Assembly: GCA_938031175.1 (NCBI GenBank)
Contig: CALHGZ010000010.1
Coordinates: 147,508-196,826 of the forward strand
Reading direction: 5' to 3'
DNA length: 49,319 nucleotides
Origin: Candidatus Kapaibacterium sp.
GTDB lineage: Bacteria > Bacteroidota > Ignavibacteria > Kapaibacteriales > UBA2268
Below, piece by piece: positions 1-49,319 of the stretch (position 1 is its first letter; each line of letters opens with the position of its first letter). The translations under genes and the position numbers were made by a program. The notes under the pieces are model-generated. The model had not been told where the DNA came from. It saw only the letters and a program-made list of their open reading frames with translations, and searched no databases.

Positions 1-2026
1 CAAACATTTTCTTAGCATTATCCCAGGCTCCACCAGCATTAGCTTGGAAAATAGCAAGCAGAACGCCCACAACTGTAACACCAGCAAGCAAACCACCAAG
101 CATTTCAGCGCCACCAAGCAACCCAACAATAACTGGAACAATAACAGCCATCAAACCTGGAGCAATCATCTGGCGGATCGCAGCTTTTGTTGATATTGCA
201 ACACACTTTGCATATTCAGCTTTACCTTCTGCCTGATGAAACACTTCTAAATCCTCCTTTGGCCAATCCTTATATTCCTTTTCACCGTGTTTGGTCATCA
301 TTTCAAGAGCTTTTTTCAATTCCGGAATTTGTGTAAATTGTCGCCTTACCTCTTGTATCATTGACATAGCTGCACGACCAACAGCACTCATTGCTAACGA
401 TGAAAAGACAAAAGGTAATATACCTCCAATAAATAAACCCGCCATAACATATGCTTTAGAAATATCGATTGATTGAATATGAGCTGCGGTCATAAAGGCA
501 CCAAATAATGCCAAAGCAGTCAAAGCAGCTGAACCGATAGCAAAACCTTTTCCAATTGCGGCAGTGGAATTGCCAACAGCATCAAGTTTATCAGTTCTGT
601 GCCTTACCTCTCGTGGTAGTTCGGACATTTCGGCAATACCACCGGCATTATCTGAAATTGGTCCATAGGCATCAACGGATAATTGAATTCCAGTAGTAGC
701 AAGCATACCTACAGCTGCTATTGCAATTCCATAAAGTCCAGCAAAATGAAATGCGCCAATTATCGCAAAAGCTATAAGTAAAACAGGAATTGCTGTTGAC
801 ATAAAACCTGTACTTATTCCGGCAATTATATTGGTAGCACTTCCGGTTAGCGATTGCTGGGCAATTTTTCTTACGGGTGGTTTACCAAGTCCAGTATAAT
901 ATTCAGTTATCAAACCTATTCCAACACCAGCAATCAATCCGATTATAGTAGCTAAAAACACACCCCAACTATGAATAGTATATGTTATATTATAAAGAGG
1001 ATCACTGAATTCCCAAACAGCAGGAAGCATCCAGCTAATAATAAAGTAGGAGACTATTATCATTAATGCGGCTGCTATAAACGTACCCACATTTAGAGCT
1101 GCTTGTGGGTTACCGCCTTCTTGTACACGGACGAAAAATGTACCAATAATGGATACGATTATACCAGCACCGGCTAAAAATAAAGGTAAAATAACTGCAG
1201 ATAAACCACCATAAGGTGTTTCAGTAAACTCAGGTATTGCAAAGAATGCGGTTCCTAAGACCATAGTTCCAACTATTGAACCAACATATGATTCAAAAAG
1301 GTCAGCACCCATACCAGCAACATCACCGACATTATCGCCAACATTATCAGCAATTGTTGCTGGATTTAGTGGATGGTCCTCTGGTATTCCAGCTTCTACC
1401 TTACCTACTAAGTCAGCACCAACATCAGCTGCTTTTGTATAAATACCACCTCCAACTCTGGCGAAAAGTGCTATTAATGAAGCTCCGAAAGAAAAACCTG
1501 TAACTACAGTAACAACTTTTATAATTGCTTCACTGGTATTAGAAGCAAAAGCACCAAATAAATGACTGTAAATGATAAACAATAGACTTAAACCAAGGAT
1601 ACCTAATCCAACGACTCCCATCCCCATCACTGAACCACCTGTAAAGGCTATTCTTAAAGCTGTATTTAAACTTTTCAATGCACCATTTGTTGTTCTTACA
1701 TTTGCTTTCGTAGCTACCTTCATACCAATATAGCCAGCAGATGCTGAACAAATTGCTCCAACAGCAAATGAAATTGCAACTAATGGTGATGAACCTTCAA
1801 CAGATGCTCCCTGAATAGCTAACAAGATTCCTATTATAACTATGAAAATAGCAATAACACTATACTCAGACTTTAAAAATGCCATTGCACCTTCAGAAAT
1901 AAAGCCTGCAATTTTTTGCATTTTTTCATTTCCCGGGTCTTGTTTAGATATCCAAACAGCTTTGATTATCATATAGATTATTGATATTAATCCAAAAATC
2001 GGAATTAGATAAATTAACGAATCCAT
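1..2026 (-). CDS. hppA: Membrane-bound ion-translocating pyrophosphatase, 3' end cut by window edge
   Basis: This integral membrane enzyme hydrolyses pyrophosphate and pumps H+ or Na+ across the inner membrane. About 675 residues are visible; the C-terminus lies beyond base 1. The start at 2026 gives [18 protein letters not shown], a first transmembrane segment. The substrate-binding stretch [19 protein letters not shown] and the following DNVGDNVGD acidic motif are intact (about 1340-1425 on the reverse strand), as is a second acidic site near [16 protein letters not shown]. The segment [16 protein letters not shown] has Ala where K+-independent enzymes have Lys, so it should belong to the K+-dependent subfamily (family knowledge). 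Whether it moves H+ or Na+ cannot be settled by eye. It is divergent from the sensor gene at 2342. Confidence 0.95.
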
Positions 2027-2341
2027 AACTTCACACAATATTAGTTAATAATACCCATTACAATAGAAAAAATGAATTTGTTCATAGTAAATTAATTGAT
2101 TAATGCAATGAAACACTCTAATAAACTTATTGATTTTTCATAATACTTCATAAAAAATGTAGTTAAAGATCTGAATTAAAACTCATATATGTAAAATTTA
2201 TGTTGTTATAATGTTAATCAAAATTAAAAAAACAAAATGCAAAAATATAAAACAATATTTTATTAACTATAATATTTTTAAGTTTTAAGGTAAAATTGCC
2301 GAAAAATAATAAAAAATTGGTTTAATTAATCATTAGAAAAA
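2027..2341. other. Divergent intergenic region, no gene seen
   Basis: This 315-base, very AT-rich gap separates the divergent pyrophosphatase and PAS-sensor genes and must hold promoters for both. Several TAnnTTTG-like hexamer matches occur on the reverse strand (for example around 2219-2226 and 2240-2247), but none has a TTTG box 19-21 bases away, and such matches are expected by chance here. I see no RNA gene, repeat or convincing hairpin. Confidence 0.5.
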
Positions 2342-3943
2342 ATGTCATCTAAAGAGCAAGATTACCGTGATTTAAAAACTCAGTATTTGGAACAGAATAA
2401 CAAATTAAGTTTCATTTCAAATACTGTAAACACTTATCAAAAGACATTGGAACAAATGACAGAACTACTTGAATCTATTTCAATTGGGATAATTTCTTTC
2501 GATTCACATGGAAAAACATCTATCTTTAATAATCAATTTCTCAAAATGTGGAAAATACTCGAAGAAGATGTAGAGATTTCCTCTGAAGACGAACTATTTC
2601 AAATGATTCTACCAAAAATTAATGAACCAAGCGGATTCTCTAACTTGATAAAAAACATTAATTCTGTTTCTGAAGATGGTTTATACGGTGTTTTATATTT
2701 GAAAAACGGTAAAATTTATGAGTTTATCTGCAACATATCTAATAGTCGAACACAACATTTGGGTAGAGTTTGGACATTTACTGATATAACAGAACATATC
2801 AATACCGAAAGTAAATACTCAGCTTATTATGAAGAACTCAAAAGTGCTAAACAGAAAATTAAAGAATATAAGTTAAACCTTAAAACAAGCAATGAATTAA
2901 TAAGAGAATTAAATGAAAAATTAGAATATACAGAAAGTTTAAAAAGTTACTTTCAGGAAAATCTCACAAAAATGATTTTAATTAAAATTAATTCTTTATC
3001 GGAAATTTTTTCGCTAATACAAAATCTTGATTTTAACGAAGAACAAACGAAATATTTGAATCAATTACAATTAAACATTGAAGCTATCAAGAATATTCTC
3101 TACGATTTAAATAATACAAGCGAAGTCTATTCCAAAAATTTAAGAATAAATCTCAAACCAATTGATTTGAACCTATTTATAGTTGAGTTGAAGCAAAGTT
3201 TAGAAAATAGTTTCAAGAGAAAAATTGAGACAATCCATTTACTAGAAAATATGCCAGCAAAATTACTTCTTGATAAAGAAAATATAAAATTCATTATTTC
3301 AACCATTTTGCAATATTCGAATTCTCTGATAAATTCAGATGTCAAGATTAATTTCTCCGCAGAAAAGAACAAAAAAAGCCAAAAGTTAATTAACTTATTT
3401 ATCGAGATGATTTTCAAAAGTCATTCATTGATAGATAATAAAGTTCAAAAGATTAATCAATTAAAGCATATTATTAATAACATCTTTGATTGGGAAAACA
3501 ATTTAAAACTATCTATTTGTAAAAAATTGATCGATAAAATGGAAGGAGAGATAATTTTTAGTGAATCGGATGAAATGAATACAGCAATAACATTAGTAAT
3601 AAAAAATATTGTCGTTTTGGACAAAGCATGGAGTATAATGGAAGAATTTGATAAAATAAAAGAATCCGATGAAAAATCATACCATAATGTCTATAAAACA
3701 AAATTGGATGAAGAACTAAAAAACGAGCTAAATTTAATTATCAATGATGCAAAATCTTTGTGCCGAAACTTAGTCATTGATGATATTGAAATGTTTGCTA
3801 ATAAAATACATTTGCTCGGTTTAAAAAACAATAATGAATCATTAATAAATTATGCACAATTATTATTAGATGCAACAAATTCACTAGATATAAACAAAAT
3901 CAAGATTTTACTTAACGACATAAACAAAAATGTAACTATTTAA
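2342..3943 (+). CDS. PAS-domain sensor protein with degenerate histidine-kinase core
   Basis: The 533-residue soluble protein has an N-terminal coiled coil (about 1-40), a PAS domain (about 40-152, ending GRVWTFTDITEH), a second coiled coil (155-200) and a region built like a kinase dimerisation/ATPase core (about 200-420). The usual H-E/D-x-x-x-P phospho-acceptor motif, the N-box and the glycine boxes are absent; only a G2-end-like KKLIDKMEGEIIFSESDEMN remains recognisable. The last 85 residues form a helical segment resembling the tail domain or Hpt-like module of FCB hybrid kinases (FANKIHLLGLKNNNESLI). It is probably a signal sensor or scaffold and not an active kinase (inference). It lies 15 bases upstream of, and is probably cotranscribed with, the REC-kinase gene, its likely partner. 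No signal peptide or membrane segment is visible. Confidence 0.7.
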   Translation: MSSKEQDYRDLKTQYLEQNNKLSFISNTVNTYQKTLEQMTELLESISIGIISFDSHGKTSIFNNQFLKMWKILEEDVEISSEDELFQMILPKINEPSGFSNLIKNINSVSEDGLYGVLYLKNGKIYEFICNISNSRTQHLGRVWTFTDITEHINTESKYSAYYEELKSAKQKIKEYKLNLKTSNELIRELNEKLEYTESLKSYFQENLTKMILIKINSLSEIFSLIQNLDFNEEQTKYLNQLQLNIEAIKNILYDLNNTSEVYSKNLRINLKPIDLNLFIVELKQSLENSFKRKIETIHLLENMPAKLLLDKENIKFIISTILQYSNSLINSDVKINFSAEKNKKSQKLINLFIEMIFKSHSLIDNKVQKINQLKHIINNIFDWENNLKLSICKKLIDKMEGEIIFSESDEMNTAITLVIKNIVVLDKAWSIMEEFDKIKESDEKSYHNVYKTKLDEELKNELNLIINDAKSLCRNLVIDDIEMFANKIHLLGLKNNNESLINYAQLLLDATNSLDINKIKILLNDINKNVTI

Positions 3944-3958
3944 CATAAGAATTAATTA

Positions 3959-5083
3959 ATGTTTGAGATGAATATAAACACCAAACCACTTATATTAGTA
4001 ATTGTAAATAATATTGATTTAATTAAGCAAATTGGTAATTTCTTACGCAAAGAAGGATATCGCATTGCAATTGCAACTGAAACTAATGGGGTTGTTGATT
4101 TATGTCATAATATAAAACCCGATTTAATTTTACTTGACACTGACACCGCTGGCACAAATGGATTTGAAATATGTAAAGAATTAAAAACAAAATTAGCAAC
4201 ATCTGATATACCGATTATTTCTATAACTTCAAAAATTAATTCTAATGAAATTTTATATGCTTTCAATGCCGGTTGCAATGACTACATAATAAAACCTTTC
4301 GATCCAACGGAATTACTTGTTAGAATTAATACGCATATTAAATTAAACAGGTATAAGCTCGAAATAGTAGAAAAAAACAAACAGCTTGAGAGACTTAATA
4401 TTGAAAAAAATGAACTTTTAGGTATTGCCGCACATGACCTTAAAAATCCAATATATAGTATTGCAATGTTAGCAAAAGTCATAAAAAATGAAAAATCATT
4501 GACTAAAGAAGAAATAGAAGAATTTGCCAGCGATATTATAACAACTTCGGAAAGAATGTTAGTGTTAATCAGTAATCTTTTAGATTTGAATAAAATTGAT
4601 TTGGGACAGGTAATATTAAAACCTGAAGAAATTAATTTAAAAGAACTATTATTTTCGATAATAGAAATCTACAAGGATAGAGCCAGATTAAAAAATATAA
4701 AAATTAATTTTCATTCTGATAATGATTTTCCGATTACCATTAGTGATAGAAACGCATTATTTCAAGTTTTTGATAATTTAGTTTCCAATGCTATTAAATA
4801 TTCATTCATCAATAGAGAAATTTTTATTAATATTAATACAAGCGAATATAAATATATCATATCAATTCAAGATCAAGGACCCGGAATACGCGAAGAAGAA
4901 ATGCCTAAACTTTTCCAGAAATTTTCAAGATTATCCTCCAAACCGACAGGAGACGAAGATTCCACAGGCTTAGGTTTATCAATTGTCAAACGTTATGTAG
5001 ATATGCTCAATGGACATGTATATTGCAAAAGCATCTATGGAAAAGGGTCAATATTTTATGTTGAATTACCGATTAAAAAATAA
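3959..5083 (+). CDS. Response-regulator/histidine-kinase hybrid (REC-HisKA-HATPase)
   Basis: The protein has 374 residues: a receiver domain (about 10-130; phospho-acceptor Asp60 in LILLDTDT, Thr90, Lys112), then HisKA with His159 in GIAAHDLKNP, then HATPase_c with N-box FDNLVSNAIKYS, G1 DQGPGIREEEMPKLFQKFSR and G2 STGLGLSIVKRYVD. All kinase motifs are intact. In the receiver, the acidic pair that normally coordinates Mg2+ at the end of the first strand is replaced by Asn17-Asn18, so phosphorylation at Asp60 may be weak or regulated differently (inference). It is cytoplasmic, with no membrane segment. It follows the PAS sensor gene closely and probably works with it. The 3' end overlaps the convergent rdgB by 28 bases. 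A second in-frame ATG lies at 3968. Confidence 0.9.
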   Translation: MFEMNINTKPLILVIVNNIDLIKQIGNFLRKEGYRIAIATETNGVVDLCHNIKPDLILLDTDTAGTNGFEICKELKTKLATSDIPIISITSKINSNEILYAFNAGCNDYIIKPFDPTELLVRINTHIKLNRYKLEIVEKNKQLERLNIEKNELLGIAAHDLKNPIYSIAMLAKVIKNEKSLTKEEIEEFASDIITTSERMLVLISNLLDLNKIDLGQVILKPEEINLKELLFSIIEIYKDRARLKNIKINFHSDNDFPITISDRNALFQVFDNLVSNAIKYSFINREIFININTSEYKYIISIQDQGPGIREEEMPKLFQKFSRLSSKPTGDEDSTGLGLSIVKRYVDMLNGHVYCKSIYGKGSIFYVELPIKK

Positions 5084-5685
5084 TTCTTAAGATACTCAGC
5101 TAATTTTTTAATTGCTATGGCTCTGTGAGAAATTGTATTCTTTTCTTTTGGATGCATTTCTGCGAATGATTTTGTATGCCCGTCAGGCAAAAATATTGGG
5201 TCGTAACCAAAGCCATGTAAACCCTTTTCTTTTTCTAAGATTTTACCGGTGCAAATACCTTCAAAATAATGCTCGATCCCATTATGAATTAAACATATTA
5301 TCGTTCTAAATTTTGCTTTTCTCATATTTTCAGGGACGCCTCTCATCAAATCAAGTACTTTTTTACGATTTTCTTCATCACTGGCATTTTCGCCTGCAAA
5401 TCTGGCTGAATGTACACCTGGAAAATTACTAAGGTATTCTATTTCAAGACCAGTATCATCAGAAATGACAGTTTTTTTTGTCAATTCGAAAAGATTTTTT
5501 GCTTTTAAATAGGCGTTTTGTTCTAATGTATCGCCAGTTTCTTTTGTATCTATTTTAACTCCTAAAACCTCTTCAGGTATGAGCACATTCAATCTATTTA
5601 AGTTATTATCTTTGAAAATATCTAAAATCTCAATTCGTTTATTTTCGTTATTTGTAGCTAATATTATTTCAACTAAATTATCCAT
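5056..5685 (-). CDS. rdgB: XTP/dITP diphosphatase (Ham1/RdgB family)
   Basis: This house-cleaning enzyme hydrolyses XTP, dITP and ITP to the monophosphate plus pyrophosphate, keeping deaminated purines out of DNA and RNA. The reading frame is open up to 5787, but the family start motif (hydrophobic strand then ATNNENKR) begins directly after ATG 5685, which gives a 209-residue protein of normal length; the longer N-terminus is not homologous and would overlap the ABC transporter start. Visible motifs are VISDDTGLEIEYL, FPGVHSARFAGENASD, GFGYDPIFLPDG and the C-terminal SHRAIAIKKL. The 3' end overlaps the upstream kinase gene. The start is only 22 bases from the divergent ABC gene start. Confidence 0.93.
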   Translation of the reverse strand: MDNLVEIILATNNENKRIEILDIFKDNNLNRLNVLIPEEVLGVKIDTKETGDTLEQNAYLKAKNLFELTKKTVISDDTGLEIEYLSNFPGVHSARFAGENASDEENRKKVLDLMRGVPENMRKAKFRTIICLIHNGIEHYFEGICTGKILEKEKGLHGFGYDPIFLPDGHTKSFAEMHPKEKNTISHRAIAIKKLAEYLKNYFLIGNST

Positions 5686-5707
5686 AAAATCTTTTAATAA
5701 GTTATTA

Positions 5708-7468
5708 ATGTATAGCAAAAATATCAGAATTTCAAATGAATCACAAAAATTTGATTTTAAATTACTAAAAAGGCTGCTCAAATACACTTCTCCTTATAAA
5801 TATCAAATCATTTTAGCAATATTTTTGGTCATATTTACCACTGCATTGTTGCCTTTACGACCATATTTGACAAAAATCGCAATAGATACTCATATAGCAA
5901 ACAATAATTTCAGTGGCCTAACTCTCTTTGCAAGTTTGATTTTTATATTAATTCTTCTTACTTCATTTTTGCAATTCATATTTAACTATATTATGCAATG
6001 GTTAGGACAAAAAACTCTTCAAAATATCAGAGTATCTTTATTTAGTCATATAACTAAACTTCCAGTCAGGTATTTCGATAAAAATCCAGTTGGTAGAGTC
6101 GTTACCCGTGTTACAAATGATGTCGAAGCACTCAACGAGTTATTTTCGTCGGGAGTAGTAATGGTCTTTGCCGATATTTTGATGATTTTATGGATAATTG
6201 CATTTATGTTTTATACAAATTCGGAATTAACTTTACTTTCTTTTGCAATTATACCCCTTTTGGCTTTAAGTAGCTTTTTTTTCAGAAATAAAATAAGGCG
6301 TATATTCAGAGAATTAAGAAAAAATTTAGCTGAAATCAATACATTTATCAATGAATTCATTAGTGGTATTTCTACAATAAAAATCTTTTCCGCATTAGAT
6401 TTAAAAAACCGAGAATTCAAAAGAATAAATGAAAACCAGATGAATCTACAGAAAAAAACTATTTTGTATTATTCACTTTTCTTCCCCACAATCGAAATAA
6501 TTAGTGCTTTGGGGTTAGGTCTAATCTTATGGTATAGTGCCGGAAGTATCAGTACTGGTGATATAACTGTCGGCGTGTTGATTGCTTTTACTCAATACAT
6601 TGAAATGCTTTTCAGACCAATTAGAGATATAACAGAAAAATACACTACATTACAAAGTGCACTTGCTGCTTCCGAGAGAATTTTTGAGGTTTTAGATGAA
6701 AATACCGAGGAAACTATTAATTTGAAATTCAATGGTAAACAATTAAGGGGTGATATTCTTTTCGAAAATGTATCATTTGCTTACGACGGAATTAATTTTG
6801 TTTTGAAACATCTCTCTTTCAAAATTGAGGCTGGAGAAAAAATTGCAATTGTTGGTACCACAGGTTCTGGTAAATCTACAATTGTTAACTTGATTTGCGG
6901 TTTATATAAAGCTAATTCAGGTAAAATTTTTATCGATGGTTACGACATAAATTCATTAGACAAAAATACTTTACGTCGTAATATTGCATTCGTTCCACAG
7001 GACTTTTTTTTATTCTCTCGCTCTATAGCCGAAAATATTTTATTTGATGACTATAATAACAATGAATTATTAGAATATGCAGCAAAGTTGATTGGATCAG
7101 ATAGATTTATAAAACAATTTCCCAATAAGTACTATGAAATTCTTCCTGAAAAAGGACTAAATCTATCGACTGGTCAAAGACAGTTAATCGCTTTGACCCG
7201 GGCATTTGCATCAAACAGAAATATTCTCATTTTCGATGAAGCAACATCAAATATTGATCCCCAATCAGAAAAACTCATTAATCAATCTATAAATCTTTTG
7301 ATGGATGGACGTACCACAATTATTATTTCTCATAGATTTTCAACAATTGAAAAAGCAGACAGAATAATTGTTGTAAACAATGGAATTATATCAGCAACTG
7401 GAACACATAAAACACTGATGAAAGAGAATATTATTTATAGAAAATTATATGAGTTGAATAAGATTTGA
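5708..7468 (+). CDS. ABC exporter, fused permease and ATPase (MsbA/multidrug type)
   Basis: This is a half-transporter of 586 residues that should dimerise in the inner membrane and export a lipid or hydrophobic compound; the substrate is unknown. The six-helix permease domain spans about 30-310 and the ATPase about 345-586. Walker A GTTGSGKST is at 383-391, the Q-loop is at Gln431 (FVPQDFFLF), the signature is LSTGQ (486-490, Thr replacing the usual first Gly), Walker B is ILIFDE (to Glu511), and the switch His is in IIISHRF. ATG 5708 is chosen because permease homology begins just after it; the open frame continues upstream to 5579 but only antisense to rdgB. The stop codon directly abuts the stop of the convergent VWA gene. 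Confidence 0.9.
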   Translation: MYSKNIRISNESQKFDFKLLKRLLKYTSPYKYQIILAIFLVIFTTALLPLRPYLTKIAIDTHIANNNFSGLTLFASLIFILILLTSFLQFIFNYIMQWLGQKTLQNIRVSLFSHITKLPVRYFDKNPVGRVVTRVTNDVEALNELFSSGVVMVFADILMILWIIAFMFYTNSELTLLSFAIIPLLALSSFFFRNKIRRIFRELRKNLAEINTFINEFISGISTIKIFSALDLKNREFKRINENQMNLQKKTILYYSLFFPTIEIISALGLGLILWYSAGSISTGDITVGVLIAFTQYIEMLFRPIRDITEKYTTLQSALAASERIFEVLDENTEETINLKFNGKQLRGDILFENVSFAYDGINFVLKHLSFKIEAGEKIAIVGTTGSGKSTIVNLICGLYKANSGKIFIDGYDINSLDKNTLRRNIAFVPQDFFLFSRSIAENILFDDYNNNELLEYAAKLIGSDRFIKQFPNKYYEILPEKGLNLSTGQRQLIALTRAFASNRNILIFDEATSNIDPQSEKLINQSINLLMDGRTTIIISHRFSTIEKADRIIVVNNGIISATGTHKTLMKENIIYRKLYELNKI

Positions 7469-9649
7469 TTATAGCATACTTGATTTTTTGCGTATGTACC
7501 ATTCAGCTGCAAAGCAAAGAATTGCCAAAGCCATAAAATAAAACATATCCCAAATATAAAGATCGTTTCTAATTTTGATAGATTCCTCTATGAATCTGGG
7601 GTGGTTAAGAATATCTTCAATAATATTTACGCTTTCTTCAGGTTTATAAAGTTTTCCATTTGTTCTTTCAGCTAAGTTTTTCAATAAAGGATAATTCATC
7701 TTTAGATTTTGATATTCAATAAGAATTTGACCAACCGAGAATCTACCTTTGTCAACACCAATTAGCTTATTTTCTATAAATGCTTCTCCTGTAAAAGCAT
7801 AATCACCAGCAGGAAGATTAGTTACTTTACCAACATATCTTCCATTTGAAATGGGAGTTAGCAAAATTTCTGTTTTTTCTTTCTCACCGCCAATTTTAAT
7901 ATTTAATTTAGCATTATCTACAGGATTATATGCAGCATCATAAACCTGAGCTATGAATTCAACATCTTCAGAAATTGAATAATTATTTTTTGATGTCTTA
8001 ATTTTAACCTGTTTAGTAGCATCCGAAATAGAAAGCCAATTAATGACATTTTGTAAAAATATAGCAACCACATCAACAGCGTCTTTTGATAGTCTTACAA
8101 TGTCAGCTGAATATCCAAGAAGTTTCCAGCGATATAAACCATAGCCAAGCAACGCTACTGATTTTTTGTCCTGAAAATGCCGCATTACTATCAATGGTTC
8201 TCTTAAAGGGACATTATTTACTTTTATACCTGAAACTAATTCACTTTCTGGTTTAACCCTTACAAAAGTTTCCGTTCTATAAATTGGTGGCAAACGATTC
8301 CAAATATTTATGTCCTCTTCGTTGCCGTAAATTCTTATTAAAGGGTTTGTTATAGCATCTAATTTAACATCAGGTGTTGCTAAAAACTCATTTGGACGAG
8401 AACTAATTGTATTAAAAGGTAAATAATCCTCTATTAATTTCAGTTTCGAATAATCAGTCATTGCAGAAGCAACAAAGAACAAAGGTTTGCCTTTTTCCAA
8501 CTCTTTTTTAATAGACAACAATATGTTATTGGGCGTTGAGTTAACTGGAAAACCAATAAAAACAAATATTTCACTACGAGCAAAATCTGCTGATGTTGGA
8601 GCAGGTTCGTAAAATTCAGCATCTTTCTTTTGAATATAAGTTTTGACAACAATACCTTCTTCTTTTTGGAATTCGTTTTTAATAAATGATACATCTGGAT
8701 TTAGTGAGCCACAAAAAATTGCAATTTCTTTTTTATGTTTAAGTATTTCTATGAATTCAGAGATTGAATTATTTTTCTCAGTTATTTCATCTTTCAATGG
8801 TTCGATAAATGCAGTAATTTTTTTTATTCCCTCACTTTTAGGAATATATTCAACAACGGAAGTATAATCCTTTCTTTCAGAGTTAATATTAATTTCCTCT
8901 TCATGAAATTTTAAATTATTCTCAAAAAGTGCAAGCTTAATTTTAGTATTTCCAAAACCTGAGACATTAAAATTCACATTAATTGGAACTGATTTATTTA
9001 TATATGCTATTTCATTAGTGATTATGCTATGTATTGAAATATCTTTGGGTTCAGCTGTATCACCAATACCAACTATAAAAACTGGTTTACCAAGTATTTC
9101 AACATCATAGAGAGGATTGCTACCAGTATTGAAAGCACCATCAGAGAACAAAACAATGGCTTGTATATTATCTTTCTCGGACTTTTCTAATGCCCAACGA
9201 AATGGTTTTGATAAATCAGTCATTTGACCTAAAAAATTTAAAGAATCAAATTTGAAATCAGCAATTTGCCTGATATTATGATCAAAAATAGCATAATATA
9301 TATCGTCAGGTTTTAATATTGAAAAATCTATTGAATTAAATGACTCCCTGTAAACATCCTTTCTATTAACACGAGCATCTTGGAGGGAGACCGAGATAGA
9401 ATTGTCTAATAGAACAATTACTTTAGGAGAAATTATCCTCCCAGTTGTAATTGTTAAAACAGGCTCAAATAGAGCAAATAAAAGTAAAATTGTTCCAATT
9501 GACCGTAAGACAATTAAAACTGTTTTTTTCTTATTGCTAATTGGTGGAACTGTTCTTATATAATAAGAAATATTGAAAATAATTGCCGCTAAAACTAACA
9601 AAATTGCTAACAACCAGTAAAAAGATATATCAAAAGAATATGAAGTCAT
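7469..9649 (-). CDS. Membrane-anchored von Willebrand factor A domain protein
   Basis: The 726-residue protein has two N-terminal membrane helices (about 10-30 and 44-66), a VWA domain starting with VIVLLDNSISVS (MIDAS Asp82-x-Ser84-x-Ser86) and containing IVLFSDGAFNTG, long beta-rich extracytoplasmic segments, a Ig/CARDB-like region near the end, and a C-terminal membrane helix (DMFYFMALAILCFAAEWYI) followed by a basic tail. The layout resembles BatA-like aerotolerance and large FCB proteins with a glutamine-amidotransferase-like fold in the middle. The function is not established; it probably assembles or monitors an envelope complex (inference). It stands alone: convergent with the ABC gene at its 3' side and facing a tRNA gene on the other strand at its 5' side. 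Confidence 0.75.
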   Translation of the reverse strand: MTSYSFDISFYWLLAILLVLAAIIFNISYYIRTVPPISNKKKTVLIVLRSIGTILLLFALFEPVLTITTGRIISPKVIVLLDNSISVSLQDARVNRKDVYRESFNSIDFSILKPDDIYYAIFDHNIRQIADFKFDSLNFLGQMTDLSKPFRWALEKSEKDNIQAIVLFSDGAFNTGSNPLYDVEILGKPVFIVGIGDTAEPKDISIHSIITNEIAYINKSVPINVNFNVSGFGNTKIKLALFENNLKFHEEEININSERKDYTSVVEYIPKSEGIKKITAFIEPLKDEITEKNNSISEFIEILKHKKEIAIFCGSLNPDVSFIKNEFQKEEGIVVKTYIQKKDAEFYEPAPTSADFARSEIFVFIGFPVNSTPNNILLSIKKELEKGKPLFFVASAMTDYSKLKLIEDYLPFNTISSRPNEFLATPDVKLDAITNPLIRIYGNEEDINIWNRLPPIYRTETFVRVKPESELVSGIKVNNVPLREPLIVMRHFQDKKSVALLGYGLYRWKLLGYSADIVRLSKDAVDVVAIFLQNVINWLSISDATKQVKIKTSKNNYSISEDVEFIAQVYDAAYNPVDNAKLNIKIGGEKEKTEILLTPISNGRYVGKVTNLPAGDYAFTGEAFIENKLIGVDKGRFSVGQILIEYQNLKMNYPLLKNLAERTNGKLYKPEESVNIIEDILNHPRFIEESIKIRNDLYIWDMFYFMALAILCFAAEWYIRKKSSML

Positions 9650-9737
9650 CGTATTTTTTTCTTAAAAGCGATTATCAGCAATAAATCACGTTTTATGATA
9701 CAAATAATTTTTAAAAAGTAGAAATAATTCAAAAAAA

Positions 9738-9769
9738 TTTGAATTTGACACGTAGAAAACTTAATTTTG
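9738..9769 (+). promoter_or_regulatory. Bacteroidota-type promoter for tRNA-Pro
   Basis: A TTTG box (9738-9741) and a TAATTTTG box (9762-9769) are separated by 20 bases, an exact fit to the TTTG-N19-21-TAnnTTTG consensus of the Bacteroidota primary sigma factor. The tRNA begins 6 bases after the -7 box, so transcription would start at or next to the mature 5' end. Each box alone is common in AT-rich DNA; the paired spacing and position make this credible. Confidence 0.6.
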
Positions 9770-9775
9770 CGTATT

Positions 9776-9849
9776 CGGGGTGTAGCGCAGCCCGGTAGCG
9801 CACTTCGTTCGGGACGAAGGGGCCGGTGGTTCAAATCCACTCACCCCGA
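9776..9849 (+). tRNA. tRNA-Pro (anticodon CGG)
   Basis: A 74-base cloverleaf. The acceptor stem CGGGGTG pairs with CACCCCG (9842-9848), and the discriminator is A9849. The anticodon loop TTCGGGA is at 9808-9814 with CGG at 9810-9812. The T-arm GGTGG-TTCAAAT-CCACT closes with one G-U pair. CCA is not encoded. The body closely resembles E. coli ProK. The stop codon of the convergent 2-oxoglutarate dehydrogenase gene begins at the very next base. Confidence 0.96.
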
Positions 9850-12800
9850 CTAATGGTTAGCAAATTGAATAAATTTATTTTGCTCAGTTGCTCTAAAATC
9901 TTTAAAAACACCTTTAATTATCGATGCCTGTTCCTGCAAATGTCTCTTGTATGAACCAGTAGCTGTGCTTGCACTTTTAGGTCTGCCTACATATATAATT
10001 TCCTGATATTCTTTCTTTATTGCCAGAAGATGTGGGAACATATAATTATAAGCACCCATATTTTGTGGTTCTTCTTGGACCCACAGCAATTCCTTTGCAT
10101 TAAGATATTTACCGACGAATTGATTTAAAAGTTCAAAATGAAGAGGGTATAATTGCTCAATTCGAATAAGAGCTATTTTTTTGATTTCATTCTGGGATAT
10201 TTCATTCAATAAATCATAATAAATCTTTCCCGAGCAAAAAATAACTTTCTCAACAGACATCGGGTCATCAGCAAAATATTCATCAAAAATCAAATGGAAT
10301 TTATCGTCGGTGAAGTCATTAATTTTTGAAACTGCAGATGGATGGCGTAGCATGCTTTTGGGGGTCATTAAAATTAATGGTTTTCTGAATGGCATTAGAA
10401 CCTGACGGACTAATGCATGAAAATATTGAGCGGGTGTAGTTAGATTGCATACAATTATATTTTCCTGTGCACATAATTGTAAAAATCTTTCGAGCCTTGC
10501 ACTGGAGTGTTCAGGTCCTTGACCATCATATCCATGAGGAAGTAATAATACTAAATTAGATTCCTGTCCCCATTTTGCTTCAGCACAAACAATAAATTGA
10601 TCTATCATAGCCTGAGCACCGTTTGCAAAATCACCAAACTGAGCTTCCCATAGGGTTAAACTGTTTTTGGCAATAACACTGTAACCATATTCAAATCCCA
10701 AGACGCTCAGTTCAGATAATGGGCTATCAAAAATTCTCAAAAGTGCTTGGTTGGTAGAAATATGATTGAGTGGAATATACTCATCTTCAGTGATCATATC
10801 TGTCAAAACAGCGTGTCTTTGGCTAAATGTTCCTCTTCTACTATCTTGTCCTGAGAATCTAATCTCTTTGCCCATTAATAATATGTTTCCAAAAGCGAGT
10901 GTTTCAGCAAAAGCCCAATCAATTGCAGGTATTTGTGATTCAAACATTTCTTTTCTTTTTTCCAATAGGGCTTTCACTTTAGGATGTATATTAAACCCAT
11001 TAGGAATTTTTGTAACTGCCTCAGTTATAAGCTTTAATTTTTCATAATCAGTAGAAGTATTCATTGTCTGAAATATCTGGCCTGGCTTATAAAGTGTGGG
11101 TTTGATTGGTATTTTGGATTTTAATTTTCTGTCAGTGAAAGCTTTCTCAAGATTACTTTTAACAAGATTTTTGTAATCCTCTGCTGCTTTTGATGTTAAT
11201 ACTTTTTCAAAAATCAATTCTTTTTCATATAGTTCACGAACAGGAGTCATAGACTTAATTTTTTTGTAAAGCAATGGCTGGGTATAAGTAGGTTCATCGG
11301 CTTCATTATGCCCGTACTTTCTATAACAAAGCAAATCAATAATAACATCACAATTAAATCTATTTCTGAATTCAATAGCATATTCAGCAGCAGTACATAC
11401 AGCTTCCGGATCATTTCCATTGACGTGCAAAATAGGAGCTTGTATCATTTTAGCAATATCAGTTGCATAAGTGCTTGAACGAGCAGCAAATGTTGAAGTG
11501 GTAAAACCAATTTGATTATTTATTATGATATGAATAGTTCCACCGGTTTTATATCCTTCAAGTTGTGATAAATTGAGCGTTTCAGCAACGATTCCTTGTC
11601 CAGCAAATGCGGCATCACCGTGTAATAATATTGGCAATACCTTCGAGTAACTTTTATCTTTGATCTCATTACAATATGCCCTTACCATACCTTCTATAAC
11701 CGGATCAACCAGTTCAAGATGTGATGGATTGGGAGAAAGAATTATTGAGATAGTTTTATTTGAAGGTGAAACATAAAAACCCCAGTCGCCTAAATGATAT
11801 TTAACATCGCCTGAACCTTGATATGATTCAGCATCAAATTCTTCATCGAATTCATCAAAAATTTGTTCATAACTTTTGCCAATGTTGTTAACTAATACAT
11901 TTAATCTACCTCTGTGAGCCATACCAATGATAATTGATTTCAGATCACTTTCTGCTGATTTCTCAAATAATTTATCCATCAGAACTATTACAGATTCGCT
12001 TCCTTCTAATGAAAACCTTTTGTGACCGACAAATTTTGTATGTAAAAAGTTTTCAAAGAGTTCAGCATCCACGAGTTTTTTGTAAATATTTAGTTTTTCC
12101 TGTGCTGAATATTCAATCGTACTTCTTGTTCTTTCTAATTTCCTTTTTATCCAATCTTTCTTTTCGGGGTCCTGTATATGCATAAATTCAATCCCAATCG
12201 GGCCACAATAGGTTTCTCTTAAAATTTCTATGATATCGCGTAATGGTATATTATTTGATTCCCAATTATCATCAGCATGGAAAATTCTATCCAAATCCCA
12301 GATTGTAAAGCCGTAATAGGCAGGGTCTAATTCAGGATAATAATATGAAATAGATCCAAGAGGATTAGTCGAGGCTAATAAATGTCCCCTTACCCGATAA
12401 GCATTAATCATTTGAGTAACATGTGCACTTTTTTCTATGTTTTCTCTCGGGTCAAAAAGACTGTATCCTCGTTTGTAGTTTACATCAACAGCCCAACGAA
12501 TTGGTTCGAAGGGAATTTTTAAACTGACAAAAATTTGATCATAGAATAGATCCTCACCTATAAGTAATTTGTTGATATATGCAAGGAATTCTGCAGATTC
12601 TGCTCCTTGAATAATTCTATGGTCATAGGTACTTGTTATAGTGACAACCTTTGATACAGCAAGATTTGTAAGTACTTCGGGGCGAACAGCAGCAAATTCT
12701 GTTGGATAATCTATAGCACCAGTTGCTACAATTAATCCTTGTCCTTTCATTAATCTTGGACTCGAAAAGGTTGTTCCTATCATTCCTGGATTTGTCAATG

Positions 12801-13500
12801 TTACAGTTGTATCTTGCAAATCCAATAAATCCAATTTGCCGGTACGAGTTTTCTGTATCAAATCATCAAAAGCAATGATAAACTCTGAAAAATTTAAATT
12901 TTGTGTATCTTTTATATTTGGAACAAGAAGTAATCTTGTTCCATCTTTTTTAATTAAATCAACAGCAAGACCGATATTTATTGATTTTCTCTTTATTCTC
13001 GCGGGTTTTCCATTTATTTTTGTATAAGCATCATTCATATGAGGATATTTAATCAAAGCCCTTACTAGAGCCCAGAGTAAAATATGAGTAAATGAGACTT
13101 TTGGTCTTTTGAGTTTTTGCAGGTATTTGTTCATTATTCGTCTATTTTCATCAAGTACCTTAACCGGGATGGTTCTTACTGAAGTAGCGGTGGGTACTTC
13201 AAGGCTTTCCTCCATATTCACGGAAATTTTTGTTTGAATTGAATTAAGATATTCAAATTCATCTGAGCCAACGGTAATCTCAGTTTTATCATCTAAGTCT
13301 ATTATTTCATGATCACGAATTTTGTCAATTTGGATGTTTTCTTTCCTAGACTTAGATGTTTCAATGGCTAAAATTTTTTGCTTGTAACCTTTTGAATATT
13401 CTTTTTCGAAGAATTGACGCCATTCGGGGCTAACTGAATTTTTATCACGTAGATATTGAAAATAAAGCTCTTCTATGAAAGCATCATTTGGATTAATCAT
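9850..13500 (-). CDS. kgd: Multifunctional 2-oxoglutarate dehydrogenase E1 with fused E2-type acyltransferase domain (Kgd/OdhA type)
   Basis: This TCA-cycle enzyme decarboxylates 2-oxoglutarate using thiamine diphosphate. Of 1216 residues, 1-35 carry the E1 N-terminal helix (NDAFIEELYFQYLRD), about 105-335 are a succinyltransferase (E2 catalytic) domain with active-site His294 in STYDHRIIQG, and about 340-1216 are E1 proper (SAHVTQMINAYRVRGHL, MAHRGRLNVLVN, HGDAAFAGQGIV, INNQIGFTT, and a transketolase-like C-terminal half with LLLPHGYDGQGPEHSSARLE). No lipoyl domain is present, so a lipoylated E2 elsewhere must supply the arm, as in mycobacterial and corynebacterial homologues. It probably shares a minus-strand transcript with the ptsN-like gene 31 bases upstream. 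The stop abuts tRNA-Pro. Confidence 0.95.
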   Translation of the reverse strand: MINPNDAFIEELYFQYLRDKNSVSPEWRQFFEKEYSKGYKQKILAIETSKSRKENIQIDKIRDHEIIDLDDKTEITVGSDEFEYLNSIQTKISVNMEESLEVPTATSVRTIPVKVLDENRRIMNKYLQKLKRPKVSFTHILLWALVRALIKYPHMNDAYTKINGKPARIKRKSINIGLAVDLIKKDGTRLLLVPNIKDTQNLNFSEFIIAFDDLIQKTRTGKLDLLDLQDTTVTLTNPGMIGTTFSSPRLMKGQGLIVATGAIDYPTEFAAVRPEVLTNLAVSKVVTITSTYDHRIIQGAESAEFLAYINKLLIGEDLFYDQIFVSLKIPFEPIRWAVDVNYKRGYSLFDPRENIEKSAHVTQMINAYRVRGHLLASTNPLGSISYYYPELDPAYYGFTIWDLDRIFHADDNWESNNIPLRDIIEILRETYCGPIGIEFMHIQDPEKKDWIKRKLERTRSTIEYSAQEKLNIYKKLVDAELFENFLHTKFVGHKRFSLEGSESVIVLMDKLFEKSAESDLKSIIIGMAHRGRLNVLVNNIGKSYEQIFDEFDEEFDAESYQGSGDVKYHLGDWGFYVSPSNKTISIILSPNPSHLELVDPVIEGMVRAYCNEIKDKSYSKVLPILLHGDAAFAGQGIVAETLNLSQLEGYKTGGTIHIIINNQIGFTTSTFAARSSTYATDIAKMIQAPILHVNGNDPEAVCTAAEYAIEFRNRFNCDVIIDLLCYRKYGHNEADEPTYTQPLLYKKIKSMTPVRELYEKELIFEKVLTSKAAEDYKNLVKSNLEKAFTDRKLKSKIPIKPTLYKPGQIFQTMNTSTDYEKLKLITEAVTKIPNGFNIHPKVKALLEKRKEMFESQIPAIDWAFAETLAFGNILLMGKEIRFSGQDSRRGTFSQRHAVLTDMITEDEYIPLNHISTNQALLRIFDSPLSELSVLGFEYGYSVIAKNSLTLWEAQFGDFANGAQAMIDQFIVCAEAKWGQESNLVLLLPHGYDGQGPEHSSARLERFLQLCAQENIIVCNLTTPAQYFHALVRQVLMPFRKPLILMTPKSMLRHPSAVSKINDFTDDKFHLIFDEYFADDPMSVEKVIFCSGKIYYDLLNEISQNEIKKIALIRIEQLYPLHFELLNQFVGKYLNAKELLWVQEEPQNMGAYNYMFPHLLAIKKEYQEIIYVGRPKSASTATGSYKRHLQEQASIIKGVFKDFRATEQNKFIQFANH

Positions 13501-13531
13501 ATTTTGGTAAAGAGATATTTGACATTAATAA

Positions 13532-13993
13532 TTATAAATCGTTATCTATTTCCTGAAAATGTTTTAGTATTTCATCTTGACTGGACGCATTTATTAATTT
13601 GTTTCTGAAAGAATCATTATTTAATATTCTTGAAATCATACTGAGTAAACGTAAGTGATTTCCAACGTTACTATCATGTCCAAGTAATAAAAACACTAAC
13701 TTAACAGGTTTTCCATCAATTGAATCGAAATCTATTTCATTTTTTAATATAGCTAATGCTGCTACTGAGTCTTCAACAGCATTAGTTTTGGCGTGAGGTA
13801 GTGCGATACCTTTACCTACTCCTGTTGACATTAACTTTTCTCTGTCGATGACTTTCTGAACAACATTGTTAATATCTTTGATTTTACCTGATTTAGCAGC
13901 TAAGTTGACTAATGTTTCAAGTAGAGAATATTTGTCATTGGTAGCTAAATTTAGCATTATTGAATCTCTATGTAATATGTTAGCAATTCCCAT
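13532..13993 (-). CDS. ptsN: PTS IIA-like protein (PtsN family)
   Basis: The 153-residue soluble protein is a single PTS EIIA type-2 (fructose/nitrogen) domain. The phosphorylatable histidine is His67 in GVGKGIALPHAKT; the downstream VKLVFLLLGHDSNVGNHLRLLS stretch is also typical of the family. With no IIB or IIC partner beside it, a regulatory role like that of PtsN in the nitrogen PTS is more likely than sugar uptake (inference). It lies between the nucleotidyltransferase/phosphomutase gene and kgd on the same strand, 55 and 31 bases apart, and could be cotranscribed with both. Confidence 0.88.
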   Translation of the reverse strand: MGIANILHRDSIMLNLATNDKYSLLETLVNLAAKSGKIKDINNVVQKVIDREKLMSTGVGKGIALPHAKTNAVEDSVAALAILKNEIDFDSIDGKPVKLVFLLLGHDSNVGNHLRLLSMISRILNNDSFRNKLINASSQDEILKHFQEIDNDL

Positions 13994-14048
13994 TTATAAT
14001 CCTGTGTATCAAATTATTGAATACGATTTTCTTTCATCTAAAGCTTAT

Positions 14049-16553
14049 TTATTCTTCATTAATCCAGTTCTGAACTAATGTACTATATTTTTTGGCTAAA
14101 TTGACGGCTTCTTCATAAGTTGAACTTTCAGATAAAATAGTGAAGGAACCTTTTTCTTTGCTGGGTAATAGTAGAATTGAGCTATTTTCAAAGAAAATTT
14201 TTACACCTTCAACGAGTTGACGCTGATAATCTTCGGAATATTCCATAGCTTTTCTCATTATAGTACCTTTATAATCCCAAGGGCAAGGAATTTCTATGCT
14301 ATATTGGTATCTTTTGGGAAGCATTTCATCGAGTTGCGAAATTTTATAACCGGTTTTGGCAAGCATTTCTAAAATTTTGCCAACAGAAAACATGCCATCA
14401 GCAGCGAAAAGAAAATCACTAAAAATATACCCGCCATAAGCACCTCCAACAAATAAAACATTTGGTTCTCTTGTAGCTTCCATCATAGCTGAGTGTGAAT
14501 TTTTAATCCTGAATATTTCTACATCATAATCTTTGACAATCTCTTCAATTTCGTTACTTGCAACAATCGCTACAGCTATTTTATAAGGTTCTCTGTGACG
14601 ATTGGTTTCGAGAAAAAGTTTTGTGATGATTGTGAGTAATCTAAGAGGAGAATTCCATACGCCACGTTCATCTATCAACGAAATTTTTTCGGCTCCGGGT
14701 TCAAGTCTAAAGCCAAGTTCATAACCGAGGGAACGCATTATTTTACCGGTTTCATCAGTTTCAGGTGCTTCCATTGATGGTTCTGGATGAAATTTACTTG
14801 CATCAACATAATCATTTAACGATAAAGCTTCTACACCAAGTTTGCCCAAAACAGAAGGGAATATTGTTGATGCTAATCCAAATGAATAATCCATTAAAAT
14901 CTTATATTTTCTGCTTTTTATTACCTCAATATCTAATGATTGTAGATATCGATTGACATAAATTTCATTTGTTCTTTCGGGATAACTTATTTGCCCTACT
15001 TCATCGTGATGTACCCTTTTAATTTCTTCGCCGAAAAAGAATCTTTCAATAGACTTTGTTTTGGAGATTGGAATGTCCCTTCCGTCTTTACTAAATATGA
15101 TTATGTCGGTTTTAGTATGGTCTCTTGGTGAACGACGAACATGAAAACCTCCTTCATACCTTCCAGTTCTCATTTCTTGACGTGTTTGAGGAATTGATGT
15201 ATATTGCAAGTCGTTTACATTTATACCAACAGAAGCCAGACCGGCTGTTATGGATCGCTTCATTATTCTTGACACTTTATCTGGATCACGACTTGCTAAA
15301 ACTGTTACATTTTTGCCCAAAGTCAATCCATAGGATGCTCCGAGTTTAGCTCCAAATTCAGGATTAATCTCAATATTTGATAGACCTGTTATTCGTGCAT
15401 CTGTAAACAATTCCCTTTGCCACTTTTCTTCCTGGACTAATGAATGTGATAGAGTTGAACCATGTTCAATTTGTTTGTTAGGCCATAATTTAACATTTGA
15501 ATTGATTTGAACATTATTTCCAATATTGCAATCATTAGAGATAAATACATTTTCTGCAATTGTTACAGATTCTCCTATGGTGGTACCAGAGCAAACAACA
15601 TCATCAGTTAATTCTGAAAAAGCTCCAATACTGACATTATCCCAAATCGTAGTACCAGAGAGTTGTACACCTGGGCCAATAAAGACATTATTACCGATAA
15701 CGGATTCTGTTATGATAGTATGCTCACCAATAGTAACATTGTCGCCAATCACAACTGGTCCTCTAAAAATGACTGTTTTGCTTATGTTGCAGTTCTTACC
15801 AATAATTCTTTGTTCATCGGAGAAGTTTATTCCATATAAATTTATTTTACTATGCAAAGCATCTTGCTGACCAATCAAATACTCATTAAGATTACCAATA
15901 TCTCGCCAGTAACCATCAGCGATATAACCATAAAGTGGCTCGTTATTTCTTAACATTTGTGGGAATAAATCCTTACTAAAGTCATATTCTTCCTGATAAG
16001 GAATTAAATCCAAAACCTCAGGTTCAAGTATGTAAATACCTGTGTTAATGGTATCTGAAAATACTTCACCCCAAGAGGGTTTTTCTAAAAATCTTGTTAT
16101 TGCACCATTATCATCAGTCATTACAATACCGAATTGGAGTGGTTGGTTGACACGTGTTAGCAATATTGTTGCTTTAGCTTTTTTCTCGATGTGAAAATCA
16201 AGAGCTGATTTAAGATCGAAGTCGGTTAAAACATCGCCACTTATAATAATAAAGCGTTCTTTTAAATATTCGTAACCATTTTTTACACTTCCTGCAGTTC
16301 CATAATCTGCATTTGCAGAAACATAGGTCATGTTAATGCCAAATTTACTACCATCTTCGAAATAGGACTTTATAACATCGGGTTGAAAATAAAGCAGAGA
16401 GACAACTTCACGAATTCCGTATTTCTTTAGCAAATTGATAATATGTTCCATCATTGGGATATTACAAATTGGTACCATTGGTTTTGGTATTTTCATTGTT
16501 AATGGTCTCAATCTGGTACCAAAACCACCAGCCATAATCACAGCTTTTTTCAT
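14049..16553 (-). CDS. Sugar-phosphate nucleotidyltransferase fused to hexapeptide repeats and a phosphomutase-like domain
   Basis: The likely start is ATG 16553 (MKKAVIMAGGFGTRLRPLT); the codon before it is an in-frame GTG. The 834 residues comprise a nucleotidyltransferase domain (1-235; GGFGTRLRP nucleotide loop, KPMVPI, ISGDVLTDFD metal site), left-handed beta-helix hexapeptide repeats (about 250-370) and a phosphoglucomutase/phosphomannomutase-fold domain (about 385-834). It probably makes an NDP-sugar such as GDP-mannose for cell-surface polysaccharide. The mutase domain lacks the phosphoserine TASHNP loop (GGFHVRRSPRDHT is in its place near 470-480), the DGDxDR metal motif reads EPGAEK, and no GEMSGH loop is seen, so that half is probably inactive or regulatory. 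This three-part fusion is known in cyanobacteria and other phyla. The sugar specificity is not determined. Confidence 0.85.
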   Translation of the reverse strand: MKKAVIMAGGFGTRLRPLTMKIPKPMVPICNIPMMEHIINLLKKYGIREVVSLLYFQPDVIKSYFEDGSKFGINMTYVSANADYGTAGSVKNGYEYLKERFIIISGDVLTDFDLKSALDFHIEKKAKATILLTRVNQPLQFGIVMTDDNGAITRFLEKPSWGEVFSDTINTGIYILEPEVLDLIPYQEEYDFSKDLFPQMLRNNEPLYGYIADGYWRDIGNLNEYLIGQQDALHSKINLYGINFSDEQRIIGKNCNISKTVIFRGPVVIGDNVTIGEHTIITESVIGNNVFIGPGVQLSGTTIWDNVSIGAFSELTDDVVCSGTTIGESVTIAENVFISNDCNIGNNVQINSNVKLWPNKQIEHGSTLSHSLVQEEKWQRELFTDARITGLSNIEINPEFGAKLGASYGLTLGKNVTVLASRDPDKVSRIMKRSITAGLASVGINVNDLQYTSIPQTRQEMRTGRYEGGFHVRRSPRDHTKTDIIIFSKDGRDIPISKTKSIERFFFGEEIKRVHHDEVGQISYPERTNEIYVNRYLQSLDIEVIKSRKYKILMDYSFGLASTIFPSVLGKLGVEALSLNDYVDASKFHPEPSMEAPETDETGKIMRSLGYELGFRLEPGAEKISLIDERGVWNSPLRLLTIITKLFLETNRHREPYKIAVAIVASNEIEEIVKDYDVEIFRIKNSHSAMMEATREPNVLFVGGAYGGYIFSDFLFAADGMFSVGKILEMLAKTGYKISQLDEMLPKRYQYSIEIPCPWDYKGTIMRKAMEYSEDYQRQLVEGVKIFFENSSILLLPSKEKGSFTILSESSTYEEAVNLAKKYSTLVQNWINEE

Positions 16554-16772
16554 CACAAAATCAATTTATTGTTTGACTAAATTATTTCCATTAATTAAAG
16601 ATCAGGATGTTAAAAATAAGTATAATAACTTTAAAATTATAATTTTTTCGAAAAATAATTGAACAAATTAACCAGCCCTTATTATCTTTGAATTTTAAAA
16701 ATTCAGGAAATATAAAAATTGATATATAAACGTGTTTACAAACGTAATTTTTAAATTTTTATTCTAATTCAT

Positions 16773-17759
16773 ATGAACATTTTAGTAACGGGTGCAACAG
16801 GTTTTATCGGAAGTCATATTGCTGACAAACTTATTCAATTAAATCACAATGTTAGATGCACTATAAGAAAATCGAGTAACCTTCGTTGGCTTAACGATAA
16901 ACCTTTCGAATTAGTAGATGCAAGCCTCAGTAATATTGATTCTTTAAAATCAGCATTACATAATATTGACATCATAATACATTCTGCTGGGTTAACAGCT
17001 GCAAAAAATTACGAAGAATACTTGCGAGGAAATCGTGACGGAACTCGTAATCTGTTAATAGCTGCAAAAGAAAGCTGCCCAAATCTGAAGAGATTTGTAT
17101 TTATAAGTAGTCAAACTGCTGCTGGTCCCGCATCTTCGCTAAATTCACCAATTAATGAATATTCGGAATGCAAACCAATCACATCATATGGAAAAAGTAA
17201 ATATCTAGCTGAATTAGAGGTACTAAAGTTTAAAGATATATTCCCTATTACTATAATTCGTCCACCAGCTGTATATGGTCCCAGAGATTCAGCTACATTC
17301 GATATTTTTAAGGTAATCAAAAAAGGCTTATGCCCTTTAATAGGTTTTAAACCTAAATATGTAAGTCTTATCCATAGCAGTGACTTAGTGGATGGAATAA
17401 TTTCAGCAACATTTTCCGAAGTCGCCATTGGACAAACTTATTTTATCTCTTCCGAGGATTTTTATGATTGGATTACAATAAATAAAATAATTGCAAAAGC
17501 TTTGAACATAAAAAAATGTTACTCTATTAAAATCCCACATTTTTTAATATTGACAGTAGCAGCAATTTCTGGCTTTTTTGGTATGTTCTCAAATAAGCCA
17601 CCTGTTTTTAACTATGAAAAGGGAATAGACTTTATTCAAAGTTTTTGGATATGTTCAATTGATAAAGCCAAAAAGGAATTGAATTTCAAGCCCAAAATTA
17701 CTTTAGAAAAAGGTTTAACGGAAACAGCTCAATGGTATATAAATAACCACTGGCTATAA
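16773..17759 (+). CDS. NAD(P)-dependent epimerase/dehydratase family protein
   Basis: This extended short-chain dehydrogenase has 328 residues. The Rossmann glycine motif GATGFIG is at residues 7-13, Ser112/Ser113 lie in the FISSQTAAG strand, and the catalytic pair is Tyr139-x3-Lys143 (YGKSK). IIRPPAVYGPRD is the typical substrate-side motif. The acceptor could be a nucleotide sugar, a sterol-like or a flavonoid-like substrate; it cannot be decided from sequence. It overlaps no neighbour and ends one base before the acylase-family gene, so the two are almost certainly cotranscribed. The 216 bases upstream hold no other gene. Confidence 0.85.
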   Translation: MNILVTGATGFIGSHIADKLIQLNHNVRCTIRKSSNLRWLNDKPFELVDASLSNIDSLKSALHNIDIIIHSAGLTAAKNYEEYLRGNRDGTRNLLIAAKESCPNLKRFVFISSQTAAGPASSLNSPINEYSECKPITSYGKSKYLAELEVLKFKDIFPITIIRPPAVYGPRDSATFDIFKVIKKGLCPLIGFKPKYVSLIHSSDLVDGIISATFSEVAIGQTYFISSEDFYDWITINKIIAKALNIKKCYSIKIPHFLILTVAAISGFFGMFSNKPPVFNYEKGIDFIQSFWICSIDKAKKELNFKPKITLEKGLTETAQWYINNHWL

Positions 17760-17760
17760 A

Positions 17761-20262
17761 ATGTATATTATTCAGAAAATTTTTGCTTATTTGATTTTCA
17801 TTTTTGCTTTGTTCATAATTATATATGTATTCGCTATAAATTTGATGAAATCTTCCCTACCAAGGTATTCACATTCAACACAAAAAGTAGCTAGTATTCA
17901 CGATACAATTCATATATATAGAAACGATTTTTGGGTTCCTCAAATAATTGCAAAAAATGAAGCAGATTTATACTATGCAATTGGTTATTGTCATGCTCTT
18001 GATAGACTTTGGCAAATGGATTTTACGTTACGCACCGTAAAAGGCAGATTATCGGAAATTTTCGGGGAAGAAACAATCGAAATTGATTTATTTATCAGAA
18101 GTCTAGGATTAGAAGACATTGCTTCTCGTAATTTACAAAAAGCTTCAGAAAAAACTATTTTCATTTTACAATCTTATTGCAATGGAATAAATGACTATAT
18201 TGAAAAAAATCGCACACACTTAAGTTTTGAGTTTAATGCATTAGGATATTTACCGGATAAATGGACTACACATGATTGTCTATTACTTGGTAAAGGAATT
18301 GCTCTTGAATTGAGTATCCCCTTCTGGACCGAAATTACTCTAGGAGAAATAGCTTCTAAGATAGGTATTGACAAAGCCAATGATTTATTAGCAAAATGGA
18401 ATCCAAATGATCCTTATGTTTTGATAGACTCATTAATACCCCCCAATGAACAAAAGCAATATAAAAAAGTTAGTCATTTTAGATATGATACTACTTTATT
18501 CAAAAATTTATCAAAGAGAATTGAATTAGTGCGGGAATTTTTGGGATTTTCAGCATCAAGTACGGGTAGTAATAGTTGGGCTGTTAGCAAACTTCGTTCG
18601 CCAAAGTCTACGTCAATATTGGCAAATGACCCTCATCTAAATTTAGGATTGCCACCAAAGTGGTATCCCTTACAGATTATTGCACCCGGAATTAATGTTA
18701 TTGGATTAACTATTCCTGGCATTCCATTGCCCATTATAGGTAGAAATCAAAATATTGCTTGGGGTATAACAAATATTATGATTGATGATTGCGACTTTTA
18801 CATTGAACTTATTGATTCAATCGACAGAAATTATTACCTCGATTCTAAAATGAGAAAGCATAGATTTGAATTTATTGCTGATACAATAAAAATAAAAAAT
18901 AAAGAACCATTTATATATTACAAACGTAAAACCCACCGATCATTTGTAATTTCAGATTTCCATATTTTTAATAATCCGCAAAAAATAATTGACTTAGATA
19001 CATTCTCAGATAATAAGTATTTTAAGAATACCTGCATTACATTCAATTGGACTTTGAACAATATTAACGATGAATTATTGGCTTTGTATCGCATAAATAA
19101 AGCACAAAATTGGAACGAATTCAAAAAAGGTTTAGAGCTTTGGGGTTCTCCTGGTCAAAATTTTACATATATAGATAAAAATGGTAATGTCGGGATCATT
19201 CCAGCTGGAGTTATACCGAAACGCGACTTCAACTGTAATCCTAATCTACCAAACCCCGGTTGGCTAGAAAATACAGATTGGCTCGGTTATCACAATCCTA
19301 ATTATCTCGGTTACAAATACAATCCCAGTTCCAAATATGTTTACAGTGCAAACAATCATACTTCCCCTAAGGTAAGTTCTCATATAAGCTCATATTTTGA
19401 ACCTTCATCGAGGGCTAAAAGAATAAAAGAACTACTTGATCAAATTGAAAACTTTTCAATACGTGATGCAAAAATTCTGCAGTATGACCTTTACTCTCAC
19501 TATGCTTTTGAATTAATGAGTCATTGCCTTGAATCATTGAATGCATCAAAGAAAATTATGAATCCTTTGGAACTCAAAGCATTAAATATATTAAACCAAT
19601 GGGATTACTTCATGAGTGAAAAATCCCCGGCTGCATCTATCTTTAATGCTTTTATTGAAAGATTGATTTATCAAACTTTTGCTGACGAGCTTGGCGAACG
19701 TCTGTATAGGCAATATGTCATGGTATCAAATGTACCATTAAGAAAAATACTTGAAATTATCTCAGACCCTTTTAATGAATGGTTTGACAATGTCAATACT
19801 AATGAAAATGAATTCCGAAACTTTATAATTTTTAAAAGTTTCCGTGAAGCTATTGAAAACCTAAGCAAGAGTTTTCAAAGTGAAGATATTGATACCTGGA
19901 ATTGGAGTAAGATTCATAAACTTACTTTGGAACATCCATTTAGTAGAAGTAGTTTCCTTACACACACTGTAACTCTTGGACCAATTGAAATGGGTGGTAA
20001 TATTACTACTATAAACAACACTGAATGGAGAATTTTTAAGCCATATGATGTAGTACTAGGTGCATCTGCAAGATTTATTGCTGATATGGATAATGATATA
20101 GTCTATATAAATCTTCCCGGCGGTGTGGCAGGTGACCCACTTAGCAATCACTATTCTGATCAATTACAAATCTGGGCTCGTGGTGGTTATGTTACACTAA
20201 AATACAATAACCAACATAACAATAAATTTTTTCTAAATATGACCTTTATACCTGAGAATTAG
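17761..20262 (+). CDS. Penicillin acylase family N-terminal-nucleophile hydrolase
   Basis: The 833-residue protein has an N-terminal membrane anchor or signal (about 7-28), an alpha-chain region (DTIHIYRNDFWVPQIIAKNEADLYYAIGY, the classic family opening), and a predicted autocleavage site before Ser270 in SSTGSNSWAVS, followed by LANDPHLNLGLPPKWY and the beta chain. Ser270 would become the N-terminal nucleophile of the mature enzyme. Family members hydrolyse amide bonds of beta-lactams, acyl-homoserine lactones, peptides or cyclic lipopeptides; the natural substrate here is unknown. It probably acts outside the inner membrane. The start lies one base after the stop of the epimerase gene. The 3' end faces the convergent pgeF with only 4 bases between. 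Confidence 0.9.
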   Translation: MYIIQKIFAYLIFIFALFIIIYVFAINLMKSSLPRYSHSTQKVASIHDTIHIYRNDFWVPQIIAKNEADLYYAIGYCHALDRLWQMDFTLRTVKGRLSEIFGEETIEIDLFIRSLGLEDIASRNLQKASEKTIFILQSYCNGINDYIEKNRTHLSFEFNALGYLPDKWTTHDCLLLGKGIALELSIPFWTEITLGEIASKIGIDKANDLLAKWNPNDPYVLIDSLIPPNEQKQYKKVSHFRYDTTLFKNLSKRIELVREFLGFSASSTGSNSWAVSKLRSPKSTSILANDPHLNLGLPPKWYPLQIIAPGINVIGLTIPGIPLPIIGRNQNIAWGITNIMIDDCDFYIELIDSIDRNYYLDSKMRKHRFEFIADTIKIKNKEPFIYYKRKTHRSFVISDFHIFNNPQKIIDLDTFSDNKYFKNTCITFNWTLNNINDELLALYRINKAQNWNEFKKGLELWGSPGQNFTYIDKNGNVGIIPAGVIPKRDFNCNPNLPNPGWLENTDWLGYHNPNYLGYKYNPSSKYVYSANNHTSPKVSSHISSYFEPSSRAKRIKELLDQIENFSIRDAKILQYDLYSHYAFELMSHCLESLNASKKIMNPLELKALNILNQWDYFMSEKSPAASIFNAFIERLIYQTFADELGERLYRQYVMVSNVPLRKILEIISDPFNEWFDNVNTNENEFRNFIIFKSFREAIENLSKSFQSEDIDTWNWSKIHKLTLEHPFSRSSFLTHTVTLGPIEMGGNITTINNTEWRIFKPYDVVLGASARFIADMDNDIVYINLPGGVAGDPLSNHYSDQLQIWARGGYVTLKYNNQHNNKFFLNMTFIPEN

Positions 20263-20266
20263 ACTT

Positions 20267-20998
20267 TTACCTCATACCAATAAAAGCTACCATTCTACCG
20301 GAATTATCTTTATCACGGCGGTAAGAATGAAATCTTTCATCACAAATTGTACAAAACTGTGATATTTCGATATTTGCCGCATTACATCCAATAGCAAGTA
20401 ATTGATTTTTTAACTCAGCTTTCAGATCAAAATAATACTTACCCCTTACTTTTGTAACTGATTCCGGAAAATACATACAAAATTCAGGACCAACTTCATA
20501 ACAACATTTTGAAGCACATGGAGATAGATAAAACAGTATATCAGAAGGATTAGAGGAGAACTCATCTGACATCATTTTAATCCCTTTGCTCAAAATACCA
20601 TTGTATGCACCACGCCAACCACAATGAAATGCACCTATCGCTTTAGATTTGGGATCATAGCATAGAACCGCACAGCAATCTGCAATTTTTATACATAAAT
20701 AAATCCCAAAAGATTTTGTAATCATACCATCGGAGATACTCTCTTCAAAATTTTTGTCTATTATTCTAACAATATCACTATGTGTTTGTTTCTGAAATAT
20801 AAAATTTCGATAATTCGAATTGAGAAAACTGGCTAATTTACTTTTATTCGTAAATACTTCATCAGCTGTTATACTTTTATTTTCTGAAACACTAAAACCA
20901 TTATTTGGAAATAAGTCTTGCATCTTTTCAGTAATACCAGATATAACTTCGTATTTTGCAAAAATAGATGGTCTGATAATATTTAAATCTTCACTCAT
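20267..20998 (-). CDS. pgeF: PgeF/YfiH family purine nucleoside phosphorylase, laccase-domain protein
   Basis: This 243-residue single-domain protein of the former multicopper polyphenol oxidase family is now known to include purine-nucleoside phosphorylase/adenosine deaminase activity and peptidoglycan editing. The zinc-site residues are visible: His73 (QKQTHSDIV), Cys108 (IKIADCCAVL) and His125 in the signature FHCGWRGAYNGI. A C-terminal CTICDERFHSYRRD motif is typical of the family. Its start overlaps the end of the comEC gene by 8 bases, so the two form an operon. Good RBS signals are not obvious, as expected for this kind of genome. Confidence 0.9.
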   Translation of the reverse strand: MSEDLNIIRPSIFAKYEVISGITEKMQDLFPNNGFSVSENKSITADEVFTNKSKLASFLNSNYRNFIFQKQTHSDIVRIIDKNFEESISDGMITKSFGIYLCIKIADCCAVLCYDPKSKAIGAFHCGWRGAYNGILSKGIKMMSDEFSSNPSDILFYLSPCASKCCYEVGPEFCMYFPESVTKVRGKYYFDLKAELKNQLLAIGCNAANIEISQFCTICDERFHSYRRDKDNSGRMVAFIGMR

Positions 20999-22886
20999 TT
21001 CTTAAATCATATTCAATTATTTGCTGTAATTTATTTATTCCTAAACGATTGGAAATTAAGTTTAATTCTTCAATTGTTAACGGATAAAATGAGACATTAG
21101 GCAAATCCCTTAGCTCTTCAGCAATCTGGCGACTGACTTCACCTGTATAAAAGAATTTTATGTCGCATCCTAGTTGTTTCATATAATTTATCATAGCTAT
21201 ATCTTTTGATGGATATTGTTGTGGGCGTCTGTCTGCTAAAATTAAATTAACACCTTTAATATTATTCATTGCGATTATCGCTGTGTATTTGTCTTTTACA
21301 ATCAGTGTGTTTTTGAATTTCGGTTCGATCAAAAACTGATAATAAACCAACATACATATTAAAAAACTAATTAATATTCTGAATATGAGCGATTTTGTAT
21401 TAGAAGAAAAAAATATGTAGATTAATGACAAAGATAAAGCAATTGCGATGATTTCAGCATTTTCACTAGTATAATATGTAAATTTAAATTCGCTTATAAA
21501 TTTGCTGATATGCAAACTGGTATTAATCAAAAATTCTGCACTATACTTAAACAATTCCGAAATTTTAGAATATAATGGATAAGTGAGCAATGAAAATAAA
21601 CTCCATATATAACTTAATGATATCATTGGTATAATAAGCAAGTTTGTTAGAGGTGCAAAATAAGAATAAACCTGAAAATAATGAGCCACAATAGGCGATA
21701 CAGCTATTGAAGCTGATAAAGAAAGTGAGAAACCATTCAATAGGTATTTAATAAAAATATTATCAATTCTTACTAACCCCTTTAATTTATTATAAATAGG
21801 TGTATAAAAGAATGATATTCCTAATACAGATATTGCCGACATTTGAAAGGAAATTGAATAAATTAATTTTGGATTTACTAATATCGTTAAAAATATTACA
21901 AAACTAACAACATTGATTAAATTAACATCCCTTTCTCTGTTTTTAATGTACAGAATTAAGATAGCCATTATAGCTGCTCGTGTTGCTGATGGCTGATAAT
22001 CAGTTAGTAAAACATATATTAAAATACAAATTGAAAAAGTAATAAATTTTATCCATCGATTTTCAATAAAGCCAAGCAAAAAATAAATTATAACAGCAAT
22101 TATTCCGATATGCAAACCACTCACAGCAAGGATATGGGCTGTTCCAGTTAAAGAAAAATAAGTTCTATAATCCTTGTTCAAATCAGATTTATCTCCTATT
22201 GTTACTGCTTTAATTATACCTGCGATATTTTCATCATATAAATCGTAAATTATAGAGCTGATTTTTTCTGTAACAATTGCTCGAAAGTAATTTAAATTTT
22301 TTGATTGGCTTATAAATCCAATATCTTTTGCTTTACTACGTACGAGCCATTGAATATCTTGCGATAAGTAATAGATGTCTTCAGGAAAATCAGTCGGTAG
22401 CTGTTTCTTAGCAGGTAATCGCACGTAACAATTTGCAAATATCTTATTCCCAACATTGATAGTTTTATTGTCATCATTCAAACTTGTAATTATGAGCAAA
22501 ATCTTTGTATTTTCTTGCATTGGCAAAATTTTTGTATCTAAAGAGCCAACAGCTATACATCTTGCGAATTTATCAGTTCTTTTAGAAATCTTCAATATCT
22601 CACCTTTGAATACTGCTGGTATTTCATCGATCACTTTATTAGGGCGCCTGATTTCAATTGACTCAATATCTTTTGTAACTAATAAACCAATCACTGCTAG
22701 AACTGAAAAATATGTTAATAATTGTCTGTTTTTATAAAGCGAAAAAACTATTATGATTAATAAGAAGAGGAAACTTAATAAATAAACAATGTCATTAGCC
22801 CAAAATAAAAAATATTTAAATGAGAAAATAAAAAACAAAAGTAAAATTAATGATTTAAATGCAGGTATTTTTGAAAAATTAATCAT
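20991..22886 (-). CDS. comEC: ComEC/Rec2-type DNA uptake channel, lacking the beta-lactamase domain
   Basis: This is a polytopic inner-membrane protein of 631 residues. N-terminal membrane helices are followed by a DUF4131-like OB-fold stretch (about 80-190), then the competence domain with the signature LAVSGLHIGIIAVIIYFLLG and about ten helices. It is thought to carry single-stranded DNA across the membrane during natural transformation. The C-terminal 110 residues do not show the HxHxDH metal motif of the metallo-beta-lactamase domain that full-length ComEC (about 750 residues) has, as in many FCB homologues. It overlaps pgeF downstream. Whether the cell is competent cannot be judged from one gene. 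Confidence 0.88.
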   Translation of the reverse strand: MINFSKIPAFKSLILLLFFIFSFKYFLFWANDIVYLLSFLFLLIIIVFSLYKNRQLLTYFSVLAVIGLLVTKDIESIEIRRPNKVIDEIPAVFKGEILKISKRTDKFARCIAVGSLDTKILPMQENTKILLIITSLNDDNKTINVGNKIFANCYVRLPAKKQLPTDFPEDIYYLSQDIQWLVRSKAKDIGFISQSKNLNYFRAIVTEKISSIIYDLYDENIAGIIKAVTIGDKSDLNKDYRTYFSLTGTAHILAVSGLHIGIIAVIIYFLLGFIENRWIKFITFSICILIYVLLTDYQPSATRAAIMAILILYIKNRERDVNLINVVSFVIFLTILVNPKLIYSISFQMSAISVLGISFFYTPIYNKLKGLVRIDNIFIKYLLNGFSLSLSASIAVSPIVAHYFQVYSYFAPLTNLLIIPMISLSYIWSLFSLLTYPLYSKISELFKYSAEFLINTSLHISKFISEFKFTYYTSENAEIIAIALSLSLIYIFFSSNTKSLIFRILISFLICMLVYYQFLIEPKFKNTLIVKDKYTAIIAMNNIKGVNLILADRRPQQYPSKDIAMINYMKQLGCDIKFFYTGEVSRQIAEELRDLPNVSFYPLTIEELNLISNRLGINKLQQIIEYDLRNE

Positions 22887-23025
22887 TGTTGAAATATTAT
22901 AAACATCAAAATAAAAAGTATTTAATATTTTTTTTGATGAAATTTATTAGATTAATTTTAAACTAAACTATGATTATTTTTGTTAATTAAAAAAATTAAG
23001 TTTTAAAAACTCATAAAAAAATCAA

Positions 23026-24858
23026 ATGTGTGGAATAATAGGATATATAGGAAATAGGCAAGTTTCAAATGTATTAATAAACGGATTGAAGCGTTTGGAA
23101 TATCGTGGCTATGATTCTGCTGGATTGTGCATACTGGAAAATGGTAATTTAGAAATATTGAAAAAAGCAGGTAAAGTTTACGAACTTGAAAAATTAATCA
23201 ACCACCAGCAATACACCTCGACTATAGGAATCGCACATACTCGCTGGGCAACTCATGGTGAACCAAACGATATAAATGCCCATCCCCACACAGACTGCAA
23301 CTCTAAAATAGCAATTGTTCACAATGGTATCATAGAAAATTATTTTTCTATTAAAAAACAATTGCAAGCTAAAGGTTTTACTTTCAAGTCTGAAACTGAC
23401 ACTGAAGTATTGGCAGTCTTAATTGGCGCCATCTATGAAAAGTGTCAAAACTTGGAAATTGCTGTCCGCACTGCACTATCTGAAGTTACAGGTACCTTTG
23501 GTTTGCTCGTATTGTCATCTTATGAACCTGACAAAATAATTGCAGCAAGGCGTGGTAGTCCATTGGTTCTCGGTATTTCAAAAAACGAATTCATCATTTC
23601 ATCCGACGCAACTGCTATAATTCAATACACTTCACAGGTTGTTTATCTCTCTGATAATGAAATTGCTATAGTTACCAACAACCAATTCACAACTAAGACG
23701 ATGAATAACCAGGAAACAAAATCTATCATTCATAAATTAGACCTCAACCTTGAACAACTTGAGAAAAACGGCTTCGAACACTTTATGCTAAAGGAAATTT
23801 ATGAGCAACCAAATACACTCAATGATGCATTTCGAGGACGTTTACTTGTAGATGAGGGAACAATTAAATTAGGAGGGCTACGATCGGTTTATGACAAATT
23901 TAGAAATGTACGCCGTTTGATATTAACAGCTTGCGGGACTTCGTGGCATTCAGCTCTTGTAGGAGAATATTTAATTGAACATTTAGCACAAATACCGGTC
24001 GAAGTTGAATATGCATCCGAATTCAGGTATCGCAATCCTATTATATATCCTGATGACATAGTTATAGCAATTTCACAAAGTGGTGAAACAGCTGACACAT
24101 TAGCTGCTGTTAACGAAGCTAAAAATAAAGGTGCAACTGTATTAGGAATTGTCAATGTAGTAGGTAGTTCCATTGCGCGAGCAACCGATGCGGGTATTTA
24201 TATTCACGCTGGTCCCGAAATTGGAGTTGCTTCGACTAAGGCATTTACCTCTCAACTTGCTGTTCTAACCATGTTAGCGATTATGCTCGGCAGAATGAGA
24301 AATTTATCAGCCATCGAAGCTAAAAAAATCATAAATGAATTAGCAAACATTCCAGACAAATTGAAAAAAATTCTCGAGAATGCTGAACACATAAAAGCAA
24401 TAGCAAAAAAATATTGTAAATCTTCAAATTTTCTATATCTTGGCCGAGGTTATAATTTCCCTGTTGCTTTGGAAGGTGCATTAAAATTAAAAGAGATATC
24501 ATATATCCACGCCGAAGGCTATCCCGCTGCCGAAATGAAGCATGGTCCAATAGCTTTAATAGATGAAAATATGCCTGTCGTATTTATTGCCACACAGGAT
24601 GAAATTTATGAGAAAATTCTATCAAACATAGAAGAAGTAAGAGCAAGAAAAGGAAAAGTTATTGCAATCGCCACCGAAGAAGATGAAGTTATTAAAAATT
24701 ATGCAAATGAATTGATTTATATACCAAAAACATTACCAATGTTAACACCAATATTAGCCGTAGTACCATTGCAACTAATGGCATATTATATTTCTGTTGA
24801 GCTCGGTTGCAACGTTGACCAACCAAGAAATCTTGCTAAAAGTGTTACGGTTGAATAG
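23026..24858 (+). CDS. glmS: Glutamine-fructose-6-phosphate aminotransferase (isomerising)
   Basis: GlmS makes glucosamine-6-phosphate from fructose-6-phosphate and glutamine, the entry to peptidoglycan and lipid A precursors. The 610 residues match the family length. Cys2, the N-terminal nucleophile after Met removal, starts MCGIIGYIGNRQ; the glutaminase domain runs to about 240 with THTRWATHGEP-like AHTRWATHGEP and KSETDTE; two SIS isomerase domains follow (ACGTSWHS, AISQSGETADT, GYPAAEMKHGPIAL); the C-terminal tail PRNLAKSVTVE is canonical. The upstream 139 bases carry a TATTTTTG box (22975-22982) but no paired TTTG at the right distance. I see no glmS ribozyme. The stop is 4 bases from that of the convergent Spy-like gene. 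Confidence 0.97.
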   Translation: MCGIIGYIGNRQVSNVLINGLKRLEYRGYDSAGLCILENGNLEILKKAGKVYELEKLINHQQYTSTIGIAHTRWATHGEPNDINAHPHTDCNSKIAIVHNGIIENYFSIKKQLQAKGFTFKSETDTEVLAVLIGAIYEKCQNLEIAVRTALSEVTGTFGLLVLSSYEPDKIIAARRGSPLVLGISKNEFIISSDATAIIQYTSQVVYLSDNEIAIVTNNQFTTKTMNNQETKSIIHKLDLNLEQLEKNGFEHFMLKEIYEQPNTLNDAFRGRLLVDEGTIKLGGLRSVYDKFRNVRRLILTACGTSWHSALVGEYLIEHLAQIPVEVEYASEFRYRNPIIYPDDIVIAISQSGETADTLAAVNEAKNKGATVLGIVNVVGSSIARATDAGIYIHAGPEIGVASTKAFTSQLAVLTMLAIMLGRMRNLSAIEAKKIINELANIPDKLKKILENAEHIKAIAKKYCKSSNFLYLGRGYNFPVALEGALKLKEISYIHAEGYPAAEMKHGPIALIDENMPVVFIATQDEIYEKILSNIEEVRARKGKVIAIATEEDEVIKNYANELIYIPKTLPMLTPILAVVPLQLMAYYISVELGCNVDQPRNLAKSVTVE

Positions 24859-24862
24859 GAAC

Positions 24863-25384
24863 TTATCGCGAGGGACTCCTCTTCTCTTTGTTAGGTTTGA
24901 ACTCATCACGCGGAAATTTACGCATTGTTTCAATTACCTTCCGTTGCAAATCTTTATGAAATGTATTCTCAAATACAATATATTTAGCATAGCGCTTCTC
25001 ATCTAAAAGAGATCTCATCTCTGTTATTTTTGTTAAATGAAGATTTTGTAGTTCTCTTTGAGTGTTTATTACCTGTTCACTTACTCTTGCAAGCTCTTGG
25101 GAAGGTGCATTTTCTATAATGCGATTATTTAATTTCTCAACTATTTGGTCTAATTCTTCTGATTTCTCTTTTATTTTTCGATCTATATCATTATACTTTG
25201 ATAGAAACTTTGCAGAGGCTTCTTCATCCAATTCAAGTATATCTAATAATTTGACTTTTTTTATTTGCTCTATTCGTTCCCAATGCCTTCGTGCTGGCTG
25301 AGAGATAGCAAAATTTGTAATGACTAAAACTAACACAAAAGATATTCTTATTATCGATTTTGCATTATTATGAAAAATTAGCAT
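24863..25384 (-). CDS. Periplasmic Spy/CpxP-like helical protein
   Basis: The 173-residue protein has an N-terminal signal peptide (hydrophobic core about 11-26, IIRISFVLVLVITNFAIS). The mature part is nearly all amphipathic helix with many charged residues and a layout resembling CpxP/Spy/heavy-metal-sensor proteins (LDLDEEASAKFLSKYNDIDRKIKE-like LELDEE region, then a coiled hairpin). It has no cysteines and no clear LTxxQ repeats, so the assignment is by architecture and context. It is the last gene of an operon with an ECF sigma factor and its anti-sigma factor, overlapping the latter by 17 bases, which suggests a role in envelope stress as a chaperone or feedback regulator (inference). 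Confidence 0.65.
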   Translation of the reverse strand: MLIFHNNAKSIIRISFVLVLVITNFAISQPARRHWERIEQIKKVKLLDILELDEEASAKFLSKYNDIDRKIKEKSEELDQIVEKLNNRIIENAPSQELARVSEQVINTQRELQNLHLTKITEMRSLLDEKRYAKYIVFENTFHKDLQRKVIETMRKFPRDEFKPNKEKRSPSR

Positions 25385-26090
25385 TTCTGAGCTCCTCTAA
25401 AAGTTCTTGCATTTGTTCTTCGTCAATGTGGTCTAAGATACTATGAAGATTATAATCTATAAAGAAATAATTTGAATAATTTAAAATATTTGTAATATCA
25501 CCATTTTCAATTAACTTCAATAAATACTGAGAATGCAGGTCGTAATATAGCTCTTCATCGTTTATTTTAATAATTTCTTTTAAATCGTAGTTAGGGTTTT
25601 GCATTGAGTTTGTGATTATAGAATTTACCAATTCTTCATTTGAGATAGAATCTAAATCTTCAAAAATTACCATCGCTTCGTATTGATTGAGCATATATTC
25701 TTTTGTTATATGGGATTGTATGTTTTGATTTTTCTTATCTTTTTCTATTCCTGTTATAATCAGTACAATTACAATTGCTGCGAGACCTAATGTCGGAATT
25801 ACAATTCTTGAAAAATAATTAAAACTGAATTTATGAGGGACTTTATTCAAATTATTTTGAACTCTTACAGAAATGTTTTTTGCATTTTGTTCAAAATAAG
25901 ACTTAAAATCAAATTCATTAACTTTATTAAATACATCACGTATTTCATTCAATTCTCTTTGTAAATCTGGATAGTCAATAACTGATTGATCGAAAAGTTC
26001 CATACCCTCTTTATCTAATCTTCCAAATGCATAATCAGGAAGCATTTCTTGTAGTTCTTTATAAGTCAATTTTTTTTTCTTATTCTCCAT
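25368..26090 (-). CDS. Membrane-spanning anti-sigma factor (putative)
   Basis: The 240-residue protein has an N-terminal helical anti-sigma-like domain (about 8-70; LTYKELQEMLPDYAFGRLDKEG), one transmembrane segment (about 93-111, VIPTLGLAAIVIVLIITGI) and an acidic extracytoplasmic C-terminus. The His-x3-Cys-x2-Cys zinc motif of classical ZAS domains is absent, so it would bind its sigma factor without zinc. The start overlaps the sigma-factor stop by one base (TAATG), the standard translational coupling of sigma/anti-sigma pairs. Identification rests on this context and the architecture more than on sequence identity. Confidence 0.75.
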   Translation of the reverse strand: MENKKKKLTYKELQEMLPDYAFGRLDKEGMELFDQSVIDYPDLQRELNEIRDVFNKVNEFDFKSYFEQNAKNISVRVQNNLNKVPHKFSFNYFSRIVIPTLGLAAIVIVLIITGIEKDKKNQNIQSHITKEYMLNQYEAMVIFEDLDSISNEELVNSIITNSMQNPNYDLKEIIKINDEELYYDLHSQYLLKLIENGDITNILNYSNYFFIDYNLHSILDHIDEEQMQELLEELRNANFS

Positions 26091-26677
26091 TATTTATTCT
26101 CAAATTTTTGTTCATATTTTAACATTTTAGCAATTTTTTTAACAGCTTGGAAATAATTAGCTTTCAATCCACCAATACTTGTACCTAAAAGTTCTGAAAT
26201 TTCTTCATAACTCATTTCATCGAAATATCTTAAAGCAAAAGTTTCTCGTTGTTTTTCAGGTAATTTACTTAATATTTTTAAAAATTTTTCCTGAAACTCC
26301 TTATTTTCAAATTCTTCATCAGGGCTAATTGAATGATCTGGAATATTCAAATGTTCATTCAAGTCATCTTTCCCAAAAAATGACAATAATTTCTTTTTTC
26401 TAAGCATATTAGAGCAAACATTAACTGTAATTCTATATAGCCAGGTTTTTAAACTACTCTTTTTTTTGAAATTTTGAATATTGTTAAATGCTTTGATAAA
26501 AACCTCCTGTGCAGCATCTTGACTATCTTCGTGATTATGCAACCAGCGATATGCCACAGAATAAACAAAACTTTGATATTTGCGTACAAATGCTGTTGCT
26601 GCTTTCTGGTTACCTGTTAAACAGTATTCATTAATTAGTTCGATATCATCTGAGTATGTCAATTCGTAGGGTCTCAT
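26090..26677 (-). CDS. ECF-type RNA polymerase sigma factor
   Basis: The 195-residue sigma-70-family protein has region 2 (about 26-92: FVRKYQSFVYSVAYRWLHNHEDSQDAAQEVFIKAF and SSLKTWLYRITVN) and region 4 (about 130-185: LPEKQRETFALRYFDEMSYEEISELLGTSIGGLKANYFQAV). There is no region 3 or 1.1, as expected for the extracytoplasmic-function class. It heads an operon with an anti-sigma factor and a Spy-like periplasmic protein, suggesting an envelope-stress regulon. The upstream gap to greA is 67 bases and AT-rich; I could not see an autoregulatory ECF promoter motif with confidence. Confidence 0.93.
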   Translation of the reverse strand: MRPYELTYSDDIELINEYCLTGNQKAATAFVRKYQSFVYSVAYRWLHNHEDSQDAAQEVFIKAFNNIQNFKKKSSLKTWLYRITVNVCSNMLRKKKLLSFFGKDDLNEHLNIPDHSISPDEEFENKEFQEKFLKILSKLPEKQRETFALRYFDEMSYEEISELLGTSIGGLKANYFQAVKKIAKMLKYEQKFENK

Positions 26678-26744
26678 TATTATGTATCTAACTTAAATTA
26701 CTAAATTTTAGACACATAATAAATGAGATTGGTTTAAAAAGTTT

Positions 26745-27218
26745 TTATTTGGAAATTTCGATTATTTGGAATTCAAGTTTTCCGGCGGGTACAGTAACCT
26801 GAACAATATCTCCTTTTGATTTTCCCATTAAAGCTTTTCCAATTGGGGAAGTAACGGAAAGTTTTTTGCGCTCGAAATCAGCTTCTTCAGGACCAACCAT
26901 TGTGTATTCTAAAATATCGTTTGATTTTAAATTTTTTATTTTTACTTTTGATAAAATATATACTTTATCGTCAGGAAATTCGCTCGGATCAATTATTTGA
27001 GCTTTGGCAAGCAACATTTCCAGTTTAGCAATTTTCATTTCAAGAAGACTTTGCTCATTTTTGGCAGCATCATAATCTGCATTTTCTGATAAATCCCCGT
27101 GGGATCGGGCATCAGCAATTTTCATTGCAATTTCTTTACGTCCCTTAGTTTTTAGTTCATATAACTCTTCTTCGATTTCTTTAACTCTTTCTCTTGTCAT
27201 ATATACTATATCTGACAT
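26745..27218 (-). CDS. greA: Transcription elongation factor GreA
   Basis: GreA rescues backtracked RNA polymerase by stimulating transcript cleavage. ATG 27218 (MSDIVYMTRERVKEIEEELY) is chosen over upstream starts because it gives 157 residues, the family length, and has a GGAG ribosome site 6 bases upstream. The N-terminal coiled coil (about 10-75) carries the acidic tip (ENADYDAAKNEQ) needed for catalysis; the C-terminal FKBP-like domain ends PAGKLEFQIIEI with SPIGKALMGKSKGDIV. A probable ribBA terminator lies between it and the operon upstream, so greA likely has its own promoter. Confidence 0.94.
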   Translation of the reverse strand: MSDIVYMTRERVKEIEEELYELKTKGRKEIAMKIADARSHGDLSENADYDAAKNEQSLLEMKIAKLEMLLAKAQIIDPSEFPDDKVYILSKVKIKNLKSNDILEYTMVGPEEADFERKKLSVTSPIGKALMGKSKGDIVQVTVPAGKLEFQIIEISK

Positions 27219-27249
27219 TTCGAACTCCATCTTATTTGCGAAAAACAAA

Positions 27250-27276
27250 ATTAAAAGCCCTTGAAAAGGCTCTTGT
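27250..27276 (-). terminator. Probable Rho-independent terminator after ribBA
   Basis: On the reverse strand, AAGAGCC and GGCTTTT form a 7-base-pair stem with one G-U pair around the loop TTTTCAAG, followed by AATTTTG. It sits 30-55 bases after the ribBA stop codon and before greA. The U-tract is short, so confidence is moderate. Confidence 0.5.
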
Positions 27277-27305
27277 TTTACAAAATTAATAAATAAGTCA
27301 GTTTA

Positions 27306-28502
27306 TTACAAATGGAGTATATGCCCCATTTTATCCCGTTTTACTTTAAGATATTCGATATTAAGTGGATTTGGCTCAATTTCAATTGGTAATAATTCAA
27401 CAACCTCGATCCCATAACTTTCTAGTCCGACACGTTTTTTGGGGTTATTAGTCAAAAGTCTCATCTTTCTTATACCGAGGTCGTGCAAAATCTGAGCACC
27501 AATACCATAATCACGTGGATCAGGTAAAAAACCAAGTTTTATATTTGCTTCAACAGTATCAAGTCCCATTTCCTGCAAAGCATACGCTTTGATTTTATTT
27601 GTCAATCCGATCCCTCTACCTTCTTGACGCATATAAAGTAATACACCTTTCCCTTCATTTTGAATAATTTGCATAGCTTTTTTTAATTGTGAACCGCAAT
27701 CGCAACGCATTGAATGAAAAACATCTCCTGTTAAACATTCTGAATGTACTCTTACAAGTATCGGTTCATTTTCTTTCCACGTACCTTTAACCAATGCAAC
27801 GTGTTCATGTCCATCGATAACATTAGCATATACTTTAAAAACAAAATCACCATAATCAGTTGGAATATTTGCAGTAGCTACACATCGGACAAGTTTTTCA
27901 GAACGGAATCTATATGCAATTAAATCTTTTATTGTGATTATTTTAATATTGTATTTTTTTGCAAATTCAAGTAGCTGTGGAAGACGTGCCATAGTACCAT
28001 CTTCATTAATTATTTCGCACAAAACTCCAACAGGTTTTAGTCCAGCAAGTCTCATTAAATCAACAGTAGCTTCAGTATGTCCGGCACGCCTTAGAACACC
28101 TTCTTTGACTGCTATAAGTGGGAAAATATGTCCTGGACGGGCTAAATCTTCCGGTTTTGTCGATTTATCAGCTATAGCTCTAATTGTAGCTGCACGGTCA
28201 AATGCTGATATACCTGTAGTGGTTCCGTGTATATAATCAACAGATACAGTGAATTTAGTACCATGCAATCCTGAAGCATCGTGAACCATTTCATCAAGGC
28301 GTAATTCTTTAGCTCGCTCAGGAGTAATTGCAACACAAATCAATCCTTTGGCTTTTGAGGACATAAAGTTTATCGTTTCGTGTGTACAAAGTTCAGCAGA
28401 AGCTATTAAATCACCTTCATTTTCTCTATCCTCGTCGTCCATAACTATTATCATTCTGCCGGAAACGAGTTCAAAAAGTGCCTCTTCTATTGTATTCATC
28501 AT
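27306..28502 (-). CDS. ribBA: Bifunctional 3,4-dihydroxy-2-butanone-4-phosphate synthase / GTP cyclohydrolase II
   Basis: This enzyme carries out the first steps of both branches of riboflavin synthesis. The 398 residues show an N-terminal RibB domain (about 1-205) with [14 protein letters not shown] and the [11 protein letters not shown] and [11 protein letters not shown] motifs, then a RibA domain (about 208-398) with zinc ligands in [30 protein letters not shown], and [16 protein letters not shown]. Two adjacent Met codons begin it; the family pattern fits either. No other rib genes are present and no FMN riboswitch is seen upstream. It is the last gene of the nnr-vanZ-tgt-yajC-ribBA series, 16 bases after yajC. 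Confidence 0.96.
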
Positions 28503-28518
28503 AGTTATTTTTCAAAAA

Positions 28519-28818
28519 TTACTTTTTAAGAGCGATTGCAGCTTTTTCAAATCTTACTTTGGTATTATCAGCAATTTGAATTTCGAATGTTTTATCGTCA
28601 ACATCAGTAACTGTTCCGTGGATACCTGATGATGTTATAACTTTGTCACCTCTTTTAATACTTTCGATCATTTTTTGATGCTCTTTCTGGCGTTTTTGCT
28701 GTGGTCTGATGAGCAAAAAATACATCACTAAAATTACTGCTGCGAACATCAGCAATGTGGGCATCATTTGACCAAAACCACCTGTAGGTTGTTGAGCTAA
28801 TAAATAAGATAAAATCAT
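28519..28818 (-). CDS. yajC: Preprotein translocase auxiliary subunit YajC
   Basis: This 99-residue small membrane protein is associated with SecDF and the Sec translocon. It has one transmembrane helix (about 20-38, LLMFAAVILVMYFLLIRPQQKRQKEHQKM, cut here for brevity at the canonical RPQQKRQK) followed by a small SH3-like domain (GDKVITSSGIHGTVTDVDD). It lies directly downstream of tgt, the common yajC-tgt pairing in bacteria, with gene order inverted relative to the operon as in many genomes. Spacing to tgt is 18 bases and to ribBA 16 bases. Confidence 0.95.
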   Translation of the reverse strand: MILSYLLAQQPTGGFGQMMPTLLMFAAVILVMYFLLIRPQQKRQKEHQKMIESIKRGDKVITSSGIHGTVTDVDDKTFEIQIADNTKVRFEKAAIALKK

Positions 28819-28836
28819 ATTATTTTCTTTTTTTTG

Positions 28837-29970
28837 TTATACATCGTTTTTGTAATCTACAAAATTACGAATTAAATTGTCTTTCCATACCATAAATTGA
28901 TTATCTATAATTTTTTTTCTGGCTTCCTCGGTCAGCCACTTATAAAAAGCAAGATTTTGCTCCGTAGCAATCTGTAAAGCTGCTATTTCACCACTCATAA
29001 ATAAATGACGTAAATAGCCAAGACTATATTCACGACTTGAATAATTATCTAAATTTTCATCAATAGGAGAATCATCGAATTTGTACTTTGCATTTTTGAT
29101 GTTAATCTTTCCTTTCGTTGTAAACAATTGTCCATTTCTTGCATTTCTCGTAGGTAATACACAATCGAACATATCAACTCCAAGCATAATTGCATTAAGA
29201 ATATTTTCGGGTGTTCCAACCCCCATTAGATAACGTGGTTTTGTTTTAGGCAAAATATCTGTCGAAAAATCACAAATTTCGTACATTATTTCGGCCGGTT
29301 CGCCGACGGATAAACCTCCGATAGCATAGCCATCAAATTCTAATTTTAGTAGATGATAAAGTGATTGCTCGCGCAAATCCTTGTACATACCACCTTGAGA
29401 AATTCCAAAAAGTGATTGAATCTCAGGGTTAATCATTTTATTAAAAGCGATTTTTGAACGCTCTGCCCAATTCCTCGTTAATTCCAATGATTTAATTATT
29501 AAATTTCTTTCTGATGTATATGGTGGACAATGATCTAATATCATCATAATATCAGAGCCAATTATTTTTTGTATTTCAATTACTTTTTCTGGCGAGAAAA
29601 AATGTTTTGATCCATCAATGTGAGATTTAAATGTAACACCAGATTCATCAATTTCGCTTAGTTCATTCAATGAGAAAATTTGATATCCACCACTATCAGT
29701 AAGAATGGAGTAACTCCAATTGATAAATTTGTGTAAGCCGCCAAATTTTCTGATTACATCCATTCCGGGTCGAAGGTATAAATGATAAGTGTTTGCAAGA
29801 ATTATATCAAAGCCATGTTCCTGTAGAAAACGATTCGATATAGCTTTTACTGCACCTTGAGTTCCTACTGGCATAAAAACAGGGGTATTAATAATTCCAC
29901 GAGCAGTAAATAACTTTCCCGCTCGTGCCTTAGATTCTGTTGATTCATTTTCTACAATAAATCTCAACAT
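28837..29970 (-). CDS. tgt: tRNA-guanine transglycosylase lacking all four zinc ligands
   Basis: Tgt swaps guanine-34 of GUN-anticodon tRNAs for preQ1 during queuosine synthesis. The 377 residues match bacterial Tgt throughout, and the catalytic residues are present: general-base Asp92 (TDSGGYQIFSL), nucleophile Asp269 (VDMFDCVLPTRNARNG), GGLSVGEP substrate loop. With a constant +5 offset to E. coli numbering, however, the zinc ligands Cys302, Cys304, Cys307 and His333 correspond to Leu307, Asn309, Ser312 and Gln338 (PIDENLDNYSSREYSLGYL). The reading frame is otherwise clean, so this is replacement and not sequencing error. It follows vanZ by one base. Activity is expected but stability without zinc must come from something else (inference). 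Confidence 0.95.
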   Translation of the reverse strand: MLRFIVENESTESKARAGKLFTARGIINTPVFMPVGTQGAVKAISNRFLQEHGFDIILANTYHLYLRPGMDVIRKFGGLHKFINWSYSILTDSGGYQIFSLNELSEIDESGVTFKSHIDGSKHFFSPEKVIEIQKIIGSDIMMILDHCPPYTSERNLIIKSLELTRNWAERSKIAFNKMINPEIQSLFGISQGGMYKDLREQSLYHLLKLEFDGYAIGGLSVGEPAEIMYEICDFSTDILPKTKPRYLMGVGTPENILNAIMLGVDMFDCVLPTRNARNGQLFTTKGKINIKNAKYKFDDSPIDENLDNYSSREYSLGYLRHLFMSGEIAALQIATEQNLAFYKWLTEEARKKIIDNQFMVWKDNLIRNFVDYKNDV

Positions 29971-29971
29971 A

Positions 29972-30364
29972 TTAAGTTAAAAAAGTGTTCACTAAATCTT
30001 TGACCTTTTTAATAAATAATTGTGAAATTAAAATACCAATTGAATCTGTAATAAAATCATAAATATTAGCATCTCTACCAGGAACAAGAGATTGATGATA
30101 TTCATCCAGTGCTGCATATGTTAATCCAATAGCTGTAACTATCATAATTGCTACAAAATATCTGGTATTCTTTTTAATACCAAAAACGCTCAATTGAAGT
30201 GAAATACCAAAAATGAAATATACAATGAAATGAATTAATTTATCAATAAAATCTATTCCTATATCAGGCAATTCCAATGAAGGTTGACTTGATACAAAAT
30301 ATATACCGAATAGAATAAAAATTGAAGGGAAAATTAAAATTAATCTTTTGAATATAATTTTCAT
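29972..30364 (-). CDS. VanZ-like membrane protein
   Basis: The 130-residue protein has four predicted transmembrane helices and the VanZ-family core: DKLIHFIVYFIFGISL, the acidic DEYHQSLVPGRDANIYDFITDSIGI motif between helices 3 and 4. VanZ relatives have been linked to glycopeptide and antimicrobial-peptide resistance, but the role of this housekeeping-type copy is unknown. Its ATG overlaps the nnr stop codon by 4 bases (ATGA), so it is translationally coupled, and the tgt start follows one base after its stop. Confidence 0.85.
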   Translation of the reverse strand: MKIIFKRLILIFPSIFILFGIYFVSSQPSLELPDIGIDFIDKLIHFIVYFIFGISLQLSVFGIKKNTRYFVAIMIVTAIGLTYAALDEYHQSLVPGRDANIYDFITDSIGILISQLFIKKVKDLVNTFLT

Positions 30365-31863
30365 AATTTAAAAACTTCTTCGAGAAAAGTAATGATAGAA
30401 GAGGCTGTCAGGGTGTATTCAGAATAATTCTGCTTATAGATATCTCCGGCTTTAGAATGGATAAAAGAACCTAATGAACCTGCTAATAATAAGTCCATAC
30501 CTTGTGCAGATAATGAAGTTATCAAACCAGTTAAAACATCGCCGCTACCAGCTGTTGCCATCCCCGGGTTACCATTTATGTTGATAAAAGTTTTTTTGCC
30601 ATTAGTTGTTACGCTCGGAACATATTTAAGATGGATTAGACAATTCATTTTCTCTGCCCAATACTTTGCATAATATATTGGATTTGCTTCTATTAAACCT
30701 CTTTCAATACTAATTAAATTTGAAAATTCACCAGTGTGTGGGGTAATAATTAAATTTCCTGAATATTTTTTATCTTTCGATATAGCTTTTATACCGTCAG
30801 CGTCAACAATAATCTTCTTATCAGAAATATATTTTTCAATTATTCTTTTTACTAATTCAATAGTTTCTTCATTATTATCCAATCCAGGTCCAATTGCAAT
30901 AGAATCACATTTCTCAGCAAAGCTATCAATACAATCAATCGCTTTTAATGAAATAGTTCCGCTCTCAGTCAAAGGTACAGTAATTGGTATAATCTCAGGT
31001 AACAACGATGGATGTATTGTAGCGGTAACAAGATAAACTAATCCTACACCGGATTTGATAGCTGTATTTGCAGAAAGTGCAGAGGCTCCCGGCATATTTT
31101 TCGATCCTGCTATTATGAGGCAACGCCCATAATCAAATTTTGAACTTATCCTTTTACGGATAGGAAGATAAATATGCAAATCTTTGTCTTCAATGACATA
31201 GGTATTGGTTATTGAATTAAGAATTGATTCGGGAGCACCAAGATCAGCTATTTCAATTTTTCCGCAGTAATCCGGTGCTTTGCCCAAGAGCATACCAATT
31301 TTAATTGCATACATTGTTATTGTATGATCAGCCTTGAAGCAAAATTCACTTACTTCTCCAGTCAAAGAATTTAGACCCGTTGGACAGTCAATTGCAATTT
31401 TAAGCCTATTGGTAAGGCTATTGCACTTTTGAAGAATAGGAATTACAAGTCCTTTTAAATTATGTGAACCTCCTACACCAATTAATGCATCAACTATTAT
31501 GTCAGCTTTTAATTCTATTTGTTCAATTTCTGATTCTGACTGTAAATGAATAACTTTGCATATTTTATTTGTAATCTCAAAATTTAATCTTGTTTCAGGC
31601 GACATTTTATTTTTATCACCAATATAGAAAACTTCAACTTCAAAATTATTACACAAATGCCTTGCAACTGCAAAACCATCTCCTCCATTATTACCTGATC
31701 CAGAAAAAATTGTAATTTTTTGATTTTGTTTTGCGATTCGTCTAATATAATCGGCGGCAGAACGAGCTGCATTTTCCATCAATAAAAAACCATTTATTCC
31801 ATAATCATAAATTGCAGTTGAATCAGCCTTCCTCATTTCCTCGGGTGTCAAAATTGCTTTCAT
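30361..31863 (-). CDS. nnr: Bifunctional NAD(P)H-hydrate epimerase / dehydratase
   Basis: It repairs damaged (hydrated) NADH and NADPH. The 500 residues comprise an N-terminal epimerase, YjeF_N (about 1-215; FSGSGNNGGDGFAVARHL, DALIGVGG, IDCPTGLNS), and a C-terminal ADP-dependent dehydratase of ribokinase fold (about 225-500; GRCLIIAGSKNMPGASALSA, AIGPGLD, ITPHTGEFSNL, and the catalytic NPGMATAGSGDVLTG). It is the first gene of the five-gene minus-strand operon nnr-vanZ-tgt-yajC-ribBA. The 141 bases upstream separate it from the divergent phosphatase gene. Confidence 0.95.
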   Translation of the reverse strand: MKAILTPEEMRKADSTAIYDYGINGFLLMENAARSAADYIRRIAKQNQKITIFSGSGNNGGDGFAVARHLCNNFEVEVFYIGDKNKMSPETRLNFEITNKICKVIHLQSESEIEQIELKADIIVDALIGVGGSHNLKGLVIPILQKCNSLTNRLKIAIDCPTGLNSLTGEVSEFCFKADHTITMYAIKIGMLLGKAPDYCGKIEIADLGAPESILNSITNTYVIEDKDLHIYLPIRKRISSKFDYGRCLIIAGSKNMPGASALSANTAIKSGVGLVYLVTATIHPSLLPEIIPITVPLTESGTISLKAIDCIDSFAEKCDSIAIGPGLDNNEETIELVKRIIEKYISDKKIIVDADGIKAISKDKKYSGNLIITPHTGEFSNLISIERGLIEANPIYYAKYWAEKMNCLIHLKYVPSVTTNGKKTFININGNPGMATAGSGDVLTGLITSLSAQGMDLLLAGSLGSFIHSKAGDIYKQNYSEYTLTASSIITFLEEVFKL

Positions 31864-32004
31864 ATTAATATTCTTATGTTACAACAGATATTACAAAACT
31901 ACAATATTACTGATTAATAGAAAATTCTGGTTCAATTAGAAACTTTTTATTAATTTCAACGTAAAGAACATAAAAATTGTTCACCATAAAGTATATAGAT
32001 ACTA

Positions 32005-34062
32005 TTGATTATTAATCTAAATAGCAAGTTTTATTATTTCACCATTGCAATTATAACATTTTTATTGAAAACACTTGGCGATATTTTATTTTTTCTTTTT
32101 AAATTTAATGATTCAATATACTACTTCCTATGGCAAGTAATTTCATTTGGTGTTTTATCAATAGCCGTTTTTGTCATCATATATCCAATTAGGATAAATT
32201 TTAGTGAAATTGATGAAACAGAATTTTTAAATGATACCACCAAAACCATTATTTTGTTAATTTTTTTGCTATTTTTAAATGCAACACTACCAGAATTAAA
32301 ATTCCACGCTTCAATCTCAGAAATTTTATTTTCCAACTTGATAGCAGTAATCTATCTTTGTTCCGTGTTATTTTTTTTAACATTCGTATTAAAATGGCTC
32401 AATATAAACCGTCACAGAAAGACAAGCCTTTATAACTCAAGATTATTATTTATTTTCCCATCACTATATATTTTAACTTCTGCAAACTATTTCTTTTTTG
32501 ACAATCAATCATCAATTATTAAATCGATTGAAATAATCATTTTAATTTATTTAATCGTTTCAGCATTTTCGAATACAAAAAAGTTAAATTGGATAGCTAG
32601 TATAGAAAAAAAACACAAACTTTGGTTCATACTTGCAACAGGTATTGCTTTAATATTAATCGTGTCGCTATGGATAAATATAGGTGACGACAGCAATATT
32701 TATTATGTCTCGAAAAAATATTCAATCGGATTTCCAATTATTGCTTCTGCAGTATACTGCATTTATCTGGGTTTTATATTAAGAATTTTTGGTTCAATAA
32801 TTTTAACCATTCCCACTTGGAATATCGTTAACAAAAAAATTTACGAAGTAGATTCATTGACATATTTAAATAAACTTATTGCTAATACCCAAGACTTTGA
32901 TAAAATTTTGGATAGTGTTACAAATTTGGCAATCAATACAAGTCAAGCTCATTGCGGTTGGATCGAGATTTATGATAACAACCAAAACAAAGTAATTTCA
33001 TTTGCAAATTTGCAACCAGATCAAGTTGATGCCTTGCAAATCGAACAAAAACCATATATTTTTAGAGAATACATCGATCCAATGATAATTCAGGATATTT
33101 CAAAACACCCTCAATTATTTGCAGAAATCAGCAAAATTGGTGTTTACCAGAGTATGATAATAATACCAATCCAAAAAGTAACAGAAAGGTTAGGTTCCTT
33201 AATTCTACTCCATTCAGAAAAATATGGTTTTGACTATGATGACTTGAAAATTCTTTCAGCATTCAGTGAAAACATAAACATAGCATTCGAATATGCGAAA
33301 CTTTTGAAGGAATCATTTGAGAAAGAAAGGTTAAAAAAAGAACTATCTATTGCAAGAACTGTTCAACAAAGCTTATTACCAAAGATTCTACCTAAAACTG
33401 ACAAATACACGGTTGCAATTTTTTCACAGCCAGCTGTTGAAGTCGGTGGTGATTATTATGATATTTTCGATTTTGAAGATAAAATGATCGTTATAATCGG
33501 TGATGTGTCTGGTAAAGGGATGAGCGCAGCTTTTCTTATGGCACAACTTAAAGGAGCTGTACTGGCAATAATTAATAAAGTTCAATCTACAAAAGATTTC
33601 TTGATTGAAATAAACAATGCTCTTTATGGTAAAATTGACAAAAATATGTTTATTACTATCAATTGCCTGATCATCAATAAAAAAACAAACGAAATTTCAA
33701 TTTCACGCGCTGGTCACATGCCAATTTTATATAGAAATTCTACTGAATCTTTTTATATAGAGCCTATGGGAATTGGTATAGCTCTTGCTAACAATGAAAT
33801 TTTTGAAAATTATACCGAGGAATATAAAATGAATTTTGAAAACGGTGCTTTGTTATTATTATTTACCGATGGAATTAATGAATTGATGAATGCAAATAGT
33901 ATTGAATTCGGATTAGAGAGAATAAAATCACTCTTTTACAGTTTAGATAATTATGAACCAGAAAAGTGCATTGAAATTGTGGAGAATGAATTGAATATAC
34001 ACCTTGGCAATAATATCCAAAATGATGATATGACTATGATTATAATCAAAAGAAATTATTAA
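32005..34062 (+). CDS. Membrane GAF/SpoIIE-type PP2C phosphatase (RsbU-like)
   Basis: The 685-residue protein has about eight N-terminal membrane helices (1-275), a GAF sensor domain (about 285-430), a short coiled coil, and a SpoIIE/PP2C phosphatase domain (about 445-685) with metal-site motifs EVGGDYYDIF, GDVSGKGMSAAF, LLFTDGINEL and NDDMTMII. It should dephosphorylate the STAS protein encoded next, switching a sigma or other regulator on. An in-frame stop at 31996-31998 and the absence of any early ATG make TTG 32005 the likely start, a rare start codon here. It is 17 bases from the rsbV-like gene and forms a module with it and the RsbW-like kinase. Confidence 0.92.
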   Translation: MIINLNSKFYYFTIAIITFLLKTLGDILFFLFKFNDSIYYFLWQVISFGVLSIAVFVIIYPIRINFSEIDETEFLNDTTKTIILLIFLLFLNATLPELKFHASISEILFSNLIAVIYLCSVLFFLTFVLKWLNINRHRKTSLYNSRLLFIFPSLYILTSANYFFFDNQSSIIKSIEIIILIYLIVSAFSNTKKLNWIASIEKKHKLWFILATGIALILIVSLWINIGDDSNIYYVSKKYSIGFPIIASAVYCIYLGFILRIFGSIILTIPTWNIVNKKIYEVDSLTYLNKLIANTQDFDKILDSVTNLAINTSQAHCGWIEIYDNNQNKVISFANLQPDQVDALQIEQKPYIFREYIDPMIIQDISKHPQLFAEISKIGVYQSMIIIPIQKVTERLGSLILLHSEKYGFDYDDLKILSAFSENINIAFEYAKLLKESFEKERLKKELSIARTVQQSLLPKILPKTDKYTVAIFSQPAVEVGGDYYDIFDFEDKMIVIIGDVSGKGMSAAFLMAQLKGAVLAIINKVQSTKDFLIEINNALYGKIDKNMFITINCLIINKKTNEISISRAGHMPILYRNSTESFYIEPMGIGIALANNEIFENYTEEYKMNFENGALLLLFTDGINELMNANSIEFGLERIKSLFYSLDNYEPEKCIEIVENELNIHLGNNIQNDDMTMIIIKRNY

Positions 34063-34079
34063 ATAAATGAGGTACAAGA

Positions 34080-34439
34080 ATGAACCAAACAAATAAATTT
34101 GAAATTCAATTGAGTTCAATTAGTAATATTGAAATTATTTCATTGAATGGGTATCTAGATGCACATACAGCACCACAGCTTGAAAAAATAATTCAGGATT
34201 TGATGCAAAACAATAAATACAAAATTATTGTTGACATGAAAAATTTGGACTATATAAGTAGTGCCGGGCTTGGAGTCTTTATGGCATTTATTGAAGAAAT
34301 TCGTGACAATGGAGGTGATATTAAATTAGCTGAACTAAAACCAAAAGTGTATAAAGTTTTCGATCTTCTTGGATTTCCCATTCTATTCAAAATTCTACCA
34401 ACTATTGATGAAGCAGTTAAACAATTTGAACCTAATTGA
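34080..34439 (+). CDS. Anti-sigma factor antagonist, STAS domain (RsbV/SpoIIAA-like)
   Basis: The 119-residue single STAS domain shows ISLNGYLDAHTAPQLEKII and the phosphorylation loop LDYISSAGLGVFM, with Ser60/Ser61 as the expected phospho-acceptor of the neighbouring RsbW-like kinase. Unphosphorylated, such proteins sequester the kinase and release its target. A GAGG ribosome site precedes the ATG. The gene sits between the PP2C phosphatase and the kinase, whose ATG directly follows this stop codon. Confidence 0.93.
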   Translation: MNQTNKFEIQLSSISNIEIISLNGYLDAHTAPQLEKIIQDLMQNNKYKIIVDMKNLDYISSAGLGVFMAFIEEIRDNGGDIKLAELKPKVYKVFDLLGFPILFKILPTIDEAVKQFEPN

Positions 34440-34883
34440 ATGATAATTAAAATTAAATATAATGCTATAATTTGTAAAGGCTGTAGAATTGACGAGCTTT
34501 CAAAAATAAGAACCTTTATCATTAAGCAAGCGATTCAATACGGATTCACTGACGATGAGGCACAGTTTATCGCCCTTGCAACCGAAGAGGCATGTACAAA
34601 TATTATCAAATATTCATATAAATTTGATCAAACCAAGGACATTGAAATTGTTACTTATAAATTGAATGAATTCTTTGTAGTTGAAATTAATGATGAGGGT
34701 AAACCATTTGATCCTAATCAAATAGACAAAATAGACATAAATAAAATCTTTAGGGAACGTAAAAGAGGCGGTCTCGGCATACCAATTATCAAAAAAATTA
34801 TGGACGAGATAGAATATTTACCTGCTGAAAGCAACAAAAAGAAAAATTCATTACTTTTGAAAAAGCTTATCCCATCAAATTGA
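34440..34883 (+). CDS. Serine-protein kinase/anti-sigma factor (RsbW/SpoIIAB-like)
   Basis: The 147-residue HATPase_c protein of the GHKL kinase family has N-box ALATEEACTNIIKYSY, G1 NDEGKPFDPNQI and G2 RGGLGIPIIKKIMDEIEY. It should phosphorylate the STAS protein and bind a partner in the unphosphorylated state. No sigma-B-like gene is adjacent, so the regulated partner is elsewhere or not a sigma factor (inference). ATG 34440 begins immediately after the rsbV-like stop, with no gap, implying coupled translation. Confidence 0.92.
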   Translation: MIIKIKYNAIICKGCRIDELSKIRTFIIKQAIQYGFTDDEAQFIALATEEACTNIIKYSYKFDQTKDIEIVTYKLNEFFVVEINDEGKPFDPNQIDKIDINKIFRERKRGGLGIPIIKKIMDEIEYLPAESNKKKNSLLLKKLIPSN

Positions 34884-34904
34884 CTTCTTTTCAAGTTTTT
34901 GTTG

Positions 34905-34912
34905 TATATTTG
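34905..34912 (+). promoter_or_regulatory. Candidate -7 box for the ccm operon
   Basis: TATATTTG matches TAnnTTTG 63 bases before the ccmC start, in the 91-base gap after the RsbW-like gene. A TTG lies 22 bases upstream (34880-34882), one or two bases wide of the ideal spacing. It is weaker than the tRNA-Pro and cas promoters. Confidence 0.35.
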
Positions 34913-34974
34913 TACAAAGTTAACTAAGCTCAAATTTGAAATTTTTGTAATCTAATTTATATTGCTAAGCAGAA

Positions 34975-36024
34975 ATGAAACCTGTACTAATTCTTTTATC
35001 TATTACAATTGCAACATTTTTAGGCTTATACCCATCGATTAGTAAGCGAAAATCATTTCTTTGGAAATTTTTTACTGCCACAATCCTAACAATTGCTATA
35101 ATTCTGAACTTTTTACCACCTACAGCTGCAAATATAAATGAAGCAGACTTCTTAGCCAGAAAAAATCATCAAAGCCAAATAAATATTTTATTTACTACTG
35201 CACCTGAATTAATCAAATACGACTCCAATTCCAATCACTGGGAAGTTGGAACTTTTAATGATAATAAGACAGACTTTGTCTTTACAGATAAACAATTATC
35301 AAATCAATTCAATCGCATCGCTGAATATATAGTAAGAGCAACTTACATTCCAGAAGAGAGAGTTTATAAAATTACTGCAATAAATGCCATAAACCCTATT
35401 TTCACATTTCCCTATATTCCTGGCCTTGAGGAAAGGATTCGTATAATGAATTTCCATGTACCTATGGCTTGGATTGCAGTTATTGCTTTTCTTTTGTCTA
35501 TGATTTATGCTATAAAGTACCTTAAATCCAAAGATATCAAATTTGACTTATATTCATCATCAATAGCTGCTATAGGTTTACTTTTTACTTTCTTAGCTAC
35601 AACAACTGGAATGATTTGGGCAAAATTCAACTGGGGCAGTTTTTGGAATTGGGATCCACGAGAAGTTTCTATATTTATTCTGCTTTTAATTTATTCAGCT
35701 TACTTTGGGTTACGAAATGCTGTCAATAATTATGATACAAAAGCAAGACTATCTTCAGTTTATTCAATTTTAGCATTCACAACCGTACCCTTTTTGGTTT
35801 TTGTTCTACCTCGTCTACAGGCTGGCTTACATCCTGGATCGGGAAGTGATACAAGCATAGGACCTATTCTTTCATCTGAAAAAGGACTACTCAATGAATA
35901 TTTGCTATATACATTTTGTTTATCATTATTTGCTTTTTTACTCCTGTTTTATTGGCTTACAAATTTGAGTATTAGACTAAATAACAACCAAATTAGTAAA
36001 CTGGATTATACCCGATTACAATAA
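34975..36024 (+). CDS. ccmC: Cytochrome c biogenesis protein CcmC/CcsA family with periplasmic insertion
   Basis: This membrane heme-handling protein of cytochrome c maturation (system I) has 349 residues, longer than the usual approximately 245. The tryptophan-rich WWD domain is present (NWGSFWNWDPREVSIFILLL), as are heme-ligand candidates His in NFHVPMAWIA and LHPGSGSDT. Between the second and third membrane helices lies a segment of about 100 residues (about 50-150) of extracytoplasmic character not expected in plain CcmC. It is the first gene of a ccmC-ccmD-ccmE-ccmF-tlpA series. ccmA, ccmB and ccmH are absent from the window. Confidence 0.85.
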   Translation: MKPVLILLSITIATFLGLYPSISKRKSFLWKFFTATILTIAIILNFLPPTAANINEADFLARKNHQSQINILFTTAPELIKYDSNSNHWEVGTFNDNKTDFVFTDKQLSNQFNRIAEYIVRATYIPEERVYKITAINAINPIFTFPYIPGLEERIRIMNFHVPMAWIAVIAFLLSMIYAIKYLKSKDIKFDLYSSSIAAIGLLFTFLATTTGMIWAKFNWGSFWNWDPREVSIFILLLIYSAYFGLRNAVNNYDTKARLSSVYSILAFTTVPFLVFVLPRLQAGLHPGSGSDTSIGPILSSEKGLLNEYLLYTFCLSLFAFLLLFYWLTNLSIRLNNNQISKLDYTRLQ

Positions 36025-36074
36025 TTTTTGTTTTAATCACTCAAATACTATGAAAATTTTTACAAAGGAATTTT

Positions 36075-36251
36075 ATGGAAGGTTTTTTTGGTGATAGCAC
36101 AATTCCACCAGTTTTGGGAATCGTATTGCTAATTTGGCTAGGAATATTAGTTTATCTTTTCTTTATAGATGCTAAATTAAACAAACTAGAAAAAAGATTG
36201 AAATCTGAATTTGAAAATCAAATTTATGAAAAATCCGAGGGTAAACAATGA
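36075..36251 (+). CDS. CcmD-like small membrane protein
   Basis: This is a small gene of 58 codons, too short for many gene finders. Translation begins MEGFFGDSTIPPVLGIVLL and holds one membrane helix (about 12-31), then a charged helix (DAKLNKLEKRLKSEFENQIY). Size, topology and position between ccmC and ccmE match CcmD, which stabilises the CcmABC-CcmE heme-transfer complex. An AAAGGA ribosome site precedes the ATG. Its stop TGA overlaps the ccmE start (ATGA, 36248-36251). Sequence identity alone would not show the family. Confidence 0.75.
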   Translation: MEGFFGDSTIPPVLGIVLLIWLGILVYLFFIDAKLNKLEKRLKSEFENQIYEKSEGKQ

Positions 36252-36634
36252 AAAGAAGATATATAATTGGTGTTTCGGCAATAATTCTATTTTTAATTGT
36301 TGCATTTATTTCATTTGATCAAAGCAAAATAGAATATGCCAATTTCGAAAAAGCAAAAAATACCGGCAAAACTGTGCAGGTAATTGGACAATGGGTCAAA
36401 GAAAAAGGACAGAACTATGACCCAACTTCGAATTTATTTACTTTTTATCTTAAAGATTCAAACGACGAAATTGTTAAGGTTATACATTCCGGCGCCAAAC
36501 CTAACAATTTCGAAATAGCGGACAATATTGTTGTCAAAGGCAAATTCAACTCCGATGAATTTCATTCCACGGACATTCTCACTAAATGCCCCTCCAAATA
36601 CGAAGGTCAAGCTGATGATTTAATGAAATATTAA
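36248..36634 (+). CDS. ccmE: Heme chaperone CcmE, CxxxY type
   Basis: This periplasmic heme chaperone of system I has 128 residues: an N-terminal membrane anchor (about 7-23) and a beta-barrel domain with IVVKGKFNSDEFHSTDILTKCPSKY. The usual heme-attaching HxxxY motif is CPSKY here, with Cys114 and Tyr118, so it belongs to the C-type CcmE group described from archaea, Desulfovibrio and other lineages. In those, heme is carried via Cys instead of His. The start overlaps ccmD by 4 bases and ccmF starts 8 bases downstream. Confidence 0.92.
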   Translation: MKRRYIIGVSAIILFLIVAFISFDQSKIEYANFEKAKNTGKTVQVIGQWVKEKGQNYDPTSNLFTFYLKDSNDEIVKVIHSGAKPNNFEIADNIVVKGKFNSDEFHSTDILTKCPSKYEGQADDLMKY

Positions 36635-36642
36635 GGTGAAAA

Positions 36643-38970
36643 ATGATTGGAAAAATTTTTGTCTTTTTAGCATTTGCAAGCGCAATATCTGCAGTTTTAG
36701 GCTATCTTTTTTCTGTCGGTAAAAGAGAAAATTTGATAAAGACTGCAAGATACTCCTATTATGCTTTATTAGTTATGATTTTAATCATATCAATTATACA
36801 TTTATCTAATATTTTAGCACATAACTTCCAGGTCACCTATGTTTGGCAATATTCTTCAAGAGAGTTATCTGATTTTCTTCTTGCCTCCACATTTTATGCT
36901 GGACAGGAAGGTTCCTTTCTTTTGTGGTCATTAATGGTAGCTTTAATTGGATATTTTTTAATTCCCTATGCCAGAAAGCATAATTATGAATGGGCTGTTA
37001 TGGGAATTTATTCATTGATTTTGACATTTCTAACAATAATACTTATTTTCAAAAGCCCATTCGAATATATATGGGAAACATTCCCCGATGAAGGTTTGAC
37101 CCCATCTTTTATGCCAGAAAATGGACGTGGCTTAAATCCAATCCTACAAAATTACTGGATGGCAATTCATCCACCTATTTTATTTATTGGATATTCGGCT
37201 ATGACTGTCCCTTATGCATTTGCTTTAGCCGGCTTAATCAAACGCGATTATAAAAATTGGATAAATGTCTCATTACCTTGGACAATCTTCGCAACAGGTA
37301 TCCTCGGTTTTGGAATAATGCTCGGTGGATTCTGGGCTTATGAAACATTAGGCTGGGGCGGTTTTTGGGGATGGGATCCTGTAGAAAATTCTTCACTATT
37401 ACCATGGATAATTGCAGTTACTTTAGTACATACTATGCTTGTACAGCGTAGAACTGGCGGACTAATAAAAACAAATCTGATCTTATCAATAATGTCCTTT
37501 GTTCTTGTTCTTTATGCAACATTTCTGACTCGTAGTGGTGTTTTAGGTGACACATCCGTTCACTCTTTTGCCGATCCAGGTAAATTTATCTATGCTCTGC
37601 TTGTTATTTTCCAAATAACTTTTTTTACACTTGGAATTTCAGCAATTATTTTAAGGCTAAAGGATATTTCCCGACAAAAATTAGAATTTAATCCAAGTTC
37701 TCGTGAATTTATACTATCACTAGGTTCAGTTATGTTATTGGTTAGTGCAGCAGTGATATTTTTAGGAACGAGTTGGCCGCTTATTACTGAAATTTTAGGT
37801 GTTACAAAATCAAGTGTAGAAATCGAATTCTATAATACCTGGAATTTACCCTTGATAATTGGAATACTACTACTAAATGGAGCTTCCATTTATTTAAGTT
37901 GGAAATCGACAGATTTAAAAAATTTAAAAAGAAATATAATCACAGCCCTTATAGTATCAGCAATACCAACAATAATAATCATTGCCTTTGGAGTAACCCA
38001 AATCGGCTTGATAATCCTCGCATACTCATCTATCTTTGCTTTATATATTAATTCCAAAAAAATAATAAAGATTATTCGACAAAAGCCTCGTTCAATTGGT
38101 GCTTATCTATCTCATGCTGGCTTGGCTATAATGATGTTAGGTGTTTTAGCAAGTGGTCCTATGTCCCAAACAGACCACCTATCCCTAAAACTTGGTGAAA
38201 AACAAACAACACTTGGTCATCATTTCACATTTATTGGAAAAGAACAAATTGAAAAACAATATCCTGACAGAGAAAAATATCAATATTTAATAGAAGTTGA
38301 ACGCAATGGCTCTAAAACAATCTTAACACCAATAGTAAATTGGAGCGATTTCAATGCCCGTGAGGCTCCATTTCTCGAACCTTCAATAAAAACGATTTTT
38401 ACTGGTGATCTGTATGTAGCACCTTTAAATGTTGAGACCAGATTAGAAATACCATACGTCATAGTTCAAAAAGGTGAAACTGCAATTTTTGAAGATTTTG
38501 ATAACGCCAAACTAAGCTTTGTTAAGTTCGATATGTCTCAGATTATGCAAGAACAAACAACCCATATAGCTAAACTGGGAGCTGTTATCGAACTACAACT
38601 TTCCGATACAGCATATACCGATACACTTTATACTTCACTCGATATGCACACGGGTAATTCAGATGCTATTTGGAAAACCATACCCAATTCAAATTTTGAG
38701 ATAGGATTTTTATATTTTATTCAAAATCGAGAAAATATGCCATTGTCAAAAGCTGTTATTGCCATAAAAGAAATAAACGCTTCATTACCGGAACCAACTG
38801 AAGCAATAAATCTTGAAATAACATTTAAACCTTTTATATGGCTTGTCTGGGTTGGCGTTATATTCATTTTCGCTGGTATGATGATATCAATTACAAAATA
38901 TCAAAAGAAAAATCAACCTGAACCTGTAAAATCCATATCTAAAGCAGAGGAAGTTAAAATTGCTGGATAG
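36643..38970 (+). CDS. ccmF: Heme lyase CcmF/NrfE family
   Basis: This large polytopic membrane protein of 775 residues attaches heme to apocytochrome c. About 15 membrane helices carry the WWD motif GWGGFWGWDPVENSSLLPWI (about 240-260), conserved NYWMAIHPPILFIGY and VQRRTGGL, and a late periplasmic domain (about 510-735) followed by a final helix (LVWVGVIFIFAGMMIS). It overlaps no gene; it is preceded 8 bases upstream by ccmE and followed 71 bases later by the TlpA-like gene. Confidence 0.95.
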   Translation: MIGKIFVFLAFASAISAVLGYLFSVGKRENLIKTARYSYYALLVMILIISIIHLSNILAHNFQVTYVWQYSSRELSDFLLASTFYAGQEGSFLLWSLMVALIGYFLIPYARKHNYEWAVMGIYSLILTFLTIILIFKSPFEYIWETFPDEGLTPSFMPENGRGLNPILQNYWMAIHPPILFIGYSAMTVPYAFALAGLIKRDYKNWINVSLPWTIFATGILGFGIMLGGFWAYETLGWGGFWGWDPVENSSLLPWIIAVTLVHTMLVQRRTGGLIKTNLILSIMSFVLVLYATFLTRSGVLGDTSVHSFADPGKFIYALLVIFQITFFTLGISAIILRLKDISRQKLEFNPSSREFILSLGSVMLLVSAAVIFLGTSWPLITEILGVTKSSVEIEFYNTWNLPLIIGILLLNGASIYLSWKSTDLKNLKRNIITALIVSAIPTIIIIAFGVTQIGLIILAYSSIFALYINSKKIIKIIRQKPRSIGAYLSHAGLAIMMLGVLASGPMSQTDHLSLKLGEKQTTLGHHFTFIGKEQIEKQYPDREKYQYLIEVERNGSKTILTPIVNWSDFNAREAPFLEPSIKTIFTGDLYVAPLNVETRLEIPYVIVQKGETAIFEDFDNAKLSFVKFDMSQIMQEQTTHIAKLGAVIELQLSDTAYTDTLYTSLDMHTGNSDAIWKTIPNSNFEIGFLYFIQNRENMPLSKAVIAIKEINASLPEPTEAINLEITFKPFIWLVWVGVIFIFAGMMISITKYQKKNQPEPVKSISKAEEVKIAG

Positions 38971-39041
38971 CAATATATCAATTTTTATTACGTTATTAGA
39001 CAAGAATCGAAAATAATTGTTAATTATATTAAGGATGAAAC

Positions 39042-39680
39042 ATGTTTAAGCACTTTTTAATTCCTACAATTTTCAGCGTCACATTACTTGTTTATACCTC
39101 AAGCTGTGGTAGTTCTGATGACCAATCGGGCAAGAATAATAATATTTCTAAAGACCTTCATGCATCAGCTTTGCAAAGTAATAATCAAACAAACTATGTC
39201 GAAGCAAAAAAAGCAAATGTTTTCAACTTGCAAAAAGTCATTAAATCAACCGATGGTAGAGTACCTGATTTTACTTGGCTTGAAAATGGCAAAGAAATGT
39301 CATTTCACAAATTAATCGACGGCAAAGTCGTATTTCTGAATTTTTGGGGTACTTGGTGTCCACCTTGCAGAGCTGAACTTCCCGATATCGTAGCCATTGA
39401 CAAGGAATTAGCTAACCAGGATTTCATAATAATTGGAATCGCTGTAAATGAGCGAGTTGCTAATCCAGTTGACCACGTTGCATCATTTGCAGAAAGCCGA
39501 GGCATCAAATATAAAAATTTCATTGATGGAAATCGTGAGCTATCACTCGCTTTTGGTGGTATTCCTGCCGTACCGACAACAATAATAATTGATAAAAATA
39601 AAAGAATTTCTGAAACATTAGTTGGCGCTCGTTCAAAAAATGATTTTATGACATCAATTAACAGAGTTTTAAAAAAATAA
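39042..39680 (+). CDS. TlpA/ResA/CcmG-like thioredoxin-fold lipoprotein
   Basis: The 212-residue protein has a signal peptide ending in a lipobox-like YTSSC (Cys22 would be lipid-modified; the box is loose as often in this phylum), a linker of about 50 residues, and a thioredoxin domain with redox motif Cys106-Pro-Pro-Cys109 in FWGTWCPPCRAELP and cis-Pro in GGIPAVPTTIII. It likely reduces apocytochrome c cysteines before heme attachment (inference from family and position). It is the last gene of the ccm series; a strong terminator follows its stop. Confidence 0.9.
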   Translation: MFKHFLIPTIFSVTLLVYTSSCGSSDDQSGKNNNISKDLHASALQSNNQTNYVEAKKANVFNLQKVIKSTDGRVPDFTWLENGKEMSFHKLIDGKVVFLNFWGTWCPPCRAELPDIVAIDKELANQDFIIIGIAVNERVANPVDHVASFAESRGIKYKNFIDGNRELSLAFGGIPAVPTTIIIDKNKRISETLVGARSKNDFMTSINRVLKK

Positions 39681-39701
39681 TACAAAACAATAAAAACCCT
39701 T

Positions 39702-39731
39702 AAAAAAAGCCGTGTAAAACGGCTTTTTTTT
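39702..39731 (+). terminator. Rho-independent terminator of the ccm operon
   Basis: GCCGT (39709-39713) and ACGGC (39719-39723) form a GC-rich stem around GTAAA, extended by A/T pairs and followed by eight T residues. It lies 22 bases after the tlpA-like stop codon and 86 bases before etfB, so it separates the two operons. Confidence 0.9.
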
Positions 39732-39762
39732 GTTAATTTTTCAAAATATACTCTTAATCAAT

Positions 39763-39770
39763 TATATTTG
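39763..39770 (+). promoter_or_regulatory. Candidate -7 box for etfBA
   Basis: TATATTTG matches TAnnTTTG, with TTTC (one mismatch to TTTG) exactly 20 bases upstream at 39739-39742. The gap between the ccm terminator and the etfB start is the only place for a promoter, which supports it. Confidence 0.45.
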
Positions 39771-39817
39771 TAAACACTTTTTTAAATTTATTTTGTAAAA
39801 TGTAAAATGGGGATTAG

Positions 39818-40564
39818 ATGAATGTATTAATATGTATATCACGTGTACCGGATACTGCAACGAAAATTGTTGTTGGATCCGATGGTAAAACTATTGATAA
39901 TCAAGGAGTTAAATTCATCATAAATCCATATGATGAATACGCTATTGAAGAAGGATTAAGAATTAAAGAAAAATTCGGTGGTTCGGTTACTGCTGTAACT
40001 GTAGGTTCCGAGCAATCATCCGATATTTTAAGAACGGCTTTGGCTATGGGAGTTGAAAAAGCCACAATTATAAAAGCTCCTGAAATATTTGATTCATACT
40101 TTGTAGCTTACAACTTAGCAGAATATGCAAAATCAATTAAACCGGATATCATTTTGCTAGGACGACAATCTGTTGATTTTGATTCATTCCAAATACCATC
40201 TTTGTTAGCGGGTTTAATTGATTACAATTTAGTAACAGTTGTCTCAAAACTAACAATTGATGCAAATAAAATTATCTGCGAACGTGATGTCGAAGGTGGT
40301 AAAGAAATTGTTGAAACCAATCTTCCTTGTATAATTAGCGCACAAAAAGGATTAAACGAACCAAGATATCCAAAACTTCCTGATATTATGAAAGCCAAAT
40401 CAAAACCAATTGAAATTCTTGAGGCAAAACCTACAGATTTAAAAATGGAAGTTATATCAATGGAAATTCCTATGAAACAACGAATTGGAAAAATTTTATC
40501 CGATTCCGATGAAGATATCAACGAATTAGTAAGGCTACTACACGAAGAAGCAAAAGTGATTTAA
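39818..40564 (+). CDS. etfB: Electron transfer flavoprotein beta subunit
   Basis: The beta subunit of the soluble ETF heterodimer accepts electrons from acyl-CoA dehydrogenases and passes them to ETF-quinone oxidoreductase or a Bcd-type partner. The 248 residues match family length. Recognisable: ISRVPDTATKIVV, FIINPYDEYAIEEGLRIKE, GRQSVDFDSFQIPSLLAGL, and the C-terminal MEIPMKQRIGKIL recognition loop. It is followed 15 bases later by etfA with an AAGGAG-type ribosome site, a standard pair. No ETF dehydrogenase is nearby. Confidence 0.95.
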   Translation: MNVLICISRVPDTATKIVVGSDGKTIDNQGVKFIINPYDEYAIEEGLRIKEKFGGSVTAVTVGSEQSSDILRTALAMGVEKATIIKAPEIFDSYFVAYNLAEYAKSIKPDIILLGRQSVDFDSFQIPSLLAGLIDYNLVTVVSKLTIDANKIICERDVEGGKEIVETNLPCIISAQKGLNEPRYPKLPDIMKAKSKPIEILEAKPTDLKMEVISMEIPMKQRIGKILSDSDEDINELVRLLHEEAKVI

Positions 40565-40579
40565 ATAAAGGAGTGAATT

Positions 40580-41560
40580 ATGAAAATAATGGTATTTTTA
40601 GAACCACAGGGTAATGTGCTAAAACGTACATCCTATGAAGCAATTACTGCTGCAATTAATCTTTCAAATGACCCAAACAATATTTTCGGCGTTATTATAA
40701 ATGGCGAAGAAAATCAAATTCAAACAGCTGGAAATTATGGTTTAAAGCGTGTCATTAATGCAAAAAATGAATTACTGAAATCTTATTCTTCCAAAGCTAA
40801 TGCTTCAACTCTATATCAAGTCTCACAATTAGAAAATCCAGACATTGTTTTATTTGCAGGTAATTCTATGGGACTTGAATTAGCTCCACTCTTCGCTGCA
40901 AAATACGATGCGGGATATATTTCTGACTGTATCGCATTAGAAAAAGTCAACGATGAAATTATTATTCGCAAGCCTGTTTATGCTGGAAAAGCACAAATTA
41001 AAGCATTACTTAAAACAGCAAAAAAAGTTTTCTCTTTAAGACCTAATGTATTTACTGCTCATCAAGTCGAAAACCCCGAAAATGTTCAGATAACTGATTT
41101 TAATCCTCAATTAAACGAATCCGATTTTGGAACAAAGGTTACTTCAAAAATAAAAAACGAAGGCAAACTTGATGTTTTAGAGGCAGATATAATCGTTTCA
41201 GGAGGACGCGGAATAAAGGGACCTGAAAATTACTATCTTATAGAAAATTTAGCTGATGCACTTGGTGCTGCTGTTGGAGCATCAAGAGCAGTTGTAGATG
41301 CAGGTTGGCGACCTCACAACGAACAAGTCGGACAAACAGGAAAAACTGTTTCACCTACTATGTATATTGCTTGTGGTATTTCGGGAGCGGTACAACACTT
41401 AGCTGGTATGTCAAGCTCAAAAATAATTGTCGCTATCAATAAAGATAAAGATGCACCTATTTTTAAAATCGCTGATTATGGAATAGTCGGCGATATATTT
41501 GCTGTATTGCCAAAATTAACTGAGAAAATAAATGCTATTAAAGGAAATGAAAAGATTTGA
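40580..41560 (+). CDS. etfA: Electron transfer flavoprotein alpha subunit
   Basis: The alpha subunit of ETF, which holds the FAD, has 326 residues with an N-terminal ETF domain and the C-terminal FAD-binding domain: VSGGRGIKGPENYYLIENL, GASRAVVDAGWRP, QVGQTGKTVSPTMYIACGISGAVQHLAGM and INKDKDAPIFKIADYGIVGD are all canonical. It follows etfB closely (15 bases) in the same operon. Confidence 0.96.
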   Translation: MKIMVFLEPQGNVLKRTSYEAITAAINLSNDPNNIFGVIINGEENQIQTAGNYGLKRVINAKNELLKSYSSKANASTLYQVSQLENPDIVLFAGNSMGLELAPLFAAKYDAGYISDCIALEKVNDEIIIRKPVYAGKAQIKALLKTAKKVFSLRPNVFTAHQVENPENVQITDFNPQLNESDFGTKVTSKIKNEGKLDVLEADIIVSGGRGIKGPENYYLIENLADALGAAVGASRAVVDAGWRPHNEQVGQTGKTVSPTMYIACGISGAVQHLAGMSSSKIIVAINKDKDAPIFKIADYGIVGDIFAVLPKLTEKINAIKGNEKI

Positions 41561-41658
41561 ATAAATCCTTTGCAATATTTATTGAATAGTCAAGTCATTA
41601 TATAATGAAATTTATAAATAAAGATATTTAAGTTAGAAAAAATATTTACCGAATAATA

Positions 41659-42261
41659 ATGGAAAAAATTCAAGTTGTAGTGCTGGGACTATCTGCCAAT
41701 CCGGCAAACACTAATGCATATGCTTTAATTTTAAAAGAAGCTGAAGGTAATCGTAGATTGCCTATAATAATTGGAGCTTTTGAGGCACAAGCCATTGCTC
41801 TCGAAATGGAAGGAGTTATTCCACCGAGACCAATGACTCACGACCTCACCAAAAACATAATTGAAGCACTCGGTGCAACTCTCGAAGAAGTATACATAAA
41901 CGAGCTTCGCGACGGCACTTTCTATGCACGAATCAAATTTGATAATCCATCGATTGATATTGATGCCCGACCAAGTGATGCAATTGCCCTTGCAGTTCGC
42001 TTCTCCGCTCCTATTTACGTTGACGATGAAATCCTTGAAGAAACCGGATTAATACCTCAAGAAAGTGAAGAAGTATTTAATCAAGAAGATGAAGACGATT
42101 TACAGATGATGCAAAAAGGAAAAGAAGGAGTGGAAGAAACCAAACCTAAAACACTTCTCGAAAAATTACAAATTCAACTTGATAAAGCAATTAGTGAAGA
42201 AGATTACGAAAGAGCAGCAAAAATACGTGATGAAATCAGAAAAATTACCGAAAGTTCTTAA
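41659..42261 (+). CDS. Bifunctional nuclease (BFN/DUF151) family protein with UVR domain
   Basis: The 200-residue protein has a DUF151/BFN domain (about 1-135; VVVLGLSANPANTNAYALIL, PIIIGAFEAQAIALEME, PMTHDL and ARPSDAIALAVRF) followed by a linker and a C-terminal UvrB/UvrC-type UVR coiled coil (about 165-198; LLEKLQIQLDKAISEEDYERAAKIRDEI). The UVR segment is a common addition to this family in FCB bacteria. Family members have been reported to possess RNase and DNase activity, but the cellular role is unclear. It is separate from etfA by 98 bases and lies just ahead of the CAT tRNA. Confidence 0.9.
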   Translation: MEKIQVVVLGLSANPANTNAYALILKEAEGNRRLPIIIGAFEAQAIALEMEGVIPPRPMTHDLTKNIIEALGATLEEVYINELRDGTFYARIKFDNPSIDIDARPSDAIALAVRFSAPIYVDDEILEETGLIPQESEEVFNQEDEDDLQMMQKGKEGVEETKPKTLLEKLQIQLDKAISEEDYERAAKIRDEIRKITESS

Positions 42262-42296
42262 AATTTATTATTTTTGTATTCCCTAAAGTTAAAATT

Positions 42297-42370
42297 GCCG
42301 GAGTAGCTCAGTTGGTTAGAGCAACGGAATCATAATCCGTGTGTCGGGGGTTCAAATCCCTCCTCCGGTA
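42297..42370 (+). tRNA. tRNA with CAT anticodon (elongator Met, or Ile2)
   Basis: A 74-base cloverleaf. The acceptor stem GCCGGAG pairs with CTCCGGT (42363-42369), and the discriminator is A42370. The anticodon loop ATCATAA is at 42329-42335 with CAT at 42331-42333. The T-arm GGGGG-TTCAAAT-CCCTC closes with one G-U pair. No CCA is encoded. The anticodon stem has no run of three G-C pairs, so this is not initiator tRNA; whether C34 stays Met-reading or becomes lysidine (Ile2) needs comparison of identity elements. A TATTTTTG -7-like box lies at 42269-42276. It is the gene next to the CRISPR-Cas operon. Confidence 0.93.
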
Positions 42371-42650
42371 CTATTTTAAAATCCTACCTCAAACACTATT
42401 TATCTAATCGTAAATTTTTTATTCCTGCTAAATAAGCCTTTATGAATTATGCCTATAAATCAAATTTATTAAAATAGTAAAAATCCTTACTTGAAAGAAT
42501 ATTTATTGTTATTTTTTTAGACATAAAATTTTTCGTATTTTTTTTTGAAAATAATATCATTGGAATTTAAATTTGTTTAGTAATCACTGCGTATGTAATT
42601 TAAGACAATAAATCAAATTAAATTATAACTTACCAACATAAGGATTGCAT
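42371..42650. other. AT-rich gap upstream of the cas operon, no gene seen
   Basis: The 280 bases between the CAT tRNA and cas8e have no reading frame of note and no cas3 remnant. They contain the promoter proposed below. No inverted repeat, duplicated tRNA fragment or integrase remnant was found by eye. Confidence 0.5.
42544..42575 (+). promoter_or_regulatory. Bacteroidota-type promoter for the cas operon
   Basis: TTTG (42544-42547) and TAAATTTG (42568-42575) lie 20 bases apart, the same exact spacing as in the tRNA-Pro promoter of this window. Transcription would start near 42582, giving a leader of about 70 bases before ATG 42651. Both elements fit the consensus without a mismatch. Confidence 0.55.
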
Positions 42651-44039
42651 ATGTCATATTACAACTTACTCGATGAAAATTGGATTCCGGTACTTTACCT
42701 AAACGGCGAATTCACTCGCTTAAGTGTCAAAAAAACCCTCGAAGACGCTCATTTAATTCGCCAAATTGCTGCAAGCAATCCAATGGATAGGGTAGCTATC
42801 ATACGTTTCCTGCTAGCAATTCTTTACTGGTGCAAGGGTAATCCACCAAAAGAAGAAAATGAAATTCCAACTAAATTTCCTATGGAATGGTTCGAAAAAC
42901 TCGATCAAAATCGTGAATGCTTCAATCTGTTCGGCGATGGAAAAAGATTCTATCAAGACGAAAGTACTAAAAGTAAAAATATGCTTCCAATCGGTTCACT
43001 TATTCATGAAATACCAACCGGAATTAGTATTTATCATTTTAGACACGCAATTGATGGTAAAGTTGGCATTTGTCCTGTATGTTGTGCATTTGGATTATTG
43101 CGACTTCCTGTCTTTACAACACAAGGCGGACGAGGAAAAGGTCCCGGTATTAACAATAAACCTCCTTTATATATCATTCCATTAGGTAAAACACTTTTAG
43201 AAACATTATTTATTTCATACAAGCCTGTTTTCAATTTAGGTTCTCCTTCTTGGGATACCCAAAATAATGTAAATACTACAGATGGAACAGTGCCTTTACT
43301 GAATGGATTAACTGATCTACCTCGAATTGTAAGACTTGGTGAACCAACAACCAAAGGTCAATGTATAAATTGCGGTGTAATTGATAGCCTAATAACTAAA
43401 TGTGTTTTCAATGATAATAGAAATCGTTATGGCAATGCTAAATGGGAAGATCCGCATGTTGCTTATTTCAAAAGTAAATCCTTAAGTACCGATAATCCAC
43501 TTAAAATATGGTTCAAAACTGACAGACCTTGGACGACTTTATTAAATTATTTTTTAGAAACAAATTTAAATCCACCACAGAATTTTTTAATAGTCGGTTT
43601 TGCTTCTGATCAAGCAAAACATATTGATATTTGGGAAAGAATCTTGAAAATACCTAAACTAGACAACTCAGAGAATAATGCACAATTTCAAAAAGAATGG
43701 GATGAAGCAATTAAAAAAATTCCAAACTTAATAAAAAATTCAAAACGTAAGAAAAATCTCAATGAACAAATTATTATCAGAATCATACGCCCACATATCG
43801 AAAAACAAATTTCATCCAATTTAAGTTCCATTATTGATGGAACAATTCAACCATGGGATTTTGCTTCTTCTGAATTTAAAAAAGTAATGCCAATATTGGC
43901 AAAATCACTTACCCCAGGTTTTTTATCTGCTGATATTGATAAACAAACAAAAATAGCCTCTTTTGTTCCAATTTTCAAATCCACAAATAACCAAAAATCA
44001 AAAAAACTTAAAGGAAAGGACAAAGATGAATCAAATTGA
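42651..44039 (+). CDS. cas8e: Cas8e (Cse1/CasA), large subunit of type I-E Cascade
   Basis: This is the large subunit of the type I-E effector, which recognises the PAM and begins R-loop formation. The 462 residues are somewhat shorter than E. coli Cse1 (about 500). The family opening YYNLLDENWIPVLYLNGE and the later KWEDPHVAY are typical. Four cysteines (Cys141, Cys144, Cys238, Cys241; motifs GICPVC and GQCINC) could form a zinc site. The N-terminal GRGKGPGINNK loop (160-170) is rich in Gly and Arg/Lys. The open frame reaches a TTG at 42645, but ATG 42651 has an AAGGA ribosome site and fits the family. It is the first gene of the operon; the end overlaps cse2 by 14 bases. In most I-E loci cas3 precedes it; here a tRNA does. 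Confidence 0.95.
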   Translation: MSYYNLLDENWIPVLYLNGEFTRLSVKKTLEDAHLIRQIAASNPMDRVAIIRFLLAILYWCKGNPPKEENEIPTKFPMEWFEKLDQNRECFNLFGDGKRFYQDESTKSKNMLPIGSLIHEIPTGISIYHFRHAIDGKVGICPVCCAFGLLRLPVFTTQGGRGKGPGINNKPPLYIIPLGKTLLETLFISYKPVFNLGSPSWDTQNNVNTTDGTVPLLNGLTDLPRIVRLGEPTTKGQCINCGVIDSLITKCVFNDNRNRYGNAKWEDPHVAYFKSKSLSTDNPLKIWFKTDRPWTTLLNYFLETNLNPPQNFLIVGFASDQAKHIDIWERILKIPKLDNSENNAQFQKEWDEAIKKIPNLIKNSKRKKNLNEQIIIRIIRPHIEKQISSNLSSIIDGTIQPWDFASSEFKKVMPILAKSLTPGFLSADIDKQTKIASFVPIFKSTNNQKSKKLKGKDKDESN

Positions 44040-44544
44040 AATTGATGAAAATAAGGGAACCGAACTTTTTATTAATCGTCTTGTCAATTTAAATGAAGGA
44101 GACCTAGCTATTCTACGTAGTCATTCGGGTCTTGAACTCGACAAATCATTACAGGGCTTTGACTTATTCACAGGAATATGGTGGCCCATCAGAGAAAAAG
44201 GATGGGCACCCAAGAGACGTGTATCATGGCTAATCACAAAACTTTTTGCTCGGTTTCCATTTAAACAATATTCGAAATATTCGAAATATACATTAGCAAA
44301 ACAACTTGGATATTATATGCTTCAAAATTCAGATTTGAAACATAGAATCCAGACGAGATTCGACCAGATTCTACTAGCACCATTTGACCAGCTTGAACCT
44401 AATCTTAATTGGGCTCTTGATCTTATCAGAAAAAATTCAAAAGGAGTTATTAAGTTCGATTGGGTTAGCCTGACCAACGATTTGATGTATTGGGAAAGAG
44501 AAAGTACAAAAATTAAATGGGTAAATGAATTTTTAAACAAATAA
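44026..44544 (+). CDS. cse2: Cse2 (CasB), small subunit of type I-E Cascade
   Basis: The 172-residue all-helical small subunit forms a dimer along the non-target strand. Opening ELFINRLVNLNEGDLAILRSHSG, then FDLFTGIWWPIREKGWAP and the C-terminal QLEPNLNWALDLIRK are typical of the Cse2 family; the opening and the GDLAxLRR-like basic segment agree with its role in R-loop binding. ATG 44026 follows GGAAAGGA; the longer frame upstream lies inside cas8e. It overlaps cas8e by 14 bases and precedes cas7e by 29. Confidence 0.9.
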   Translation: MNQIEIDENKGTELFINRLVNLNEGDLAILRSHSGLELDKSLQGFDLFTGIWWPIREKGWAPKRRVSWLITKLFARFPFKQYSKYSKYTLAKQLGYYMLQNSDLKHRIQTRFDQILLAPFDQLEPNLNWALDLIRKNSKGVIKFDWVSLTNDLMYWERESTKIKWVNEFLNK

Positions 44545-44573
44545 TTTCTTCAAAAACTATAAGGAGTATCAAA

Positions 44574-45815
44574 ATGATAATTCAAATTCACATGATCCAA
44601 AATCATAGCCCCGCAAATTTAAACCGAGATGATCTCGGTGCTCCTAAAACTTGCTATTTTGGTGGTGTATTGCGTTCAAGAATCTCATCTCAAAGTTTAA
44701 AACGAAGTATTCGTATGAGCGATGAATTCAAGGAACTTCTTGGTGGAATTAGAACAAGAAGACTTGCCGAACTTATTGCTTTAAAGATCGATGGAAGCAC
44801 CGCAACAAAAAAGCGCGCTGAAAAAATTCTCTCAAAATGTGGAATTTCACCGGACAAAACCAAAAGTAGCAAAAAAGATGAAAGCGAAGAAAATGATGTT
44901 GATAGCTCAACAAAAGACACTAAAATGTTAGTTTATACAACGTGTGAAGCAATTGACGAAATGGCTGCATTGTTAACAAATGATAATAGTTCTGATGAGG
45001 AATTAGCAAAAAAATTTGCCGAATTAATTTCATCTAAGGTATATGTACCCGATATGGCACTTACTGGTAGAATGCTTGAACCAAGCGGTGCCACAGAAAT
45101 CTGGAAAGGCTCAGATAAAACAGTCGAAGCATCACTTCAAGTAGCCCATGCAATTTCCACTCATCAAATAAATCCCGAGGTTGATTATTTTGTTGCAGCA
45201 GATGACATTCCCGGAGAAGATGCTGGCGCTGGTTACCTTGATGAGGCAATGTTTGTTTCTTCATGCTTTTATAAATATTTCTCGATTAATTGGGAACAGC
45301 TTGTAAAAAATCTTAATGGTAACAAGGAATTGGCATTACATACTATTGGTGCATTTCTAAGAGGAGCCGCTGTATGTAATCCAACTGGGAAGCAGAATAG
45401 TTTTGCCGCTCACAATCTTCCTGATGGAATTTTAGTAGAACTTAGAAACACCCCTGTAAATTATGCTAATGCTTTTGCTGAACCTGTATCCAGAGAGAGC
45501 AGGAGAAGTATAATCGAACAAAGCATTGCCCAACTTGCGCAATATGCTCATGATATCAAATCTGGCTATGGTGATCCTTACGCAAGTATTTGGTTCTCAC
45601 CTAATCTTCGCTACAAATTTAGCAACGGCGAAGTTAACCGCGATGTAAAATCTTGTAAAACTCTAGATGAATTAACCGAACTTATGATTAATGAACTAAG
45701 TGAAAAATTAAATCTTGGTATTTCATGGGATGTCGCCAAAAAAAATGTATTAGACGAAAAACATCGTTTAGACAAGATATTAAACGACATTAGAAAATCA
45801 AAATCTGTGGTGTAA
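44574..45815 (+). CDS. cas7e: Cas7e (Cse4/CasC), backbone subunit of type I-E Cascade
   Basis: Six copies of this protein coat the crRNA spacer in Cascade. The 413 residues contain IHMIQNHSPANLNRDDLGAPK and FGGVLRSRISSQSLKRSIR, both clearly family-specific (E. coli Cas7 opens with the same HSP-x-x-LNRDD pattern), plus KMLVYTTCEAIDEM and GAFLRGAAVCNPTGKQNSFAAHNLPD. Residues 95-117 hold a strongly charged, low-complexity stretch (KTKSSKKDESEENDVDSSTK) not expected in E. coli Cas7, probably a surface loop. A clear AAGGAG ribosome site precedes the ATG. One base separates its stop from the cas5-HNH start. Confidence 0.96.
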   Translation: MIIQIHMIQNHSPANLNRDDLGAPKTCYFGGVLRSRISSQSLKRSIRMSDEFKELLGGIRTRRLAELIALKIDGSTATKKRAEKILSKCGISPDKTKSSKKDESEENDVDSSTKDTKMLVYTTCEAIDEMAALLTNDNSSDEELAKKFAELISSKVYVPDMALTGRMLEPSGATEIWKGSDKTVEASLQVAHAISTHQINPEVDYFVAADDIPGEDAGAGYLDEAMFVSSCFYKYFSINWEQLVKNLNGNKELALHTIGAFLRGAAVCNPTGKQNSFAAHNLPDGILVELRNTPVNYANAFAEPVSRESRRSIIEQSIAQLAQYAHDIKSGYGDPYASIWFSPNLRYKFSNGEVNRDVKSCKTLDELTELMINELSEKLNLGISWDVAKKNVLDEKHRLDKILNDIRKSKSVV

Positions 45816-45816
45816 T

Positions 45817-46986
45817 ATGAACGATATCACTAACACTCTGTTCCTTCGTCTTGAGGGTCCCTTGCAAGCATGGGGCACGCATGAATCAAAATTTGTTATT
45901 AGACGTGCCGGCGATGCTCCCACCAAATCGGGGATAATTGGACTTTTATTTTCTGCTATGGGTATATCACGAAAGGAAGCAGATGCTAACAACAGCGAAT
46001 TGCTTAAAAAATTTGCTAAATTGAAAATGGCTGTACGTATAGACAGACCGGGCTTCAGATGGTGGGATTACCATACTGTCGGTGCAAAAATTGGTTGTCT
46101 TAGCGCTGACGGAAAAATTAAGAAAACACCCACAACTGGTCAGATTGAAACTTTTGTTACGCGCCGAGAATACCTATGCGATGCAAGTTTTCTTGTAGCA
46201 ATTAAGTTTGAACCTGAAATAATACAGCAAATTCATAAAGCCTTACTTAATCCTATTTGGACGCTCTATCTTGGTAGAAAATCCTGCCCACCTTCAATAC
46301 CAATTTATACAGGGGAAATGGGTTATTTCGATAATTTGTTATCAGCATTAAAATCCGTCCATTGGAGACCACGTTATAAAAGTGACGTAATCCCTGAATA
46401 CTTAGAATGCTTAATTGACTGGATCCCAACAGAAACTGAACCATTCGCTCCAGATGATGCAGAAATTTGGTATGATGTACCTGAAACTTTTGTTTGGCCC
46501 TCGCACCATCCACGCTTTGTCGTACGAACCCTATTAAAAGTAGGTGAGGATGCTGATGTTAAAATCGGAGAACATATCCAAAACAAAGCTTCTTCACCCG
46601 AACGCCCTAGAACCGATTACGACAGAAGCACATGGGGAAAAGTGCAAAAGAAAAGACTCGAACTTGATTATCATCTTTGTGTATTCTGCAAATCTCCTGC
46701 TACAACAGTCCAACACATAAATTATCGTCAATCAAGTAAAGAGGCTAATTTACAAGCCTTAAGCGACGAAAAAATAATGAATAAACACATTATAAATCAC
46801 AGAACTCTTTGCAGACTTTGCCACGACGCCGTAACCATGCTTGAATATGGAGAGGACATGGGATTAGACCGTATAAACCCAGAAGATCAAAAATGGAGAG
46901 ATAAAATTATCGAAAAACGCAACGAGATCATACTGCATCGTTCTTTAGCAACTCGAAAAAGAAAACTATATAATAAGGAGATCTAA
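45817..46986 (+). CDS. cas5e: Cas5e fused to a C-terminal HNH nuclease domain (Cas5-HNH)
   Basis: The 389-residue protein joins a Cas5e domain (about 1-240) to an HNH nuclease (about 270-389). Plain Cas5e is about 225 residues. Cas5e features: FLRLEGPLQAWGTHESKFVIRR, DAPTKSGIIGLLFSAMG, GQIETFVTRREYLCDASFLVAI and LYLGRKSCPPSIPI. HNH features: WGKVQKKRLELDYHLCVFC lead-in, zinc Cys288/Cys291 and Cys332/Cys335 (LCRLCH), catalytic His300 (VQHINY), Asn327 (INHRT) and His336. All expected positions are present, so the nuclease is probably active. Cas5e caps the crRNA 5' handle at the PAM end of Cascade, so HNH would sit near the R-loop there (inference from known Cascade structures). It is in frame and in operon with cas7e and cas6e. 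The design matches the Cas5-HNH type I-E variant. Confidence 0.96.
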   Translation: MNDITNTLFLRLEGPLQAWGTHESKFVIRRAGDAPTKSGIIGLLFSAMGISRKEADANNSELLKKFAKLKMAVRIDRPGFRWWDYHTVGAKIGCLSADGKIKKTPTTGQIETFVTRREYLCDASFLVAIKFEPEIIQQIHKALLNPIWTLYLGRKSCPPSIPIYTGEMGYFDNLLSALKSVHWRPRYKSDVIPEYLECLIDWIPTETEPFAPDDAEIWYDVPETFVWPSHHPRFVVRTLLKVGEDADVKIGEHIQNKASSPERPRTDYDRSTWGKVQKKRLELDYHLCVFCKSPATTVQHINYRQSSKEANLQALSDEKIMNKHIINHRTLCRLCHDAVTMLEYGEDMGLDRINPEDQKWRDKIIEKRNEIILHRSLATRKRKLYNKEI

Positions 46987-46988
46987 CT

Positions 46989-47816
46989 ATGTACCATTCT
47001 TATCTCGTAATTGATACTGGTCGAAATCCAGACAAACCACGTCCAGGTAGAGATTGGCTGAAAAATATTTATGCTGTCCATCAAAGATTATGTATGGGCT
47101 TCCCTAACGAAACAAAAATAAATATTGATCCATTCTTTTTATCTCCTTTTAAGCCCGAAAGCTTTACAAAAGATAGATTAAATCCAAATTATTTAAGCAA
47201 TTATAGTCAAGATCCACAAAGCAATCGCCCTGCTTTCCTTTTTCGAATAGATAATCAGATTCACCAAAACAATAGAATTGCAATCATCGGTATTCAATCA
47301 GAATTAGAACCTAACTGGGAATATGCTTTTCGCAATGCTGGACACTTACTTGCAACTGATTTCCCAATTGCAAAACCCAAAATATACGAACCTTATTTCA
47401 ACAACGGCGATTTACTCCAATTTAGAATTAATATCAATCTAAGTAAAAAAAGCGCCGATTATAATAATAAAGGAGAAAAAAGAAACCGTAAAGAAGAACA
47501 AGGACGACGAGTTGCTCTCACATGGAATACTGAATTAGAACGCGATACCGTAATTAGAATTTGGTTCGAAAACAAAATCAAAAGAGGAAATCTTGGATTC
47601 AAAATCAAAGAATTCAAAGTTGTAAAAATTGGATGGATACTCGGCTGGAAACATATAAAAGGTAATGAAAAAGCTGACACTTTAAGATTCCGCTCAGCCT
47701 TACTCGAAGGTACACTCGAAGTATTAAACGAAGAAAACTTTTTACAAACCATAAAAAAAGGCATTGGCTCCGCAAAAGCATTTGGATTTGGATTATTAAG
47801 CGTAAAAAAATTATAA
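46989..47816 (+). CDS. cas6e: Cas6e (Cse3/CasE), crRNA-processing endoribonuclease
   Basis: It cuts the pre-crRNA at the base of each repeat hairpin and stays bound to the 3' end. The 275 residues (E. coli Cse3: 199) end with the Cas6e glycine-rich loop GIGSAKAFGFGLLSV (residues 258-272). His31 in IYAVHQRLCMGF is the likely catalytic histidine by analogy to His20/His26 of other Cas6e proteins. A basic insert (about residues 155-175; KKSADYNNKGEKRNRKEEQ) accounts for part of the extra length. Its AAGGAG ribosome site lies inside the end of cas5-HNH, with a gap of 2 bases between genes. A 67-base gap with a sigma-54-like element follows it. Confidence 0.93.
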   Translation: MYHSYLVIDTGRNPDKPRPGRDWLKNIYAVHQRLCMGFPNETKINIDPFFLSPFKPESFTKDRLNPNYLSNYSQDPQSNRPAFLFRIDNQIHQNNRIAIIGIQSELEPNWEYAFRNAGHLLATDFPIAKPKIYEPYFNNGDLLQFRININLSKKSADYNNKGEKRNRKEEQGRRVALTWNTELERDTVIRIWFENKIKRGNLGFKIKEFKVVKIGWILGWKHIKGNEKADTLRFRSALLEGTLEVLNEENFLQTIKKGIGSAKAFGFGLLSVKKL

Positions 47817-47827
47817 TTAAAAATACT

Positions 47828-47844
47828 TTGGCATGAATTTTGCT
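47828..47844 (+). promoter_or_regulatory. Sigma-54-like -24/-12 element upstream of cas1
   Basis: TTGGCATGAATTTTGCT holds GG and GC with the required 10-base spacing (GG-N10-GC) and agrees with the TGGCAC-N5-TTGCW consensus at all but one core position. It lies in the only intergenic gap of the cas operon, ending 39 bases before the cas1 ATG, so a start near 47855 would give cas1-cas2-array transcripts. No enhancer-binding protein gene is in the window. This is a sequence match only. Confidence 0.4.
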
Positions 47845-47883
47845 CCTTGAAAATTGGTATGCTCAAAGAAATTTGAGAAAACT

Positions 47884-48825
47884 ATGGCTACCCACAATTA
47901 TCAGGAACTACCTAAAATCAAAGATAGCATTTCTTTTCTATACTTTGAATATGGTAGAATTGAGCAAACAGAATACGGTATTGAATTCACAAACAAACAA
48001 GGTAATATCGAGATACCCGTATCAAATCTCTGTGCCCTTATGCTCGGTCCCGGTACAACCATCACACACAAAGCAGTACAAAACATAGTCAGCTCCGGAT
48101 GCTCAATAATTTGGGCTGGCGAACAAGGAGTTAGATATTACGCAAGCGCAACCGGTGAAACACACAAATCATACAAACTACAACAACAAGCTGAACTTGT
48201 TGCAAATCCGTATACCCGAAAACAAGTTGCCCTCAGGATGTATCAATTCCGCTTCAAAGAAAAATTTGACCCAAATTTAAGTTATGAACAACTTCAAGGT
48301 GCCGAAGGTTTAAGAGTACAAGAAGAATATAAAAATATTGCTCAAAAATTCGGACTTAAATGGGAATCAAGATATTACAATAGACAAAATTGGGACGATG
48401 CCGACGAAATGAATAAAGCTCTTTCAACAGCTTCCTCCTGTCTTAACGGTATATGTCATTCCGCTATAGTCTCAGCCGGTTATTCACCTGGACTTGGCTT
48501 TATACACCAAGGAAGGCAACTATCGTTCGTATTTGACATAGCTGATTTATATAAAACTAAAATTGCTGTACCTATCGCCTTTGCAACTGTTGCCGATGCT
48601 TCCTTTAAACTCGAAACAACAGTAAGAAAAAGATGTCGTCAAGCATTCAAAAATTTCAAACTATTAGGCAGAATAGTACAAGATATAGAAAAAATTCTAA
48701 ATATCAACACCGAAATTCCAGAAGATTTCGATCCGGACTCTGATCCAACGATGCCAACAAAATGGTGGGAACCACCGGCTGATGAAAATATTCTTGAGAT
48801 AGCCAATGACAATAATAATTCTTGA
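47884..48825 (+). CDS. cas1e: Cas1 integrase, type I-E
   Basis: Cas1 inserts new spacers with Cas2. The 313 residues have catalytic residues at the same numbers as in E. coli: Glu141 (GAEGLRVQEEY), His208 (GLGFIHQG) and Asp221 (VFDIADLYK), with Asp218 beside it. The start is ATG 47884 (MATHNYQELPKIKDSISFLY). An upstream in-frame TTG at 47854 lies where the sigma-54-like start would be and lacks homology. It overlaps cas2 by 20 bases. The intact catalytic residues suggest the locus can still acquire spacers. Confidence 0.95.
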   Translation: MATHNYQELPKIKDSISFLYFEYGRIEQTEYGIEFTNKQGNIEIPVSNLCALMLGPGTTITHKAVQNIVSSGCSIIWAGEQGVRYYASATGETHKSYKLQQQAELVANPYTRKQVALRMYQFRFKEKFDPNLSYEQLQGAEGLRVQEEYKNIAQKFGLKWESRYYNRQNWDDADEMNKALSTASSCLNGICHSAIVSAGYSPGLGFIHQGRQLSFVFDIADLYKTKIAVPIAFATVADASFKLETTVRKRCRQAFKNFKLLGRIVQDIEKILNINTEIPEDFDPDSDPTMPTKWWEPPADENILEIANDNNNS

Positions 48826-49087
48826 AAAAGTTTCCTCAGCCTTAAAAGGGGAATTAAGCAAATGGCTAATAGAAATAGCAACTGGCGTATTCATCGGTAA
48901 TATTAGCGCCCTCGTAAGAGATAAACTTTGGGGAAAATGCATTGAAAAATGCAATAATGGCAGAGTAACAATGGCTTGGAAAACAAACAACGAACAAGGT
49001 TTTGATTTTAACAACTACAACGACAACCGTAGAATTCCAATCGATATCGAAGGCGTAAAATTAATATTAAAACCTCCCAAACTATGA
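48806..49087 (+). CDS. cas2e: Cas2, type I-E (Cas2e)
   Basis: The 93-residue structural partner of Cas1 starts MTIIILEKVSSALKGELSKW and contains the Cas2e IATGVFIGNISALVRDKLW motif and the basic and Asn-rich C-terminal half. It has the type I-E sub-family sequence, not that of generic Cas2. It overlaps cas1 by 20 bases. The stop TGA at 49085-49087 is 11 bases before the first repeat, so no separate leader exists between cas2 and the array. Confidence 0.94.
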   Translation: MTIIILEKVSSALKGELSKWLIEIATGVFIGNISALVRDKLWGKCIEKCNNGRVTMAWKTNNEQGFDFNNYNDNRRIPIDIEGVKLILKPPKL

Positions 49088-49098
49088 AAAAATGGAGG

Positions 49099-49319
49099 GT
49101 ATTCCCCACGCACGTGGGGATGAACCGTCTTTTGCACCTAACAGCTATGAGGGAGTAAAGTATTCCCCACGCACGTGGGGATGAACCATACATTCAGAGG
49201 TAAAGAGATAGATTATATGCGTATTCCCCACGCACGTGGGGATGAACCGAAGAACCCAACGGTTTTAGTTTCACGCATACCGTATTCCCCACGCACGTGG
49301 GGATGAACCAGAAAACAAA
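49099..49319 (+). CRISPR. Type I-E CRISPR array, first four repeats, continues past the window edge
   Basis: Four identical 28-base repeats lie at 49099-49126, 49160-49187, 49221-49248 and 49282-49309, separated by three 33-base spacers (49127-49159, 49188-49220, 49249-49281); 10 bases of a fourth spacer end the window. The repeat reads GTATTCCCCACGCACGTGGG then GATGAACC. CCCCAC-GCAC-GTGGGG is a 6-base-pair hairpin, and ATGAACC at the 3' end is the 5' handle expected for type I-E (E. coli ATAAACCG). This orientation shows transcription to the right, in the same direction as the cas genes. The period of 61 bases equals the E. coli 29+32 value. Spacer sources were not identifiable by reading. 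Confidence 0.98.

Follow-up and report, generated by a model that had tools for sequence, protein, structure and literature searches.

A cas operon with a Cas5e-HNH fusion

The window (the whole 49,319-nucleotide stretch analysed, from a Candidatus Kapaibacterium sp. draft genome) ends in a plus-strand operon in the order cas8e-cas11-cas7e-cas5e::HNH-cas6e-cas1e-cas2e-array, its genes tightly packed and all open. Profile and structure-database searches identified cas8e (Cse1; 42651..44039, 462 aa; PF09481, E 8.6e-35; 8yb6_J, E 1e-80), cas11 (Cse2; 44026..44544, about 172 aa; PF09485, E 2.1e-12; 8yb6_K, E 1.2e-33; called Cas11e by PADLOC), cas7e (Cse4; 44574..45815; PF09344, E 3.2e-92; 8yb6_D, E 2e-124), the cas5e::HNH fusion (45817..46986, 389 aa; 8yb6_A, E 7.8e-108 over residues 5-386), cas6e (Cse3; 46989..47816; PF08798, E 4.5e-31; 8yb6_B, E 5.3e-54), cas1e (47884..48825; TIGR03638, E 1.4e-104; PADLOC Cas1e on 47884-48822) and cas2e (48806..49087; PF09707, E 2.4e-31). 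The start of cas8e is probably ATG 42651, with AAGGA upstream, rather than the listed TTG 42645; cas11 probably starts at ATG 44026 rather than at its listed TTG, and ATG 47884 is the likelier start for cas1e than TTG 47854 of the listed ORF.

For all five Cascade subunits the nearest solved structure is the 8yb6 complex, the Cas5-HNH Cascade of Candidatus Cloacimonetes that is also represented by PDB entries 8yha, 8zlu, 8zm3, 8zol, 8zp7, 8zp9 and 9jxs. The Cas8e match to 8yb6_J compares with E 1.8e-11 for the best canonical Cse1, and 8yb6_K was the sole solved match for Cas11. Directly upstream of the operon lies a tRNA-Met (CAT) gene (42297-42371), and the cas locus may be an island beside it; when the empty site was sought, gpmI and the BFN gene shared a contig in none of the 20 relatives examined.

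The C-terminal domain of Cas5e belongs with HNH domains

The 389-residue ORF at 45817-46986 (+) runs without interruption through two domains. Residues 1-240 are Cas5e as originally predicted, with residues 7-186 matching PF09704 (E 1e-37) and residues 7-180 matching TIGR01868 (E 1.2e-41). An HNH-type domain with a C-terminal helix follows (residues about 266-389; 46612..46983), in which the Zn-type pairs Cys288-x2-Cys291 and Cys332-x2-Cys335 and the residues His300, Asn327 and His336 all occupy the positions first assigned to them. The expected match to the published Cas5-HNH set was also found, since the nearest solved chains are 8yb6 and its sisters: the whole protein matches 8yb6_A, 8zp9_B and 9jxs_B at E 8e-108 to 1e-106 over residues 5-386, with about 50% identity to 8yb6_A over the full Cas5-HNH chain, whereas canonical Cas5e chains score far more weakly (E 6e-24 and worse).

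The original prediction had named a missing HNH profile match as grounds for giving it up, and the Pfam HNH profile (PF01844) indeed returned no match to the window protein, either at full length with E 0.01 or for its C-terminal part with E 10. Homology to the HNH part of solved chains was nevertheless clear, as residues 262-389 alone matched that part of the Cas5-HNH chains at E 5e-27 (8yb6_A) to 1e-25. PF01844 is matched by 52 of the 53 aligned Cas5-HNH members, the window being the sole exception, and when residues 316-328 were deleted in silico from the isolated domain PF01844 scored 21.7 bits against a cut-off of 21.4; the zf-C4pol profile scored better on the same deleted domain (E 8.7e-5) yet stayed under its own cut-off.

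The AlphaFold model of the fusion (mean pLDDT 78, pTM 0.65) has the order strand (297-300), strand (328-331) and helix (333-345). Foldseek returned 12 chains at E 0.001 or better, seven from Cas5-HNH Cascade and five from other Cas proteins, and the top ranks of VIA-align were five Cas5-HNH entries at Z 23-25; the large whole-chain rmsd of 11-13 A would fit a different relative placement of the two domains. The model's HNH region (about 259-359) aligned with the IscB, Cap5 and McrA HNH chains, each at Z about 5, a range (under 8) in which a VIA-align score may mean only a common arrangement; the phage GVE2 HNH protein 5h0m reached Z 7.5 over an alignment that extends beyond the window's HNH domain. 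Unlike the window's domain, the IscB, Cap5, McrA and phage GVE2 HNH domains are not fused to Cas5. Annotated HNH endonucleases were matched weakly in a single plasmid record (E 3e-3) and in two records that belong to the same phage (E 7e-2). Taking the 8yb6_A match, the 52 family matches, the deletion result and the model alignment together, we reject the reading that the Pfam miss means an absent HNH domain; as judged by homology, the domain is securely HNH-type. A chance fusion or frameshift is likewise rejected, because the domain is homologous to solved chains along its whole length and its loop is not a shifted reading.

No Cas3 match over cut-off in the locus or the draft genome

Gene profiles and Cas3 searches upheld the original description of an in-frame fusion in an intact operon that lacks cas3. 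In the genome, a draft of 18 contigs that is 97% complete, neither the Cas3 core nor the Cas3 HD profile scored over its cut-off. Two sub-threshold matches were seen for each of the two, on proteins that we take to be RecG, Mfd, RNase Y and a PgpH-like HD protein; PF22590 passed its cut-off on the RecG-like gene, and it also matches in 14 of 14 control genomes. Nine Cas3-type proteins used as tblastn queries had no match in the window or in the facing end of contig C1. The same search recovered L099, the source of one query, together with a 646-column match upstream of the canonical Cas5e of L087; it returned no Cas3 match for L016, a short canonical-Cas5e stretch.

Among 52 related Cas5-HNH loci (described below), the only Cas3 matches were N-terminal fragments of about 70 residues just upstream of cas8e in three of them (L052:5575-5793, L058:5490-5702 and L072:104-316). 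At least 2 kb of sequence lies upstream of cas8 in 37 of the 52; in the others a cas3 could be cut off. These fragments are probably what remains of a cas3 that was lost once HNH had been fused, and they agree with the cas3 remnants remarked on in published work (PMC10910872).

A Cas3 encoded elsewhere might still serve the window's Cascade and leave the HNH domain an accessory. The genome is an incomplete draft, and 15 of the 50 related genomes searched hold a Cas3 HD match over cut-off somewhere, matches that we take to belong to other systems because the loci themselves hold only Cas3 fragments. With no match over cut-off in the window's own genome, nothing beyond fragments at the three related loci, and a published relative that cuts without Cas3 (PMC10910872), we consider service by a distant Cas3 extremely improbable.

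Cas5-HNH loci are widely but patchily distributed

Scanning a genome contig collection of 84,980 species with a two-row alignment yielded 53 loci, 52 of them Cas5-HNH; earlier scans with single-protein queries had given no match. Because the scan depended on two short peptide patterns, 52 is a lower bound for such loci. Viral contigs scanned with the same alignment gave no locus. The loci are spread over 13 named NCBI phyla, with five loci unlabelled, and as far as the contigs reach the 52 related loci repeat the effector gene order of the window: cas8 was found in 45, cas11 in 48, cas7 in 51, cas6 in 50, cas1 in 45 and cas2 in 44. Genes go missing where contigs end, as in five or six of the loci that miss cas1 or cas2. 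The exceptions are L076 and L078, in which a cas1/cas2 match is absent over about 8 kb downstream of cas6, and these two may be without adaptation genes of their own.

Within the window's order, an HNH-spanning match occurs in one of 123 genomes, the window's own; samples of the class and the phylum gave 2 of 391 and 1 of 395. The second class match (G597:C139) is the same contig as L036 (PABJ01000138.1), within which L100 is contained letter for letter. L036 is labelled Ectothiorhodospiraceae at NCBI and falls in the window's class by the genome placement used here; one of these placements, or the binning, is wrong. By path on a tree of the Cas5 part (71 rows, 193 columns), L036 is the row nearest the window, without strong support. 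A long branch carrying six canonical Cas5e rows arises within the HNH group, and a single HNH clade is compatible with the data (p-AU 0.384). The patchy spread suggests horizontal transfer of Cas5-HNH loci. Among plasmids, 231 records match Cas5e::HNH, none over 80% of the query and, among the 20 matches listed, none past residue 267; four records in the phage collection match, none past residue 174.

An FCB-type genome is a plausible source for the window. Sorting domains of the PF18962 family are typical of Bacteroidota and their relatives, and L014:332-2845 encodes a predicted M12-type metallopeptidase with such a C-terminal secretion sorting domain, which fits an FCB-type genome. The published Cas5-HNH example likewise comes from an FCB phylum (PMC11822464).

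The CRISPR array abuts cas2e and runs off the contig

The CRISPR array (49099..49319, +) comprises four perfect 28-nt repeats, GTATTCCCCACGCACGTGGGGATGAACC, at a 61-nt period with three full spacers, and it reaches the contig end, which is also the window end and cuts the array there. Contig C1 has three further identical repeats at its end, and the gene after them presumably encodes phosphoglycerate mutase; all seven repeats are identical, and the two contig ends are probably parts of one array. A script detected an array in 39 related loci (44 loci with cas2 were examined, and an array was not found in five), and 33 of the 39 share the 61-nt period.

The first repeat begins 11 bp after the cas2e stop (49087-49099), leaving no room for a separate leader, and leader signals may lie inside cas2e. 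A leader loss peculiar to this array is rejected, since in 22 of the 39 related loci with an array the gap from cas2 to the first repeated seed is 5-20 bp; in the remaining 17 it is shorter or longer. Searched as exact cores of 26-29 nt, five spacers had no match in viral contigs and so give no sign that the system is in use.

The HNH active-site loop is altered in the window copy alone

The loop was aligned over 54 rows, made up of the window, the 52 loci and a typed 8yb6 chain that is almost the same as L067. All 54 share Cys288, Cys291, His300, Tyr303, Cys332, Cys335 and His336. The spacing from His to His is 36 in the window against 23-24 in the 53 other rows, and the window copy carries a private 13-residue insertion at residues 316-328 (46762..46800, +). 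An A-G-G-x-E motif has its fixed positions (A306, G307, G308 and E310) kept in 51, 52, 53 and 53 of the 54 rows, and the window's residues 306-310, beside the insertion, lack it. Nine residues before the last His, 43 rows have Asp, 10 have Glu and only the window has Asn. Both the motif and the Asp/Glu criterion derive from this alignment rather than from a published one. The original description of a complete HNH domain holds for the residues it listed, with a reservation for the active-site loop, which differs from the loop of the 53 other rows in the comparison.

The alignment program itself placed Asn327 inside the insertion; its pairing with the relatives' Asp rests on the residue count back from the last His and on the models, in which Asn327 comes immediately before the second strand (328-331), just as Asp313 of L036 does before its own (314-317). 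A helix is predicted at 318-326 within the insertion. In the type I-F4 Cas8-HNH nuclease, the functional residues are His304, Asn318 and His327 (PMC11459484); as Asn there also lies nine residues before the last His, Asn at this position is compatible with activity. The longer loop is a larger change than Asn327.

Departures from conserved columns are concentrated in this loop. At 39 conserved HNH columns the window departs at six, four of them in the one loop, and six is the highest count, common to the window, L061 (cut by a contig end) and L076; over 64 Cas5 columns it departs at three, in a range of 0-5 over 53 rows. Departures clustered in one loop, with an unremarkable Cas5 part, are expected if the remaining protein is still under constraint. 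Private insertions of at least 6 aa occur in four of 53 Cas5-HNH rows, the window included, and in none of the window's cas8, cas11, cas6, cas1 and cas2 products; rows under 75% of the median length were left out of this survey. In Cas7e, 13 residues close to the C-terminus (398-410; 45765-45803) are private as well. Insertions as a general habit of this genome's proteins are rejected, this Cas7 tail being the only other case among the cas proteins compared.

An assembly or sequencing error in an otherwise normal Cas5-HNH gene might produce such a loop, which only one draft genome carries. The change keeps the reading frame, and both remaining forward frames over the loop are broken by stops and show nothing of A-G-G-x-E, which excludes a double frameshift; an artefact would have to supply both the insertion and the swapped adjoining residues. 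We judge this origin highly improbable.

A weightier alternative is that the HNH domain is inactive or nearly so, its loop destroyed by the insertion, and that the Cascade only binds and blocks its targets or the system is decaying. The near-invariant A-G-G-x-E motif is lost beside a private insertion, Pfam HNH passes over the window while matching 52 other members, and model confidence in the loop is low (mean pLDDT over residues 301-320 of 57 and 52 in the window, against 83 and 96 in the near relative L036); a segment that lacks an aligned relative would be predicted poorly anyway. Yet the Zn-type Cys, His300, Tyr303 and His336 are intact, removal of the insertion brings the Pfam match back, if barely over cut-off and below the better-scoring zf-C4pol, and the genes are all open with seven identical repeats. 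On balance an inactive nuclease seems unlikely, and the HNH domain probably retains its cleavage activity, although metal binding or the fit to the substrate may have changed. The loop may retune or weaken the nuclease. More tentatively, the lineage may possibly have rebuilt its active site, passing from His-Asp/Glu-His to the classical His-Asn-His and gaining a 13-residue insert, predicted to form a short helix, that lengthens the loop near the substrate and changes metal use, cut position or strand preference (for example by nicking or loss of collateral ssDNA cutting).

A PAM-distal cut by the HNH domain is the likely mode of action

Judging from their protein families, Cas1e-Cas2e would add spacers and Cas6e would trim the crRNA. 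By analogy with relatives, the PAM would be read by Cas8e and a 32-nt R-loop opened by Cas7e, Cas11 and Cas5e. His300 would then serve as general base, with a loop to the second strand 13 residues longer than in relatives and Asn327 in the place of their Asp/Glu.

The Cloacimonetes complex is described as making guided double-strand cleavage without Cas3 beyond the PAM-distal end, at 3-4 bp on the target strand and 8 bp on the non-target strand, which leaves 3' overhangs and is accompanied by collateral ssDNA cutting; mutants of HNH catalytic residues lose editing activity, and editing of human cells was obtained with the I-E2 and I-F4 complexes tested (PMC10910872). In the Cloacimonetes complex the HNH domain lies in the belly, with Cas6 and Cas11 holding it on either side, and it shifts together with Cas6 once the R-loop is fully formed (PMC11822464). 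The window complex most likely works in the same way, by analogy, and its HNH domain would make a PAM-distal, crRNA-guided double-strand cut as published for the relative only. The original prediction of a PAM-proximal cut is not borne out; it followed from the location of Cas5, whereas the tethered HNH domain sits elsewhere, and the relative cuts beyond the PAM-distal end. The original proposal of a defined cut rather than Cas3-type shredding agrees with the relative's published cut sites.

Comparison with known systems

Cas5-HNH systems are named variant I-E2 in the 2025 classification update (PMC12669027). The window has the structural features of this variant, with an HNH domain at the Cas5e C-terminus, an I-E backbone of cas8e, cas11, cas7e and cas6e, no cas3, and the His pair with Zn-type Cys pairs; the cas3 helicase-nuclease that marks canonical type I-E is missing from the locus. 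We regard it as very probably a complete variant I-E2 CRISPR-Cas system that works as its relatives do, with a loop 13 residues longer beside His300. The kind is already described, and the original remark that the architecture is rare and was reported by Altae-Tran et al. 2023 is upheld; the loop is private to the window copy among the rows compared. No mention of the loop variant was found in the literature passages searched. An intact I-E2 locus is confirmed in a bacterial order where the 122 other genomes examined have none. The window also offers a natural variant of the active-site loop, which probably governs the position and manner of cutting, and such a variant in an otherwise standard-looking complex is a useful comparison to the editing-capable I-E2 and I-F4 systems.

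The Candidatus Cloacimonetes I-E2 system, on which Zhang et al. 2024 (Mol Cell) reportedly worked, shares the same effector gene set and a Cas5-HNH protein about 50% identical over its full length, and its near-copy L067 likewise has cas1-cas2 and an array of 61-nt period. The window differs from it in the 13-residue insertion, the lack of A-G-G-x-E, Asn327 for Asp, and a cas2-array gap of 11 bp rather than 50 bp (L067). Canonical type I-E systems (presumably including those of E. coli, Thermus and Thermobifida) share the backbone subunits and Cas1e/Cas2e, but they lack HNH and use Cas3. Type I-F4 Cas8-HNH of Selenomonas resembles the window in that HNH replaces Cas3 in Cascade and Asn stands nine residues before the last His; it differs in carrying HNH in Cas8, on an I-F backbone of Cas5-8 without a separate Cas11.
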